This document shows positions 1-39,858 of a stretch of 39,858 nucleotides of DNA, piece after piece. Positions within the stretch are counted from its first letter, which is position 1, and each line of letters opens with the position of its first letter. The DNA lies in IMG/VR virus record IMGVR_UViG_3300020205_002120, positions 1 to 39,858 of that record; one strand, 5' to 3'. The notes under the pieces are model-generated. The model worked only from the letters and a program-made list of their open reading frames with translations, made no database searches and had not been told where the DNA came from. The position numbers were made by a program, and so were the translations under genes. This stretch comes from a virus.

Positions 1-74
1 TCGTATGTAGTGGCATTACTCCACTGTCCAGCAAAGTGGAAGCGTAATTTTCCTAGATCAATTAGTTGACTCAT
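1..74 (-). CDS. partial tail fibre/adhesin gene, N-terminus only
   Basis: An open frame begins with ATG at 74 on the minus strand and runs off the left edge, so only about 24 codons are visible (starting MSQLIDLGKLRFHFAG, then QWSNATTY). The upstream gene stops at 76-78, so the two are tightly coupled. The W-x(4)-TY pattern resembles the start of small carbohydrate-binding-like repeats in phage tail fibres; that link is inference from few residues. Being the last visible member of the fibre block, it is probably another receptor-contacting virion protein. Confidence 0.6.
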   Translation of the reverse strand, partial: MSQLIDLGKLRFHFAGQWSNATTY

Positions 75-75
75 A

Positions 76-306
76 TTATATTAGCCTCATAAGTAAGTGT
101 CCTTTGTTACCCCACTCAAACTGAATAGTATCTTTTGACCAAACCCATTGTTTGTAATCATACTTATCAATCACACCTTCTTCAGGCATTGAGACTGGAG
201 TGTCCCCGTCTAAAACTTCTACATTCAAATTGCCTGTGTCAGGGTCTAGACGAAACCCGTAAAACACCTTGTCGGCTAAATCTGTGCCTTCATAAAAACC
301 TGCCAT
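76..306 (-). CDS. small hypothetical virion-associated protein (76 aa)
   Basis: A 76-residue acidic, aromatic-rich protein (MAGFYEGTDLADKVFYGFRL near the start, KQWVWSKDTIQFEW near the end). No signal peptide or membrane segment is visible. Its ATG shares one base with the stop of the gene upstream (TAATG at 304-308), implying translational coupling. Position inside the fibre block suggests a small structural or fibre-associated protein; similar small proteins often sit beside phage tail fibre genes, but I do not recognise a named family with certainty. Function is unknown. Confidence 0.7.
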   Translation of the reverse strand: MAGFYEGTDLADKVFYGFRLDPDTGNLNVEVLDGDTPVSMPEEGVIDKYDYKQWVWSKDTIQFEWGNKGHLLMRLI

Positions 307-626
307 TATGAGACTCCTTGTAATATAGAGAAGATAACATCAAGGCTACTATCTACTTTTGACGAAACAATTAGCTTGTCGCTAGTTGCAAGTACCAGTT
401 TGTTACCTTTCATTAATTCAAAAGGCTCACCACTCTCTATTCGTTTATCTTTGTGGATATAGGTATCTACTCCACCTCGTCGCATTTTAATTGTAATTGG
501 AACTGTTGTAGATAACAAATTAGTTATCGAACATCCAATTACAATCGATTTATCTACCGCACTAAAGGCCTCTACTTCAGTAGTACCTACAGCACGTGAT
601 ATTGTATTTACAAATGTTGTTGCCAT
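306..626 (-). CDS. small putative virion structural protein (106 aa)
   Basis: A 106-residue protein rich in beta-branched residues with alternating polar/hydrophobic strands (SIVIGCSITNLLSTTVPITIK, then KLVLATSDKLIVSS), suggesting a small beta-sandwich. No catalytic motif is visible. It starts three bases after the preceding gene's stop and its own stop overlaps the next start by one base, so it is part of one compact fibre operon. Proteins of this size and strand-rich texture are common next to phage tail fibres and are usually called virion structural proteins; this is context inference. Confidence 0.7.
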   Translation of the reverse strand: MATTFVNTISRAVGTTEVEAFSAVDKSIVIGCSITNLLSTTVPITIKMRRGGVDTYIHKDKRIESGEPFELMKGNKLVLATSDKLIVSSKVDSSLDVIFSILQGVS

Positions 627-629
627 AGA

Positions 630-1073
630 TTACCCCAGTGCAATTGCCATAATAATGGCTTTTTCTGTTGCTATTTGTTCAGTAAGAGCAGTACTTCCGC
701 CTCCGCCCCCACTTGATAGTGAAGAAATAGTACCTCCACTATTTTTATAGTAAATGATACCATCAGCAGTATTTAACGCTAACTCACCGTCTTCTAAATC
801 TGTTATAGTAGGAACTTTTCCTGCTATAGCACTTCTTCTAAGTTGTATTTTAGGCATTGCATTAATAGTGAGTACAATTCTAGTACCGCCACCTATAGTT
901 GTAATACCTGCTGCGTAGCTAGTACCTGGATTAGTTACTGTTATAACACTATTACTAATACTGATTCGGCCATCGCCATTTCCGCCATTTACAACTATAT
1001 TTGTTTGTCCATTATAAGCTACAAGAGAGTCGTATTGTACGGCTGAAGTAATAGTTCCAGTTACTGTTGTCAT
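630..1073 (-). CDS. tail fibre/receptor-binding module protein (147 aa)
   Basis: The N-terminal half is a strand-rich repeat region with GGNGDG and GTSYAAGITT turns. Around residues 77-115 it carries LRRSAIAGKVPTITDLEDGE followed by LALNTADGIIYYKN, a sequence type widespread at the head of phage fibre modules, where it forms a small attachment domain before a distal receptor-binding part. Here it is followed by a Gly-rich linker (SSGGGGGS) and a short helix, so the protein is short and may be an adaptor or capping subunit. It lies 12 bp after the large fibre gene. Fibre role is likely; the exact role is unknown. Confidence 0.7.
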   Translation of the reverse strand: MTTVTGTITSAVQYDSLVAYNGQTNIVVNGGNGDGRISISNSVITVTNPGTSYAAGITTIGGGTRIVLTINAMPKIQLRRSAIAGKVPTITDLEDGELALNTADGIIYYKNSGGTISSLSSGGGGGSTALTEQIATEKAIIMAIALG

Positions 1074-1085
1074 AATAGTTCCCTA

Positions 1086-2417
1086 TTAATATGTGCCAGC
1101 ATCAACAGTAGTTAAGAATACTGAACCACTAGTCACTGTAAATTGTGTACTATCAAAACTAGCTAAACCTTTTACGCTAGTACTAGCATAAGGAATTGCT
1201 GTTTGTGTTATTGCTGTAATTAAACCTTTTGCATTAACTGTAACAGTAGGAACTGTTACTGCATCACCAAAGTTACCTACGTTTGGATTAACTGTAGCCA
1301 ATGTAAGTGCTGCACTTACTGCTGCAGAACCATCTACACTTGTTAAGGTAGCAGTTGCATCGCCAGTTAAACTTAAATTACGTGCTGTTTTCCACTTTGT
1401 GGCAGTAGCAGCATTACCAACTAATTCGGCATAAACATTAGCAACATTTACATCTTTATTAAAATTCCAACGATCATCTGCGCTAGAATAAGTTAAGGTA
1501 GCTGCAACTACAGGGCCACGAATAGTTAAACCACCGCCATCAGCTTGAGAAGCATTTGTAGCATCTTTAGCTAATTCAATATTTTTATCACCAATTGACA
1601 CAGTAGTCGAATTGATAGTAGTAATTGTACCTAATACTTCTAAGTTACCTGTAACCGATGCATTACCAGCAATATTAATATTTGTTGCTGTAATATCATT
1701 TGAATTCAGTGTACCAGATACGGTTACATCATTGAAAGTAACGTTGCTAGTAGGGCCTAATGCCTGCGGTAAGTTAATAGTAACTGTGTTATCTGTGACA
1801 GCAGTAGTAACTCCTACTCCACCAGCAATTGTCAGTGTATCAGTAAGTAAACTAACTGTGTCTGTACCAGTGGTACCAGCAATAGATAAATTAGTAGCAA
1901 CACTTACTGTACCAGCAGCAGTTAGTCGACCTTTGCTATCAACTGTAAAAGTAGGAATACTTGTAGCACTACCATAGCTACCTGCAGTTACTGCAGTATT
2001 TGCTAATGTAATTGCTGTAGAAATATTTGCGGAACCATCTACATTAGCAAAAGTTGCTGTTGCATCTCCTGTTAATTGTAAATTACGTGCATTTAACCAT
2101 TTTGTTGTTGTATCTGCATTACCAATTAAATCTGCGGTAACCCGACGAGCTGTAAAATCTCCGTTTGAATCACGTTTAACTAAAGTACTAATAGTATTTA
2201 AATTAGTAGCTGCATCAACCATATCGGTATAGCGTTTACCACCAATAATAATGTGATTAACTGCATTTCCTGCAGTTTCCAAACCCATACCAATGTATAG
2301 TCTGTCACCACCATTACTTCCATTATCTGCTAAACCTGAGTAAGCTAGTTCGCCTGCACCTAATACGGCTGGGTTACCACTAGTATCACTACGTTTAATT
2401 TTTAAAAACGATGCCAT
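1086..2417 (-). CDS. tail fibre protein with duplicated beta-module (443 aa)
   Basis: A Thr/Ala/Val/Asn-rich protein of 443 residues typical of trimeric phage fibres. It starts with a head motif ([20 protein letters not shown], then LAYSG). Two copies of a roughly 70-residue module are visible: [18 protein letters not shown] near residue 107 and [18 protein letters not shown] near residue 343, each followed by a VDGSA..(S/A)TAITLA-type strand, then a V(D/N)(S/A)KG(R/L)(L/I)TA turn. Between them are hydrophobic repeats resembling intramolecular fibre stalks. It is preceded by AGGATAATAAT before the ATG. The module is common in T4-type and cyanophage-like fibres. Fibre identity is strong; receptor is unknown. 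Confidence 0.8.
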
Positions 2418-2428
2418 ATTATTATCCT

Positions 2429-2695
2429 TTAAAATTGACCAGCTTCAATAGTCTGCTGATCTAAGAGTCTGGTAGCAATCCATTTATTTGTGATAGTATT
2501 ATATACAAGTACACTTCCTGCTTGTAAATTAGTCACATCAACGTCTCCACTATTGCTTATAGCCATTACAGTTGGAGGGCCCATCATGCCAGTAACAATT
2601 AATGTTGTACCTTTTTCTTCTGTAACAACTTGATTTACTGTTTGTGCCTGTATAACTGCTGTATCATTAGATTGAACTACTACAGTATCTGTCAT
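2429..2695 (-). CDS. small virion structural protein (88 aa)
   Basis: An 88-residue protein with a Val/Thr-rich N-terminus ([18 protein letters not shown]) and a C-terminal [20 protein letters not shown] motif. That second motif (L..GSVL.Y....NKW..T..L) is a recurrent sequence in phage fibre and neck-whisker-like proteins and usually marks a short beta-domain. The start codon overlaps the end of the upstream gene by 4 bp (ATGA), implying coupled translation. Likely a fibre adaptor; exact role unknown. Confidence 0.7.
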
Positions 2696-3282
2696 CTTGT
2701 TACCTCAGGCACTAAGGTTAAATTACCTACCAAGAAGCTCAATATATTATTAGCACTATCAAATAATTCAACTGAATATACAGCAGTACTAAAAGTAAAG
2801 TTTTGTGTTTGATTGCCCAGTATAGTAATTGTAATGGTTTTAGACACGTTATTTAACGTAATCTGTGCATTAGCAGTACTGGCTTCGTAAATTACGGTAG
2901 GACTATCAACTGTTTCGCGGATTTGCATTCTAGCACTATAATTTGCTAAATCAACAGGTTGATTATATTCAATAACTCCACCACTAGTATAAGCTGTGTA
3001 TGCCAAACTATTAATCTGATTTACTGTTACACTGGTTGAAGTAGTGCCTGTAGCTATATGGTAAGTATCCGAAGTTGGATATAATTCTTTCATACCACCA
3101 CCAGCTACCTTAAATCTCCATCCTACAGGCAAGGTATGGGCTGAAGTAGTGGTAATCACACAAGGAGCACTTTTAGCAATTGCTGAAATAGGAACATATA
3201 CTTTGGTCTCTGATTCCCAACGATATGTCTCTTGAAAGGTGCTGCCTTGATAAATTTTATAATTAAGTTTTGCTGGTTGCAT
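2692..3282 (-). CDS. putative BppU-like/fibre adaptor structural protein (196 aa)
   Basis: A 196-residue beta-rich protein beginning MQPAKLNYKIYQGSTFQETY. The N-terminal Y-x-G-(S/T)-T-F strand, then a central insertion and a SARMQIRETVDSPTVIYE segment, resemble the upstream baseplate/tail-fibre protein domain (BppU_N-like) that pairs short beta-strands with an R-x-Q-(I/V)-R motif. It is the first gene of the fibre block, placed about 120 bp downstream of a perfect sigma70 promoter (3405-3433) and after a terminator, so it opens its own transcription unit. The leader contains a 21-bp palindrome at 3299-3319 just before the AAGGCGG ribosome-binding site. Identification is by pattern; moderate confidence. 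Confidence 0.65.
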   Translation of the reverse strand: MQPAKLNYKIYQGSTFQETYRWESETKVYVPISAIAKSAPCVITTTSAHTLPVGWRFKVAGGGMKELYPTSDTYHIATGTTSTSVTVNQINSLAYTAYTSGGVIEYNQPVDLANYSARMQIRETVDSPTVIYEASTANAQITLNNVSKTITITILGNQTQNFTFSTAVYSVELFDSANNILSFLVGNLTLVPEVTR

Positions 3283-3298
3283 TATATGATACCGCCTT

Positions 3299-3319
3299 TT
3301 ATTATAACTGTTATAATAA
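3299..3319. repeat. perfect palindrome in the leader of the fibre operon
   Basis: Arms TTATTATAAC and GTTATAATAA surround one central base, giving a 10-bp perfect dyad about 17 bp before the start codon at 3282. In RNA it would form an AU-only hairpin upstream of the ribosome-binding site. It could also be an operator, and it contains TATAAT on one strand without a well-spaced -35. Confidence 0.5.
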
Positions 3320-3404
3320 CTTATTCTAAATAGGCAAAATCCTTTTAGAGCATAGTCAATTCCTTAAACGAAAAAATTCTGAACTTTTTCTCACATTTTG
3401 ATAT

Positions 3405-3433
3405 ATTATACCATAAGGGCTGCTACTTGTCAA
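3405..3433 (-). promoter_or_regulatory. consensus sigma70 promoter for the fibre block
   Basis: On the minus strand TTGACA (3433-3428) and TATAAT (3410-3405) are separated by exactly 17 bp, a perfect match to the sigma70 consensus. It lies between the terminator of the 1521-aa adhesin gene and the fibre block beginning at 3282, leaving a leader of roughly 115 nt. Confidence 0.9.
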
Positions 3434-3444
3434 TGCAAAAAAAT

Positions 3445-3477
3445 ACCCTGCCCAATAGTTTGGGCAGGGTATTAATT
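3445..3477 (-). terminator. Rho-independent terminator after the Calx-beta adhesin
   Basis: A perfect 14-bp stem (AATACCCTGCCCAA with TTGGGCAGGGTATT on the minus strand) with a 4-nt loop is followed on the minus strand by a run of seven T. It sits directly downstream of the 1521-aa gene's stop and upstream of the promoter at 3405-3433. The mirror-side A-run makes it potentially bidirectional. Confidence 0.9.
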
Positions 3478-3503
3478 TTTAGGATTATGTAGTATTTATT
3501 TGA

Positions 3504-6500
3504 TTAAGCTATACTCCACTCTATAAATGCAGCATCTGTACCACCAGATACACTACTGTCTTTTGTATATCTTACTTTAACAGTATGGGTTCCTGCTGAA
3601 ATTGGGCCACTTAAAGCCCCACTTTCATACTCACCGCTTCCACGTGCAAATAGTACGCCGTCATAATATATTTCACCAAAATCATATCCAGCTTCACTAC
3701 TTACATGAAGGTATGCAGTAATTGTAGCCGCTTGATTTAAAGTAAAAGTTCTAGATACATACATATCTATATTATTTCTACCAGCTCCTTTACAGCGTAA
3801 TCCGTCGTAAGTTGCACTTGGTGAGCCCCAAGTATCAATGTTACCTGAGTCATTAGTATCAAGAATAAAGTTACTAAGTACTGGTCCACTAGGAGCTACA
3901 TATCCGCAGTATGCGGCATTATATTCAATAACTGCATTATAAGTACCACCACTACCGTCTGCATAAGTACCGTACCTAGTGAATCCAGTACAGCCTTGAC
4001 TTAATAATGTACCTGCAACAGGATTTGCTGCTGTAATAGTAAAAGCTCCTGTTTGACGAGTATGACCAGTATCTACAAAATATACATAAATTGTATAAGT
4101 ACCAGGATTAAGACCTGCTCCTGCTCCTCCACTAGGTCCTGTTACATTTCCACTCGCATCTAAGTAGTACGTTGGGCTATCATAGTTAGTACTATTAACA
4201 CTAAACCTATAACTTCCACTTGGTGTAGCACCAGTAATATAAAAAGTGACACCGTTTGGATATACTGCAGTGCTTGGGCTAACAGATACTACTTCATTAT
4301 ATACTGGTGCAGTACTTGTATCAGTTACAGTTGTTGAGCCTGCATAACCTATAAGATTAGCATAACCAGGATCTGAGAAAAAGAATATAAATACTGTTTC
4401 ATCTCCTTCCGTAGTTCCGTCCATTCTCATATTTCTATTAAAAGTAGCAGTATTATTATAGACAGTAACAAAGCCTTCGTTTGTAAATGCAGTAAAATCG
4501 TTAAGGTCTGTACTACCGTAATTAATCCAGTAGATCCGAGTACCGTCTGCAACGTTAGTAGTTGTAATTGTAAAAGTAATTAATCTATTTGTAGTTTCGT
4601 TAACTATGCTTTGATCGCGTGCGTATGAATAAGTTGGTGGAGGCGCTGTCACTGTCCAACTTGCTTGTCGATAATTTCCAGTATCTGGAAAATATACATA
4701 AACTGTATAACTACCAGGATTGAAATTAACTGCAGCTGCACCAGCACCGCTATCGGCCTCGCCAAGTGTATTTAAAGGTAAAGAAGTATCATAGTCTTGA
4801 GTATTTACACTATAAAGATAAGTACCATTTGGCGTACCTCCTGTAATCTGAAATCTTATACCACTTGGATACACAACAGAGCTAGGAGATATAGATACTA
4901 CTTCATTTCTAGGAGTTTTACTAGTATCATTAATTGTTACCGCAGTCGAAGTAGCTAATATATTAGTTCTAGCTGCGTCAAGATATATTCGTATTTGGAC
5001 GGTTTGTGCACCTTCTGTGCTACTGTCGGCAACAGTAGTTCTGCCAAACATTACAGTACCTTCACTTAAAGATACGCTACCTTGATTAGTATTGTCATTA
5101 AAATCAGCGGCTTCAGCACTGCCTATGTTAGACCAATAAATTGGTTGGCCATCTGGAATATTTGGAGAGTCTACAATAAAGAAAACTGTTCCTCCTTCAT
5201 TCACAGCACTAACATTAGGATATATGGTCGCACTTGGAGCTAAACTAGTATCTGCTACTGTAATGGTACTATCTGTAACTCTTAATATTCCATCATTACC
5301 ATTACCACCAGTTCGTAACTGCATAATAATATTTTGAGTACCTTCAGTAGTTAAATCATTTTTAAGTGTTCTTTCAAACCATCCACTATTATTAACTATT
5401 AATACACTACCATAATTTATATTACCATATGCATCATTAAAATCAGCACCGTCTGTAGTACCTATATTAGTCCAATATAAGTAACTATAACTTGGCACAC
5501 CTGTAGTAGCTATATTCCATCGTATTGTTGCACCTTCAGTTACATAATTAGGACTCTCAGTATTAAGAGTATCATTAGACATTGAATATGTAGGATAACT
5601 AGTATCATTAATAGTAACACTTTTACTTGCTACTGTAGCACCATCTATGCTATCTCTTCTAAGTGTAAAACCTAGTGTTTCTGTACCTTCTAATGCAACG
5701 TCGTTTCGGATACCGATAGTCATAGTTTTAGCCAATGTTTGGTCAAATATAAAACTACCAGTTAATCCAGTACCTTGAGCAACTGGGTAACTACCACCAT
5801 CACCATCAGGTTCGTATAAATATATTTGATCTAAATCACTGCTGTCTATGCCAGTAATTCTCCAAAATATATTTGTACCCGTATACTCCGCAACATTCAT
5901 GTCAAATTGAATATATTGTCCTTCATTTGCTGCAGTAACGTATGCTGTAATTGTATGTGCTATATCTAAAGAAGTATCCGTAATATAAAATAATGCCGGC
6001 CATTCAGTTAGTATGTTATCAGTTCTAGTGTTATCTGGAGTACTAAATACTTTTATGTTGCCATACTCGAAACCTTCAGTCTTTTTATCATTTTTAACAG
6101 TAAAACTGAATGTAGCTAAGTTATTGTTCATAACAACACCTGTAAGACCCAGTACTGGATCATACCAATTAGTAGGTACAATAAAATCAGCTACTTCAAA
6201 AGTACTGTTACTAAAAGCTGGATATACTCTAGTCTGATTAGGAACGTATTGCCCTACAATAGTAAATGTAAAGCTGTCACCTTCATTTGCAAATATAGCT
6301 CCACCAGTTTGTGTTCCGTTTCTGAGACTATAACTAATAGGAGCCGATGTATCATTAATTTCTGCTGCTACATATGCTAATACTGTAGTGCCTTCAAATG
6401 CACCTATAGTAAAAGTTTCGGGTCCTTCGCCTACATTATCATTTCTAAGTGTTAATGTACCTGTAGCAGTACCAGTAGTTCCAACTGTAGATATTGTAAA

Positions 6501-8069
6501 ATTACCTGTTAAAGTTGAATTAGTTACGTCATTTATATCAAAAGCCTGATTATCATTTAAACGTTGTGCAGACCAAGGAATAACTGTTCCATTTGCTACA
6601 TTTTTAGTAGTTAATCTAAATGTAATGGTGGAACCTTCATTAACACTTCCATTAGATAATGTTCCAGATATAATTTCTAAACTATATGATTTTCGTTCTT
6701 TGATGGTAACACTAATACTAGCTTTACCATTGTTAAGTGCTAGTGTAAAAGTTTCATTACCTTCAACAACGGCATCATCTTTTAAGTTAATACTTAATTT
6801 TCCGCTATTAGCGTTTATAGTAATATAGCTACTTAAAGGAGTGCTAACTGTTTGATTAGGTCTATATTGATCAAAAAAGAATGCAAAATCATCCGCAGTT
6901 ATATTAGTACCCGTAATAGTATAAGGAACCTGAGTACCATTAGGAACATTAAATGTAGTAAGTGTAATTTCTGTATAAAATTTATCTATTAAATTTTGGT
7001 ATTCATAGTTATCGCCGTTTGGTTCCGCGGGCCAGTTCCCTGTTAGTACATACCCTGCTGGGAACTCTGTAGGAGTGTAAGGTACGTCAAATCCTGTTAC
7101 ATCTAAAATTAGGACACGTTGAAATAACTGATTAACAAATACATTATTATTGGATTGACCCTCATAAGTAAAAAAGTTACTACCTGATGTAGTTTCAGTA
7201 CCTACATTATAGAAAGTTCCTGGAATTAAATTAACATATCCTGCAGCAAGATTGCTAACTGAAAATGATTCGGCTTTTTGATTTATATTTTTTAATATAT
7301 TGCCATTCTTTTGATACCAAATTCTAGTTTCAGTCATAGTACCTTGACTGTTATAATATTTACTAATTCCTTCTGACAGTACAAAAGCTAAATTACTACC
7401 AGTGCTGCCAGTTATGGTGTATGGTAAACTGTCCACAGTTCCTGGAAGAGTTGGTCCTACAAAATTTATCAAATCTCGTACTTGTAGATAACCATAAGAA
7501 TAATTATCTAATTTAATATGTTTTTTATTACTATCAAATACGCACTGACTATTAGCTTTAAATACTTGTACTCCATATCCAGTACCTAGTGAAGATATAG
7601 TATCTGCTGCAAAAAAGTAAGGTATAGGTAATAAAGAAATTACTTGTGCTTCACTCATAGTTTGTAGTCTATCTACTGCTATAAGTATATAGATTGAAAC
7701 TATAGGATAAGCATTACCCAAGCCTGGAATATCTCTTAGTGCATTACTAGCAGTATTAACCTTAGGGCCGCCTTTTTGTGGAGAATACCAAACGTCTTGA
7801 CTCTGTGTATCGGGTAGTTTAAAAGCTACAAAACAATTAGCATTATTGGGTGCAACATATTTAGCTTCATATACTCTCCAAGCAGTATTCACTCTATCAT
7901 CATAACTATGAAAAAATTGTTGTGCTGTTATTTGATTAAATTCAGCACTTACATCTGTTGTTTCATAATTGTAACCTACATAAGAACCACTAAAAATCCA
8001 AGGCTTTACATTGGTATCGTCAATAATGACTTGATTATTATTATTTGTAAATTTAAATCCATAGCTCAT
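3504..8069 (-). CDS. giant Calx-beta-repeat tail adhesin (1521 aa)
   Basis: A 1521-residue protein. Residues ~1-390 form a unique N-terminal part whose start (MSYGFKFTNNNNQVIIDDTN) resembles the next gene upstream (8066-8401), suggesting a shared virion-anchoring domain. About seven Calx-beta-like repeats follow, each marked by an NEG(S/D/G) strand start and an acidic EG(N/T/D)ET turn, for example VVEGNETFTLAL, ALEGTETLGFTL, TTEGDETVFIFF. Two further homologous modules begin EVVS(I/V)SPS. The C-terminus has a TYADGSGGTYNAVIEYNA motif and a beta-sandwich that could be PA14/carbohydrate-binding-like (inference). Calx-beta folds bind calcium and occur in bacterial and phage adhesins. Its 4-bp overlap with 8066-8401 places it in the central-fibre operon; a terminator follows. 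Confidence 0.8.
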   Translation of the reverse strand: MSYGFKFTNNNNQVIIDDTNVKPWIFSGSYVGYNYETTDVSAEFNQITAQQFFHSYDDRVNTAWRVYEAKYVAPNNANCFVAFKLPDTQSQDVWYSPQKGGPKVNTASNALRDIPGLGNAYPIVSIYILIAVDRLQTMSEAQVISLLPIPYFFAADTISSLGTGYGVQVFKANSQCVFDSNKKHIKLDNYSYGYLQVRDLINFVGPTLPGTVDSLPYTITGSTGSNLAFVLSEGISKYYNSQGTMTETRIWYQKNGNILKNINQKAESFSVSNLAAGYVNLIPGTFYNVGTETTSGSNFFTYEGQSNNNVFVNQLFQRVLILDVTGFDVPYTPTEFPAGYVLTGNWPAEPNGDNYEYQNLIDKFYTEITLTTFNVPNGTQVPYTITGTNITADDFAFFFDQYRPNQTVSTPLSSYITINANSGKLSINLKDDAVVEGNETFTLALNNGKASISVTIKERKSYSLEIISGTLSNGSVNEGSTITFRLTTKNVANGTVIPWSAQRLNDNQAFDINDVTNSTLTGNFTISTVGTTGTATGTLTLRNDNVGEGPETFTIGAFEGTTVLAYVAAEINDTSAPISYSLRNGTQTGGAIFANEGDSFTFTIVGQYVPNQTRVYPAFSNSTFEVADFIVPTNWYDPVLGLTGVVMNNNLATFSFTVKNDKKTEGFEYGNIKVFSTPDNTRTDNILTEWPALFYITDTSLDIAHTITAYVTAANEGQYIQFDMNVAEYTGTNIFWRITGIDSSDLDQIYLYEPDGDGGSYPVAQGTGLTGSFIFDQTLAKTMTIGIRNDVALEGTETLGFTLRRDSIDGATVASKSVTINDTSYPTYSMSNDTLNTESPNYVTEGATIRWNIATTGVPSYSYLYWTNIGTTDGADFNDAYGNINYGSVLIVNNSGWFERTLKNDLTTEGTQNIIMQLRTGGNGNDGILRVTDSTITVADTSLAPSATIYPNVSAVNEGGTVFFIVDSPNIPDGQPIYWSNIGSAEAADFNDNTNQGSVSLSEGTVMFGRTTVADSSTEGAQTVQIRIYLDAARTNILATSTAVTINDTSKTPRNEVVSISPSSVVYPSGIRFQITGGTPNGTYLYSVNTQDYDTSLPLNTLGEADSGAGAAAVNFNPGSYTVYVYFPDTGNYRQASWTVTAPPPTYSYARDQSIVNETTNRLITFTITTTNVADGTRIYWINYGSTDLNDFTAFTNEGFVTVYNNTATFNRNMRMDGTTEGDETVFIFFFSDPGYANLIGYAGSTTVTDTSTAPVYNEVVSVSPSTAVYPNGVTFYITGATPSGSYRFSVNSTNYDSPTYYLDASGNVTGPSGGAGAGLNPGTYTIYVYFVDTGHTRQTGAFTITAANPVAGTLLSQGCTGFTRYGTYADGSGGTYNAVIEYNAAYCGYVAPSGPVLSNFILDTNDSGNIDTWGSPSATYDGLRCKGAGRNNIDMYVSRTFTLNQAATITAYLHVSSEAGYDFGEIYYDGVLFARGSGEYESGALSGPISAGTHTVKVRYTKDSSVSGGTDAAFIEWSIA

Positions 8070-8401
8070 AGTGCAAATACCATTAAAATTGTTGGTTTTA
8101 CCCAGAAAAAGCCTGCTATTCCTGTAGTATCATTTTGTTTATATCTTATTATAGGGTATCCTACTGGAGAAATATATGGGGGCGTTACATCAGTTGGACC
8201 AAATAGTTTGTATTGATGATCTCCTGTTTGTATAGGTATAACATATATATTACGACCAATTAAGTCTGTGTAAGGTACGTTACGAATTATAGTATCTCCC
8301 AAAACAGGGAGAGTCAAGTATTCAACAAAGACTCCTCCTTGACTACTAGTATCATAGGTTATACTCCCCGCACTATCTTTTAATTGCATTCCGTATGCCA
8401 T
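8066..8401 (-). CDS. small tail protein, paralogue of the adhesin N-terminus (111 aa)
   Basis: A 111-residue protein starting MAYGMQLKDSAGSITYDTSS. This matches in pattern the start of the downstream giant adhesin (M(A/S)YG(M/F)(Q/K)(L/F) followed by D(S/N)..I..D), so the two probably share an anchoring fold. The C-terminus is hydrophobic (FFWVKPTILMVFAL). It sits 8 bp downstream of the central fibre gene and overlaps the adhesin start by 4 bp (ATGA), so translation is coupled. Proteins of this type often follow the tail-tip gene in siphophages, but no biochemical role is assigned. Probably a tail-tip or fibre accessory subunit. Confidence 0.65.
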   Translation of the reverse strand: MAYGMQLKDSAGSITYDTSSQGGVFVEYLTLPVLGDTIIRNVPYTDLIGRNIYVIPIQTGDHQYKLFGPTDVTPPYISPVGYPIIRYKQNDTTGIAGFFWVKPTILMVFAL

Positions 8402-8409
8402 ATGTATCC

Positions 8410-11400
8410 TTATCCGAGTAAATTACCTATTAACACACGTACTACTCCGCCTGCATCAAATACTTTAATAGTATTATTTGACATTTGTATTCTTTCACCG
8501 CTTCTAGCAGTTCCATTACTATTATACGGGCCAATAACTAATGAATTTGCATCAATTGAACCAGTAGTAATCTTACCACCTAAAATTTGTGTAGTGTTAT
8601 TATTAATATCTGTGGCTGCACCGCCTGTACTTACTTTGCCATTTAATCCACTGGTTAAATCAGTTGTATTTGCCTTAGCGCTTAAGCTTGAATTTACATC
8701 AGTAGTATTTGCTTTAGCGCTTAGGTCAGTAAAAGTTACTAAACCATCAAAAGTAATTGAAGTTATAACACTTCCCAACTCTACTGATACAGGAGTTACA
8801 CCATAAGCAGATTCAGTAACATTATATCTAACAGCATATGCTTTTTGACCAGCACTAGGTGTAAATAAAGAATGAGACCAGTCTGCACCAGGAGTACTAA
8901 ATGTACCTGTAGTCCAGTTCCAAGAACTAGCAGTAGGACTTGGGGCTGGTGGCGGACTTGTAGCACTAATTTGATAGTATAAAAATCCACTAGCATTTCT
9001 AGGCCCTTTTTGACCTTCTGCTCCTCTTATACGTGCCCAAGTATATAAACTTTTTACACTGCTGTCATCAGGATTATTATCTGTATAAGTACCAATAAAA
9101 TCACCTGGTACCTCACCATTAGCACCAGTAAAGCTTTGTGCAACACCATCTACAACATCATCACTATATTTAATGTGTAGGTATGCAGTTAAACCATCAT
9201 TATAGTCTTTTCCAATTCCTTTTTCAGGAATATATTTTGCAGCAGCACCATTGGTAACAGTACCGTTAGCAGCTATAGTATTTACTCTAATAAACACGTC
9301 GCCAAGTACATAATCATCGTGCCAAGTATTAGCATTTTGCGAGTACTGTACTTTAATACTGCTACCATCATTGTAGTCGGTACCTTTAATAGGCGTTTTA
9401 CCGTCTTTATATTTGGTAAAAGAAACCTTTTTAGTGATTACTAAACCACCTACTGTAGCTGTAAATGTTGCTTCTGCGTAATTTGCATTAAGACTATCAA
9501 TGGTAATAACTCCAGAATTTTGATCAATTCTATAAGTAGCGGCACTACCACCAGTATAACTAACTTTTGCAAATTGAACTAACGCAGGATTAGAGTTTAA
9601 CAGTGTATCTCCGCGAGCAACAAAAAATGTTGTTGTAAAAGGAAATTGGCCTGATTCTGGTACACCAAGTTGGTCGCATATAATTGGCTTAGTATCATTA
9701 TAAATAACTGCAGTAAGCCCATCACTGCCTAAAATTTGACTAACAGTACCTTGTTCATCAAAACTACTTAAAGCATTTTCACTTACAATAACTTTTACTA
9801 CTCTGGTCTCGCCAGCTGGAAAAGGATATAGTCTAAAAGTATTTCCTGTTGGTAAGCCTATAGAGGCGGTAGCCCCCTCTCCAGTTATTTGCACGTATCC
9901 TGTACCTGGATTAACATACCAACTATAATTTGCAGCACCAGTATAGTTACTAGCAGTTGCTGTAAATGTCATATAAGATGGAGTTACAGTAGGCGGAGTA
10001 GTTTTATTATCTGTTAAAAACGCTAGTGCGTCATAAGTTAAATTAACGCTTCTAGCAGTATTACCGCGTACACCTTGTTTAGACTTTGAAAAACTTTGGC
10101 GTACTACAAAATCTTGATGTGTTGAATCAGTTATTTGAACACGTACTGTATAATCAATATAAGCAGCATCTGCTGTCATAGCAGAATGTTGATCGTATTC
10201 TATATATGTAGGTTGTATGTTAGCAGAGCCATCACATACAATATTAACGCCAACAGTAGGTTCTATTACTCTCCAAGTATCTGCAGCAAAACCATCTGTA
10301 CCAACATTATCTGTAAGTAAAGTCTGTGCACCTTTTTTAACTGTAATAGTAGTACCACTACCAACATAATTTAGCGAATCTGTTCCGCCATTTTCGTCTG
10401 CTGTAATAGTATGTGTTTGATTACTTAATTCAACTTGTATTTGAGTGGAACCGTCACATATTCTATAAATAGAAATAGTATCAAAAGTTGTACCTACAGT
10501 AGCAGTTACTTCTACATAGCCTAAATCAACATTATAATCTAATGGATTACTGAATTGATCGTTAGTAATAGTAATACTTTTAGTGTCAGCAGATACAGTA
10601 TAACCAACTTGCTGATTACCGTACTGTGCTCCCAACTCTACACCTGCGCGACTAAACGCTCTAGTTCCCCAAGATACAAGTCCTGTTAAATTTTTAAGTG
10701 TAGCAGTAATTGTAGTACTTGCTACGGTGCTTCGTTTTTGGTTAACATCTTTATATATAAATTCTTTGATAGGTGTAGTTAGTTGAACAGTAGGTGCTGT
10801 TTGACCTGCTATGCCTTTATATACATTGAATACTTTTTCAACAACTAAACCTTTGTAAGTAGCTCTAAATATTACACTACCGCTATTGCCAGTCATAGCA
10901 CTAGCGCTGTATGCACCAGTATTTTGATTAATTGTTGCAACTAATCCACCAATAGCAGAACCTGGTACCACACTATAAAAAGGCCCGTTAGTAAAGTCAT
11001 TTTTACCTGTAACGTCTTCGCTAAAACTATATAATTTAAATATACCTTGTGTTACAGCCCAGTTACCTCCACTACCATCACTGGCGGTAGACAGGGCTGC
11101 TGGATCATTAGTTAAATATCCATATATACTAGTATTTTCATCATAAGTCATTGCACTATATTGCTTAGATATAGTAAACTCAGCTGGATCAATACTACTA
11201 ATTAAAGCATATTTTACATAGTATACTTTATTTGTTTCTAAACCTGTAATAGTAGTAGATAAACTATTAGTTTCAGAGAATAACGTACCCTGACCTGCTA
11301 TTCGCGGGTCAAAGGGCGTTGTTGTACTGTACCAAACTTTTACAGCAATTAAGTCATCGCGTACATCAGTAGTTCTAGATAAGTCGTACGGTGTTGGTAT

Positions 11401-11445
11401 AACTAAATGTAATGATCTTATACCTGAATTTAGTTGTGCTGGCAT
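8410..11445 (-). CDS. central tail fibre / tail-tip distal protein (1011 aa)
   Basis: A 1011-residue protein placed just after the gpJ-like tail tip, where siphophages encode the distal central fibre. The N-terminus (IRSLHLVIPTPYDLSRTTDV, then TGLETNKVYYVKYAL) is fibronectin-III-like. The middle holds several bacterial Ig-like repeats (for example ARSVNLTYDALAFL and TPTVTPSYMTFTATASN-type strands). Residues ~690-870 contain DGSSIKVQYSQNANTWHD and GAEGQKGPRNASGFLYYQIS segments, both common in host-specificity proteins. The C-terminal part has heptad-like repeats (SAKANTTDVNSSLSAKANTT) and a terminal ERIQMSNNTIKVFDAGGVVR strand pair typical of a trimeric fibre end. Host-recognition role is well supported by context. 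Confidence 0.75.
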   Translation of the reverse strand: MPAQLNSGIRSLHLVIPTPYDLSRTTDVRDDLIAVKVWYSTTTPFDPRIAGQGTLFSETNSLSTTITGLETNKVYYVKYALISSIDPAEFTISKQYSAMTYDENTSIYGYLTNDPAALSTASDGSGGNWAVTQGIFKLYSFSEDVTGKNDFTNGPFYSVVPGSAIGGLVATINQNTGAYSASAMTGNSGSVIFRATYKGLVVEKVFNVYKGIAGQTAPTVQLTTPIKEFIYKDVNQKRSTVASTTITATLKNLTGLVSWGTRAFSRAGVELGAQYGNQQVGYTVSADTKSITITNDQFSNPLDYNVDLGYVEVTATVGTTFDTISIYRICDGSTQIQVELSNQTHTITADENGGTDSLNYVGSGTTITVKKGAQTLLTDNVGTDGFAADTWRVIEPTVGVNIVCDGSANIQPTYIEYDQHSAMTADAAYIDYTVRVQITDSTHQDFVVRQSFSKSKQGVRGNTARSVNLTYDALAFLTDNKTTPPTVTPSYMTFTATASNYTGAANYSWYVNPGTGYVQITGEGATASIGLPTGNTFRLYPFPAGETRVVKVIVSENALSSFDEQGTVSQILGSDGLTAVIYNDTKPIICDQLGVPESGQFPFTTTFFVARGDTLLNSNPALVQFAKVSYTGGSAATYRIDQNSGVITIDSLNANYAEATFTATVGGLVITKKVSFTKYKDGKTPIKGTDYNDGSSIKVQYSQNANTWHDDYVLGDVFIRVNTIAANGTVTNGAAAKYIPEKGIGKDYNDGLTAYLHIKYSDDVVDGVAQSFTGANGEVPGDFIGTYTDNNPDDSSVKSLYTWARIRGAEGQKGPRNASGFLYYQISATSPPPAPSPTASSWNWTTGTFSTPGADWSHSLFTPSAGQKAYAVRYNVTESAYGVTPVSVELGSVITSITFDGLVTFTDLSAKANTTDVNSSLSAKANTTDLTSGLNGKVSTGGAATDINNNTTQILGGKITTGSIDANSLVIGPYNSNGTARSGERIQMSNNTIKVFDAGGVVRVLIGNLLG

Positions 11446-11454
11446 TTTTATCCT

Positions 11455-14400
11455 TTAATCAGGGATTTGGATAGTTTTCAAAACTATATTTCCCAATAAG
11501 CTTGTAGAGCTATATGCCCCATTAATGTCTAAAGTTCTACAGGCTACTCTATAAGTAACACCTGCTTCTGATAGTCTTGGAGTACTAAATTCTGTTAAAT
11601 CTATTTGTCCAGTTCCAGTAGCTTTTACTACCTTAATTCCATTAGCAGCACTGGGAGTAACTTCCCAAAAATCTGCTGATCCAGTATTTTTCTGAATTCT
11701 ATATTCGTATGACTTAAACATACTAGGATTTACGGTTGCAATGGGTTTCATTATTAAAAACTTACTGTCTACATCTAAAAATAGTTGCTCAACATTACCA
11801 TAGTTACGCATACTGCCTACAACATGAGTAGATTCTGCTGTCCAGGAACCAACTCTACCATCTGTAGTAACATATCTAAGTTTTATTTTATATGTCTCAC
11901 CAGTTCTAACACCTGTAATATTAACTACACCTGCATTATAATCAGTACTAATTACTGTAGCATTAATTAAATTTGGTGTACTTAAATAATAACTACACTG
12001 TACAGAAGCTACGCCTTTGGGTAAATCTTGTGGATTAACATAACTAACGCTTATTCTATGCTCTAAAGTACTAGGATTAACTAGTTTTGCAGCAGAATCA
12101 TCACTAACTATTTGTGTAATAGTAGGCACGTCAGTACTTCTAAAACCATTTCTTGCATACTCAGAAGGTAATGTCATATTAGACGAAAATATAGTGTTCT
12201 CAGTTAGTGCTAAGTAACCTGTAAATAAATTATAAGTATCAGTAATACCATAGTCAACCATAGTAAGTAAAGCAGACTTATTAGAAGAAGTCTCAATACT
12301 AATTATTATTAGATCTTGTGATTCTTTATGGTACTCACCAAACATAAACAAATCTTCTTCGTTAACATCAGAAGTACTTTCACTTAGTGTAACTTGAGAT
12401 ATATATCCAGCAGCTATCGATGTATTAACTAGGTTTCGCTCTACGCTAGCACCTGTTCTAGTTCTAAAACGTATAGTATAAGGTTTTCCGACTTCTACAA
12501 ATACTGGCTCGTCAAGTACAAATGTTGTAGTGTTTATTTTTGTTTTTACTCTACCACTACCTACACCCCACATTGGTACATCATGCATAACTTTAACTCG
12601 GTCACCACGATTACAAACCAAATACTCAATATCACAGTTAAGTTTATATACTTCCGGACGTAGTTTAGCTTGAGCAAAATGCCAGCGAGCATGATCAATT
12701 GCTAAACTTTTCTTAGTAACTCCTGGTAAAGATATGTTTTCAAATAACTCAGCATTTCCTGAATTTTTTCCAGTATTATAAATAATAAGCTCTGATTCTT
12801 GATATTCTGCAGCTTCGTCAAAAAAGTTAACTTTTAAAGCATCGGGTAGTTTTGGTAAAGATTTAACAGCATCAAAACCCCAACTATTATGTGGAGTAAA
12901 GTGTTGTACAATATTTGTTTTTGGTTCGTCAATTACTACAGTCCACCTACCATCTACCATGGCAGGACTAGCTCTACCCGCCGCACATATATCTCTAAGT
13001 ACTTCTAGTATACTACGTTGACTGGCTAATACACTATTATACTCAAATCCTTTACCTAAACAATATTGGTGCCAATATTGTATTTGTTGAAGATTAATTT
13101 TACTAGCAACGTCTGCTTCTTTAATTCTTTGTGGGTTTGCTGGATGTTTTAATATATATAAAAATAATGCTGCCGGATTGTTAATAGGGCCATCTATCCA
13201 GCTAGTACCATTCCAACTAGGTCCCCAGGTTTGTACAACAGCATTTATACCTTCAATATTACCACTTAGTTGATCGTTAGCTTTAATTTTAAGAGCCGTA
13301 AGTGCTATATCGGAGTTTAATGGAAACTCTACTGGATATGTATTACGAACAAAAACTGTTTGTAATAGTATAACTGATGTAAACATTTGATGTTTTACAT
13401 TACCATTCGGCTCGTTCCTAGGCCACTCAGTATCTGCACCTGTTTTTCTTCGTACTCTTACCTGCACTTCTTGTGTACTATTTAAATCGTAGTAGGTTTT
13501 ATTTATAGTAAAAGCATCTTTTTTAGGTGTACCATCACCAAATTCACTATTTTCCCAAAGTGTCCAACCACCAGTACCAATCTTTATTTGTGTTTCATAT
13601 TTAACTTTTGCTTCAGTAGGTTTACCAGCATCTGCTTCTTCAACAGGTATTTTTCTTAAACCTTGTGGAAAATGAAAAGACATGGTAAAATGACTAATAG
13701 GAACTATATTTCCTTTACTATCATATTGTGGAGGTCCACTAGATGCGGTTGCCCAAGGTCCGAAAGTACCTAGTGTAGCTTGATTAACATAATCACCTGT
13801 TAAAGGCGCATCATATATACCCGCAGCTGCAAGCGTAAGATTTTGAGTAACTGTGAAATAGTCTTTTCCGTAAATATTAATAACTTCTTTTAAATTTTGC
13901 TCATATAAAGAAGTAGTAACTCCATTTGCTACAAATAGTGATTTACTTTGCCTACCATCATGAATTGCTAATTTCGGTATCTCATATTCAACTATGGGAA
14001 CATTACCGATCTGTAGTGTAGCGGTATCAATAATTAGTGGAGCATATCCCCATACTAAAAGCATGGTTAAATAACTTTCAACATCTTTCTCAAATGTTAA
14101 ATTATTAAATGCACCAAGTGGAGGAGTTACACGAACTTTTCCAAGAATTACAGGGATAGCTCCATAAGGATTACCTCTATTACTACCGCCATTAACCATT
14201 AACTGGCGCTCACTAGAGCCTGGATCTGCAGCTCCTCCTGCTGGAGGCCTTATCGGGGCAATAACATTAATTAATGCACTTCCAACAAACGTTACCCCTG
14301 CTACAGCTAAACTAGCTAAAAATGGTGAGCCCGCTAATACTCCGCCGGCAGCACCTACACCTACACCTATACTACCACCTAAAGCATAATTAGCTAAATA

Positions 14401-15084
14401 GGGGGCTGCCCAAACTAATGCTAATACTAGTACTAATCTTCCAACTTTGGAATTTTTTCCAGGTACAGCTCTATACTCTACCTTATCTGTTTCTTGTAAT
14501 GTAACCTCAGACCATTTATCTTGTGAAATTACAATGCCATTAACTAATATATGTACTCTGCTTTCTAGTTCACTAGAAATTTTATATTCGGTTCTAATCC
14601 AGTCGACTAGTTCATTTAATTTAGTGCCTGGTAAAATTGGTACAACAAATCTTTCTGTACGAAGTGGATGTGGTACTACATTTAAAATACTGCTTTTATT
14701 TTCGCTGTATTTGTAATATCCTACAATTCTTTTATTCCACCCAAAAGATTCTAAAGATTCTATAGCACTATCCATACCCTCTCTAGAATGAATAAAATGC
14801 GTATCGCTAATTGCAACACCAATATGCGAATCTATACCCAATACTTTAAATAATACTAAGCAACCTTCTGTAGGAGTGTCAATTGGTTCCCAACCTTCAC
14901 GGTATTGAGCTATTAGATCTTGCATACGAGCTCTATCTTCTGGCTCATAATCACTACTAAAACTAGGTAAGTCAATATTGTATTCTTGCTTATAGATAAG
15001 ACGTGTTAATCCCCAGCAATCAATGCCATTTATGTCTCTGCCCTTGTCTAAGAAGGGTATGCCTATGTATTTATTTGACCACAT
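11455..15084 (-). CDS. fused NlpC/P60 - gpI-like - gpJ-like tail tip protein (1209 aa)
   Basis: Three lambda genes (K, I, J equivalents) appear joined in one 1209-residue frame. Residues 1-125 are an NlpC/P60 cysteine peptidase: GIDCWGLTR places the catalytic Cys at 23, SHIGVAI gives His87, and a polar third residue may be His99. Residues ~140-205 resemble the ubiquitin/ThiS-like part of gpI, followed by a hydrophobic Gly/Ala-rich stretch (~210-275). From ~290 the gpJ-like hub begins (NRGNPYGAIPVILGKVRVTP), continuing through beta domains to a fibronectin-like C-terminus. It starts one base into the gpL-like gene's stop. The peptidase would cut peptidoglycan during DNA entry or be an assembly protease. 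Domain assignments are by motif; the fusion is directly visible. Confidence 0.85.
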   Translation of the reverse strand: MWSNKYIGIPFLDKGRDINGIDCWGLTRLIYKQEYNIDLPSFSSDYEPEDRARMQDLIAQYREGWEPIDTPTEGCLVLFKVLGIDSHIGVAISDTHFIHSREGMDSAIESLESFGWNKRIVGYYKYSENKSSILNVVPHPLRTERFVVPILPGTKLNELVDWIRTEYKISSELESRVHILVNGIVISQDKWSEVTLQETDKVEYRAVPGKNSKVGRLVLVLALVWAAPYLANYALGGSIGVGVGAAGGVLAGSPFLASLAVAGVTFVGSALINVIAPIRPPAGGAADPGSSERQLMVNGGSNRGNPYGAIPVILGKVRVTPPLGAFNNLTFEKDVESYLTMLLVWGYAPLIIDTATLQIGNVPIVEYEIPKLAIHDGRQSKSLFVANGVTTSLYEQNLKEVINIYGKDYFTVTQNLTLAAAGIYDAPLTGDYVNQATLGTFGPWATASSGPPQYDSKGNIVPISHFTMSFHFPQGLRKIPVEEADAGKPTEAKVKYETQIKIGTGGWTLWENSEFGDGTPKKDAFTINKTYYDLNSTQEVQVRVRRKTGADTEWPRNEPNGNVKHQMFTSVILLQTVFVRNTYPVEFPLNSDIALTALKIKANDQLSGNIEGINAVVQTWGPSWNGTSWIDGPINNPAALFLYILKHPANPQRIKEADVASKINLQQIQYWHQYCLGKGFEYNSVLASQRSILEVLRDICAAGRASPAMVDGRWTVVIDEPKTNIVQHFTPHNSWGFDAVKSLPKLPDALKVNFFDEAAEYQESELIIYNTGKNSGNAELFENISLPGVTKKSLAIDHARWHFAQAKLRPEVYKLNCDIEYLVCNRGDRVKVMHDVPMWGVGSGRVKTKINTTTFVLDEPVFVEVGKPYTIRFRTRTGASVERNLVNTSIAAGYISQVTLSESTSDVNEEDLFMFGEYHKESQDLIIISIETSSNKSALLTMVDYGITDTYNLFTGYLALTENTIFSSNMTLPSEYARNGFRSTDVPTITQIVSDDSAAKLVNPSTLEHRISVSYVNPQDLPKGVASVQCSYYLSTPNLINATVISTDYNAGVVNITGVRTGETYKIKLRYVTTDGRVGSWTAESTHVVGSMRNYGNVEQLFLDVDSKFLIMKPIATVNPSMFKSYEYRIQKNTGSADFWEVTPSAANGIKVVKATGTGQIDLTEFSTPRLSEAGVTYRVACRTLDINGAYSSTSLLGNIVLKTIQIPD

Positions 15085-15605
15085 TAGAACATTCCTGGAA
15101 AATATTTTGGAGAAAAACTATGCATAGGAAATGGCTCTCGTTCGTAATCTACCATAGCTATCTCCGCAGTTACTGATTGGGCATTATAATTAAAACTTGT
15201 AATATAGAATCCGCTAAATGAAGCTTCTATATTATTAGGGGATTTAGATAAAACTAATTCCATTTTTACTTTACAAGGGCCAGTAATAGTTCTAATAATT
15301 GGTGTGACGTATCTAGTAACGTCTTGTAAAACTATACTGCATCTAGGTGCCTGAGCATCTTCTTCGGTAGGCAAACTTATTTCCATAGGTAAAAACGTAA
15401 AGTTTTCACCATTACTGAGTACTCCATATACTACTTCTTCACTAGTTTCGCTAATACGTTGTGTATATCCGTCTGACAACCTAGCTACAACTGTAGTGGA
15501 ATCATCGGGATCATATATAGTTAATAAAAATAATAGATCACTATCAGCTTCTGGCGAAAAAATCGCACGGATAGCTTCAGGTGACATTGTGGTTAATCTA
15601 CTCAT
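15084..15605 (-). CDS. minor tail protein, DUF1833/gpL-like (173 aa)
   Basis: A 173-residue protein with a PEAIRAIFSPEADSDLLFLL start, an ATYE-like strand region and a C-terminal YEREPFPMHSFSPKYFPGMF motif. Length, the P-(F/A)-x-x-F-x-P-x-x-(F/A)-P-G-(L/M)-F ending and position between a gpM-like gene and the tail tip all match the DUF1833 family of minor tail proteins, functionally like lambda gpL that joins tube to tip. Its start overlaps the gpM-like gene by 4 bp and its end overlaps the tail-tip ATG by one base. Confidence is good for a distal-tail role. Confidence 0.8.
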   Translation of the reverse strand: MSRLTTMSPEAIRAIFSPEADSDLLFLLTIYDPDDSTTVVARLSDGYTQRISETSEEVVYGVLSNGENFTFLPMEISLPTEEDAQAPRCSIVLQDVTRYVTPIIRTITGPCKVKMELVLSKSPNNIEASFSGFYITSFNYNAQSVTAEIAMVDYEREPFPMHSFSPKYFPGMF

Positions 15606-15967
15606 GGTAATATTTCTAGTTGCATAGCTACTGACCAGTATCCTGGTGCAAGATAAGTAGTATTGTATAAAATACCATCGCCTTGTGGTGTAATTCTAAC
15701 TTCTACTACTTGTGCTGTTCTTGGATGTGGAAATCCGAAACGTACAGTTCCTTTTATAGTAGTTAGAACAAATGTTTCAAGTTGCCCTATTTGTGTGGTC
15801 GACATAATAAAAGTTACTTGCATAACACTTGGTTTTTTACCACGATATCTTTGTTTTGCGGGACCAGAATCCATTGGAGACCTTACTAAAAGGACTCCGT
15901 TAGATTCTGTATATCCTTTTTGTGGACTTTGTGGAAGTGTTGCGGGCCATACGTATGAATATGCCAT
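15602..15967 (-). CDS. minor tail protein, gpM-like (121 aa)
   Basis: A 121-residue beta-rich protein (MAYSYVWPATLPQSPQKGYT at the start; LETFVLTTIKGTVRFGFPHP in the middle; WSVAMQLEILP at the end). The opening W-P-x-x-L-P-x-x-P and the central RF-x-F-x-HP-R motif are characteristic of the phage minor tail protein family equivalent to lambda gpM, a distal tail component at the end of the tube. It lies immediately after the tape measure gene (2-bp gap), as in lambda. It overlaps the gpL-like gene by 4 bp. Confidence 0.8.
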   Translation of the reverse strand: MAYSYVWPATLPQSPQKGYTESNGVLLVRSPMDSGPAKQRYRGKKPSVMQVTFIMSTTQIGQLETFVLTTIKGTVRFGFPHPRTAQVVEVRITPQGDGILYNTTYLAPGYWSVAMQLEILP

Positions 15968-15969
15968 AT

Positions 15970-18900
15970 TTATCTCCTAATTAATTGAGGCTGTAATCCA
16001 AATGTACCGCGCATAGCTTTTTGGGATTGACTACCGTTTCGTGCTAATTCTCCAGCAGTCATTTCTCCTATAAGTACCTCTATCTTACGATTACCACGGC
16101 TATCTACACTTTCTGTGGCTTCTGCTTTTTCGCCAGAATAGTTGTTAACAACTATTTCTACACTTCCGCCACCACCGCCTTGAACACCTAAAGTACCATT
16201 ACTATCACGTTTTAATGGCATAATAGCTTCTGGTCCTGCCTCACCCATTAAACCTGCACCTTTAGCAAATCTAAATAATGTTGGCTCAGTTACAATTGAG
16301 TTAGTAAACATTCCGCCTTGAGCAAATTTATCTATTCTACCACTGGAACCGTACACTAATCCATTAGCCCCAATGTTGCCAGTTAAATTAACACTTCCTG
16401 CATCTATAAATGATGAGCCTGTTCCACCTGGTGTACCAAAGCCTCCACCCCCACCAACTAATGAGGTCATAAACTGTAAAATACCTGGGCGCATAGCAGC
16501 ATACATAGCAGTTGCTTGCAGTTGCATTTCATAGCGAATTAATCCTTCAATCATGCTACTAATTAAACCATCAAAAGATAATTTACCAGTTTTAGCAAAG
16601 TCAATCATAACATCAGCCATACCTTGGAAAGCTTTTTCGAATATATCACTATAAGCTAATGCTCGTTGAGAATACTGTGCATCTTCTAAAGATAATTTTT
16701 TCTTGGCTTCTGCAACTCTGGTGATACCCTTATATTCTGTTTCATATCGTTTACTGATATTTTCCATGTCTTGTGTAATTTCAGCTCTACGTGCTGCACC
16801 TGCATCGCCTTCTTTTGTATTTACGTATTCTTTTACTAATCTATTTACATCTTTTAAGTAGTTTATTTCTAAACTAGCTAACTTGCTAGTTTCTTCTTGC
16901 TGTTGTTTTGCAAGATCTAAGTTTAATTTTCTTACAGCCAATTCATCGGGACCATAACTATTGCGCTTTTCAGCAAGTTGTAGTTCTGATGTTTGAACTT
17001 CTAAGCTATCTCTTTGCAATATATTACCAGTTTCTATTTTAAAATTACGATTATTTAGTGCTCTTTCTTCAATAGCAAATATACGATTATTTATGTCTAA
17101 TTTTTCTTTTAAAGCGGACGCTTCATTTTTATTTGTTTGTTCAGCTTTAATAGATTTCTTTTTACTGAGTTCTAATATATCATAATTAGTTGCTAGTTCT
17201 TTTAAAGCTGTTTCTGAAACTAGGCCTTTAAGATCTTTAAGTTTTGCGTCTTGATTAATACGATCAGTATTAATTTGATTAAGTTGCAAATTATATTGAA
17301 CTAATGCTTGTTCATCTTCTAAAAATCTTCTTTTTGCTACTTGATTTTCTGTAAGGAAGCCGTTCTGTTGTTGTAGCTGATCTATTTGTTTTAGTTCAGT
17401 ATCTACCCCCATCTGCGTTAACTTTAAGTTATCTGCAACCAACTGGTTATTTTCTTCACGAACTTTAATCTCAGTTTTTAAGTTATCTAATTTTTCACCA
17501 GTATTTATTTTTGCACGTTGTGCATCTGTTTCTACAAACTTCTGTATTCCTGAACGTATTTGACTTAGTCTTGCAATATACTCAGGTGCATCTTTTCCAA
17601 ATTTTGTTGCTGCTTCGCTAATTTCTTTAAATAAGCTTGTAGAGGTGGGTGCACCCTTACCTTTAGCACCACCAATAAAAGCCTGATACTTTGAAGTAAT
17701 ATCTGCTTCTGATTCAGCTGCACCTAATGCTGAAGATGCTGCAGCTATACCTTCAGGACTTCTGTTTGCACCATTATTATTTGCTCTTGCACTTGCAAGA
17801 TTAACTGCTGCAGTATTAGCCATTAGAGCTGCAATTTGACCATACTGTGCACGAAGCATATCTTCTTGCAACTTTAGCATGTACTTTTGTTGAGCAAATT
17901 CTCGTTTATTTATTTCAGATTCTATTCTTGCAACTCCAGGTACGCTGCCTATCATACTTATAATACCACGAGCTAAATCAATACGGGCTTTTTCAAAAGC
18001 ATCTGCTAGTGCTCTGCTTATTAGTGCACTGCCTTTAACAAACGCATCAACAGCCATTTCCCTAAACTTAGGGCTATTCATTAATTCAGCAATTTTTGCA
18101 CGTTCTTCTGTATCTTTTTTAGCCAATGCTGCAAGCTCTTCTTGCTTTAAATTCATTTTATCTGTGGCTTCTTGTAGCTTATCTAAGCCAATAGTATCTC
18201 CGCCTTGAGCAAGAACCATATCACGATCAACGCCGCCATATGCTTTATTCAGCTTCTCGTATTCAAGTGTTAGTGGTGCTAGTTCCTCTCGTGCTTTTCT
18301 TAATTGAATAGAAGTTTCACCATGCTTTTTATTAATAGCATCAATTTCAGGTTTTAAACGATTTAATTCTTGAACTATGGCTGGATTAAATATACCGATT
18401 GTTGCAGTATCTTCTAGTAATTTTTTCATACTATTAATACCAGCTACAGGGTCTGCTAATGCACCTACCATTTTAACAGAACTAGTAATCATGTCATCAC
18501 CTAATTTTGTAAGTGGTGATTGATCTAGTGCTGATTTGGTAAAGTCTTTGTATGAGTCGCCTAATTTTTTAATAGATTCATCAAATTCTGTGCTACGACT
18601 AGCAACTATGCTTTGCTGATTAGCAACTTTCTTTAAACCTTTTTCAATAGCTTCAACTTTTTTAGCAGCTTCTGGGCCACCTTTTTTAATTGCCTCTAAC
18701 CATGATATTTGGTTATCACCAGCAGCACCTAACTCTGCAGTTACAGTTTTTAATGCAGTTTCACGAGCTACATCGCTATCAATAGCAGCAATAGTTTTAA
18801 CAATATTTTTTACAGAGCTTTCTGCAAATTTACTTAATTGATCTTTACCAACCATACCCGCTAAACTATCAGTAAACCTATCCCAACCTGTGGTAGCTTT

Positions 18901-20781
18901 ATCTAATTCTTGAAACTTTTCTCGTAATGTAGTAAGTCCATCAACTAAACCTTGTATGGCATTTGCTTGTGCGGTTAAACCTCTGGCATTAAACACCTCG
19001 CTAGAATCTATTTTTGACAAATACTCTAAAGTACGCCCATAGGTTTTAATTGCTTCATCGGAAGCTTCTATTGCATCAGTAAAAGCTTTAGCTTGTTCAC
19101 CATTTTTAGTAAACCACGAGTCAATTAACATAGCAATACCAGCAATAGCAGCACCTAGTGCTAAGTATCCTTGTAAAGCACCAACAAAACTACTAACGGC
19201 AGTAGTAGCAATAGTTACAGCTCCGCTAATACCGGTCATGGTTTTGCGGATAGGTCCCATATCAGACTCTTTAATATTCTTTCTTAATTCACCAAAAGCA
19301 CCCATTACACCAATAGTGCTAGTATCTGTACTAGCACTACTTAGAATTTGTTTACTAGCTGCTACGGCTGCTGTGCGCTTAGCCATCATTTCGGCACGGC
19401 CTTGTGCAGAACCTATACCCTGCTGTGCATTTAATTTAGCCGTAGTGTCTGCTACAGCTTTACCGAAAGCTATTTCTGCGTTTTTACTAGCCTCAATGGC
19501 TTTTGCAGCATTATAATAACGTTCGGCAATATCTTGTTTACCTTGATTTTTATATCTATCGCCAACTTTATTTAAGTAATCTAATTCTTCTTTAGTTACT
19601 TCTTGACTAGCTTTTTGTAAAATTGCATAACCCTTAGACTGCTTACTAAAACTAGTGGTGCGTAATGATTCGATCTTTTTTACAGCAGAGTCTACCGCAG
19701 CAATTTCTTTTTCTGCGGCTGCTTCAGCTTGGCCTTTTACTTTTTCGGCTTGAGCAACTTGTGCTGCTTTTGCATCAGCCGCGCGTGATTCAGCAGCTTT
19801 AGCTGCCATTACTGCGCTAGATGCGAGTCCTTCACGATATTGTGTAATTGCAGGAATAGCTTGCTTTACAAGTGTAGTAGCCAAATAAGCTATACCAGCA
19901 GTAAGTGCGGTAGGGCTTTGGCTCAAACTACCTAATAGTGGGCCAAGTACTTTGTTTACTGTTTCTAACCCGTTTTGTGCTAAGTCTTTTAAACTAGCTA
20001 ATAACTTATCATACGGATTAGTAGGAATATTAATTGCGTTAAATTTATCAGTACCTTCTTTTAGCACTGCATTTGCAAATGCCTGACGACGTTCAAAGTC
20101 TGTTAGCGCACTTGCACTTTTACCTACCGAACGAGCATAGTCTTCAGTAGATTTATCAAGTTTTGTAAAAATACCTAATTCGTCTAATAGTTCAGGTTCT
20201 AGTTTAGTAATACCACGGGTTAAACGGCTGACTGCATCAGTCATACTTAAACCAAGTGCTTGCGAAGCATTTTTAGCAACACTTCCTAATTGCATCAGTT
20301 GTTTTGAACTCATGCCAGCACTTGTAGCCTTAGCCGTTGCTTCCATAGCATCACGTAAGCTTAGTGCTCCACCACTTGCATTTGCAAGATTTTTAGCTAA
20401 ACTTCCAAGACTTTGTCCGCTTGTAGCCCCTAATTGATTTAAGCCTTCTACCATATTGGTAGTATTCATAGCTTCTCTTAAAGCATTGAATGCAGCGCCA
20501 ACGGCAAATAAGTTAGCAGCTACTGTAGCATATAATCTAACTAGTCCACCGAGACCTTGTGATTCTTTTGCAAAGTCACGAGCACCCGCACCTGTCCCTA
20601 CGGCACCTCTAGCTCTGCCATAATCTTGTCCGCTAACTCCTTTATCGCCTTCGGCTTTAAAAGCGCTTTGCGCTGCTTTTGTCATCTCTCTGTTAAGAGC
20701 CTTTGCTTCATCAATGCGTTTTTGCATTGAGTTTGACTTATCGCTAAAGGATAAGTTGTAATCTATTGTTTCACCGGCCAT
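15970..20781 (-). CDS. tape measure protein (1603 aa)
   Basis: At 1603 residues this sets tail length and probably forms a channel for DNA. Residues ~80-330 look like the conserved tape-measure N-terminal region (NLFAVGAAFNALREAMNTTN; ITKLEPELLDELGIFTKLDK). A strongly hydrophobic Ala/Gly segment near residues 515-555 may be membrane-active. Residues ~960-1440 are long charged coiled coil. The C-terminus carries FAQGGMFTNSIVTEPTLF then FAKGAGLMGEAGPEAIMPLK, the hallmark lambda gpH-family ending. It begins with a strong AGGAG site and is driven by its own consensus promoter (20830-20858) after a terminator, so tail genes form a separate transcription unit. Start choice rests on AGGAGACTGT before the ATG. 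Confidence 0.95.
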   Translation of the reverse strand: MAGETIDYNLSFSDKSNSMQKRIDEAKALNREMTKAAQSAFKAEGDKGVSGQDYGRARGAVGTGAGARDFAKESQGLGGLVRLYATVAANLFAVGAAFNALREAMNTTNMVEGLNQLGATSGQSLGSLAKNLANASGGALSLRDAMEATAKATSAGMSSKQLMQLGSVAKNASQALGLSMTDAVSRLTRGITKLEPELLDELGIFTKLDKSTEDYARSVGKSASALTDFERRQAFANAVLKEGTDKFNAINIPTNPYDKLLASLKDLAQNGLETVNKVLGPLLGSLSQSPTALTAGIAYLATTLVKQAIPAITQYREGLASSAVMAAKAAESRAADAKAAQVAQAEKVKGQAEAAAEKEIAAVDSAVKKIESLRTTSFSKQSKGYAILQKASQEVTKEELDYLNKVGDRYKNQGKQDIAERYYNAAKAIEASKNAEIAFGKAVADTTAKLNAQQGIGSAQGRAEMMAKRTAAVAASKQILSSASTDTSTIGVMGAFGELRKNIKESDMGPIRKTMTGISGAVTIATTAVSSFVGALQGYLALGAAIAGIAMLIDSWFTKNGEQAKAFTDAIEASDEAIKTYGRTLEYLSKIDSSEVFNARGLTAQANAIQGLVDGLTTLREKFQELDKATTGWDRFTDSLAGMVGKDQLSKFAESSVKNIVKTIAAIDSDVARETALKTVTAELGAAGDNQISWLEAIKKGGPEAAKKVEAIEKGLKKVANQQSIVASRSTEFDESIKKLGDSYKDFTKSALDQSPLTKLGDDMITSSVKMVGALADPVAGINSMKKLLEDTATIGIFNPAIVQELNRLKPEIDAINKKHGETSIQLRKAREELAPLTLEYEKLNKAYGGVDRDMVLAQGGDTIGLDKLQEATDKMNLKQEELAALAKKDTEERAKIAELMNSPKFREMAVDAFVKGSALISRALADAFEKARIDLARGIISMIGSVPGVARIESEINKREFAQQKYMLKLQEDMLRAQYGQIAALMANTAAVNLASARANNNGANRSPEGIAAASSALGAAESEADITSKYQAFIGGAKGKGAPTSTSLFKEISEAATKFGKDAPEYIARLSQIRSGIQKFVETDAQRAKINTGEKLDNLKTEIKVREENNQLVADNLKLTQMGVDTELKQIDQLQQQNGFLTENQVAKRRFLEDEQALVQYNLQLNQINTDRINQDAKLKDLKGLVSETALKELATNYDILELSKKKSIKAEQTNKNEASALKEKLDINNRIFAIEERALNNRNFKIETGNILQRDSLEVQTSELQLAEKRNSYGPDELAVRKLNLDLAKQQQEETSKLASLEINYLKDVNRLVKEYVNTKEGDAGAARRAEITQDMENISKRYETEYKGITRVAEAKKKLSLEDAQYSQRALAYSDIFEKAFQGMADVMIDFAKTGKLSFDGLISSMIEGLIRYEMQLQATAMYAAMRPGILQFMTSLVGGGGGFGTPGGTGSSFIDAGSVNLTGNIGANGLVYGSSGRIDKFAQGGMFTNSIVTEPTLFRFAKGAGLMGEAGPEAIMPLKRDSNGTLGVQGGGGGSVEIVVNNYSGEKAEATESVDSRGNRKIEVLIGEMTAGELARNGSQSQKAMRGTFGLQPQLIRR

Positions 20782-20829
20782 ACAGTCTCCTGGGCTATAA
20801 ACTTGAAGTAAGTAAATATATTTGTTACC

Positions 20830-20858
20830 ATTATATCATTATAGGAGCACGTTGTCAA
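20830..20858 (-). promoter_or_regulatory. consensus sigma70 promoter for tape measure/tail-tip operon
   Basis: TTGACA (20858-20853) and TATAAT (20835-20830) on the minus strand, spacer exactly 17 bp. It lies between the terminator at 20879-20912 and the tape measure start at 20781. A second TATAAT at 20846-20841 is too close to the -35 to be used with it. Confidence 0.92.
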
Positions 20859-20878
20859 ACCAAAAAATTTTTAGCAAT

Positions 20879-20912
20879 AAAAAACCCGCTAATATTACTT
20901 AGCGGGTTTTTT
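20879..20912 (-). terminator. bidirectional Rho-independent terminator overlapping the chaperone C-terminus
   Basis: A perfect 14-bp stem (AAAAAACCCGCTAA / TTAGCGGGTTTTTT) with a 6-nt loop and T-run on both strands. The left arm on the minus strand encodes the last residues (KKPAK) and stop of the tail chaperone ORF, so the terminator is embedded in coding sequence. Confidence 0.93.
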
Positions 20913-21206
20913 GGCTTGTTTACGCATTTCTTCAACCCTGACAGAATCAATCATATTTATTAAGTTATAATAAAAGGCTTGATCAATCTTAGGGATATTA
21001 TAGGCGTCAAAAACTTGAAATATTGAATTTAAGTTTTTTCCTAAATAACTGCCTGCTACAAATTCCCATTCATCTCTTAATACTCTATAAATATTAAAGG
21101 CTTCTTGTACTTCGATAGCAAAATCAGCTAGCTCTATAGGTATATCTTGATCTACAGGCTCTGTTCCCAGTTGCTCACACATATCGAAATACTGTTCTTT
21201 GTTCAT
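20895..21206 (-). CDS. tail assembly chaperone, downstream (T-like) part
   Basis: This 103-residue frame (MNKEQYFDMCEQLGTEPVDQ to KKPAK) lies between the chaperone G-like gene and the tape measure, exactly where lambda T is. It has an ATG at 21206 but only a weak ribosome site. More telling, the same frame is open without stops from the slippery heptamer at 21272-21278. It is therefore probably made mainly as the C-terminal part of a -1 frameshift fusion: 133 zero-frame residues, 22 linker residues, then these 103 (about 258 in all). Family role: the fusion coats the tape measure and recruits tail-tube subunits, and is absent from virions. Confidence 0.8.
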   Translation of the reverse strand: MNKEQYFDMCEQLGTEPVDQDIPIELADFAIEVQEAFNIYRVLRDEWEFVAGSYLGKNLNSIFQVFDAYNIPKIDQAFYYNLINMIDSVRVEEMRKQAKKPAK

Positions 21207-21256
21207 TGCAACAGCACTATTTTGTTGATAGTTAACTATCTGTTCTCTAACAGTAA

Positions 21257-21670
21257 TTAACTGGTCTTCGTAAAATTTGCTAAATCATTCACCTGTTCAC
21301 TAATGAAGTTATCAAACTGTGAACTATTTTTCATCAGCATTAAAGCATTATCTTTGCTATAAGCTAATTCATCAAGTGGGTCAAATTCAGAAACATCTAC
21401 AGGTACTAATAAATTTACATAACTAAATCTAAGCCCTTTCCAGCCACGAATAGCTGCATCAACATAAAGTTCTAAAAATAGTTCTTCGTTGAATTCGTCT
21501 TGAACAGCCTTACCTTTAAAGGTATTTTTTGTAGACTTTTTTCGTAAACTGATTAATGTTTCACGACTCATGTAACCAATATCAATCTTGAATTCAGGAA
21601 AACCTGGATACTCAACTTCTACTGTTTTTGATGGTACTAGTAATGATTTTAGGCTAATTTCCTTTGCCAT
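21257..21670 (-). CDS. tail assembly chaperone, upstream (G-like) part (137 aa)
   Basis: A 137-residue acidic protein (MAKEISLKSLLVPSKTVEVE; GRF-free, with FNEELFLELYVDAAIRGWKG in the middle) located between the tail tube and tape measure genes. Position, size, and the D-A-A-I-R-G-W-K-G-type motif match the first tail assembly chaperone of siphophages. It ends NDLANFTKTS; the AAT TTT codons four residues before the stop form the slippery site for a -1 shift into the next frame. It has an AAGGA site and follows a terminator at 21703-21735, which may lower its level relative to tail tube protein. Confidence 0.85.
   Translation of the reverse strand: MAKEISLKSLLVPSKTVEVEYPGFPEFKIDIGYMSRETLISLRKKSTKNTFKGKAVQDEFNEELFLELYVDAAIRGWKGLRFSYVNLLVPVDVSEFDPLDELAYSKDNALMLMKNSSQFDNFISEQVNDLANFTKTS
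21272..21278 (-). promoter_or_regulatory. -1 programmed ribosomal frameshift site A AAT TTT
   Basis: In the zero frame the codons are gcA AAT TTT acg, a perfect X XXY YYZ heptamer (A AAT TTT). After slipping, the new frame reads YEDQLITVREQIVNYQQNSAVA, then the downstream ORF's MNKEQ, with no stop. This is the expected device between siphophage tail chaperones. Confidence 0.88.
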
Positions 21671-21702
21671 AATATTCCTTGATTTTATTCTGTATTAGAT
21701 TT

Positions 21703-21735
21703 AAAAAATAGGTGCTGGAGATCAACCCAGCACCT
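21703..21735 (-). terminator. terminator after the major tail protein gene
   Basis: On the minus strand AGGTGCTGG pairs with CCAGCACCT (9 bp, 8-nt loop) and is followed by ATTTTTT. It lies 18 bp beyond the tail tube gene stop. No consensus promoter separates it from the chaperone gene, so partial read-through probably sets the tube-to-chaperone ratio. Confidence 0.85.
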
Positions 21736-21752
21736 GCTGTTAGCGTTACAGC

Positions 21753-22925
21753 TTAAGCCGTAGCGTAATAGTTGACAGTAACTTCGTTAGATTGGTCAAT
21801 ATCAAAGTTAGTACTTGCAGAACCTTGGCCCGTGAAAGTAAGTGTTGTACTAATAACTTGTTCTGTATTAACAGTAGGTATTTGTAACATAGCTGCAGGT
21901 AATTTAATGTCTACGTGTGTGCCAGTGGCTCCACCCATTTGAACAACAATTGCATAACTTGGATTAATTTCTGTAGCAGCACTTGCTAATAGACCGCTTA
22001 ATAGTGTACCAGTACTTTGAGCACCGCTACGTAAGTACGCAGTCAATGTACCTGTAACACTACGAGTACCTGTAAAATAAGTAATAGGAAGATTAACAAC
22101 ACCCAGGTTAGCTGGAGTTAAATATGTTAAGTTGTTACTTAATGTAATACTTCCGCCAGTAATAGGCACATTATAGTCAGTACCTATAAAATCACCAATT
22201 GCATCATTAATTTGCAAAATAGTAAGTTTGTTAGTAATAAACTTAGCTGTAGAATTTTTTGCATTAGCACTCTCAACACCTGTAGCACCAACATCAGCAC
22301 CAGTAAATACAACTGGACTAGCTTGATTAGCTGTCAAAGCGATTTGACGAATCAAACTACCTTTTCCAGCCCATTGGATAGAGGCAATAGCATCAATACC
22401 AAAATCAATAGTAGCTGTGTCTAATGCGCAGTTATCAAGTGCATAAGCTAAATCATCAAACACAACAATCAAACCAAAAGCTTGTAACTGGTGTTTATTA
22501 GAGTTTGTTACTGTAAAAATGCCAGGATTTGAGGCAGATGTAGCACCATCAGTCCAAGCAGCATTTGCAGTACCAAGAGCAATAGATCCGCCAAATGCGT
22601 TCCACAATACTTTTTCTTCACAAGTATTAACTACACCTTCTAAACGTGGTCTAAAATATGTAGAGAACGAAAAGTCTAATGGCTCAAGTGCAGTATTAAA
22701 ACTACGTTGACCACGAGCAGGCGCTAAACCAGCTTCGTTTAATGTAACAGTGTCAACTGTTGTATTTTGACTAAAACTCATGCCTTCCAGTACCTGGATT
22801 TCAAAAGTATCAGTAGGTGTGAACGGTATTGCTTCGTCTTTATAAGCTCCGGCCCGAACACGGCCTTGACTATCTACGTTTGTAGTAAAGAAGACTCTAC
22901 TATTACGAATTAAATTAACTGCCAT
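21753..22925 (-). CDS. major tail (tube) protein (390 aa)
   Basis: A 390-residue beta-rich protein (MAVNLIRNSRVFFTTNVDSQ; FEIQVLEGMSFSQNTTVDTV; GLAPARGQRSFNTALEPLDF; FSFSTYFRP). The 'VLEG.SF.Q......V.LNEAG..P.RGQ..FN.A..P.D.SFSTY.RP' pattern is typical of long siphophage tail tube subunits. It sits between the tail terminator and the tail chaperones and is followed by a strong terminator, as expected for an abundant protein. The C-terminal portion beyond residue ~230 holds extra beta strands that may be decoration. A good AAGGA site precedes the ATG. Confidence 0.85.
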   Translation of the reverse strand: MAVNLIRNSRVFFTTNVDSQGRVRAGAYKDEAIPFTPTDTFEIQVLEGMSFSQNTTVDTVTLNEAGLAPARGQRSFNTALEPLDFSFSTYFRPRLEGVVNTCEEKVLWNAFGGSIALGTANAAWTDGATSASNPGIFTVTNSNKHQLQAFGLIVVFDDLAYALDNCALDTATIDFGIDAIASIQWAGKGSLIRQIALTANQASPVVFTGADVGATGVESANAKNSTAKFITNKLTILQINDAIGDFIGTDYNVPITGGSITLSNNLTYLTPANLGVVNLPITYFTGTRSVTGTLTAYLRSGAQSTGTLLSGLLASAATEINPSYAIVVQMGGATGTHVDIKLPAAMLQIPTVNTEQVISTTLTFTGQGSASTNFDIDQSNEVTVNYYATA

Positions 22926-22999
22926 AGTTATTCCTTTTTTTATGTTAAATAACTACAAAGTATTGCGACTAGACATTTATCTGTACTTATACGTTGTAA

Positions 23000-23440
23000 T
23001 TAGTTGTGTGCGTATCGCACTTGTAAATATATCTCACCTACTCCGTACGGGGTAAGTAATCCCTCGTCAGTAGTTATAGACTGAACTAAAATTTCAGTCG
23101 TTTCCAAGTTATTATCTTGGTCATAGACTAGTACGCGATTTGCATCTACGCATCTTTCTATATCGTCTAGTAATAATTCTAAATTTTCTTGTGTTTGATC
23201 TTCGCTTTTAACATAACACTTAATACAGATTAACAAATATGCCCAAGTAAATCCACTTGGATGATAATCTCTTGTTTCTGTACCAGGAGTAAGATAGATA
23301 CATGGAAAATCTTGAACTTCATCCCAGAATTTTAGTTTAGGATAACTATTATTACTTATGTTGGTTTTGTAAATTCCAGTACCATCAATTAATTTAAGTT
23401 TTTCGGCTAATGCCTTTAATATATGTGTTCTTTTACTCAT
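23000..23440 (-). CDS. tail terminator protein (146 aa)
   Basis: A 146-residue alpha/beta protein (SKRTHILKALAEKLKLIDGT; FPCIYLTPGTETRDYHPSGF; LLICIKCYVKSEDQTQENLE; YGVGEIYLQVRYAH). Length, the helix at the start, the F-P-x-(I/V)-(Y/F)-(I/L)-x-x-G-x-E strand and the C-terminal beta strand ending in V-x-Y are typical of lambda gpU-type tail terminators, which cap the tube and join it to the head. Its start overlaps the upstream neck gene by 4 bp. Position before the tail tube gene fits. Confidence 0.75.
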   Translation of the reverse strand: MSKRTHILKALAEKLKLIDGTGIYKTNISNNSYPKLKFWDEVQDFPCIYLTPGTETRDYHPSGFTWAYLLICIKCYVKSEDQTQENLELLLDDIERCVDANRVLVYDQDNNLETTEILVQSITTDEGLLTPYGVGEIYLQVRYAHN

Positions 23441-24933
23441 ACTAATATAGCCCTCATTCTGTCAGATACACTTTTTTGTGCAATTTCACGAATAGAGCTA
23501 GAAATTAACAACTTAGGATCTCTAGTCCTAGGATTACTTTGTCTACCACCAGTACTAAAAGTGGCGTAAGGATATTTCATATAATTATAATATACGGACA
23601 ACATTCCTGCTCTGCTTTTTGAAATACTTTCAATCTTTACACTTTCTGCAAAGCGTCCGCTACGTAAATTTAAAATATCTTTTCTATTACCCTTACCCAT
23701 ATTTTTCTTTATGGTATCAGCAATAGCACCCTGAAGTAAAATCTGTAAACTAGTTAAATTAGTAACTGATCTTTCAGAAATTGAGAGTACAGGTAAATTT
23801 GCTGTTACTCTATCAATCTTTGGTAATTCAATTTTAGTTTTGGATCTATTTACTTTAGTTTTTTCTACAATAGTTGTACTACTATTATAACTGGCAGAAG
23901 GTTTTCCTGTTAGTAAATGAGACCTAAGATCTTCGTATAAATATTGTCGTAAAGTTTTAGAGGTTACTAAATCTAGTAATAGCCCTTTTGTTTCTCGTAT
24001 TCTTTTGGTAAGTGCTTTGCCTATACCAAACTTTGCTTCCTTAGGCGCTTTTGCTAAATTTTCAGCCTGGGACTCTAATGATCCAATCATTATTCCAGAC
24101 TCTATTAGCATCTCTAAAACTAATTTAGTATTATTAAATTTCTTTCTAACAATAATCCTAGTTTCTGCTTGTCCTGTTTCTCTACTAAATGTTCTTACTA
24201 ATCTGTCTACTTTAGCATCTTTAGGCCACTCTATTAGTGCCTGAAGTAGTCTTGGACTAACTAATCCACGCTTAACTTCTGAAGAGCCTTCTTTAGAACT
24301 TATAATATCTATTTCAACGTGTCCAAGATTTTGTAATACGCTAAAGTTTTTGTCTAAGTATGCTTTTACTAAAGCTCTTGGATTATTCCCTGTATCTTGA
24401 TCCATAACATTTGAAAACAAGTTATAGTCAAAATTAGCTTTTACTTTACTGCCAAAAGTACTTTGAATAGTTGTAAACTTAGGTGAAAGAATTAATACAG
24501 ATTTATCTTTTTTAGATAATTCTTTTATAGTAACAGTTCTTTTAAATAATCTTTGTATGGTAGATTTAATTGTACCATTTTCCATTGAGATACTTGAATT
24601 TAAAGCATCTAATGTGTCCTGCAATTCTTTTGATGTTATAGAAGGTGAATTATCAATATATTCATTAATAGTTTTCTTATATGCAGAATCTAAAGCCTGA
24701 ATGAATATATTTGGATCGTCTACACCTATCAGCTCACAAAGATCTTTGATGGCTTTTGATTCTGGTTGCAGTATATTTTTTCTAATACTGCCAATTTCTA
24801 AATACAGAGTAAATGGTAGTGTGCTATCAATATAGCCACGAATATCATTGTCTTTTTTATTAACGTAATCTTGTATAAACTTGTGATCTTCTTTCACCAG
24901 TTTTTTAAACCAATCCGCTGTATAGAACGCCAT
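23437..24933 (-). CDS. putative neck/tail-completion protein, enlarged (498 aa)
   Basis: Unusually long for this position (498 aa; typical tail-completion proteins are 110-180 aa). The C-terminal ~110 residues (LQGAIADTIKKNMGKGNRKD; LRSGRFAESVKIESISKS; YYNYMKYPYATFSTGG) resemble HK97 gp10-like tail-completion proteins with the L-R-x-x-(S/T)-G-R-F-A-x-S motif and a YMK.PY.TF loop. The N-terminal ~380 residues are lysine-rich, helical and unlike anything I recognise, with no catalytic motif. It lies between the gp6-like connector and the tail terminator, with a 1-base overlap at 24933 and a 4-bp overlap at 23437-23440. Likely a virion neck component with a large phage-specific N-terminal domain. 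Confidence 0.6.
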   Translation of the reverse strand: MAFYTADWFKKLVKEDHKFIQDYVNKKDNDIRGYIDSTLPFTLYLEIGSIRKNILQPESKAIKDLCELIGVDDPNIFIQALDSAYKKTINEYIDNSPSITSKELQDTLDALNSSISMENGTIKSTIQRLFKRTVTIKELSKKDKSVLILSPKFTTIQSTFGSKVKANFDYNLFSNVMDQDTGNNPRALVKAYLDKNFSVLQNLGHVEIDIISSKEGSSEVKRGLVSPRLLQALIEWPKDAKVDRLVRTFSRETGQAETRIIVRKKFNNTKLVLEMLIESGIMIGSLESQAENLAKAPKEAKFGIGKALTKRIRETKGLLLDLVTSKTLRQYLYEDLRSHLLTGKPSASYNSSTTIVEKTKVNRSKTKIELPKIDRVTANLPVLSISERSVTNLTSLQILLQGAIADTIKKNMGKGNRKDILNLRSGRFAESVKIESISKSRAGMLSVYYNYMKYPYATFSTGGRQSNPRTRDPKLLISSSIREIAQKSVSDRMRAILV

Positions 24934-25499
24934 TATGTAAAGTCCGCCATATATTGATCTAATACACGTTTAATATGCGCGGGTAAATTACTGGTGGCTA
25001 CATAGCTAACTTGAGTGGTATTAGGATTAATATCTCTATTACTATGAACAGCACCATTATTTTTAGAATAGTATTCTATTAGATCTAATACAGCTAATTT
25101 TAAGTCACCAGGTACTATTTCATATCCTGCGAAATAAACAATTTTATAGCCGTTAATTAGTTCTGGGAATCCGCCTGGATTAATACTAATAACTGAGTCA
25201 CCTTTTGGTACCCAGTCAGTAAACTTTACTAAAGGAGTATAAGTTTTTCCATAATCTGCACTTCTTGCTACAGAAGTAATATTTACTACGGGAGTTTCTT
25301 TTAAGTAAATTTCTTTAAAACCGCCATCAAATATTTCTGTTTTTGATTCGTCATAGTAGTCTATGAATGTTCTACGGCAATAACTTTTAACAAAGTCACT
25401 AACCTTTGGAATTAAGAAATCAATTTCTATGTCAGAGTTTGTACTTGAAATTCCCAAGTAGGCTTTGTACTCTGCTTTTGTTACTAAATTTGTTGCCAT
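24933..25499 (-). CDS. head-tail connector, gp6-like (188 aa)
   Basis: About 188 residues. The ATG at 25499 is chosen because GAGGTG lies 5 bp upstream; an upstream in-frame GTG at 25505 overlaps that site and is unlikely. The N-terminus (TKAEYKAYLGISSTNSDIEI, then DFLIPKVSDFVKSYCRRTF) and later strands match phage gp6-like head-tail connector proteins, helical ring proteins that bind the portal. It follows the capsid gene across a double-hairpin regulatory region (25510-25570) and ends one base into the next gene. Confidence in a connector role is good. Confidence 0.8.
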   Translation of the reverse strand: MATNLVTKAEYKAYLGISSTNSDIEIDFLIPKVSDFVKSYCRRTFIDYYDESKTEIFDGGFKEIYLKETPVVNITSVARSADYGKTYTPLVKFTDWVPKGDSVISINPGGFPELINGYKIVYFAGYEIVPGDLKLAVLDLIEYYSKNNGAVHSNRDINPNTTQVSYVATSNLPAHIKRVLDQYMADFT

Positions 25500-25509
25500 G
25501 TACACCTCA

Positions 25510-25570
25510 CTTGTTTTATAAAGCCACTCATGATGGCTTTATAAAACAAGACCCCCGAAAGGGTCTTGTT
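25510..25570 (-). terminator. overlapping double hairpin (attenuator-like) between capsid and connector genes
   Basis: Reading the minus strand, hairpin B comes first (AACAAGACCC / GGGTCTTGTT, 25570-25545, 6-nt loop, then TTAT) and looks like a terminator. Hairpin A follows (perfect 17-bp stem CTTGTTTTATAAAGCCA... at 25550-25534 and 25526-25510, 7-nt loop). They share 25545-25550, so they cannot fully form together. The connector gene's ribosome-binding site starts two bases after hairpin A. It probably lowers expression below the capsid gene; a switch or RNase III site is possible. Confidence 0.8.
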
Positions 25571-25586
25571 AATACAAATTACCTGA

Positions 25587-27545
25587 TTAGGTAGCTGTAT
25601 ATTTGTGTGCTGTAACTGCGTTACCGTAGTTACTTGTAACACGTGTCATACCTGTACGTAAGCTAGCGACCATCACACGGCGTTGTGTTTCCACTAACTC
25701 TTGTGTGTCGATACGCAGACCACGCTGATTACCAACGATAAAGTTGCCTGGGTTCAAGCAAATTGCACCTGCAACGCCAGTACCTGGTGAAGCAAACTCA
25801 CCGGAGACCAACACTGGGCTTCCACCGATTTGACCGATTTGACCAGTCAACAATGTAGCTTGTGTACCAACTTGATTCATTGTCTGGAACACTGTATCTT
25901 CAAGCAATTGATAGTATGTATCGGTATTAACGATATAAACCACTTCTGCAGGATCGAGACCCCAAGTGCCAAGACCTTGACGTAATGCGCGCATTTTAGC
26001 AACAGTCATACCAGCAACAACAGTATTACCTGTAGCAGTGGTGTTAGTAGCCCAAGCTGCTAAACCTTTGACAGGCACTGTAGCATCGCCGGCACCTAAC
26101 AAGAAAGCTGCATCAACAGCACGTGCAACACGACGAATCATGCCATCACGGATGATTGGCATAAGAGCCAATAATGCATCTTCTTCTTCTTCGTAAGCTG
26201 TGTACTCATTAGTAGCAACTTTATATGCATTCAAAGTAATTTCTTTGATAGCGTGTGTAGCATTTCCACCAGCAGAAGCACCAGCAGCACCAAGTGTGCC
26301 TGGAACAGCGCCAAAGTTGCTGTTAGCAACCCAAGTAGCAGTACCTGCTTCTGGATTAACTGGAATAGTCATTACGTTAGTTTGCATAGCAATGTTGCGG
26401 AAGATAGGTGCAACAACTAAACGACGACGAACTTCAGCTTCTAAATTCAAAGAAACTTCTGTTTCCCAGGTAGCAGAAGGAACGTGAGCACCATACTTTT
26501 CAGCATAAGCACGACCTGTACGTGTACCTTCGATAGATTTACCAGCCATTTTAGCCAATAAAACTGCTTTCTCTTTATCAGCATAAGTCATTTCACCAGA
26601 CTTGGTGTCTGTAAAAGTCATACGTGATTTTTGAATAGCTTCTAATTCAGAGGCTTTCTCTTTCAAAACAGACTCTAAACCAGCTAAAGCTGATTTGCTC
26701 TGCTCTGTTTGAGCTTCTAAACGTTTTTCAACTTCGGCCAACAAACGTTCAGCGCCTGTGTCACCAGTTGAGATTTGAGCAGCAACGGCTGCCTTGACTT
26801 TAGCATCGAAGTCTTGCTGAGCTTTATCAGCAGCGGCTTTTTGATCAGCAGCTTTAGTTTGAGCTTCGATAACAGCTTTAGCTGTAGATTCTGCGGCTTT
26901 AGTAGCAGCGTCTGCTAGCAATTGTTCTAATTGTTTTGGATCCATGATGTTCCATTCCTTTTTGATTTCGCTTTTTGCTTCCGTTGTGGATTCTAGCCCT
27001 TTAGCTGAGTCGCCTTTGGGTGCAAATTGCAGTTTGAAAGATTTAAATTCTTCGGCATCGTCAAATGCTTTAGAAAGACTAAATAGAGTATTTTGATTTG
27101 CTGGCACTGACACTACTGAAATTTCATGTAGTTCCAATTCTTTTACTACGAACAGCTCTGCAGCTGCATTGTATTCCGCGTCTATAATTCGGAATCCGAT
27201 ACTAAATGCGGTTAGTACACCGTCTTTTACAAGATTGTACACTTCTTCTGCTGCTGTGGAGATTCTGGCTTTAATCCATAATCCTTTGGCATCAATTTTG
27301 TGTTCTACCATTCGGCCAACTGGCTCACTATGATCGTGATACGCTAAAATTACTGGATTTTTCAAGTAATTTGCAATACCCTTTTCCCAGACATTTGTTG
27401 GCACTACATCTCCTTGACGATCTGTATCATTGGTACTTGCGTAGCCCATGATATAAATACTACCTTCTGGATCTGTACTTGCTGGTAGAGCATCACTCTT
27501 TATAAACGAGCTATTTAAGTATAGCACTTTATTTTTATCTACCAT
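25587..27545 (-). CDS. prohead protease - major capsid protein fusion (652 aa)
   Basis: One continuous frame encodes two HK97-type functions. Residues 1-~165 are a U35-type prohead protease: AYHDHSEPVGR (catalytic His70) and VLTAFSIGFR (Ser115), followed by LELHEISVVSVPANQ. Residues ~205-300 are Ala/Gln/Lys-rich coiled coil, like the HK97 delta/scaffold domain. Residues ~320-652 are the HK97-fold capsid (YAEKYGAHVPSATWETEVSL; RNIAMQTNVMTIPVNPEAGT). An internal in-frame ATG at 26945 (Met201) has AAGGA 10 bp upstream, so free capsid precursor (452 aa) could be made too. The GC content appears higher than neighbours, as often seen for highly expressed capsid genes. A terminator follows. Confidence 0.9.
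   Translation of the reverse strand: MVDKNKVLYLNSSFIKSDALPASTDPEGSIYIMGYASTNDTDRQGDVVPTNVWEKGIANYLKNPVILAYHDHSEPVGRMVEHKIDAKGLWIKARISTAAEEVYNLVKDGVLTAFSIGFRIIDAEYNAAAELFVVKELELHEISVVSVPANQNTLFSLSKAFDDAEEFKSFKLQFAPKGDSAKGLESTTEAKSEIKKEWNIMDPKQLEQLLADAATKAAESTAKAVIEAQTKAADQKAAADKAQQDFDAKVKAAVAAQISTGDTGAERLLAEVEKRLEAQTEQSKSALAGLESVLKEKASELEAIQKSRMTFTDTKSGEMTYADKEKAVLLAKMAGKSIEGTRTGRAYAEKYGAHVPSATWETEVSLNLEAEVRRRLVVAPIFRNIAMQTNVMTIPVNPEAGTATWVANSNFGAVPGTLGAAGASAGGNATHAIKEITLNAYKVATNEYTAYEEEEDALLALMPIIRDGMIRRVARAVDAAFLLGAGDATVPVKGLAAWATNTTATGNTVVAGMTVAKMRALRQGLGTWGLDPAEVVYIVNTDTYYQLLEDTVFQTMNQVGTQATLLTGQIGQIGGSPVLVSGEFASPGTGVAGAICLNPGNFIVGNQRGLRIDTQELVETQRRVMVASLRTGMTRVTSNYGNAVTAHKYTAT
26943..26960 (-). 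promoter_or_regulatory. candidate internal ribosome-binding site and start for free capsid protein
   Basis: AAGGA at 26960-26956 precedes an in-frame ATG at 26945-26943 by 10 nt, starting MDPKQLEQLLADAATKAAES. This is exactly the junction between the protease domain and the coiled coil, the natural capsid-precursor N-terminus. Most genes in this arm use the same AAGGA site. Confidence 0.55.
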
Positions 27546-27554
27546 AATTTTCCT

Positions 27555-28754
27555 TTATTGCTGAGTATCTGCTGGTTTCTTACCGGGGGGTCTTCCACCT
27601 TGTGACGGGTCAGCGGCCGAACCTGCAATATTAGCAGGGATTCTTATTTCGTTATGTCCTGTCATTTCAGGGTAACGTAATTCTATTCTAGCTTCGTTAG
27701 CAGTAATAATTCCTGCATTAACTAATGTGGAGTAATATGCTGCTTGATCTTTTAATTCTGGTTGTAATGCTGAGACAGTGCTCGTGATTGCTTCTACATC
27801 ATATCCGTAGTAACGCTCAATAGAAGACACAAATTTTCTTACAACAGGCAATACTGTTTCTAAATAAAATAATCGTAAGTTTGGGGAAATATTAGCATTG
27901 TTACCACCAGCTAATAAGATAGGTGGTACACCGATAACTTGCATTAATTTTTCACTATGTGTTTTAATAGACTCGTTAAAGTCCATTTCTCTAAAATTTG
28001 TGTCGCTTACTGTGGCAGGTTTAAGTCCCGAGTCTAAAATAACTGGGCGCTTTCCACCTTGTTTTGAACTATATTTTTGTAACCAGTATTGTATTGTTTT
28101 TTCTTTTGCGACTTGTGATAGTGTGTTTTCTGATGTTAATACCAAACCAAATACAGCACCATTTTCAAAGTATTGTTCTTGGAATTGTAACATTGAGTAT
28201 AGGGTATTAATTGTTTTTTGCGAACTCTCCAATCGTGAACTACCACGATAGATTGACTGAGAATTTAAGTCCCTAAAGTGGAATACTTCGTTCTCAGGAA
28301 AAACAACTATACCATTGTATCTATAACCACTAATAAATGTTTTGACGTCTGTCAAAATTTCTACATTGATTGATGGTAAGTGGTACATAAATGTACCGTC
28401 AAAATGTATAAATACATTGCCTTCAAGAATTAAGTCTGTAAAAATAGCTTGACGAAATTCTTGAACTGATTGATATGGGTTTGGTCTAAAGTTTAATAAG
28501 TTGTGTAGTGTCTTTTGGCGAACACCAGCAACAATACCATCATTTAACTTATCTTTAATGTCATAGTCCATTGAGCTACATGCTGACACCAACATATTAA
28601 CCGAACGGTTAACAGCTTCAATTTTTTTAAATGCTTGTTGGTAAGTAATTGTAGCAGTAGTTGTTACAAATGTACCTTCTGATTGAGCAATTCTAGCTTG
28701 TGCTGGGTTTAATTTTTCCACGACCCAATTACGTGTATTTGAAATCCATGACAT
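27555..28754 (-). CDS. portal protein, HK97 family (399 aa)
   Basis: 399 residues, normal for HK97-type portals. Visible features are the N-terminal helix region (EAVNRSVNMLVSACSSMDYD), ILEGNVFIHFDGTFMYHLPS, the VFHFRDLNSQSIYRGSSRLE strand/loop, GVPPILLAGGNNANISPNLR and the C-terminal helical region. A Pro/Gly-rich tail ends PPGKKPADTQQ. The portal forms the dodecameric DNA entry ring at one capsid vertex and binds terminase. It precedes the protease-capsid gene by 9 bp, the standard order. AGGAT precedes the ATG. Confidence 0.92.
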   Translation of the reverse strand: MSWISNTRNWVVEKLNPAQARIAQSEGTFVTTTATITYQQAFKKIEAVNRSVNMLVSACSSMDYDIKDKLNDGIVAGVRQKTLHNLLNFRPNPYQSVQEFRQAIFTDLILEGNVFIHFDGTFMYHLPSINVEILTDVKTFISGYRYNGIVVFPENEVFHFRDLNSQSIYRGSSRLESSQKTINTLYSMLQFQEQYFENGAVFGLVLTSENTLSQVAKEKTIQYWLQKYSSKQGGKRPVILDSGLKPATVSDTNFREMDFNESIKTHSEKLMQVIGVPPILLAGGNNANISPNLRLFYLETVLPVVRKFVSSIERYYGYDVEAITSTVSALQPELKDQAAYYSTLVNAGIITANEARIELRYPEMTGHNEIRIPANIAGSAADPSQGGRPPGKKPADTQQ

Positions 28755-28762
28755 ATTTTATC

Positions 28763-29194
28763 CTAAGTAAATTGGCTAAAGAATGATCCTGAGCTAACTT
28801 TAGGAATAGGTTGACCACCGCCCGCAATTTTATCGCGCTGAAGCTCGATCCATCGAACTTGCTTGGTCTCTGAACCAGTCATGGGAGTTTTACCGTAAAC
28901 ACCGTGTAGTTGAATATGATGACGATTACATAGGGTGTAAACTTGATCATATAACTCACTGCGATGTGTATCAATAAACTCGTCACGAACAGCCAGAATC
29001 CCATCATCAGTAGAAATATCATAACTCATCTTAGCAGCCCAAGTATTTACTAGGGTAGTAATAGAGTGAGTATGGTGTAATTCTAATTCAGCTTGAGTAT
29101 TACAGATATAACAATGATCTTGCTTTTCGTAAGCAGACTTGGCTCTATCTCTTATCCATTTAACTGCTATACGTTTATTGGTATTAGCAGCCAT
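28763..29194 (-). CDS. HNH endonuclease (143 aa)
   Basis: A zinc-stabilised HNH nuclease: CYIC at 28-31, LELHHTHS with the H-H pair at 40-41, and LCNRHHIQLH with Cys89, Asn90, His92 and His93. This gives the two CxxC/C-half knuckles and HH..N..H catalytic set. HNH proteins beside terminase genes in HK97/lambda-like phages assist terminase cleavage at packaging; a free-standing homing role is the alternative. The start ATG at 29194 lies directly after the Dps stop (TAATATG) without its own clear ribosome site, so translation is coupled to Dps. Confidence 0.88.
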   Translation of the reverse strand: MAANTNKRIAVKWIRDRAKSAYEKQDHCYICNTQAELELHHTHSITTLVNTWAAKMSYDISTDDGILAVRDEFIDTHRSELYDQVYTLCNRHHIQLHGVYGKTPMTGSETKQVRWIELQRDKIAGGGQPIPKVSSGSFFSQFT

Positions 29195-29195
29195 A

Positions 29196-29636
29196 TTATT
29201 TTAATGTGCTACGCAGCATCCACGAATGCTTTTTGTGTGCATCTTGGCGATCAGCCAAAAAGTTTGATAACCCGTGATCACCCATTTGTTCGGCTAAAAC
29301 AAATCCTTGACGGAATAATTCAGCCAAATTGTCACTATCTACCAAAAGCTCTTGAGCCATTGTAGCAGGTTGTTGTACTTGGTCTTGACCCATAATAATA
29401 CTAAGTTCATTTAAAATTCCTAAAGAAGCAGGTGTATATGATTTAAGGGCACGAAGCTGTTCAGCAAATATATCTACCGATTCAAAAACTTCGTTATAGA
29501 TGCGCTCAAATAATAGATGAAATTCGTAAAAGTTACTACCTTCAACATTCCAGTGAAAGTTAGCAGCTTTTAGATAGAACGCAAACTCTGAAGCAAACAA
29601 GGTTTGCATATTCTTTATGTACTGATCTTGATCCAT
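29196..29636 (-). CDS. dps: Dps-like ferritin (DNA protection during starvation) (146 aa)
   Basis: A 146-residue four-helix protein of the Dps family. The ferroxidase ligands have the exact Dps spacing: His28 (NFHWNV), His40 (FHLLFE), Asp55 and Glu59 (SVDIFAEQL), i.e. +12, +15, +4 as in bacterial Dps; Glu44 takes the place of the usual second-sphere Asp. Dps dodecamers oxidise ferrous iron with peroxide and can coat DNA. It has its own perfect sigma70 promoter (29684-29712) and begins the operon containing HNH, portal and capsid, so it is expressed with late genes. It is unusual cargo here; it might protect phage DNA or host from oxidative damage. Family call is strong, role is inference. Confidence 0.9.
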   Translation of the reverse strand: MDQDQYIKNMQTLFASEFAFYLKAANFHWNVEGSNFYEFHLLFERIYNEVFESVDIFAEQLRALKSYTPASLGILNELSIIMGQDQVQQPATMAQELLVDSDNLAELFRQGFVLAEQMGDHGLSNFLADRQDAHKKHSWMLRSTLK

Positions 29637-29683
29637 TTTTTTATCCTGTGGCTTTAAACAAAACCTTAATACGCATTACATGT

Positions 29684-29712
29684 ATTATACTATAAGAGCA
29701 CTAAATTGTCAA
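29684..29712 (-). promoter_or_regulatory. consensus sigma70 promoter for the Dps-HNH-portal-capsid operon
   Basis: TTGACA (29712-29707), exactly 17 bp, TATAAT (29689-29684) on the minus strand. It sits in the 95-bp gap after the large terminase gene and gives a leader of roughly 40 nt before the Dps AGGAT site and ATG. No terminator hairpin is evident between terminase and this promoter. Confidence 0.92.
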
Positions 29713-29731
29713 TATAAAAATTTTAACACCC

Positions 29732-31018
29732 TTAAATGGTATAAGTGTATAGTGCGTACCTAACGGCATCAGCCATATGACTATATTTATCGTGCATAGG
29801 GCGTTCGCGTTGTAGTCCTTCACGCTGATCCCAGCGATACTGATCGAACATAGCACGTACATTAGTACAGTGTGGAGCGACCTTTAGTCTACCTTGCTGT
29901 ACTAAGGTCTGCACATAAGCAATACCAGGTAACACATCTTTTTTGGCTTTAGTAGTTGAAATGTTATATAAGTAAGCAAGGTCACTAGCAAACTGTGCTG
30001 CAGCCGAATCGATAAATACTACTTCAACTCCATGACGCTCATTTAGTTCTGCAAAATGTGCAGCGTGCTCGGCAGTAGTTTTTTCTGCCTTTAAATATTC
30101 GTCTACTACCCAGAAACAGTCACTATTCCAATCATATACAATTACACAAAATGCAGTCTCGTCTCTATATCCTGGATCGCAGCCAGCAATAGCTTCGCCT
30201 TTTAAGTCTTCAGGAGGTTCCATTACATCAGTATCTGCAAGTGAGTATATTTGACCCTCAAATGTAGTAAACGATGCTAAATATTCTTGTTCAAACTCTG
30301 CGCGACTCATCGAACGCTTAGCTTCTGCAACATCCGATTCAGCCATTCTAGTATTTTCAGTGTAGTCGGCCTGAAGTGAGATCCATTCTGGAAAGTTTGG
30401 GTCAAATCCACGATTCCAAAACTGTGAAAACCAGTTATTACGACCACGTGGGGTCGATATAAAAATAGCTTTAGCCTGTGGCTTGTCTAATGTAGGTCTG
30501 AGTGCTACATTAAAGGCAGCCTCACCACCTTCACCGAGCGCAGCTTCGTCGAAGATGATTAGATCATAAGATCTACCTACAGTCGAGTCTACTGTACTCA
30601 ACGATCCCATGCGAATGGTACTACCATTTTCCAACTCAATAATCTTATCTTTTAAGTTGTCTCTAGCAACTTCCAAATCAAAGTGTTTTATCAATTTACG
30701 TTGTAGCTCGAATGAAATGCTGCTGAGATTGTAGTTTGGGGAAATGATTAGAACATTCGAACCAGGTACAAGTGTTACTAACTGACCAATAATGTTAGCT
30801 ATATAGGTTTTGCCCAGTCTGCGTGCAAGTGCAGCGCAAATAAAGCGGTACTTGGGATCATTAACTGCATTAATTAGTGCAACCTGTGGACGATTGATTG
30901 TATCGTATACATCAAGCAGTTTTAAGTAATTTGTGATAGGTAGCTTAATAAATCTCTGTTGAGGGTCTATTTCAGTAATAGCATCTACATTGATATCTGG
31001 TCTAGAAACTAACAGCAT
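29732..31018 (-). CDS. terL: terminase large subunit (428 aa)
   Basis: The packaging motor and nuclease. Walker A is the degenerate ARRLGKT (65-71), Walker B LIIFDEA with Asp157/Glu158, then a coupling motif ISTPRGRNNWFSQFW. The C-terminal RNase H-like nuclease has GCDPGYRDETAF (first acidic residue), VFIDSAAAQFASDLAY and a final HDKYSHMADAVRYALYTYT. Length is normal for the Terminase_6/HK97-like group. It starts on the last base of the SGNH hydrolase stop. Genes for the small subunit and large subunit are separated by three cargo genes, unlike the usual adjacent pair. Confidence 0.95.
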   Translation of the reverse strand: MLLVSRPDINVDAITEIDPQQRFIKLPITNYLKLLDVYDTINRPQVALINAVNDPKYRFICAALARRLGKTYIANIIGQLVTLVPGSNVLIISPNYNLSSISFELQRKLIKHFDLEVARDNLKDKIIELENGSTIRMGSLSTVDSTVGRSYDLIIFDEAALGEGGEAAFNVALRPTLDKPQAKAIFISTPRGRNNWFSQFWNRGFDPNFPEWISLQADYTENTRMAESDVAEAKRSMSRAEFEQEYLASFTTFEGQIYSLADTDVMEPPEDLKGEAIAGCDPGYRDETAFCVIVYDWNSDCFWVVDEYLKAEKTTAEHAAHFAELNERHGVEVVFIDSAAAQFASDLAYLYNISTTKAKKDVLPGIAYVQTLVQQGRLKVAPHCTNVRAMFDQYRWDQREGLQRERPMHDKYSHMADAVRYALYTYTI

Positions 31019-31410
31019 TATTTGGTGGCCTTTGCTAACTCACGATAGCCTTGAGTAGTTGGATGTATTTTATCACTACTTGGTTGAAATTCTAAGGCTG
31101 TGTCGCCATATTCTTTAGCTAGTGTTCTTACTAACTCTGAAATACTAGTTTTATTTTGTGGAACTATCCAAAATACACGCTGTGCTTGTACTTTGCTACG
31201 CATTGTTTCTAGTTCACGTTTTGTTCTTACGCCAGTGTGGTCGTTAGCACCCAAACTAATAATGGCTGTACTTGCTAATAAATCTTTTGTACCGTATATC
31301 TTATTCCATTGCCAGCTATTAATACCGCCCTTGCTATACGAAACACATTCTTGCCTTTGTAGTTGTGTACCTACAGCAATAGAGTCGCCTAGTATAATAC
31401 ATTCTAACAT
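31018..31410 (-). CDS. SGNH/GDSL-type hydrolase (130 aa)
   Basis: A compact 130-residue SGNH hydrolase. Block I is LGDSIAVG with nucleophile Ser10; GGIN (28-31) supplies the block II Gly; block III is GAND (54-57) with Asn56; block V is DKIHP with Asp113 and His116. These enzymes hydrolyse esters, often deacetylating glycans or cleaving acyl chains. No signal peptide is visible, so it acts in the cytoplasm or in the particle. It starts immediately after the GT2 gene and ends in the terL start. It may modify an O-acetyl or acyl group on a surface glycan; substrate is inference. Confidence 0.85.
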   Translation of the reverse strand: MLECIILGDSIAVGTQLQRQECVSYSKGGINSWQWNKIYGTKDLLASTAIISLGANDHTGVRTKRELETMRSKVQAQRVFWIVPQNKTSISELVRTLAKEYGDTALEFQPSSDKIHPTTQGYRELAKATK

Positions 31411-32121
31411 TTAATTCCAATACTTACTTGAGTCTAAGTTATCCCAGTAGGATCTATTATTACGGTTTAAAAAGTTTTTGATTAAGTACTTGGTCATGCC
31501 AAAATATCCCATCTTGCGAAATCTACGTGAGTCTTGTCCGAAGTAGTGTTTTACAAGTTTAAACTTGTGAGTACTATACTTGCGTGATAAGAAGTAATCT
31601 TCGGATGTTGCAAACTGTTCTGGAAACCCGCCTAGTTCTACAAACTTGCTAGTACGTGTTAACATAAATGCACCAACTGCAAATGGTGAAAAGTACTTTA
31701 GCGTATTATTTATCACATTAAAGATAGTAAAACCAATTTGTGCACGTATGTCAGCATCATAGCATTTTGCATTTAAACCAATTAAATCCAAATTTTCTGT
31801 TTCTATTGTGCTAACTGCTTCATAAATAACCGTGGGTTTGAAAAAGCGTACATCAGCATCGATAAATAGTATATAAGGTGTGGTAGCTAAACGGGCTCCA
31901 CGATTCTTAGCAATGGAAACAGGTCCGCCTTCAATGACTTCAATGTTAAGCTGTGGTCTATAGAGGTTTATAATCTCACGAGTCTTGTCTGTAGAACAAT
32001 CAGCAATAATAATCTTAGTAAGGCCAACGCCTTGAGTTACTAAGTTATCTAGTAAGTGTCCTATATAGTCTTGCTCATTTTTTGACGGTATTACAATTGT
32101 TATCTTGTTGCTTAGGTTCAT
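31411..32121 (-). CDS. family 2 glycosyltransferase (236 aa)
   Basis: A GT-A fold, GT2-family enzyme. ITIVIPSKNEQDYIGHLLDN opens the nucleotide-binding domain, followed by IIIADCSTDKT, SIAKNRGARLATTPYILF and the metal-binding DxD (IDADVRF, about residue 88). A SEDYFLSRKY motif near residue 180 could supply the acidic catalytic residue. A hydrophobic patch (IFNVINNTLKYFSPFAVGAF) may be membrane-associated. It transfers a sugar from a nucleotide-sugar, most likely to a host envelope lipid or glycan. The start lies 47 bp inside the metallophosphoesterase gene in another frame. Family is firm, acceptor is unknown. Confidence 0.88.
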   Translation of the reverse strand: MNLSNKITIVIPSKNEQDYIGHLLDNLVTQGVGLTKIIIADCSTDKTREIINLYRPQLNIEVIEGGPVSIAKNRGARLATTPYILFIDADVRFFKPTVIYEAVSTIETENLDLIGLNAKCYDADIRAQIGFTIFNVINNTLKYFSPFAVGAFMLTRTSKFVELGGFPEQFATSEDYFLSRKYSTHKFKLVKHYFGQDSRRFRKMGYFGMTKYLIKNFLNRNNRSYWDNLDSSKYWN

Positions 32122-32872
32122 CTTTTTCCTTTAACCAAGTTACGATTTCCCAACGGCCCGAATGGTGTTCTACAAGTGCTGTACACGACTCAACCCAGTC
32201 ACCATCGTTCATATAAGTAACACCGTTGATCTCTTTAATTTCTGCGTGATGTATGTGTCCACATATCACACCATCAAAGCCGCGCTTCTTACAATAGTTG
32301 GCTAGATTCTCTTCAAACTTAAATATAAAGTCTACAGCTTTTTTAACTCGGTACTTAAGATACTTGCTAAGACTAAAGTACCCAAAACCCATGCGGTGAC
32401 GTAACCAATTATATTTTGAATTGAGCCCAAGAATAAAGTCATAGGCTTTATCTCCTAAAAATGCTATCCATGGTGCTAAACGGGTGATGCCGTCGAATAA
32501 GTCGCCATGTGTTACTAAGTAGTGCTTACCATCAGCACCTATGTGTTCGATTTGATTGTGTATTTCTACTAAGCCGAATGAAAAGCCATAAGGTATCATA
32601 GGACGTAGAAACTCATCATGATTGCCTGCTATGTAAACCACCCTGGTGCCACGTTTAGCGTGGCCTAGTACTCGTCTGACTACGCTAGTATGCGACTGCT
32701 TCCAACGCCATTTATTTTGCTGTATTCGCCAAGCATCAATAATGTCACCAACTAAGTAAAGTGTTTCGCAGCTATTATGTTTTAAGAAATTATTTAGTTT
32801 ATTAGCTTGTGAGTCTGCAGTACCTAGGTGTACGTCGCTAACGAAGATTGAGCGATACGTAGTAGGCAACAT
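32075..32872 (-). CDS. LpxH-like metallophosphoesterase (265 aa)
   Basis: A calcineurin-type phosphoesterase with all metal motifs: DVHLG (Asp13, His15), GDIID (Asp43), GNHDE (83-87), THGD (121-124) and GHIHH (205-209). The sequence pattern GVICGHIHHAEI and NDGDWVESCTALVEHH is that of bacterial UDP-2,3-diacylglucosamine diphosphatase-like proteins, which act on lipid A precursors. Length 265 is normal. Its start shares bases with the small-terminase stop (TAATG) and its 3' end overlaps the GT2 gene by 47 bp. Together with GT2 and SGNH genes it suggests envelope-lipid modification, perhaps superinfection exclusion; that role is inference. A nucleic-acid end-processing role is less likely. Confidence 0.85.
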   Translation of the reverse strand: MLPTTYRSIFVSDVHLGTADSQANKLNNFLKHNSCETLYLVGDIIDAWRIQQNKWRWKQSHTSVVRRVLGHAKRGTRVVYIAGNHDEFLRPMIPYGFSFGLVEIHNQIEHIGADGKHYLVTHGDLFDGITRLAPWIAFLGDKAYDFILGLNSKYNWLRHRMGFGYFSLSKYLKYRVKKAVDFIFKFEENLANYCKKRGFDGVICGHIHHAEIKEINGVTYMNDGDWVESCTALVEHHSGRWEIVTWLKEKDEPKQQDNNCNTVKK

Positions 32873-33345
32873 TAGACGCCTTCTCCGCTAATTAGTTGTT
32901 GTACTAGCTTACCATACTTGCTGCCTTCAAGGCCTTCATTGATTTGAACGTTAACTTGCTTTTGTGGTCCGGTTTGAGTTTTGGCTTTTTCTAATTGAAT
33001 TTCTCGGTCTAGTAAATCCATAGACATTTTGTGAGACATTTGAAGTAGTTCGGCAATGTCTTTTGTAGAACCCATTTGAGATTCTTCTAACTCATGAAAT
33101 TTTTGTTTAATGAGGGCATCCATTGCTTTTCTCATTAAGAAACGATTATTGTATCCACTATCAAAGAATACTGAGTCAATATAACCTTTTACTTCTCGTT
33201 TAGCTAAAATACTGGTGACAACTTCTGGGTCTATCCCCAGTTCATCTGCAACTTGTCTTGCATCATTCAGTTGTAGGTATGCGTTGGCTACTTCCAGTGC
33301 CTCGGGGCTAATACGTACAGTTTCGGCTGGTAGGTGTGTAGTCAT
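32872..33345 (-). CDS. terS: terminase small subunit (157 aa)
   Basis: A 157-residue protein with an N-terminal helix-turn-helix (VANAYLQLNDARQVADELGI then DPEVVTSILAKREVKGYIDS), a central helical oligomerisation region and a Gln/Lys-rich tail (KAKTQTGPQKQVNVQINEGL). That is the layout of phage small terminases that bind the packaging site. It is the first gene of the minus-strand arm and ends at the metallophosphoesterase start. AAGGA lies 7 bp before the ATG. The likely promoter is at 33365-33393. Confidence 0.85.
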   Translation of the reverse strand: MTTHLPAETVRISPEALEVANAYLQLNDARQVADELGIDPEVVTSILAKREVKGYIDSVFFDSGYNNRFLMRKAMDALIKQKFHELEESQMGSTKDIAELLQMSHKMSMDLLDREIQLEKAKTQTGPQKQVNVQINEGLEGSKYGKLVQQLISGEGV

Positions 33346-33364
33346 AGGTCAATCCTTTTTATAG

Positions 33365-33393
33365 AGTATAGCAGTTTAAGCAAACTTTTGCAA
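33365..33393 (-). promoter_or_regulatory. candidate promoter for the terminase operon
   Basis: On the minus strand TTGCAA (33393-33388) and TATACT (33370-33365) with a 17-bp spacer. It is weaker than the three other late promoters. It would give a short leader to terS at 33345. Confidence 0.65.
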
Positions 33394-33499
33394 GTGTAGA
33401 TTTTGGCACCTTTTTGTTTTGGGAGAATTTCTATATGTAGGCCGTGTCGGGGGGCCCCAGCGTGTGTGAAATTTCAATGTCAATTAACCCCCCTTGTCA

Positions 33500-33517
33500 A
33501 TAGGTGTTTACACCTAT
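33500..33517. promoter_or_regulatory. operator-like palindrome, copy 1
   Basis: ATAGGTGTTTACACCTAT: 8-bp perfect arms around TT. An identical-arm copy (centre AA) occurs at 34537-34554. Both abut the -35 of a leftward promoter and are followed by TATGTTGTAT or GTTGTAT. A regulator-binding site is likely; which protein binds is unknown. Confidence 0.65.
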
Positions 33518-33548
33518 GTTGTATATACACACATATAAAAAATAAATG

Positions 33549-33577
33549 TTGCATTTGCTATTGTCTCGCTTTATAAT
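33549..33577 (+). promoter_or_regulatory. promoter for the first HTH paralogue
   Basis: TTGCAT, 17 bp, TATAAT on the plus strand, ending 43 bp before the ATG at 33621, which has AAAGGA at 33607-33612. Confidence 0.7.
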
Positions 33578-33620
33578 AGAGGCTTAGACAGACAGATAAA
33601 CACTTGAAAGGAAAATTATC

Positions 33621-33944
33621 ATGACTACTAAAACTGTGAACTATACCCCTGAGCAAACAAGCAAAATGATTGCTGACTATCAGGCGGGTGCAACTGTTGA
33701 GACTCTTGCTCAAGAGTTGGGTAAGACTGTGCGTTCAATCGTTGCAAAGCTCTCACGTGAGAAAGTATATCAGGCTAAGACTTATGTGTCAAAGTCTGGC
33801 GAGACACCAGTCAAGAAAGATGCTCACGCTGATTTTATTGGCGAGGCTTTGGGCTTGACTGAATCAGATACCGATTCGCTTACAAAAGCGAATAAGGTAG
33901 CATTGGCTAAGATTGCCGATTTTATCAGGGCTGAAAAGTTTTGA
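33621..33944 (+). CDS. HTH-type DNA-binding protein, paralogue 1 (107 aa)
   Basis: First gene of the early arm, 107 residues. The N-terminal ~50 residues (TVNYTPEQTSKMIADYQAGA, TVETLAQELGKTVRSIVAKL, SREKVY) form a predicted helix-turn-helix: helix, V-E-T-L-A-x-x-L-G-K-T-x-R-S-I-V-A-K-L recognition region. The C-terminal half is an acidic alpha-helical region (EALGLTESDTDSLTKANKVA). Two paralogues occur at 38263-38589 and 39343-39648. The family is seen in phage early regions, but its target is unknown to me. The promoter region carries an 18-bp palindrome that it or a paralogue might bind (inference). AAAGGA is 8 bp before the ATG; a palindromic hairpin follows. Confidence 0.75.
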   Translation: MTTKTVNYTPEQTSKMIADYQAGATVETLAQELGKTVRSIVAKLSREKVYQAKTYVSKSGETPVKKDAHADFIGEALGLTESDTDSLTKANKVALAKIADFIRAEKF

Positions 33945-33951
33945 TCTAGGG

Positions 33952-33971
33952 GTAGGGGATTAATCCCCTAC
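33952..33971. terminator. perfect 20-bp palindrome after HTH paralogue 1
   Basis: GTAGGGGATTAATCCCCTAC forms an 8-bp GC-rich stem with a TTAA loop 7 bp beyond the stop at 33944. It lacks a T-run, so it is a weak or Rho-assisted terminator, or an operator just upstream of the promoter at 33974. Confidence 0.6.
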
Positions 33972-33973
33972 AC

Positions 33974-34002
33974 TTGACATGGCTATTACATTGTGATATA
34001 AT
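33974..34002 (+). promoter_or_regulatory. consensus sigma70 promoter
   Basis: TTGACA (33974-33979), 17 bp, TATAAT (33997-34002): perfect consensus on the plus strand. It drives the 32-residue membrane peptide at 34028 and perhaps the SprT-like gene after it. Confidence 0.9.
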
Positions 34003-34027
34003 ATACACATACACTAAGGAAAATAAA

Positions 34028-34126
34028 ATGACTAAACATGATATCGAATTTTGGGCTTATGTAATTGCTCTCAAATTAATTTTAGTTGGCTTGATCATTG
34101 GGTATGGTTATTATGTTACAATGTGA
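34028..34126 (+). CDS. single-span membrane micropeptide (32 aa)
   Basis: A short gene with good signals: perfect promoter upstream, AAGGA about 6 bp before the ATG, then MTKHDIEFWAYVIALKLILV, GLIIGYGYYVTM and a TGA. The sequence is one hydrophobic helix of about 20 residues after a short charged N-terminus. No family is recognised. Its stop is two bases before the SprT-like ATG, so translation may be coupled. Membrane micropeptides in early phage regions can be inhibitors or lysis regulators; no specific role is claimed. Confidence 0.6.
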   Translation: MTKHDIEFWAYVIALKLILVGLIIGYGYYVTM

Positions 34127-34128
34127 TC

Positions 34129-34455
34129 ATGCAAAACCTCAATGACTACATCACATTTTTAGGACTAACAAAACCTGTTGTTGTGCGTGTTAATTCACGC
34201 ACACATAAGGCATGGGATGGTTACTACATACCACGCTATAACAACAAAGGTAACTTAGCCGAGCATCGCATCACTGTATATCTTAAAGATAGAAGCAGGG
34301 ATTTTGAGACTACTCTGGCACATGAGTTAATTCACGCATGGCAAGAAGAAAATAAGGTAACAGAATATCATGGCAAAGACTTTAAGAGAATTGCTAAGAG
34401 AATGGAAAAGCATTTTAATCTGACAAACGTATTCATTAAGGGTACAGATATTTGA
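34129..34455 (+). CDS. SprT-like zinc metalloprotease 1 (108 aa)
   Basis: The start is set at 34129 (MQNLNDYITFLGL); longer in-frame extensions upstream overlap the membrane peptide. HELIH (65-69) supplies two zinc ligands and the catalytic Glu66; His81 in YHGKDF is the likely third ligand, giving the SprT/Spartan-type HExxH-x(11)-H pattern. At 108 residues it is a minimal catalytic domain without the C-terminal zinc ribbon. Family members degrade DNA-crosslinked proteins or act as general proteases; here it might clear DNA-bound host proteins (inference). No ribosome site is evident: a TACAAT -10-like box ends 6 bp before the ATG, so the mRNA may be leaderless, or translation is coupled to the upstream peptide. 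Confidence 0.8.
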   Translation: MQNLNDYITFLGLTKPVVVRVNSRTHKAWDGYYIPRYNNKGNLAEHRITVYLKDRSRDFETTLAHELIHAWQEENKVTEYHGKDFKRIAKRMEKHFNLTNVFIKGTDI

Positions 34456-34507
34456 AAACGAAAGGATTACAGAATGAAATGTAATACTTTTGTTTCTGGA
34501 GGCGCCA

Positions 34508-34537
34508 ATTATACCATGTATAATTGGGGCGTGTCAA
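34508..34537 (-). promoter_or_regulatory. leftward consensus promoter of cassette M1
   Basis: TTGACA-N18-TATAAT on the minus strand, directed against the 3' end of the SprT-like gene. The -10 sits in the dyad CCAATTATAC / GTATAATTGG. Confidence 0.8.
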
Positions 34538-34554
34538 TAGGTGTAAACACCTAT
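34537..34554. promoter_or_regulatory. operator-like palindrome, copy 2
   Basis: ATAGGTGTAAACACCTAT, 8-bp perfect arms, the exact reverse complement of the copy at 33500-33517. It shares a base with the leftward TTGACA and lies about 50 bp upstream of the rightward promoter at 34585. Confidence 0.65.
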
Positions 34555-34584
34555 GTTGTATTTTTGCTAATCTGCAAATATTTG

Positions 34585-34612
34585 TTGACAGATCAAAAAA
34601 TATCGGTATAAT
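34585..34612 (+). promoter_or_regulatory. rightward promoter, leaderless arrangement
   Basis: TTGACA, 16 bp, TATAAT on the plus strand. The -10 ends 7 bp before the ATG at 34620, so transcription should begin at or beside the start codon. Confidence 0.8.
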
Positions 34613-34619
34613 AGAACAC

Positions 34620-34745
34620 ATGAACACAAAATACACTAAAAAACAAATTGCAGAATTCACAAAATTTTGCTTGCGTCACGAATTGAAATTTGCTACAATA
34701 GCAGAATACAATGGTGCTATCACACAATACTTTTTGAAAGACTAA
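34620..34745 (+). CDS. small hypothetical protein (41 aa), likely leaderless
   Basis: MNTKYTKKQIAEFTKFCLRH, ELKFATIAEYNGAITQYFLK, D: a basic, helical 41-residue protein. The ATG at 34620 is chosen over an upstream in-frame start (34524) because the strong promoter at 34585-34612 would start transcription right at 34620 and the longer frame runs through cassette M1. No ribosome site exists. No family recognised; it could be a small DNA- or protein-binding early effector. The next gene begins 3 bp after its stop. Confidence 0.6.
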   Translation: MNTKYTKKQIAEFTKFCLRHELKFATIAEYNGAITQYFLKD

Positions 34746-34748
34746 AAA

Positions 34749-34961
34749 ATGTTTACAGAACATACAACAATTGACCAGATGCAAGCAACACTCTGGGATT
34801 TTTACAAAGATGTGCATGGATATAGACCTAGACATTGGACACAACAAGAATGGGACTCTAGAGAATTTTTGCAAAAAGAATTTGACAGTTTATCAAAAAT
34901 CATTGATAATATGTCAGATGAGCAAAAAATTGCTGAGGGTTGGGGTTCTGTAACTTTATAG
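34749..34961 (+). CDS. small hypothetical early protein (70 aa)
   Basis: A 70-residue, acidic, tryptophan-containing helical protein (MFTEHTTIDQMQATLWDFYK, DVHGYRPRHWTQQEWDSREF). The (L/T)WDFYKDVHG(Y/F)RPR motif followed by W.Q.EWDS is one I associate with small conserved phage hypothetical proteins, but no activity is known to me. It lies 3 bp after the leaderless 41-aa gene and 14 bp before the next gene, so all three share one early transcript. Confidence 0.65.
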   Translation: MFTEHTTIDQMQATLWDFYKDVHGYRPRHWTQQEWDSREFLQKEFDSLSKIIDNMSDEQKIAEGWGSVTL

Positions 34962-34975
34962 ACTGAGAAAATAAA

Positions 34976-35137
34976 ATGACTGATTTTGAAATTGTAAAAA
35001 ACTATATGGATACAAAATATCCACAAAAAACCTATGCTATGCAAAATGGTAACAAATGCGTTTGGGTTAGCATGGGTTTGTGTGATATGTATTTTATTTT
35101 GCGTGATAGCAAAATTGTAGATATTCAGGTTGACTAA
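34976..35137 (+). CDS. small hypothetical early protein (53 aa)
   Basis: MTDFEIVKNYMDTKYPQKTY, AMQNGNKCVWVSMGLCDMYF, ILRDSKIVDIQVD: 53 residues with a helix followed by three probable beta strands, the last being KIVDIQVD. A GAG ribosome-site core lies 9 bp before the ATG. It is the last gene before cassette M2, whose hairpin begins 4 bp after the stop. No family recognised. Confidence 0.6.
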   Translation: MTDFEIVKNYMDTKYPQKTYAMQNGNKCVWVSMGLCDMYFILRDSKIVDIQVD

Positions 35138-35340
35138 TTTGAATACTTTTGTTTCCTATAAAAACTGGAAACAAAAGTATTACATTTCGAGGCGCCAAAT
35201 TATATCATATAATTTGGGCACGTGTCAAGGGTTTTTGCAAATATATTTTTTATGTTGTATTTTTGCACAAATGAAAAATAATTGTTGTATTGGCTGTTTT
35301 TCGTGTATAATTCACTCATACACTAAACAAGGTTTACAAA
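35138..35340. repeat. early-arm cassette M2
   Basis: The 203-bp gap has a hairpin (AATACTTTTGTTTCC 35142-35156 and its complement 35167-35181, 10-nt loop), GGCGCC (35191-35196), leftward TATAAT 35204-35199 and TTGACA 35228-35223 with 18-bp spacing, and an 11-bp-arm dyad around the -10. The TATGTTGTATTTTTGC box and the -10 of the HAD gene follow (TATAAT 35306-35311; best -35 is TTGTTG, 18 bp away). Confidence 0.8.
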
Positions 35341-35817
35341 ATGGCTAAAATTACAAAGGTTTCAATATATGACATGGATGGAACAATCGTTGACAGTTTA
35401 CATCGCTACCGCACAATTATATCTGACAATGGGGAACGGATTGATCTCGATTATTGGAGAGAGAATGAATATCGTGCTATGCAAGATTCACTCTTACCAC
35501 TTGCAGAGCAATATAAAAATGATCTCAGAGATGAAAATTGTTTTGTTATTATTGCTACTGCCCGTGTTTTGCGTTCCGCTGATAATGAGTTTATCACTTC
35601 TGTTTTAGGTGAGCCCGATTATATCATTTCAAGAAATGATGGTTCTAATATCTCAGGCGGTTTACTTAAAATAAATGGTTTGGCTAAATTTTTTAATTTA
35701 GTTACTTTTCGTGATGCTGAATTTACATTTTACGAAGATAATGTAAATTATTTAAAAGCGGTTTGTGATCGCTTCAATATTCGGGGCGTTTATGTTCCAT
35801 CAAAACAAGGGCATTAA
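35341..35817 (+). CDS. HAD-like phosphatase/nucleotidase (158 aa)
   Basis: A 158-residue haloacid dehalogenase-fold enzyme. Motif I is YDMDGTIVDS with nucleophile Asp11 and acid Asp13; motif II is the Thr of IIATAR (about residue 73); motif IV is FYEDNVNYL (about residue 131). The layout resembles small phage HAD phosphatases such as 5'-nucleotidases or the phosphatase domain of polynucleotide kinases, acting on nucleotides or nucleic-acid ends. No kinase domain is present. It is the first gene after cassette M2, with a short RBS-like AAGG 9 bp before the ATG, and is followed by a membrane peptide gene. Confidence 0.8.
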   Translation: MAKITKVSIYDMDGTIVDSLHRYRTIISDNGERIDLDYWRENEYRAMQDSLLPLAEQYKNDLRDENCFVIIATARVLRSADNEFITSVLGEPDYIISRNDGSNISGGLLKINGLAKFFNLVTFRDAEFTFYEDNVNYLKAVCDRFNIRGVYVPSKQGH

Positions 35818-35818
35818 A

Positions 35819-35968
35819 ATGATTCGTTTTATATTTGGTTTATTGGTTACAATGGGTTCGGTTGGCGGTTTAGATAATAATGGAGATTTGCTACAATGCA
35901 CAATTTTAGCCATTATCGGTTTAGCGATAATGGGTTGGGGCGTTTTTGACAAATTAGCCGTGAAATAA
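35819..35968 (+). CDS. small membrane protein (49 aa)
   Basis: MIRFIFGLLVTMGSVGGLDN, NGDLLQCTILAIIGLAIMGW, GVFDKLAVK: two hydrophobic segments (about residues 3-17 and 25-42) around a short polar loop. Start at 35819 chosen over the in-frame 35765, which overlaps the HAD gene by 50 bp. It begins 1 bp after the HAD stop. It resembles small phage inner-membrane peptides of unknown function; a holin cannot be excluded but nothing supports it. Confidence 0.6.
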   Translation: MIRFIFGLLVTMGSVGGLDNNGDLLQCTILAIIGLAIMGWGVFDKLAVK

Positions 35969-36153
35969 ATTTGAATACTTTTGTTTCCCATAAAAATTGA
36001 ATACTCAGGTATTCAATTTTGCGCCAATTTTATCACATAAAATTGGGGCGTGTCAAGTTTTTTCGTATAACTTATTTTTTGTGTGTGTTTAAAAAACCAC
36101 ACCTATTTTTATTTTTATGTGTTAAGATGTAGGCTTACCAACTAAGGCACACA
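35969..36153. repeat. early-arm cassette M3 (mosaic)
   Basis: It keeps the left hairpin arm (35974-35988) but the rest is replaced by a different perfect 12-bp hairpin, AAAATTGAATAC / GTATTCAATTTT (35993-36020, TCAG loop). Then come GCGCC, a leftward TAAAAT 36032-36027 and TTGACA 36056-36051 (18-bp spacer), and a dyad CCAATTTTAT / ATAAAATTGG. A 35-bp segment (about 36065-36099) is repeated almost exactly in cassette M4. The exonuclease gene has only a weak -10 (TAAGAT 36123-36128). Confidence 0.75.
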
Positions 36154-36849
36154 ATGGCTAAAAAACAGTTTTTTGCAATTCTCGACACCGAGACAACTAT
36201 TAATGATACTGTTGCAGATTTTGCAATTATTATTGTTGATCGCAATGGCAAAATTTACAATCAATGTGCGGTTTTGGTCGCTGGACATTATAACACAATG
36301 GAATTATTCCATGATAAAAAAGCAAATGATATTTGGGGTTATGAGGGTTTGAATAAACGCAAAGCGCAATATGTTGCAATGCTAGATAATGGCTTGCGTA
36401 TGATTGCTTCAGTTAATGCAATTAATAAATGGATTAACCAAGCAATTGGCAAATATAATCCTACACTTACCGCATATAATCTTGCTTTTGATTTATCAAA
36501 ATGTATGAATACTGGTATTGATTTATCAGGGTTTAATAATAAATTTTGCTTATGGCAAGCAAGCATTGGTAATATTTGCAATACTAAAAAATACAAACAA
36601 TTTGCATTAGAAAATCATGGTTTTAATAATGTTACTAAACATGGTAATATGACATTCAAAACAAATGCGGAAATGGTTTGTGGTTTCATTAATAATAATT
36701 TTGTTATTGAGCCACATACTGCATTAGAAGATGCAAGAGATTTTGAATTGCCGATATTAACTAATATTATTAAAAAGCGTAATTGGCAAGATAATATTAT
36801 TGCTTATGATTGGAATAAATTTCAAGTCAGGGATCACTTTAAAGCATAA
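36154..36849 (+). CDS. DEDDh 3'-5' exonuclease, DnaQ/RNase T-like (231 aa)
   Basis: A 231-residue exonuclease: ExoI motif ILDTETT (Asp11, Glu13), ExoII AYNLAFD (Asp113) and ExoIII with H-x(4)-D in PHTALEDARD (His188, Asp193), the DEDDh set. These two-metal enzymes remove nucleotides from DNA or RNA 3' ends. It is not fused to a polymerase, so it may act in nucleotide scavenging, RNA processing or repair. CTAAGG lies about 7 bp before the ATG. A GC-rich hairpin follows the stop. Codons are strongly A/T-ending compared with the late arm. Confidence 0.85.
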   Translation: MAKKQFFAILDTETTINDTVADFAIIIVDRNGKIYNQCAVLVAGHYNTMELFHDKKANDIWGYEGLNKRKAQYVAMLDNGLRMIASVNAINKWINQAIGKYNPTLTAYNLAFDLSKCMNTGIDLSGFNNKFCLWQASIGNICNTKKYKQFALENHGFNNVTKHGNMTFKTNAEMVCGFINNNFVIEPHTALEDARDFELPILTNIIKKRNWQDNIIAYDWNKFQVRDHFKA

Positions 36850-36853
36850 AGGA

Positions 36854-36876
36854 TAATCGGGGCTAATAACCCCGAT
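36854..36876 (+). terminator. hairpin after the exonuclease gene
   Basis: AATCGGGG and CCCCGATT form a perfect 8-bp stem with a 7-nt loop, 4 bp beyond the stop. AATATAAAAATGG follows rather than a T-run, so it is a weak or Rho-assisted terminator, or a stabilising 3' hairpin before the PQ-loop gene. Confidence 0.65.
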
Positions 36877-36886
36877 TAATATAAAA

Positions 36887-37135
36887 ATGGAAAATATAGG
36901 TTGGATTGGTTCAATATTATTAGCATTTTGTGGATTACCACAAGCAATAGAATCATATAAAACAAAATCATCCGAGGGATTAACTTGGGGATTTATTGCA
37001 ATGTGGTTTATTGGTGAGATATTCACAATAATATATGTATTCCCTAAAATGGATTTACCATTATTATTTAATTACTCTGCTAATATAATGTTTTTATCGG
37101 TTATTATTTATTATAAAATAAAACCTAAAAAATGA
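36887..37135 (+). CDS. PQ-loop / SemiSWEET-like membrane protein (82 aa)
   Basis: An 82-residue protein with three predicted membrane helices (about 5-22, 34-54, 59-77) and one PQ-loop: GLPQAIESYKTKSSEGLTWG, with Pro18-Gln19 in helix 1. Size and motif match SemiSWEETs, dimeric bacterial sugar/solute carriers, and related PQ-loop proteins. Phage carriers of this type are uncommon and the substrate is unknown. There is no ribosome site before the ATG, only the hairpin at 36854. Cassette M4 starts 2 bp after its stop. Confidence 0.8.
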   Translation: MENIGWIGSILLAFCGLPQAIESYKTKSSEGLTWGFIAMWFIGEIFTIIYVFPKMDLPLLFNYSANIMFLSVIIYYKIKPKK

Positions 37136-37307
37136 TTGTAATACTTTTGTTTTCAAATAAAATGGGAAACAAAAGTATTACTTTTTTGAGGCGCCAAAAT
37201 TATATCATAATTTTGGAGGCGGTGTCAAGCATTTTTTAATAACTTATTTTTTGTGTGTGTTTAAAAAACCACACCATTTTTGGTATTTTTCGGGTATAAT
37301 TTAAGAC
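37136..37307. repeat. early-arm cassette M4
   Basis: Hairpin GTAATACTTTTGTTT (37138-37152) / AAACAAAAGTATTAC (37167-37181), then six T: a plus-strand terminator. GGCGCC 37190-37195; leftward TATAAT 37204-37199 and TTGACA 37228-37223, 18-bp spacer; dyad CCAAAATTAT / ATAATTTTGG. After the segment shared with M3, a rightward TATAAT (37295-37300) ends 7 bp before the next ATG, with no good -35. Confidence 0.82.
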
Positions 37308-37685
37308 ATGGACAGACAAAAATTAGAAGCAAGATTAAACAAAAAATGCGAGAGCATTTGGGAAACCTTGGGCGAAATTCATTGCAAGCTAATTCGTTTT
37401 AATCCGCCCACAATTAAATTAGATGCTAGATTATGGCGAACTGCGGGAATGAATCACCAAGAGGAAAATATGGTTCGCTTAGGCTATAAATTTTTTCTGC
37501 ACTCACAAAAATATTGTGATATCATGGTTGCGGAAATTTTACCGCATGAAATTATACATCAAGCCGATTTCAATCTTTTTGGAATATCCGAAAAAAATTG
37601 TGGTCATGGTGCTAATTGGCAAATGCTTATGGTACAATATGGACTAGAAGCTAAAAAATATCACTCAATGGAGATTTCAAGATGA
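37308..37685 (+). CDS. SprT-like zinc metalloprotease 2 (125 aa)
   Basis: A second minimal SprT-like protease, 125 residues: HEIIH (80-84) with catalytic Glu81, and His100 in CGHGANW as likely third ligand (16 residues from His84). The NCGHG(A/P)xW(Q/K) pattern is typical of SprT-like domains. It is very different from the first copy (34129-34455), so this is not a recent duplication. TATAAT ends 7 bp before the ATG and there is no ribosome site, suggesting a leaderless mRNA. The stop overlaps the next ATG by 4 bp. Confidence 0.82.
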   Translation: MDRQKLEARLNKKCESIWETLGEIHCKLIRFNPPTIKLDARLWRTAGMNHQEENMVRLGYKFFLHSQKYCDIMVAEILPHEIIHQADFNLFGISEKNCGHGANWQMLMVQYGLEAKKYHSMEISR

Positions 37686-37897
37686 TAAACAAAATTTCAT
37701 GGTTAGGGACAATATCAAGCATTATCGGTGCTTTTGTTGTTGCTAGTAAATTATTTTTAATTGGCTATTGCTTTTTTATTGTTGGTTCTGTTTCATGGTT
37801 AATTGTTGGAATTATCAGAAAAGATAATTCACTAATCGTTTTAAATGGTACATTCTTTTTGGCAAATATTCTAGGATTATATAATGCAATTAATTAA
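37682..37897 (+). CDS. small multi-span membrane protein (71 aa)
   Basis: A 71-residue hydrophobic protein with about three membrane segments (ISWLGTISSIIGAFVVASKL; LIGYCFFIVGSVSWLIVGII; VLNGTFFLANILGLYNAI). The S-W-L-(I/V)-V-G-I-x-x-K-D-x-(S/A)-L-I-x-L-N-G motif recalls small transporter-like phage membrane proteins, broadly related in texture to PQ-loop or PnuC-like half-transporters, but without a clear PQ. Its ATG overlaps the SprT-like stop (ATGA). Confidence 0.6.
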   Translation: MINKISWLGTISSIIGAFVVASKLFLIGYCFFIVGSVSWLIVGIIRKDNSLIVLNGTFFLANILGLYNAIN

Positions 37898-38042
37898 AAT
37901 CTTTTTTCAAATGATTTGGCATTTTTTATATTATCGCCCTGATAAAATATTGGTCACAATTATTTTGCCTTTTATTATTATTTGTACTCAAAATTATAAT
38001 CAGAATATGCTTGAATATAAAAAATTTATTTTTGATAAATAA
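37884..38042 (+). CDS. small membrane-anchored protein (52 aa)
   Basis: MQLIKIFFQMIWHFLYYRPD, KILVTIILPFIIICTQNYNQ, NMLEYKKFIFDK: an amphipathic N-terminus and one membrane helix (about residues 22-35). AGGA lies 9 bp before the ATG, and the gene overlaps the upstream membrane protein by 14 bp. It is the last gene before cassette M5. No family recognised. Confidence 0.6.
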   Translation: MQLIKIFFQMIWHFLYYRPDKILVTIILPFIIICTQNYNQNMLEYKKFIFDK

Positions 38043-38262
38043 AATATTGTAATACTTTTGTTTTCAGATAAAATGGGAAACAAAAGTATTACTTTTTGGG
38101 GCGCCAAAATTATACCATAATTTTGCAGGACGTGTCAATAGGGATATACCCTAATGTTGCATACAAACCACAAATAACCCCACAAAAAATAAGTTGTTGC
38201 AGATTCTGAATTTTTTGTTATAATAGAGACTTCTCCACTCCACTACTCTGAAAGGGTTTAAA
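38043..38262. repeat. early-arm cassette M5
   Basis: Hairpin GTAATACTTTTGTTT (38049-38063) / AAACAAAAGTATTAC (38078-38092) with five T: plus-strand terminator. GGCGCC 38100-38105; leftward TATAAT 38114-38109 and TTGACA 38138-38133 (18-bp spacer); 9-bp-arm dyad. An operator-like TAGGGATATACCCTA (38139-38153) abuts the -35. A rightward promoter TTGCAG-N16-TATAAT (38197-38224) serves HTH paralogue 2. Confidence 0.82.
38197..38224 (+). promoter_or_regulatory. promoter for HTH paralogue 2
   Basis: TTGCAG, 16 bp, TATAAT; about 38 bp upstream of the ATG at 38263, which has AAAGGG 6 bp before it. Layout mirrors that of HTH paralogue 1. Confidence 0.65.
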
Positions 38263-38589
38263 ATGACAGCAAAAACTGTAAACTATACCGCAGAACAAAC
38301 TGCGAAGATGATTGCCGATTATCAATCTGGATTTTCGGTTGAAACTATTGCCGAAAATGTCGGCAAAACTGTTCGGTCGGTCGTTGCAAAATTGAGCCGT
38401 GAAAAGGTTTACCAAGCGAAAACCTACACTTCCAAAACTGGCGAAAAACCAGTTAAAAAAGACGTTCATGCCGATGCAATCGGTGCAATTTTGCGCTTGA
38501 ATGAAAACGATATTGAATCGTTAACAAAAGCAAACAAAAATGCTTTAAAAGCAATTTTTGATGCTTTGGCTAATTCAAAGCCAATTTAA
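38263..38589 (+). CDS. HTH-type DNA-binding protein, paralogue 2 (108 aa)
   Basis: A close homologue of the protein at 33621-33944 over its whole length (VNYTAEQTAKMIADYQSGFS, VETIAENVGKTVRSVVAKLS, REKVYQAKTYTSKTGEKPVK), 108 residues. The recognition segment KTVRS(I/V)VAKLSREKVYQAKTY is nearly identical to paralogue 1, so both may bind the same site; the C-terminal acidic half differs more. Third codon positions differ widely from paralogue 1, so the duplication is old or the copies were gained separately. Two terminator hairpins follow. Confidence 0.75.
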   Translation: MTAKTVNYTAEQTAKMIADYQSGFSVETIAENVGKTVRSVVAKLSREKVYQAKTYTSKTGEKPVKKDVHADAIGAILRLNENDIESLTKANKNALKAIFDALANSKPI

Positions 38590-38609
38590 AATTATCTTAG
38601 CATAATTTT

Positions 38610-38640
38610 AATAACCCTGCAAATTGCAGGGTTATTTTTT
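38610..38640 (+). terminator. Rho-independent terminator after HTH paralogue 2
   Basis: AATAACCCTGCA / TGCAGGGTTATT, 12-bp perfect stem with 3-nt loop, followed by TTTTTT (38635-38640). Confidence 0.92.
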
Positions 38641-38645
38641 GCTTT

Positions 38646-38672
38646 AATAACCCTACTGTGAGTAGGGTTATT
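38646..38672 (+). terminator. second tandem hairpin
   Basis: AATAACCCTACT / AGTAGGGTTATT, 12-bp perfect stem with GTG loop, sharing AATAACCCT arms with the preceding terminator. It takes the hairpin position in cassette M6 and has no T-run, so it may serve leftward transcripts (A/T-rich sequence on that side). Confidence 0.75.
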
Positions 38673-38755
38673 GGCGCCAAAATTATAACATAATTTTGGC
38701 GAGCGTGTCAAGAACTATTTTGTAGGTGTTTTCCCCTATGTTGTTTTTATGCAAC

Positions 38756-38798
38756 CTGGCACGATTCTTGCGCCATATGGGCTGGCACGATTCTTGCT
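38756..38798 (+). promoter_or_regulatory. two tandem sigma54-like promoter elements
   Basis: CTGGCACGATTCTTGC occurs twice (38756-38771 and 38782-38797), 26 bp apart. Each has the -24/-12 layout TGGCACG-N4-TTGC; the second, followed by T, fits the consensus fully. The second copy also lies in an imperfect inverted repeat (GGCACG...TTGCTA/TAGCAA...CGTGCC), so an operator or RNA hairpin is an alternative. No coding gene follows within 350 bp. Confidence 0.45.
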
Positions 38799-38823
38799 AT
38801 TAGCAACTTCCGTGCCTACAAAT

Positions 38824-38911
38824 AAGTTAGTTAGCACTCACTGGGGCGGTTCATTTAAGTTAGCGAGCACTCACTGGGGCGGTCATGTTAAGTTAGTTAG
38901 TACACGCTAAC
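38824..38911 (+). repeat. 33-bp tandem direct repeats (2.6 copies)
   Basis: Copies start at 38824, 38857 and 38890, exactly 33 bp apart. Each begins AAGTTAG and the first two contain AGCACTCACTGGGGCGGT; the third diverges after about 12 bp (GTTAGTACACGCTAAC). The period is near three helical turns, as in replication iterons or regulator arrays. Confidence 0.8.
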
Positions 38912-38929
38912 ACAATTTTTGCCACCATA

Positions 38930-38958
38930 AAAAATGAGTACTTTAGTACCACATTTTT
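38930..38958. repeat. interrupted inverted repeat
   Basis: AAAAATG-(A)-GTAC-TTTA-GTAC-(CA)-CATTTTT: a stem with small bulges just after the iterons. Possible leftward or rightward terminator; the T-run suits plus-strand termination. Confidence 0.5.
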
Positions 38959-39099
38959 ATGCTGCGCCAGTGGAAATCCTTGTCAAGTGGAAATCTTTGA
39001 GGTACCGCAGGCGCCAATTATACAGTGCCAAACTGAATCTTGTCAAGTAAAAAATTTTAAACCAAACTGAATTGAAATTTTACGTTTATAATTTTGTAT

Positions 39100-39128
39100 T
39101 TGAAGTGTTTTGCAAAGTTTTGTATAAT
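39100..39128 (+). promoter_or_regulatory. promoter for the 43-aa gene
   Basis: TTGAAG, 17 bp ending TG, TATAAT. It matches the class at 39271 and 39680 (TTGA..-N17-TATAAT with TG directly before the -10). Confidence 0.7.
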
Positions 39129-39155
39129 ATATATATTGATGAGAGGGAAACCAAC

Positions 39156-39287
39156 ATGACAGACAATGAATTTTTTAAGTTGGATCAGGAGCTATGGTTC
39201 ACGGAATACGTGGAGTCGGAGCTATCGAAAAAAGTTAGTGATACCAACACACAGATTGAAAATTTCTTTCTTGATGTTCCATTCTGA
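39156..39287 (+). CDS. small acidic hypothetical protein (43 aa)
   Basis: MTDNEFFKLDQELWFTEYVE, SELSKKVSDTNTQIENFFLD, VPF: a 43-residue acidic helical protein. The ATG at 39156 is preferred over an upstream in-frame start (39072), because that one lies upstream of the promoter; GAGAGGG lies about 8 bp before 39156. No family recognised. Small acidic early proteins may be DNA mimics or inhibitors, but nothing here proves it. Confidence 0.6.
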   Translation: MTDNEFFKLDQELWFTEYVESELSKKVSDTNTQIENFFLDVPF

Positions 39288-39299
39288 TCAGTGTATAAT
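39271..39299 (+). promoter_or_regulatory. promoter for HTH paralogue 3
   Basis: TTGATG, 17 bp ending TG, TATAAT; it overlaps the end of the 43-aa gene and lies 43 bp before the ATG at 39343. Confidence 0.75.
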
Positions 39300-39342
39300 A
39301 GAATCTTAAACAGCGCAGAAACCAAAACATAAAGGACATATG

Positions 39343-39648
39343 ATGACTGACAAAACTGTAAACTATACCCCCGAGCAAACTGCTGAACTCGTTCAAGCAT
39401 ATGTAGAAGGTCAGAGCGTAGAAAATTTGGCAATGCAATTGGGTCGTAGCACTCGAAGCATTGTAGCTAAATTGTCTCGTGAAGGCGTGTACAAAGCTAA
39501 GAGCAAAGCTTCTGGCGTTGCCCGTGTTAAAAAAGCTGATTTGGTAGATCAGATCGCTGCACGTTGCGGTGTAGCTCCAGAGATTTTTGAATCACTGGAA
39601 AAAGCCAATCACGAAGTGTTGGAGCAGATTGCTTTTAACCTGCGTTGA
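39343..39648 (+). CDS. HTH-type DNA-binding protein, paralogue 3 (101 aa)
   Basis: Third member of the family (DKTVNYTPEQTAELVQAYVE, GQSVENLAMQLGRSTRSIVA, KLSREGVYKAK). The second of two consecutive ATGs (39343) is chosen: AAAGGA is then 6 bp away and the N-terminus aligns with the paralogues. The recognition segment differs (GRSTRSIVAKLSREGVYKAK), as does the C-terminal half (DLVDQIAARCGVAPEIFESL), so DNA specificity or partners probably differ from copies 1 and 2. Codon choice is less AT-rich than in copy 2. Confidence 0.75.
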   Translation: MTDKTVNYTPEQTAELVQAYVEGQSVENLAMQLGRSTRSIVAKLSREGVYKAKSKASGVARVKKADLVDQIAARCGVAPEIFESLEKANHEVLEQIAFNLR

Positions 39649-39679
39649 TTGTTACGGTTGGGGGTCAAAAAATATTCAC

Positions 39680-39708
39680 TTGATCTCCAGCCCCTTTTCA
39701 TGTATAAT
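39680..39708 (+). promoter_or_regulatory. promoter near the right edge
   Basis: TTGATC, 17 bp ending TG, TATAAT. It initiates a transcript running off or near the window's right edge. Confidence 0.7.
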
Positions 39709-39740
39709 TAATCTATAAACAGTCGGGAAGGGCTTAATGA

Positions 39741-39812
39741 ATGGCTAAGCAATTAGCCGCCCGTCTGCACAAGAACACTTACTCAACCTTTGACAAAATA
39801 TTATTAGTCTGA
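39741..39812 (+). CDS. possible 23-aa micropeptide
   Basis: MAKQLAARLHKNTYSTFDKI followed by LLV and TGA. GGGAAGGG lies 8 bp before the ATG and the promoter at 39680-39708 is well placed. The first codons also form a hairpin GGCTAA-GCAA-TTAGCC (39743-39758) with a GNRA loop, so the element could instead be an RNA or leader. No other gene is visible to the window end. Confidence 0.3.
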   Translation: MAKQLAARLHKNTYSTFDKILLV

Positions 39813-39858
39813 AATGTAAGGTAGTCTAGTTGCAACGACTGTTATTTTTTACTTGAAA

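Follow-up and report, generated by a model that had tools for sequence, protein, structure and literature searches.

Why should a bacteriophage carry a Dps-type ferritin as the first gene of the operon that builds its head? The question is raised by a 39,858-nucleotide stretch of viral DNA (IMG/VR record IMGVR_UViG_3300020205_002120, positions 1 to 39,858; here the window), itself a fragment, for which an earlier note made from the sequence alone had proposed that such a gene, with an intact ferroxidase site, serves in iron/peroxide protection or in DNA binding during packaging.

The Dps gene and its product

The gene is real and encodes a genuine Dps-type ferritin, as the note had supposed. 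The interval that the note had assigned to it, 29196-29712, is on the minus strand throughout, which had not been stated, and contains a complete ORF of 146 amino acids (29196..29636, minus strand) with an ATG start and, 5′ of that start, a directly readable ribosome-binding-site-like AGGA (29644..29647, minus strand; GCCACAGGATAAAAAATG). The predicted protein scores 67 bits against the Pfam Ferritin family PF00210 (cut-off 24.5) and matches PHROG 3636, labelled ‘DNA binding protein’. In a search of solved proteins the best match was the Pseudomonas aeruginosa Dps PA0962 (E 1e-21), improving to E 1e-31 for a profile built from the window protein together with 20 viral homologues. The AlphaFold model, for which the window protein and viral homologues were the input alignment, has a pLDDT of 94.4 and helices at residues 3-30, 36-63, 72-78, 90-117 and 121-145, giving the four-helix ferritin fold with the short BC-loop helix; its nearest solved fold is again PA0962 (PDB 8ff9, TM-score 0.93), and the top PDB matches are all Dps.

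The helices span residues 3 to 145 of 146, and a basic N- or C-terminal tail of the E. coli Dps type is absent. The window protein has a pI of 4.86, each subunit carrying a charge of about -10, and the median pI of the T5-type homologues is 4.74, against 6.06 for bacterial relatives. This weakens the suggestion of DNA binding during packaging, and the model makes tail-mediated binding unlikely. DNA binding and condensation by the protein, perhaps as an aid to packaging or a shield for replicated DNA, is suggested by the family name, the PHROG label and the terminase and HNH neighbours described below; set against this charge, and against a closest solved relative, PA0962, that is also tail-less and cleaved DNA in vitro (according to the available text of PMC10002758), we consider it very improbable. 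It could instead cleave DNA like PA0962, contributing to late host-DNA breakdown or acting jointly with its HNH-type neighbour: PA0962 is the closest solved protein by both sequence and fold, and its cleavage of DNA with divalent metal is reported in the same part of that source. This activity of PA0962 is known in vitro only, with no cleavage mechanism given in that part of the source, the identity is about 33%, and no nuclease site could be traced in the window protein, so that cleavage seems to us, if anything, slightly more improbable still.

Position in the head operon

The Dps gene lies between the terminase large subunit gene terL (29732..31018, minus strand; domain and PHROG matches), which is upstream of the promoter considered below, and three further minus-strand genes, encoding an HNH-type protein (28763..29194; phrog_3497, with less strong similarity to an HNH endonuclease family), the portal protein (27555..28754; PF04860, 2e-51) and an S78 prohead protease fused to an HK97-type major capsid protein (25587..27545; PF04586 and PF05065). 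The protease and capsid domains form one 652-aa ORF in the window; in T5-like Vibrio phages they are separate genes. Because the HNH ATG begins one base past the Dps stop, translation of the two genes is probably coupled.

Among 80 close viral homologue loci, picked by Dps similarity alone, the HNH gene adjoins Dps in 63, and in these 63 the order TerL-Dps-HNH-portal-protease/capsid recurs wherever the contig is long enough, the contigs compared being metagenomic and partly redundant. The leading position that the note had given to Dps in the capsid operon therefore holds; its remark that this is not a textbook arrangement is right in that the placement is unusual, but it is not unique, being shared by those 63 of 80 loci.

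Ferroxidase ligands and selection

The window protein aligns with PA0962 ungapped, at an offset of 9, and its H28, H40, D55 and E59, which had been singled out for their Dps-like spacing, coincide with the PA0962 iron ligands H37, H49, D64 and E68. These four residues are unvarying in 81/81 viral homologues and 80/80 bacterial ones. At position 44, where a fifth ligand is usual, the window protein and 63/81 viral homologues have E and the remaining 18/81 have G, Q or D; 37/80 bacterial relatives have M. Ferroxidase activity may differ among homologues because this position varies. The median dN/dS of viral Dps is 0.095 (317 pairs), and the C-terminal third is near-invariant among the viral homologues. 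As judged from these comparisons, the gene is under purifying selection and its product is expected to be an active ferroxidase.

The promoter belongs to the operon

The promoter, a sigma-70-like TTGACA-17-TATAAT at 29684..29712 (minus strand), scores 12/12 and is kept in relatives with and without Dps. In head-operon loci the element before Dps scores 10-12/12 with a spacer of 17; the 56 gaps that contain Dps and the 21 that do not together score 10-12/12, against 8.2 in shuffles. The 21 distinct TerL-HNH gaps of relatives without Dps score 11-12/12 and have the promoter directly before HNH, where CACAGGA, 5′ of HNH, is the equivalent of the AGGA before Dps. Since Dps-less relatives keep the same element before HNH, the promoter is that of the head operon, with Dps sitting behind it, rather than one specific to Dps. 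The note's statement that Dps is the first gene behind a perfect promoter is accurate as to position and score, but the argument built on it is weaker than the note made it; as a mark of Dps we reject the promoter, which is present without Dps and has ten other perfect counterparts in the window (11 at 12/12 in all, against 0 expected in Markov-shuffled sequence).

Two of these counterparts, at 20830-20858 and 3405-3433, are also on the minus strand with a spacer of 17; the first lies ahead of a 1603-aa tape-measure-like gene and the second upstream of a gene at 2692-3282. With the head-operon promoter they have the appearance of a class of late promoters, whereas a spacer of 18 is found in the repeats at 34-39 kb. 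These are seven related repeats of about 36 nt between 34502 and 39046 (34502-34537, 35193-35228, 36021-36056, 37193-37228, 38103-38138, 38676-38711 and 39011-39046), six of which contain a perfect minus-strand TTGACA-N18-TATAAT, with a single mismatch in the other (36056). A palindrome of the type CCAAAATTATAxxATAATTTTGG encloses the -10 in most repeats, and several have a hairpin, AATACTTTTGTTTCC/GGAAACAAAAGTATT, after them on the same (minus) strand. The repeats face the opposite way to the small plus-strand ORFs that separate them, have no Rfam match, and are possibly operator-overlapped promoters or small RNAs. The window also encodes three paralogous plus-strand proteins of about 105 aa (33621-33944, 38263-38589 and 39340-39648) with M(T)xKTVNYTPEQT-like starts, of which the first weakly matches PHROG families of DNA-binding proteins or transcription regulators.

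An optional gene in a permissive junction

Among the best 80 of 395 TerL relatives, a sample that gives no estimate of prevalence, those with a readable junction had Dps in 23 cases and none in 47. Two contigs without Dps, L082 and L083, closely match the window in three proteins (TerL 98%, HNH 98% and portal 95% identical); the alignment runs through a homologous promoter and leader, then through Dps or nothing, and then through a common AAATAATATGG into HNH. On the TerL tree the presence of Dps changes 12 times, with at least 3 changes forced by well supported branches. A deep sister clade (TerL about 74%) has kept Dps in every sampled member with a readable junction, while in a further clade HNH follows TerL directly or a GIY-YIG endonuclease occupies the junction. 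The TerL-HNH junction is thus an insertion site which may be empty or hold Dps or a GIY-YIG endonuclease, on either strand (L082, L264-L277).

In this group of uncultivated T5-like phages Dps has a fixed place in a syntenic head operon and is missing from close relatives; it is an optional but selected cassette in a permissive junction between the promoter and HNH-portal-capsid. Those relatives evidently do not need it to build heads. It could be argued that Dps is simply a neutral passenger in a permissive site beside the terminase gene, as its presence is patchy and GIY-YIG endonucleases enter the same junction; a dN/dS of about 0.1, four invariant ligands, a near-invariant C-terminal third and retention throughout the sampled, readable part of the deep sister clade all speak against this, and we think it extremely improbable.

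Origin, and a second entry beside the terminase genes

Derivation from a bacterial host gene or a prophage was rejected: Dps from the genome-contig scan reached <=48% identity, and the best of them (L151) lies within a T4-like phage-type gene cluster in a MAG bin. Two quick trees conflicted on whether T5-type Dps forms a single clade. In a mixture-model tree, of fewer rows than the quick trees and 146 columns, T5-type Dps is one clade nested among the Dps of T4-like phages, with support of 98/96. Directly 5′ of Dps in the T4-like relatives among which this clade is nested we found no promoter.

In 44 of 146 loci, gathered in two scans that included a bacteria-anchored search, Dps lies on T4-like contigs between the small and large terminase subunits gp16 and gp17 (among them L297, L303, L309, L310, L312 and L313). 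Because this group is a clade of its own, well supported and separate from T5-type Dps, the gene has come into packaging or head modules on at least two occasions.

The T4-like Dps genes around the T5-type clade are preceded by genes whose products have common N-termini like MRAKEFITE or MLLRELF and also end in a C-terminal tag, (S/T)PVAKxKKNKYGI. At L048, L080, L081 and related loci several different neighbours begin with MRAKEF(I/L)xE or MLLRELF, one of them having a nucleotidyltransferase domain. Such neighbours are candidate head-packaged enzymes.

These observations bear on whether Dps is itself a component of the virion, with dodecamers in or on the head keeping iron and peroxide off the packaged DNA or bringing iron to the next cell. 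In favour are its place among head genes in T5-like phages and between both terminase subunits in T4-like ones, the likeness (by eye only) of its T4-like neighbours' N-termini to the capsid-targeting sequence described in PMC9958956, and three Dps-fold proteins of uncultured phages that bear the BFVD name ‘Prohead protease’. Against it, neither sequence nor model of the window protein has an N-terminal targeting extension ahead of helix 1, although this is one known way into heads and others exist; no Dps fusion occurs among the 146 loci; and relatives assemble heads without Dps. We consider the virion reading unlikely. A Dps-prohead protease fusion, as the BFVD names might imply, was rejected for those 146 loci and stays a lead. 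Slightly less likely again would be that the gene was recruited independently and repeatedly, as TerL-Dps-HNH-portal and as gp16-Dps-gp17, because the head, while it forms, is where Dps acts, inside it or upon it; were this so, Dps would sit in the prohead or on the packaging machine, sparing the DNA in the particle iron and peroxide, and would itself be delivered to the next host.

A proposed role in late iron and peroxide detoxification

We propose, with a probability of roughly 0.6, that the window Dps is an accessory dodecameric ferroxidase, acquired once behind the head-operon promoter, that lowers Fenton chemistry during packaging and assembly; iron/peroxide protection, as the note had put forward, is the best reading. 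The protein would form a dodecamer of the mini-ferritin type, oxidise Fe2+ at sites in the dimer interface, with H2O2 as the probable oxidant, and trap the iron. Its gene would be an accessory one serving phage fitness, outside the core head set, acquired in a single event by T5-like phages from T4-like phages as donors, into the first slot behind a pre-existing head-operon promoter, and since lost or swapped in many relatives. Through the shared promoter Dps would be made alongside HNH, portal and capsid, which would place its expression late. The most likely benefit would be to packaging and assembly, during which less Fenton chemistry in the dying cell would protect phage DNA and proteins.

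PA0962 is an H2O2-dependent ferroxidase, deletion of which makes cells peroxide-sensitive, as the available text of PMC10002758 reports. In Yersinia ruckeri infected by the lytic phage YerA41, host dps, catalase and peroxiredoxin are up at 15-30 min, whereas by 60 min the host genes that still differ number 15, all of them downregulated with one exception (PMC7354516); a Dps supplied by the phage at late times would fit this time course. Several points count against the detoxification reading: activity may differ among homologues with the fifth ligand position (E, G, Q or D), gene order alone cannot tell a protein made with head proteins from one that acts on them, and many close relatives live without Dps.

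Phage Dps has been regarded as auxiliary, a ‘stress’ gene, and here position and promoter tie it to head building in one lineage, as position ties it to the terminase genes in a second. Does iron or peroxide damage during packaging limit phage yield, a ferritin being the price of avoiding it? Natural pairs with and without Dps whose head modules are otherwise much alike make this question directly testable; the answer would also be relevant to the disputed proposal of iron transport by phage particles in aquatic settings.

Comparison with known systems

Phage-encoded Dps and phage ‘ROS defence’ have already been published; in the open-licence papers searched we found no Dps in a head operon or a gp16-gp17 slot or tied to prohead protease, and no recurrent packaging- or head-module placement. 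Lactobacillus phages encode Dps near DNA-metabolism genes (PMC6669764). According to the accessible part of PMC8008677, the Gratiaviridae and Flandersviridae of the gut encode Dps too, and in that of PMC6802176 ferritin is named among genes for ‘phage-mediated ROS defence’ in freshwater phages. The role proposed in these gut and freshwater cases, less iron or ROS in infection, is like that suggested here; unlike the window, neither placement at a head-operon promoter nor one between terminase genes is described in those parts of the two sources. Cultivated phages (Grimontviridae, Lahexavirus, Synechococcus phage S-SRM01 and Streptomyces phage Kenrey) encode members of the Dps family too. Where the context could be read, in Cronobacter, Salmonella, Aeromonas and Streptomyces phages, Dps is near ribonucleotide reductase, thymidylate synthase, polymerase or tRNA genes and not near head genes; the S-SRM01 and Bacteroides contexts were uninformative.

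By TerL the nearest named phages are T5-like Vibrio phages, at 51% identity, with the same head-gene order and no Dps. In one of these, D254 (TerL 51% identical), the head module runs, like that of the window, from TerL through a small ORF homologous to HNH to portal, protease and capsid, and it differs in being without Dps. Residues such as 121, 125, 131, 137 and 138 set the phage copies apart from bacterial Dps. Of the solved proteins, the one most like that of the window, PA0962, shares its fold, its ungapped His/His/Asp/Glu ligands and its freedom from basic tails; PA0962 belongs to cellular peroxide defence, whereas the window protein is about 33% identical to it and the phage copies belong to a head operon.

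What the first reader, a model, noticed from the sequence alone, without database searches (positions are those of the whole stretch)
31018..32872. Envelope-modification island inside the terminase operon
LpxH-like metallophosphoesterase, GT2 glycosyltransferase and SGNH hydrolase are packed between terS and terL with overlapping stops and starts. Such genes act on lipid A precursors, sugar transfer and acyl/ester removal. Together they could remodel lipopolysaccharide late in infection and block re-adsorption or aid release. Splitting terS from terL by three metabolic genes is unusual.
Basis: partly seen in the sequence, partly recalled or inferred. Interest (0 to 1): 0.72.

Follow-up and report, generated by a model that had tools for sequence, protein, structure and literature searches.

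The report
Phage lipid-swapping genes, not LPS genes
This phage, like hundreds of others in the same virus collection, carries a gene pair that most likely strips the phosphate head group from the host's membrane phospholipids and puts a sugar in its place, a phosphorus-saving trick known from bacteria but hidden in phages under the wrong name (LpxH, an enzyme of lipopolysaccharide synthesis).

Summary
The three genes are real, intact and at the stated coordinates, but the lipopolysaccharide reading is probably wrong and the trio is not a unit. The metallophosphoesterase (MPE) is not LpxH by any test run: 22% partial identity to E. coli LpxH, and 46 and 34 bits against LpxH cut-offs of 134 and 190. 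It is 47.5-55% identical to the PlcP-type phospholipases C of S. meliloti and P. aeruginosa and has their motifs. Relatives were found in at least 598 IMG/VR contigs; the 80 kept are 83-92% identical, on contigs up to 525 kb, while the best bacterial relative found is 61%. In 79 of 79 testable MPE-seeded loci the next gene is a glycosyltransferase: GT2 (62) or an Agt-like GT4 (17). PstS often lies beside the pair. Pho boxes precede 16/17 PstS and 26/90 MPE genes against 7/1354 other phage genes (p=2e-44). The best reading is a phage PlcP-glycosyltransferase cassette converting phospholipid to glycolipid. In the window's lineage the terS-terL junction is a cargo site: empty in 18 of 64 relatives, with SGNH moving separately from MPE-GT. 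The window copy has no Pho box. No activity has been measured; the sugar acceptor is inferred.

The parts
32872..33345 (-). terS, terminase small subunit; upstream border of the cargo site
   Evidence: phrog_3802 E 1.3e-35
32075..32872 (-). PlcP-type metallophosphoesterase (265 aa), predicted phospholipase C releasing diacylglycerol
   Evidence: 55% to P. aeruginosa PlcP-locus protein, 47.5% to S. meliloti PlcP, 22% partial to E. coli LpxH; tree; motifs SDVHLG, GDIID, GNHDEFLR, HGDLFD, GHIHH, GDWVESCTA
31411..32121 (-). GT2 glycosyltransferase (236 aa), predicted to glycosylate the diacylglycerol made by PlcP
   Evidence: Glycos_transf_2 E 1.8e-17; DxD (D88, D90) and SED motifs invariant in 41 phage copies; GT-A fold, pLDDT 87; directly follows MPE in 62/79 testable loci, the rest having an Agt-like GT4 there
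31018..31410 (-). small SGNH hydrolase or acyltransferase (130 aa); separate cargo gene, OatA-like fold
   Evidence: GDS, GxND, DxxHP invariant; OatA catalytic domain TM 0.74; occurs without MPE-GT in 12 relatives
29732..31018 (-). terL, terminase large subunit; downstream border of the cargo site
   Evidence: Terminase_6N E 3e-15, phrog_2 E 1.6e-46

Best explanation
The MPE-GT pair is a phage-borne lipid-remodelling cassette of the plcP-glycosyltransferase kind. The MPE (PlcP) cleaves the phosphorylated head group from host phospholipids (probably PE or PG), leaving diacylglycerol. The GT then adds a sugar to the diacylglycerol to give a glycolipid, so that the membrane stays intact while phosphorus is freed for phage DNA synthesis. 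In many phages the pair is Pho-box controlled and sits with PstS, which would raise phosphate uptake. In this phage it was inserted into the terS-terL cargo site and is read with the packaging genes. The SGNH gene is an independent cargo gene, perhaps an O-acyl transferase or esterase of cell-wall or surface sugar. Shown here: family, gene order, spread, Pho boxes, purifying selection. Inferred: enzyme activities, the lipid acceptor of the GT2, the benefit to the phage.
For: MPE groups with PlcP and apart from LpxH at 100/100 support. It is 47.5% identical to S. meliloti PlcP and 55% to the P. aeruginosa protein in the PlcP-Agt1 arrangement. MPE is followed by a glycosyltransferase in 79/79 testable MPE-seeded loci. 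In 17 of these it is a GT4 that is 37-43% identical to the P. aeruginosa Agt1-locus protein, matching the plcP-agt order seen in up to 49 of 80 bacterial loci; Agt1 of that species was shown to make MGDG in E. coli (PMC8528852). PstS passes NCBI's equivalog cut-off (392 vs 339 bits) and neighbours the pair in many loci. Pho boxes: 42/107 PstS and MPE promoters vs 7/1354 others, p=2e-44, no permuted pattern reaching 42. A phage desaturase and a Gram-negative porin also neighbour the pair. The nearest bacterial GT2s (31% identical) sit next to a VTT/DedA-LssY gene, a family tied to lipid translocation (the lipid link is own knowledge). PlcP-GT operons are the known bacterial phosphorus-starvation route to glycolipids (PMC4796936).
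Against: No activity was measured. The window copy and all 12 terS-type cassettes lack a Pho box, so phosphate control is not shown for this phage. The GT2 acceptor is not given by sequence or fold: nearest folds are TarS/TarP, PcManGT and WrtF. The degenerate Pho-box pattern was fixed after a first scan with the strict consensus, although that scan already showed the effect (MPE 21%, PstS 29%, others 1.2%). The point where the LpxH outgroup joins is not resolved (AU p 0.44 for LpxH plus viral rows together). In a count limited to loci with 3 kb on both sides, PstS lay near the pair in only 6 of 45, so PstS is a frequent but not constant companion.
Confidence: 0.77

Rival explanations
1. LPS remodelling: MPE is an LpxH, GT2 an LPS sugar transferase and SGNH a deacylase, and together they alter LPS late in infection.
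For: Distant LpxH matches (46 bits, E 3.6e-12); PDB profile hits are LpxH (E 6e-11), but no PlcP structure was found in that library.
Against: Far below the LpxH equivalog cut-offs (134 and 190 bits). Separate from LpxH in the trees. GNHD in place of the GNRD seen in E. coli LpxH. SGNH is not linked to the pair. Pho boxes and PstS have no place in this model.
Confidence: 0.05
2. PlcP activity is real, but its use is to weaken or mark the membrane (lysis timing, exclusion of other phages, altered adsorption) rather than to save phosphorus.
For: In the window the pair lies in the packaging operon without a Pho box. Papers link lipid renovation to phage attachment and predation trade-offs (titles and abstracts).
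Against: Pho boxes in 34 of 77 cassettes of other phages and PstS linkage. A glycosyltransferase that could consume diacylglycerol is always present, which argues against diacylglycerol build-up as the aim.
Confidence: 0.11
3. MPE is PlcP, but the GT2 glycosylates something else (surface glycan, teichoic-like polymer, protein).
For: Nearest folds act on polymer or glycan acceptors (TarS, TarP, WrtF). GT2 is unrelated to Agt (GT4).
Against: GT2 and the Agt-like GT4 occupy the same slot and exclude each other (62 vs 17). The nearest bacterial GT2s neighbour a VTT-LssY gene.
Confidence: 0.12
4. The enzymes act on nucleic acids or nucleotides (nuclease plus base glucosylation).
For: Weak PHROG matches of the MPE to DNA repair exonuclease (E 4.7e-7).
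Against: The stronger and full-length relation is to PlcP; GT2 matched no DNA glucosyltransferase in the searches run.
Confidence: 0.02

Closest known systems
Bacterial PlcP (phospholipase C of the phosphate-starvation response; S. meliloti, Phaeobacter MED193, P. aeruginosa PA3219)
   Same: 47.5-55% identity to the S. meliloti and P. aeruginosa proteins, shared motifs, glycosyltransferase next door, Pho boxes in many phage copies
   Different: Phage-borne; forms its own clade; best bacterial relative found is 61%; in the window it lies in the packaging operon without a Pho box; activity not tested
plcP-agt operon (Agt, GT4, makes MGDG and GADG)
   Same: Gene order; 17 phage loci carry a GT4 37-43% identical to the P. 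aeruginosa Agt1-locus protein
   Different: The window and most phage loci use a GT2 of another family, which was not found beside plcP in the 80 bacterial loci examined
LpxH (UDP-2,3-diacylglucosamine pyrophosphatase)
   Same: Calcineurin-like metallophosphoesterase superfamily; database name
   Different: 22% partial identity; family cut-offs missed by a wide margin; GNHDEFLR and GDWVESCTA motifs instead of the E. coli LpxH ones
Phage PstS phosphate AMG
   Same: PstS neighbours the cassette and has Pho boxes; known phage AMG kind (own knowledge)
   Different: PlcP-GT targets membrane phosphorus; I found no description of it as a phage AMG in the library searched
Pelagibacter phage Mosig EXVC030M locus
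   Same: MPE 48% identical, next to a phosphate ABC transporter gene
   Different: No adjacent glycosyltransferase annotated; product named UDP-2,3-diacylglucosamine hydrolase

Membership tests
PlcP | Strong full-length sequence relation to characterised PlcP (published search used E<1e-40) | tested here: met
   S. meliloti ortholog E 5e-69, 47.5%; P. aeruginosa locus protein 55%. Orthology to the characterised genes is inferred from neighbourhood
PlcP | Groups with PlcP apart from LpxH | tested here: met
   Split 100/100 and SH-aLRT 100; exact root inside PlcP unresolved (AU 0.44)
PlcP | Metal-site and family motifs | tested here: met
   SD-HLG, GDI-D, GNHDE, HGD, GHIHH, GDWVES shared with both PlcP
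PlcP | Operon with lipid glycosyltransferase | tested here: met
   79/79 phage loci have a glycosyltransferase next; GT4 matches in 49/80 bacterial loci
PlcP | Pho regulation | tested here: inconclusive
   Pho box in 34/77 cassettes of other phages, absent in the window and 12/12 terS-type cassettes
PlcP | Phospholipase C activity on PE, PC or PG | not testable with these tools
   Needs an enzyme assay or complementation
LpxH | Passes LpxH equivalog models | tested here: not met
   46 of 134 bits and 33.9 of 190 bits
LpxH | Groups with LpxH | tested here: not met
   only 22% over 122 residues to E. coli LpxH
Agt (GT4) | GT4 family | tested here: not met
   Window GT is GT2; the works-like claim rests on the shared slot
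SGNH hydrolase | Blocks I, III and V (Ser, Asn, Asp-His) and fold | tested here: met
   Invariant residues, OatA-like fold; Pfam cut-off not reached

The most novel reading that the evidence does not exclude
A virus-specific PlcP-glycosyltransferase cassette, separate from any bacterial copy found and swapped among unrelated phages of very different genome size, rewrites host membranes from phospholipid to glycolipid during infection. It would be a common phage route to phosphorus, with a GT2 diacylglycerol glycosyltransferase of a family not described in this role.
Probability: 0.6. Interest if true: 0.85.

Novelty: new variant of a known kind. Interest (0 to 1): 0.74.

Why it matters
Membrane lipid is a large phosphorus pool, and known phage phosphorus genes concern uptake and regulation (own knowledge). 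It would also correct a mislabel (LpxH / KEGG K03269, LPS synthesis) that may affect AMG surveys; a Lake Baikal viral metatranscriptome already lists 'lpxH' together with a desaturase (PMC9611531). It is directly testable in E. coli and in plcP mutants.

Tried and rejected
LpxH membership: tested and rejected. The trio as a unit: rejected by gene content of 64 relatives. BtaA (betaine lipid) link: the family search in four genomes gave none. AU test of the LpxH plus virus grouping: uninformative because of the very long outgroup branch. Pho box in the window: none. GT2 acceptor from fold search: generic GT-A hits only. PADLOC: no defence match of note. Literature: several sets of terms on phage PlcP or phage LpxH-like AMGs found no description of the cassette; subscription papers and preprints are not in the library. 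The paper on the metal need of PlcP (PMC6052262) was not held. S. meliloti PlcP was identified by its place beside a LuxR regulator and an AHL synthase gene; that plcP is the neighbour of sinR/sinI there is my own knowledge. PHROG scans of large neighbouring ORFs gave few lineage markers, so the host phage types were not named.

Full report
OBSERVATION. The window is a 39,858-base virus record. On the minus strand, terS, MPE, GT2, SGNH and terL follow each other with one-base or 47-base overlaps or none. The genes are under purifying selection (dN/dS about 0.05-0.11).

WHAT THE MPE IS. NCBI's LpxH models give 46 and 34 bits where 134 and 190 are needed. BLASTP to E. coli LpxH gives 22% over 122 residues, to S. 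meliloti PlcP 47.5% over 240, and to the P. aeruginosa PlcP-locus protein 55% over 233. The S. meliloti gene (L240) was taken as PlcP because it lies beside LuxR and AHL-synthase genes (that this is the SMc00171 neighbourhood is own knowledge). The P. aeruginosa gene (L241) is a plasmid-borne copy with the same order, PlcP then family-1 GT, that a paper reports for PA3219-PA3218. In two trees the viral MPEs form one clade (SH-aLRT 98; bootstrap/SH-aLRT 100/99) within PlcP-type proteins, beside Hyphomonadaceae-type sequences, with LpxH split off at 100/100. An AU test could not fix where LpxH joins, so membership rests on identity, the split, the motifs, operon partner and promoter, not on the root.

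SPREAD. The best bacterial relatives found are 61% identical, and only 5 of 50,697 deposited phage records have one, at 27-48%. 150 of 399 sampled Pseudomonadota genomes carry a relative at E<=1e-20. The cassette is therefore not a fresh host gene as far as these collections show. Two relatives of the window (L176, L192) share 87% terS and 89-90% terL but only 73-74% MPE, while phages sharing no detected terminase have MPE up to 92% identical: the gene is exchanged between phages.

PARTNERS. Of 80 MPE-seeded loci, 79 can be tested; all 79 have a glycosyltransferase next, 62 GT2 and 17 GT4. The GT4 is 37-43% identical to the P. aeruginosa Agt1-locus protein and has matches in 49 of 80 bacterial loci, those listed lying just after the MPE gene. 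Published work shows Agt1 of that species makes MGDG in E. coli (PMC8528852) and that PlcP-GT operons serve phosphorus-starvation lipid remodelling (PMC4796936). PstS lies beside the pair in many loci and passes its equivalog cut-off. A fatty-acid desaturase and a Gram-negative porin occur nearby.

PHO BOXES. A strict-consensus scan gave scores of 11 or more of 14 for 21% of MPE and 29% of PstS genes that have an upstream gap, against 1.2% of other such genes. A degenerate pattern fixed afterwards hit 16/17 PstS, 26/90 MPE and 7/1354 others (p=2e-44); six of the seven others are one Ala/Val-rich ORF family (c55) found next to the pair. None of 200 column-permuted patterns reached the observed 42, though one reached 34. 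By cassette: 34 of 77 in other phages, 0 of 12 in the terS type to which the window belongs.

THE GT2. Its DxD and SED motif residues are invariant in 41 phage copies and its model has a GT-A fold (pLDDT 87), but fold search does not name the acceptor. Nine of 399 Pseudomonadota genomes have a relative at E<=1e-15; in the five loci read it is followed by a VTT/DedA-LssY gene, and one is 31% identical to the window's GT. That the viral GT2 glycosylates diacylglycerol is inferred from sharing its slot with the Agt-like GT4.

THE SGNH AND THE CARGO SITE. Of 64 terL relatives with both ends in view, 18 have terS and terL abutting or nearly so, 10 have MPE+GT, 12 have SGNH, none has both; the window and L001 do have both. 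Other cargo there: class II aldolase, IscU/IscA, c56, c29. The SGNH model is nearest to the catalytic domain of OatA, a peptidoglycan O-acetyltransferase (TM 0.74). It is best seen as separate cargo.

VERDICT. Best reading: phage PlcP-glycosyltransferase lipid-remodelling cassette (0.77). The LPS reading keeps 0.05. What remains open is activity, the acceptor, and why the window copy is tied to packaging genes rather than to phosphate control.

Noticed in passing
L026, L040, L047, L052, L061, L069 (cluster c55): An Ala/Val/Glu-rich ORF near the cassette has its own Pho box in six distinct loci; function unknown.
   Followed up: partly
L210:2160-3785 and 8287-9783: Two MPE-GT pairs on one phage contig, the second with MPE only about 50% identical and grouping with the Pelagibacter phage Mosig copy.
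   Followed up: partly
window 25587-27545 (-): Prohead protease (Peptidase_S78) and major capsid (Phage_capsid) domains in one 652-aa protein.
   Followed up: no
window 29196-29636 (-): Dps/ferritin-like gene directly after terL, present in only some relatives.
   Followed up: no
L005, L169, L171, L295, L309, L317: IscU-like and IscA-like iron-sulphur genes as cargo between terS and terL.
   Followed up: no
L173:5528-8324: terS-GT2-terL with no MPE: a relative with the GT without its partner.
   Followed up: no
PMC10734472 (paper, not a locus): A paper on HIMB59 phosphate islands names an 'LpxH' beside an 'RfaG' glycosyltransferase; this may be the same mislabel of a plcP-agt pair.
   Followed up: no

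Follow-up and report, generated by a model that had tools for sequence, protein, structure and literature searches.

In T4-type phages, promoter-early-stem-loop cassettes (PeSLs) carry a promoter directed with the downstream genes and a stem-loop that is a terminator. The oop RNA of lambda is short, runs leftward and opposes an early operon, being encoded by a single copy and antisense to cII. T5 early promoters, as reported for the T5-like phage AKFV33, read TTGCTw and TATAATA at a spacing of 17-18 with an AT-rich -43 region (PMC3326045), and the major nicks of T5 lie on the terL strand with the consensus R/GCGCRGG (PMC3517423). The nick of the T5 injection stop signal (ISS) reads GGATTTGCACAAAA/GCGCAGGGCAATTGCCCTGC, that is, GCGC and then at once a palindrome. 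Repeats, palindromes, and DnaA boxes characterize the ISS, which borders on the first-step-transfer DNA.

Here, we analyze a window of 39,858 nucleotides (positions 1 to 39,858 of IMG/VR virus record IMGVR_UViG_3300020205_002120), which, with a TerL 45.5% identical to that of T5, is part of the genome of a T5-related phage.

Seven sites opposing the early genes

The minus strand of the window carries seven TTGACA-N18-TATAAT-GGCGC sites, all opposing early genes, with TAAAAT replacing TATAAT once. A first-pass annotation had placed seven such promoters against neighboring genes of opposite direction; pattern matching returns all seven positions, and the gene map of the window agrees on direction. 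Exact TTGACA-N16-20-TATAAT is matched 11 times in the window versus 0.11 times expected by shuffling, and six of the 11 are these minus-strand sites. As had also been claimed, all seven sites have an 18-bp spacer, whereas the minus-strand promoters of the late arm (3405, 20830, and 29684) have one of 17 bp.

The -10 lies within a palindrome (P) in the six class A sites M1 (34501-34537, TTGACA-N18-TATAAT-T-GGCGCC), M2 (35191-35228), M3 (36021-36056), M4 (37190-37228), M5 (38100-38138), and M6 (38673-38711). M7 (39010-39046), of class B, likewise reads TTGACA-N18-TATAAT-T-GGCGCC; it is without the palindrome and has a core, TTTGGCACTG, ahead of the -10. GGCGCC follows the -10 in six of the seven sites, the exception being M3 with GGCGCA (minus strand, 36021), which leaves GGCGC, read along the promoter strand, as the invariant word. 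In plus-strand reading, the GCGCC earlier given for M3 consists of the identical bases.

A putative relic at about 33490-33520 (minus strand) retains TTGACA and an operator-like palindrome, TAGGTGTTTACACCTA, without a -10 or GGCGC, and thus keeps the -35/operator arrangement of the other minus-strand sites. On the plus strand, a predicted rightward promoter (34585-34612, TTGACA-N16-TATAAT) stands back to back with M1, and another (33974-34002) has no leftward site preceding it.

Occurrence in uncultured phages

The exact N18 pattern with GGCGCC was found in at least 120 IMG/VR contig stretches, many of them multi-copy. Replacing GGCGCC by CCGCGG as a control gave none; an N19 spacer gave 3 stretches and an N17 spacer 99. 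The earlier proposal of a family dispersed across many phages is thereby upheld. In T5 and Vibrio D254 we observe no such site with one mismatch allowed. Among phage isolates, megablast with the early block found no match, and BLASTN with a 39-mer gave short partial matches only, with E values from 0.6 up. The covariance models of Rfam 15 gave no match up to an E value of 0.1. Presence in bacterial genomes was considered and rejected, the 15 matches being single, scattered over unrelated phyla, and chance-like. The pattern is real, and its carriers form a large T5-related group among uncultured phages; it was not found in the isolates searched.

Promoter features

The sites have sigma-70 hexamers within the 16- to 18-bp spacing range. 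When sites are selected by the -35 and GGCGC, nearly all carry TATAAT, TAAAAT, or TACAAT in register. When they are selected by palindrome and GGCGCC alone, 25 of 34 have TTGAC[ACG] at 18 bp, and the remaining 9 represent a variant with a lengthened palindrome, in which TTGACA-N18-TATAAT is present in the 6 loci looked at. Loss of the promoter with retention of GGCGCC and hairpins, which would have spoken against the first-pass annotation, was therefore not what these 34 sites revealed. Among 190 palindromic sites, 189 keep the 18-bp spacer. An extended -10 TG occurs in 364 of 451 sites, and A-tracts, which were not a criterion of any search, stand where an UP element would sit. By every sequence test the sites are promoters, and we infer that they are transcribed.

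The palindrome and GGCGC

The arms of P covary: TAAAAT pairs with ATTTTA 87 times, as it does in M3, and never with ATTATA. The changes in the arms are compensating pairs (T-A to A-T, A-U to G-C), of length 1-3 outside the core. In P, the G-U asymmetry comes mainly from the TG of the extended -10, which lies at the loop. GGCGC is exact in 275 of 285 sites, and it stays at the hairpin base in the variant whose palindrome is 10 bp longer, neither of which a promoter alone explains. A mere GC-rich discriminator can be ruled out by the same exactness and by the empty CCGCGG control.

Being symmetric and overlapping with the -10, P might bind a phage repressor that would control all sites jointly. 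Candidates are found in the same block, where HTH genes occur in nearly all loci; in the window these are predicted to be early D5-like HTH proteins in three copies on the plus strand (33621-33944, 38263-38589, and 39340-39648, the third showing 33% identity over 45 aa to T5 D5). In 85 of 451 sites, a further palindrome (TAGG..CCTA) borders directly on the -35, which would suit such an operator. However, compensating changes in the P arms point to pairing rather than base recognition, and we regard joint repression as very unlikely.

The downstream hairpin

Directly after GGCGC lies a second hairpin (H), present at 90% of sites versus 4% of shuffled sequences. In the window, all on the minus strand, H is found at M1 (34455-34496, weak, z -1.9, partly within the end of the preceding gene region), M2 (35140-35184, z -5.4), M3 (35993-36020, z -2.0), M4 (37138-37181, z -5.6), M5 (38049-38092, z -4.1), and M6 (38646-38672, z -7.3 for an 86-nt stretch), the last adjoined by a terminator-like rightward hairpin with a T run (38610-38636, plus strand). 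Of the long hairpins earlier ascribed to M2-M5, those at M2, M4, and M5 are strong and that at M3 is weaker; M6 has a strong one too. Over all sites, the first 45 nt at the 5' end of the predicted leftward RNA have a mean folding z of -4.3.

An intrinsic terminator is ruled out for H in either direction, given that a T run follows it in only 13-25% of cases leftward and 6% rightward. Anchoring of H to the start site is likewise ruled out, its offset from GGCGCC being equal for discriminator lengths 1 and 3. The H arms comprise at least 265 different sequences, none common to all, and their G-U counts (69 versus 82) show no asymmetry toward the leftward RNA; a constraint on that RNA alone is thus unsupported. 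The small-RNA family envisaged at first therefore stands as regards its dispersal across many phages and not as regards a conserved RNA sequence.

Orientation and module borders

Genes on both sides run opposite to the site in 320 of 451 cases and in the same direction in 10. Copies are confined to one strand per genome, that of terL, in all 169 loci, and to a single block of some 3-10 kb. A back-to-back rightward promoter accompanies 63% of sites versus 10% after shuffling, mostly 30-70 bp off. Leftward terminators lie just downstream of 55% of sites versus 28% of other gene 3' ends, with none recognized at nearly half of the sites, and the predicted leftward RNA has a median length of 71 nt. 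Leftward feeding of the late arm, one of the roles first suggested, is weakened because these terminators are enriched and the late-arm genes have promoters of their own. In some phages, exact bacterial parS sites or Fur-box-like palindromes occur just downstream of the sites.

The early modules [3], [2 4], [1 6], and [0 7] are permuted between phages, with sites at their borders. Such repeated borders could be no more than cassettes that allow modules to be swapped through homologous recombination, a role that has been proposed for T4-type PeSLs. This is improbable in our view: the diversity of H is much too great for homology, the compensating changes in P keep pairing and not identity, and the preference for permutation at these borders is weak, the same right neighbor being reused at 0.40 of sites versus 0.45 between adjacent genes.

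Every site also faces oncoming transcription, and a nonproductive RNA polymerase sitting on a too-perfect promoter might block rightward transcription between modules. Near-consensus -35 and -10 hexamers with an extended -10 lead one to expect tight binding and slow escape. The T5 N25 promoter is called escape limited (PMC12464699). Against such a roadblock, 47% of sites already have an intrinsic terminator for rightward transcription, and P, H, and GGCGC are left unexplained; we consider it unlikely.

The reading that we favor, at about even chances, is that class A sites are promoters for host sigma-70, giving rise to short leftward RNAs headed by a hairpin, within an element that marks module borders. 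Each would fire leftward and form a back-to-back pair with the rightward promoter from which the following early module is read. The RNA would start at or just before H, which would give it a 5'-terminal hairpin, and in most cases would stop within about 35-150 nt, either in the preceding gene's 3' untranslated region or slightly into that gene itself. The element as a whole comprises the promoter, P over the -10, and the invariant GGCGC between P and H, and it lies at the borders of permuted early modules. Our guess is that its effect would be to separate transcription units and prevent rightward run-on, rather than to regulate a distant target.

Class B zone and T5 nicks

GGCGC and the palindromes seem to be constrained at the level of DNA, which makes a T5-type nick or injection-stop role a serious rival. 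Here, GGCGC would be a strand-specific nick site (5'-R/GCGC) between two hairpins, the array would be the counterpart of the T5 injection stop/first-step-transfer region, and the promoter elements would aid in opening or marking the site. The confinement to the terL strand (169/169) matches the T5 major nicks, although conserved gene order beside terL would lead to the same match. The near invariance of GGCGC, its retention at the base of the hairpin where the palindrome is lengthened, and the absence of G-U asymmetry in H also fit a nick, as does the palindrome that follows GCGC at once at the ISS.

The class B end adds to this likeness. The zone at M7 resembles the T5 injection-stop/nick region and contains repeats and palindromes: three 33-nt tandem repeats occupy the M6-M7 gap (38823-38921), and a GGATTTCCACTGGCGC element adjoining M7 (38964-38989, minus strand) resembles the T5 nick GGATTTGCAC-AAAA/GCGCAGG. 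The core of the T5 ISS nick recurs in class B sites and in the neighboring TTTGCACTGGCGC elements, of which 71 lie on one strand and 3 on the other, and nearby CACTGGCGCAG elements fit the T5 nick consensus more fully. The sites themselves have RGCGC and deviate at the next base, which is C in 59% versus R in T5. In addition, the four distinct T5 major nicks have no TTGACA-N18-TATAAT, no T5 nick flank was found to be a direct homologue of class A, T5 and Vibrio D254 are without the site, and T5 nicks are genome-wide, whereas the array sites fall in one block. Overall, a nick function for GGCGC appears possible and somewhat doubtful.

A broader idea, to which we give little credence, casts the arrays as docking stations within the DNA that T5-like phages inject first. 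RNA polymerase at the consensus promoters, strand-specific nicks in GGCGC, and DNA-binding proteins of the host at the palindromes would jointly stage DNA entry or early gene takeover, as an extended and repeated injection-stop system.

Comparison with known systems

The sites constitute a strand-locked regulatory or structural element, with hundreds of copies in uncultured T5-related phages and none in the T5-like isolates examined. To our knowledge, no phage element described so far combines a consensus promoter opposed to the genes with a covarying palindrome that spans the promoter's own -10. If the link to T5 injection stop and nicks is true, the arrays would offer a comparative handle on the purpose of the T5 nicks and on what stops T5 DNA entry after the first step.

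Lambda oop is like the predicted leftward RNAs in being short and in opposing early genes; it differs in its single copy and in being antisense to cII, with no shared sequence or palindrome apparent. Mycobacteriophage L5 stoperators (GGTGGMTGTCAAG) were rejected as a parallel, not being enriched (8 matches with 3 mismatches versus 10 expected). Like T5 early promoters, the sites are of a strong sigma-70 type with an A/T tract upstream; the described T5 promoters have an AT-rich start region, whereas the sites have GGCGC after the -10 and run against the genes. The arrays resemble T4-type PeSLs in joining promoter and stem-loop, in having many copies per genome, and probably in lying in gaps between shuffled small early genes. 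They differ, as first noticed, in the direction of the promoter, and also in the -10 within a covarying palindrome, the invariant GGCGC, the scarcity of T runs after H, and their T5-like carriers. The T5 ISS (AY543070, 9140-10149, nick at 9748/9749) has one nick only, whereas the arrays hold many candidate sites. It is like the arrays in R-GCGC followed at once by a palindrome, like class B in its GGATTTGCAC core, and like the arrays again in lying on the terL strand and probably in its repeat-rich surroundings beside the early genes.

Relationship to T5 and gene content

The window is a single IMG/VR record of 39,858 nucleotides. The large terminase subunit (TerL) encoded in it shows 45.5% identity to its T5 counterpart along the TerL length, and the portal and major head proteins share 36.8% and 31% identity with those of T5, whose protease matches the front of the major-head-protein reading frame (37.8%). 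Prohead protease and major head protein form a single 652-aa frame here (window 25587-27545, minus strand) and are separate genes in T5. Among isolates, TerL matches T5-sized Vibrio phages best (approximately 51%), and the early block encodes three times an HTH protein similar to T5 D5. Since relatives' records reach 112 kb, the window represents a fragment. Between terL and a small-terminase-like gene lie glycosyltransferase-like and calcineurin-like phosphoesterase genes (window 31411-32872, minus strand).

A promoter-like pattern recurring across related phages

Re-scanning the window recovered the seven minus-strand TTGACA-N18-TATAAT sites (TAAAAT in M3; M1 to M7; 34508, 35199, 36027, 37199, 38109, 38682, and 39017) of the first-pass annotation, and the spacer is indeed 18 bp in all seven versus 17 in minus-strand late-arm promoters. 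The GGCGCC reported after the -10 holds as GGCGC, which is constant on the promoter strand, but not in its last base, as M3 has an A next. The window contains 11 exact TTGACA-N16-20-TATAAT matches, compared with 0.11 in shuffles. A count of the exact N18 pattern returned at least 120 stretches from public viral contigs, where the N17 version has 99 matches, the N19 version three, and the pattern with CCGCGG substituted for GGCGCC none. Bacterial and archaeal genomes totaling 257 Gb yielded 15 single, scattered matches. A 39-mer search of isolate phages gave short partial matches only; the complete genomes of T5 and Vibrio phage D254 contain no site, even with one mismatch allowed. Tandem TTGACA-N17-TATAAT-CGGCGCC copies without a palindrome mark a separate phage group (L166, L173, L188, L191, and other N17 loci).

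After removal of duplicates, 451 sites have the -10 within a palindrome, P (class A; M1 to M6), and 153 are without it (class B; M7). Class A sites show A-tracts upstream of the -35, at UP element positions, which were not part of any search, and 364 of 451 have an extended -10 TG. A spacer of 18 is present at 189 of the 190 palindromic sites; sites outside this palindromic group have either 17 or 18. The arms of P pair TATAAT with ATTATA, TAAAAT with ATTTTA, and TACAAT with ATTGTA, and covariation extends to the 1 to 3 bases past the -10, matched by their complements. Opposite TAAAAT, the arm is compensating in 87 sites, uncompensated ATTAT in none, and other in 14; both TATAAT and TAAAAT forms are found together in 42 loci. 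Among 30 distinct ungapped sites we observe 16 double changes in P versus 2.6 shuffled (slid controls, 0 to 3), a count that yields no probability because the compared sequences share kinship. A second palindrome, operator-like in form (TAGGTGTTTACACCTA or TAGGG..CCCTA), adjoins the -35 in 85 of 451 class A sites and, in the window, at 33500-33517, 34537-34554, and 38139-38153; a relic site at 33490-33520 keeps it without -10 or GGCGC. Each promoter element is conserved on its own, regardless of the others and of how sites were searched for, with the best register, an extended -10, and A-tracts. Host RNA polymerase probably starts leftward at these sites.

GGCGC and the downstream hairpin

When not required, GGCGC lies 0 to 5 bases off in 275 of 285 palindromic sites, a share partly biased by retrieval of the loci with GGCGCC; 107 sites with GGCGC and another next base are unselected. 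In six of the exceptions the palindrome is 10 bp longer, with GGCGCC at the hairpin base, distant from the start site. A second hairpin, H, starts 0 to 10 nt past GGCGCC in 90% of cases (4% shuffled), with 265 different arm sequences and a loop mostly of 4. G-T mismatches in H are not in excess over A-C (69 versus 82), and most sites have a T run on neither side, which, together with the arm diversity, argues that H is conserved as pairing on both strands equally, neither as sequence nor as terminator.

Some H hairpins are Fur-box-like (AATGCGAATGATTCGCATT; L094, L287, and others), and similar palindromes recur in the T5 injection stop signal (AY543070, ~9560-9730). The exact bacterial parS TGTTTCACGTGAAACA is, across 3.3 Mb of related loci, the most frequent of the perfect 16-nt palindromes (26 distinct, ~0.001 expected), with 20 of 26 lying 24 to 60 nt downstream of a site (leftward past GGCGC; e.g., L094, L107, L112, L119, and L287) and not one upstream. 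For TGTTCCACGTGGAACA, the count is 17.

Placement between early modules

Sites occur in 47 of 49 records, none using both strands, and all 169 loci compared have them on the strand of terL. By a crude gene caller, 320 of 451 sites have both flanking genes running against them and 10 have both running in their own direction. A back-to-back rightward promoter accompanies 63% of sites (10% shuffled), mostly at 30 to 70 bp, and a leftward terminator follows 55%, versus 28% at site-free gene ends; the predicted leftward RNA has a median of 71 nt. The early block consists of recurring modules in varying order with sites at their borders (window, 0 5 / 8 / 3 / 2 4 / 1 6 14 / 0 / s / 9 0; locus L287, 0 / s / 1 6 / 3 / 2 s / 0 10). 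Exchange of early modules at these borders is suggested only, as they differ little from other gene borders. The most likely product would be a short hairpin-headed RNA ending near the 3' end of the preceding gene, and the site would serve as a border element between early transcription units. Taken whole, this proposal of leftward promoter, RNA, and border role has, from sequence evidence, about an even chance of being correct.

As the main alternative, the array may work in the manner of the T5 injection-stop/nick element. T5 carries strand-specific nicks at R/GCGCRGG (PMC3517423), on the terL strand like our sites, and its injection stop signal is described as having many repeats, DnaA boxes, and palindromes, with possible contacts to host components (PMC13250531). 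The nick within that signal is GGATTTGCACAAAA/GCGCAGGGCAATTGCCCTGC; class B sites have TTTGCACTG upstream of the -10 and GGCGC downstream, and next to these sites lie clustered TTTGCACTGGCGC elements, 71 on the same strand and 3 on the other. However, T5 nicks come without the promoter, and the site consensus deviates from R after GCGC, unlike T5. In Vibrio phage D254 (95000-117210; 22 kb), the terL strand has 11 copies of RGCGCRG and the opposite strand one, an imbalance that could stem from T5-type nick sites or from coding.

Comparison with known elements

If true, the injection-related reading of the array would be a new case. The promoter-early-stem-loop cassette of T4, as citing literature presents it (PMC4503421), is the closest described kind of phage element to the leftward promoter sites, which are set apart by promoter direction, the covarying palindrome, GGCGC, and their occurrence in another phage group.
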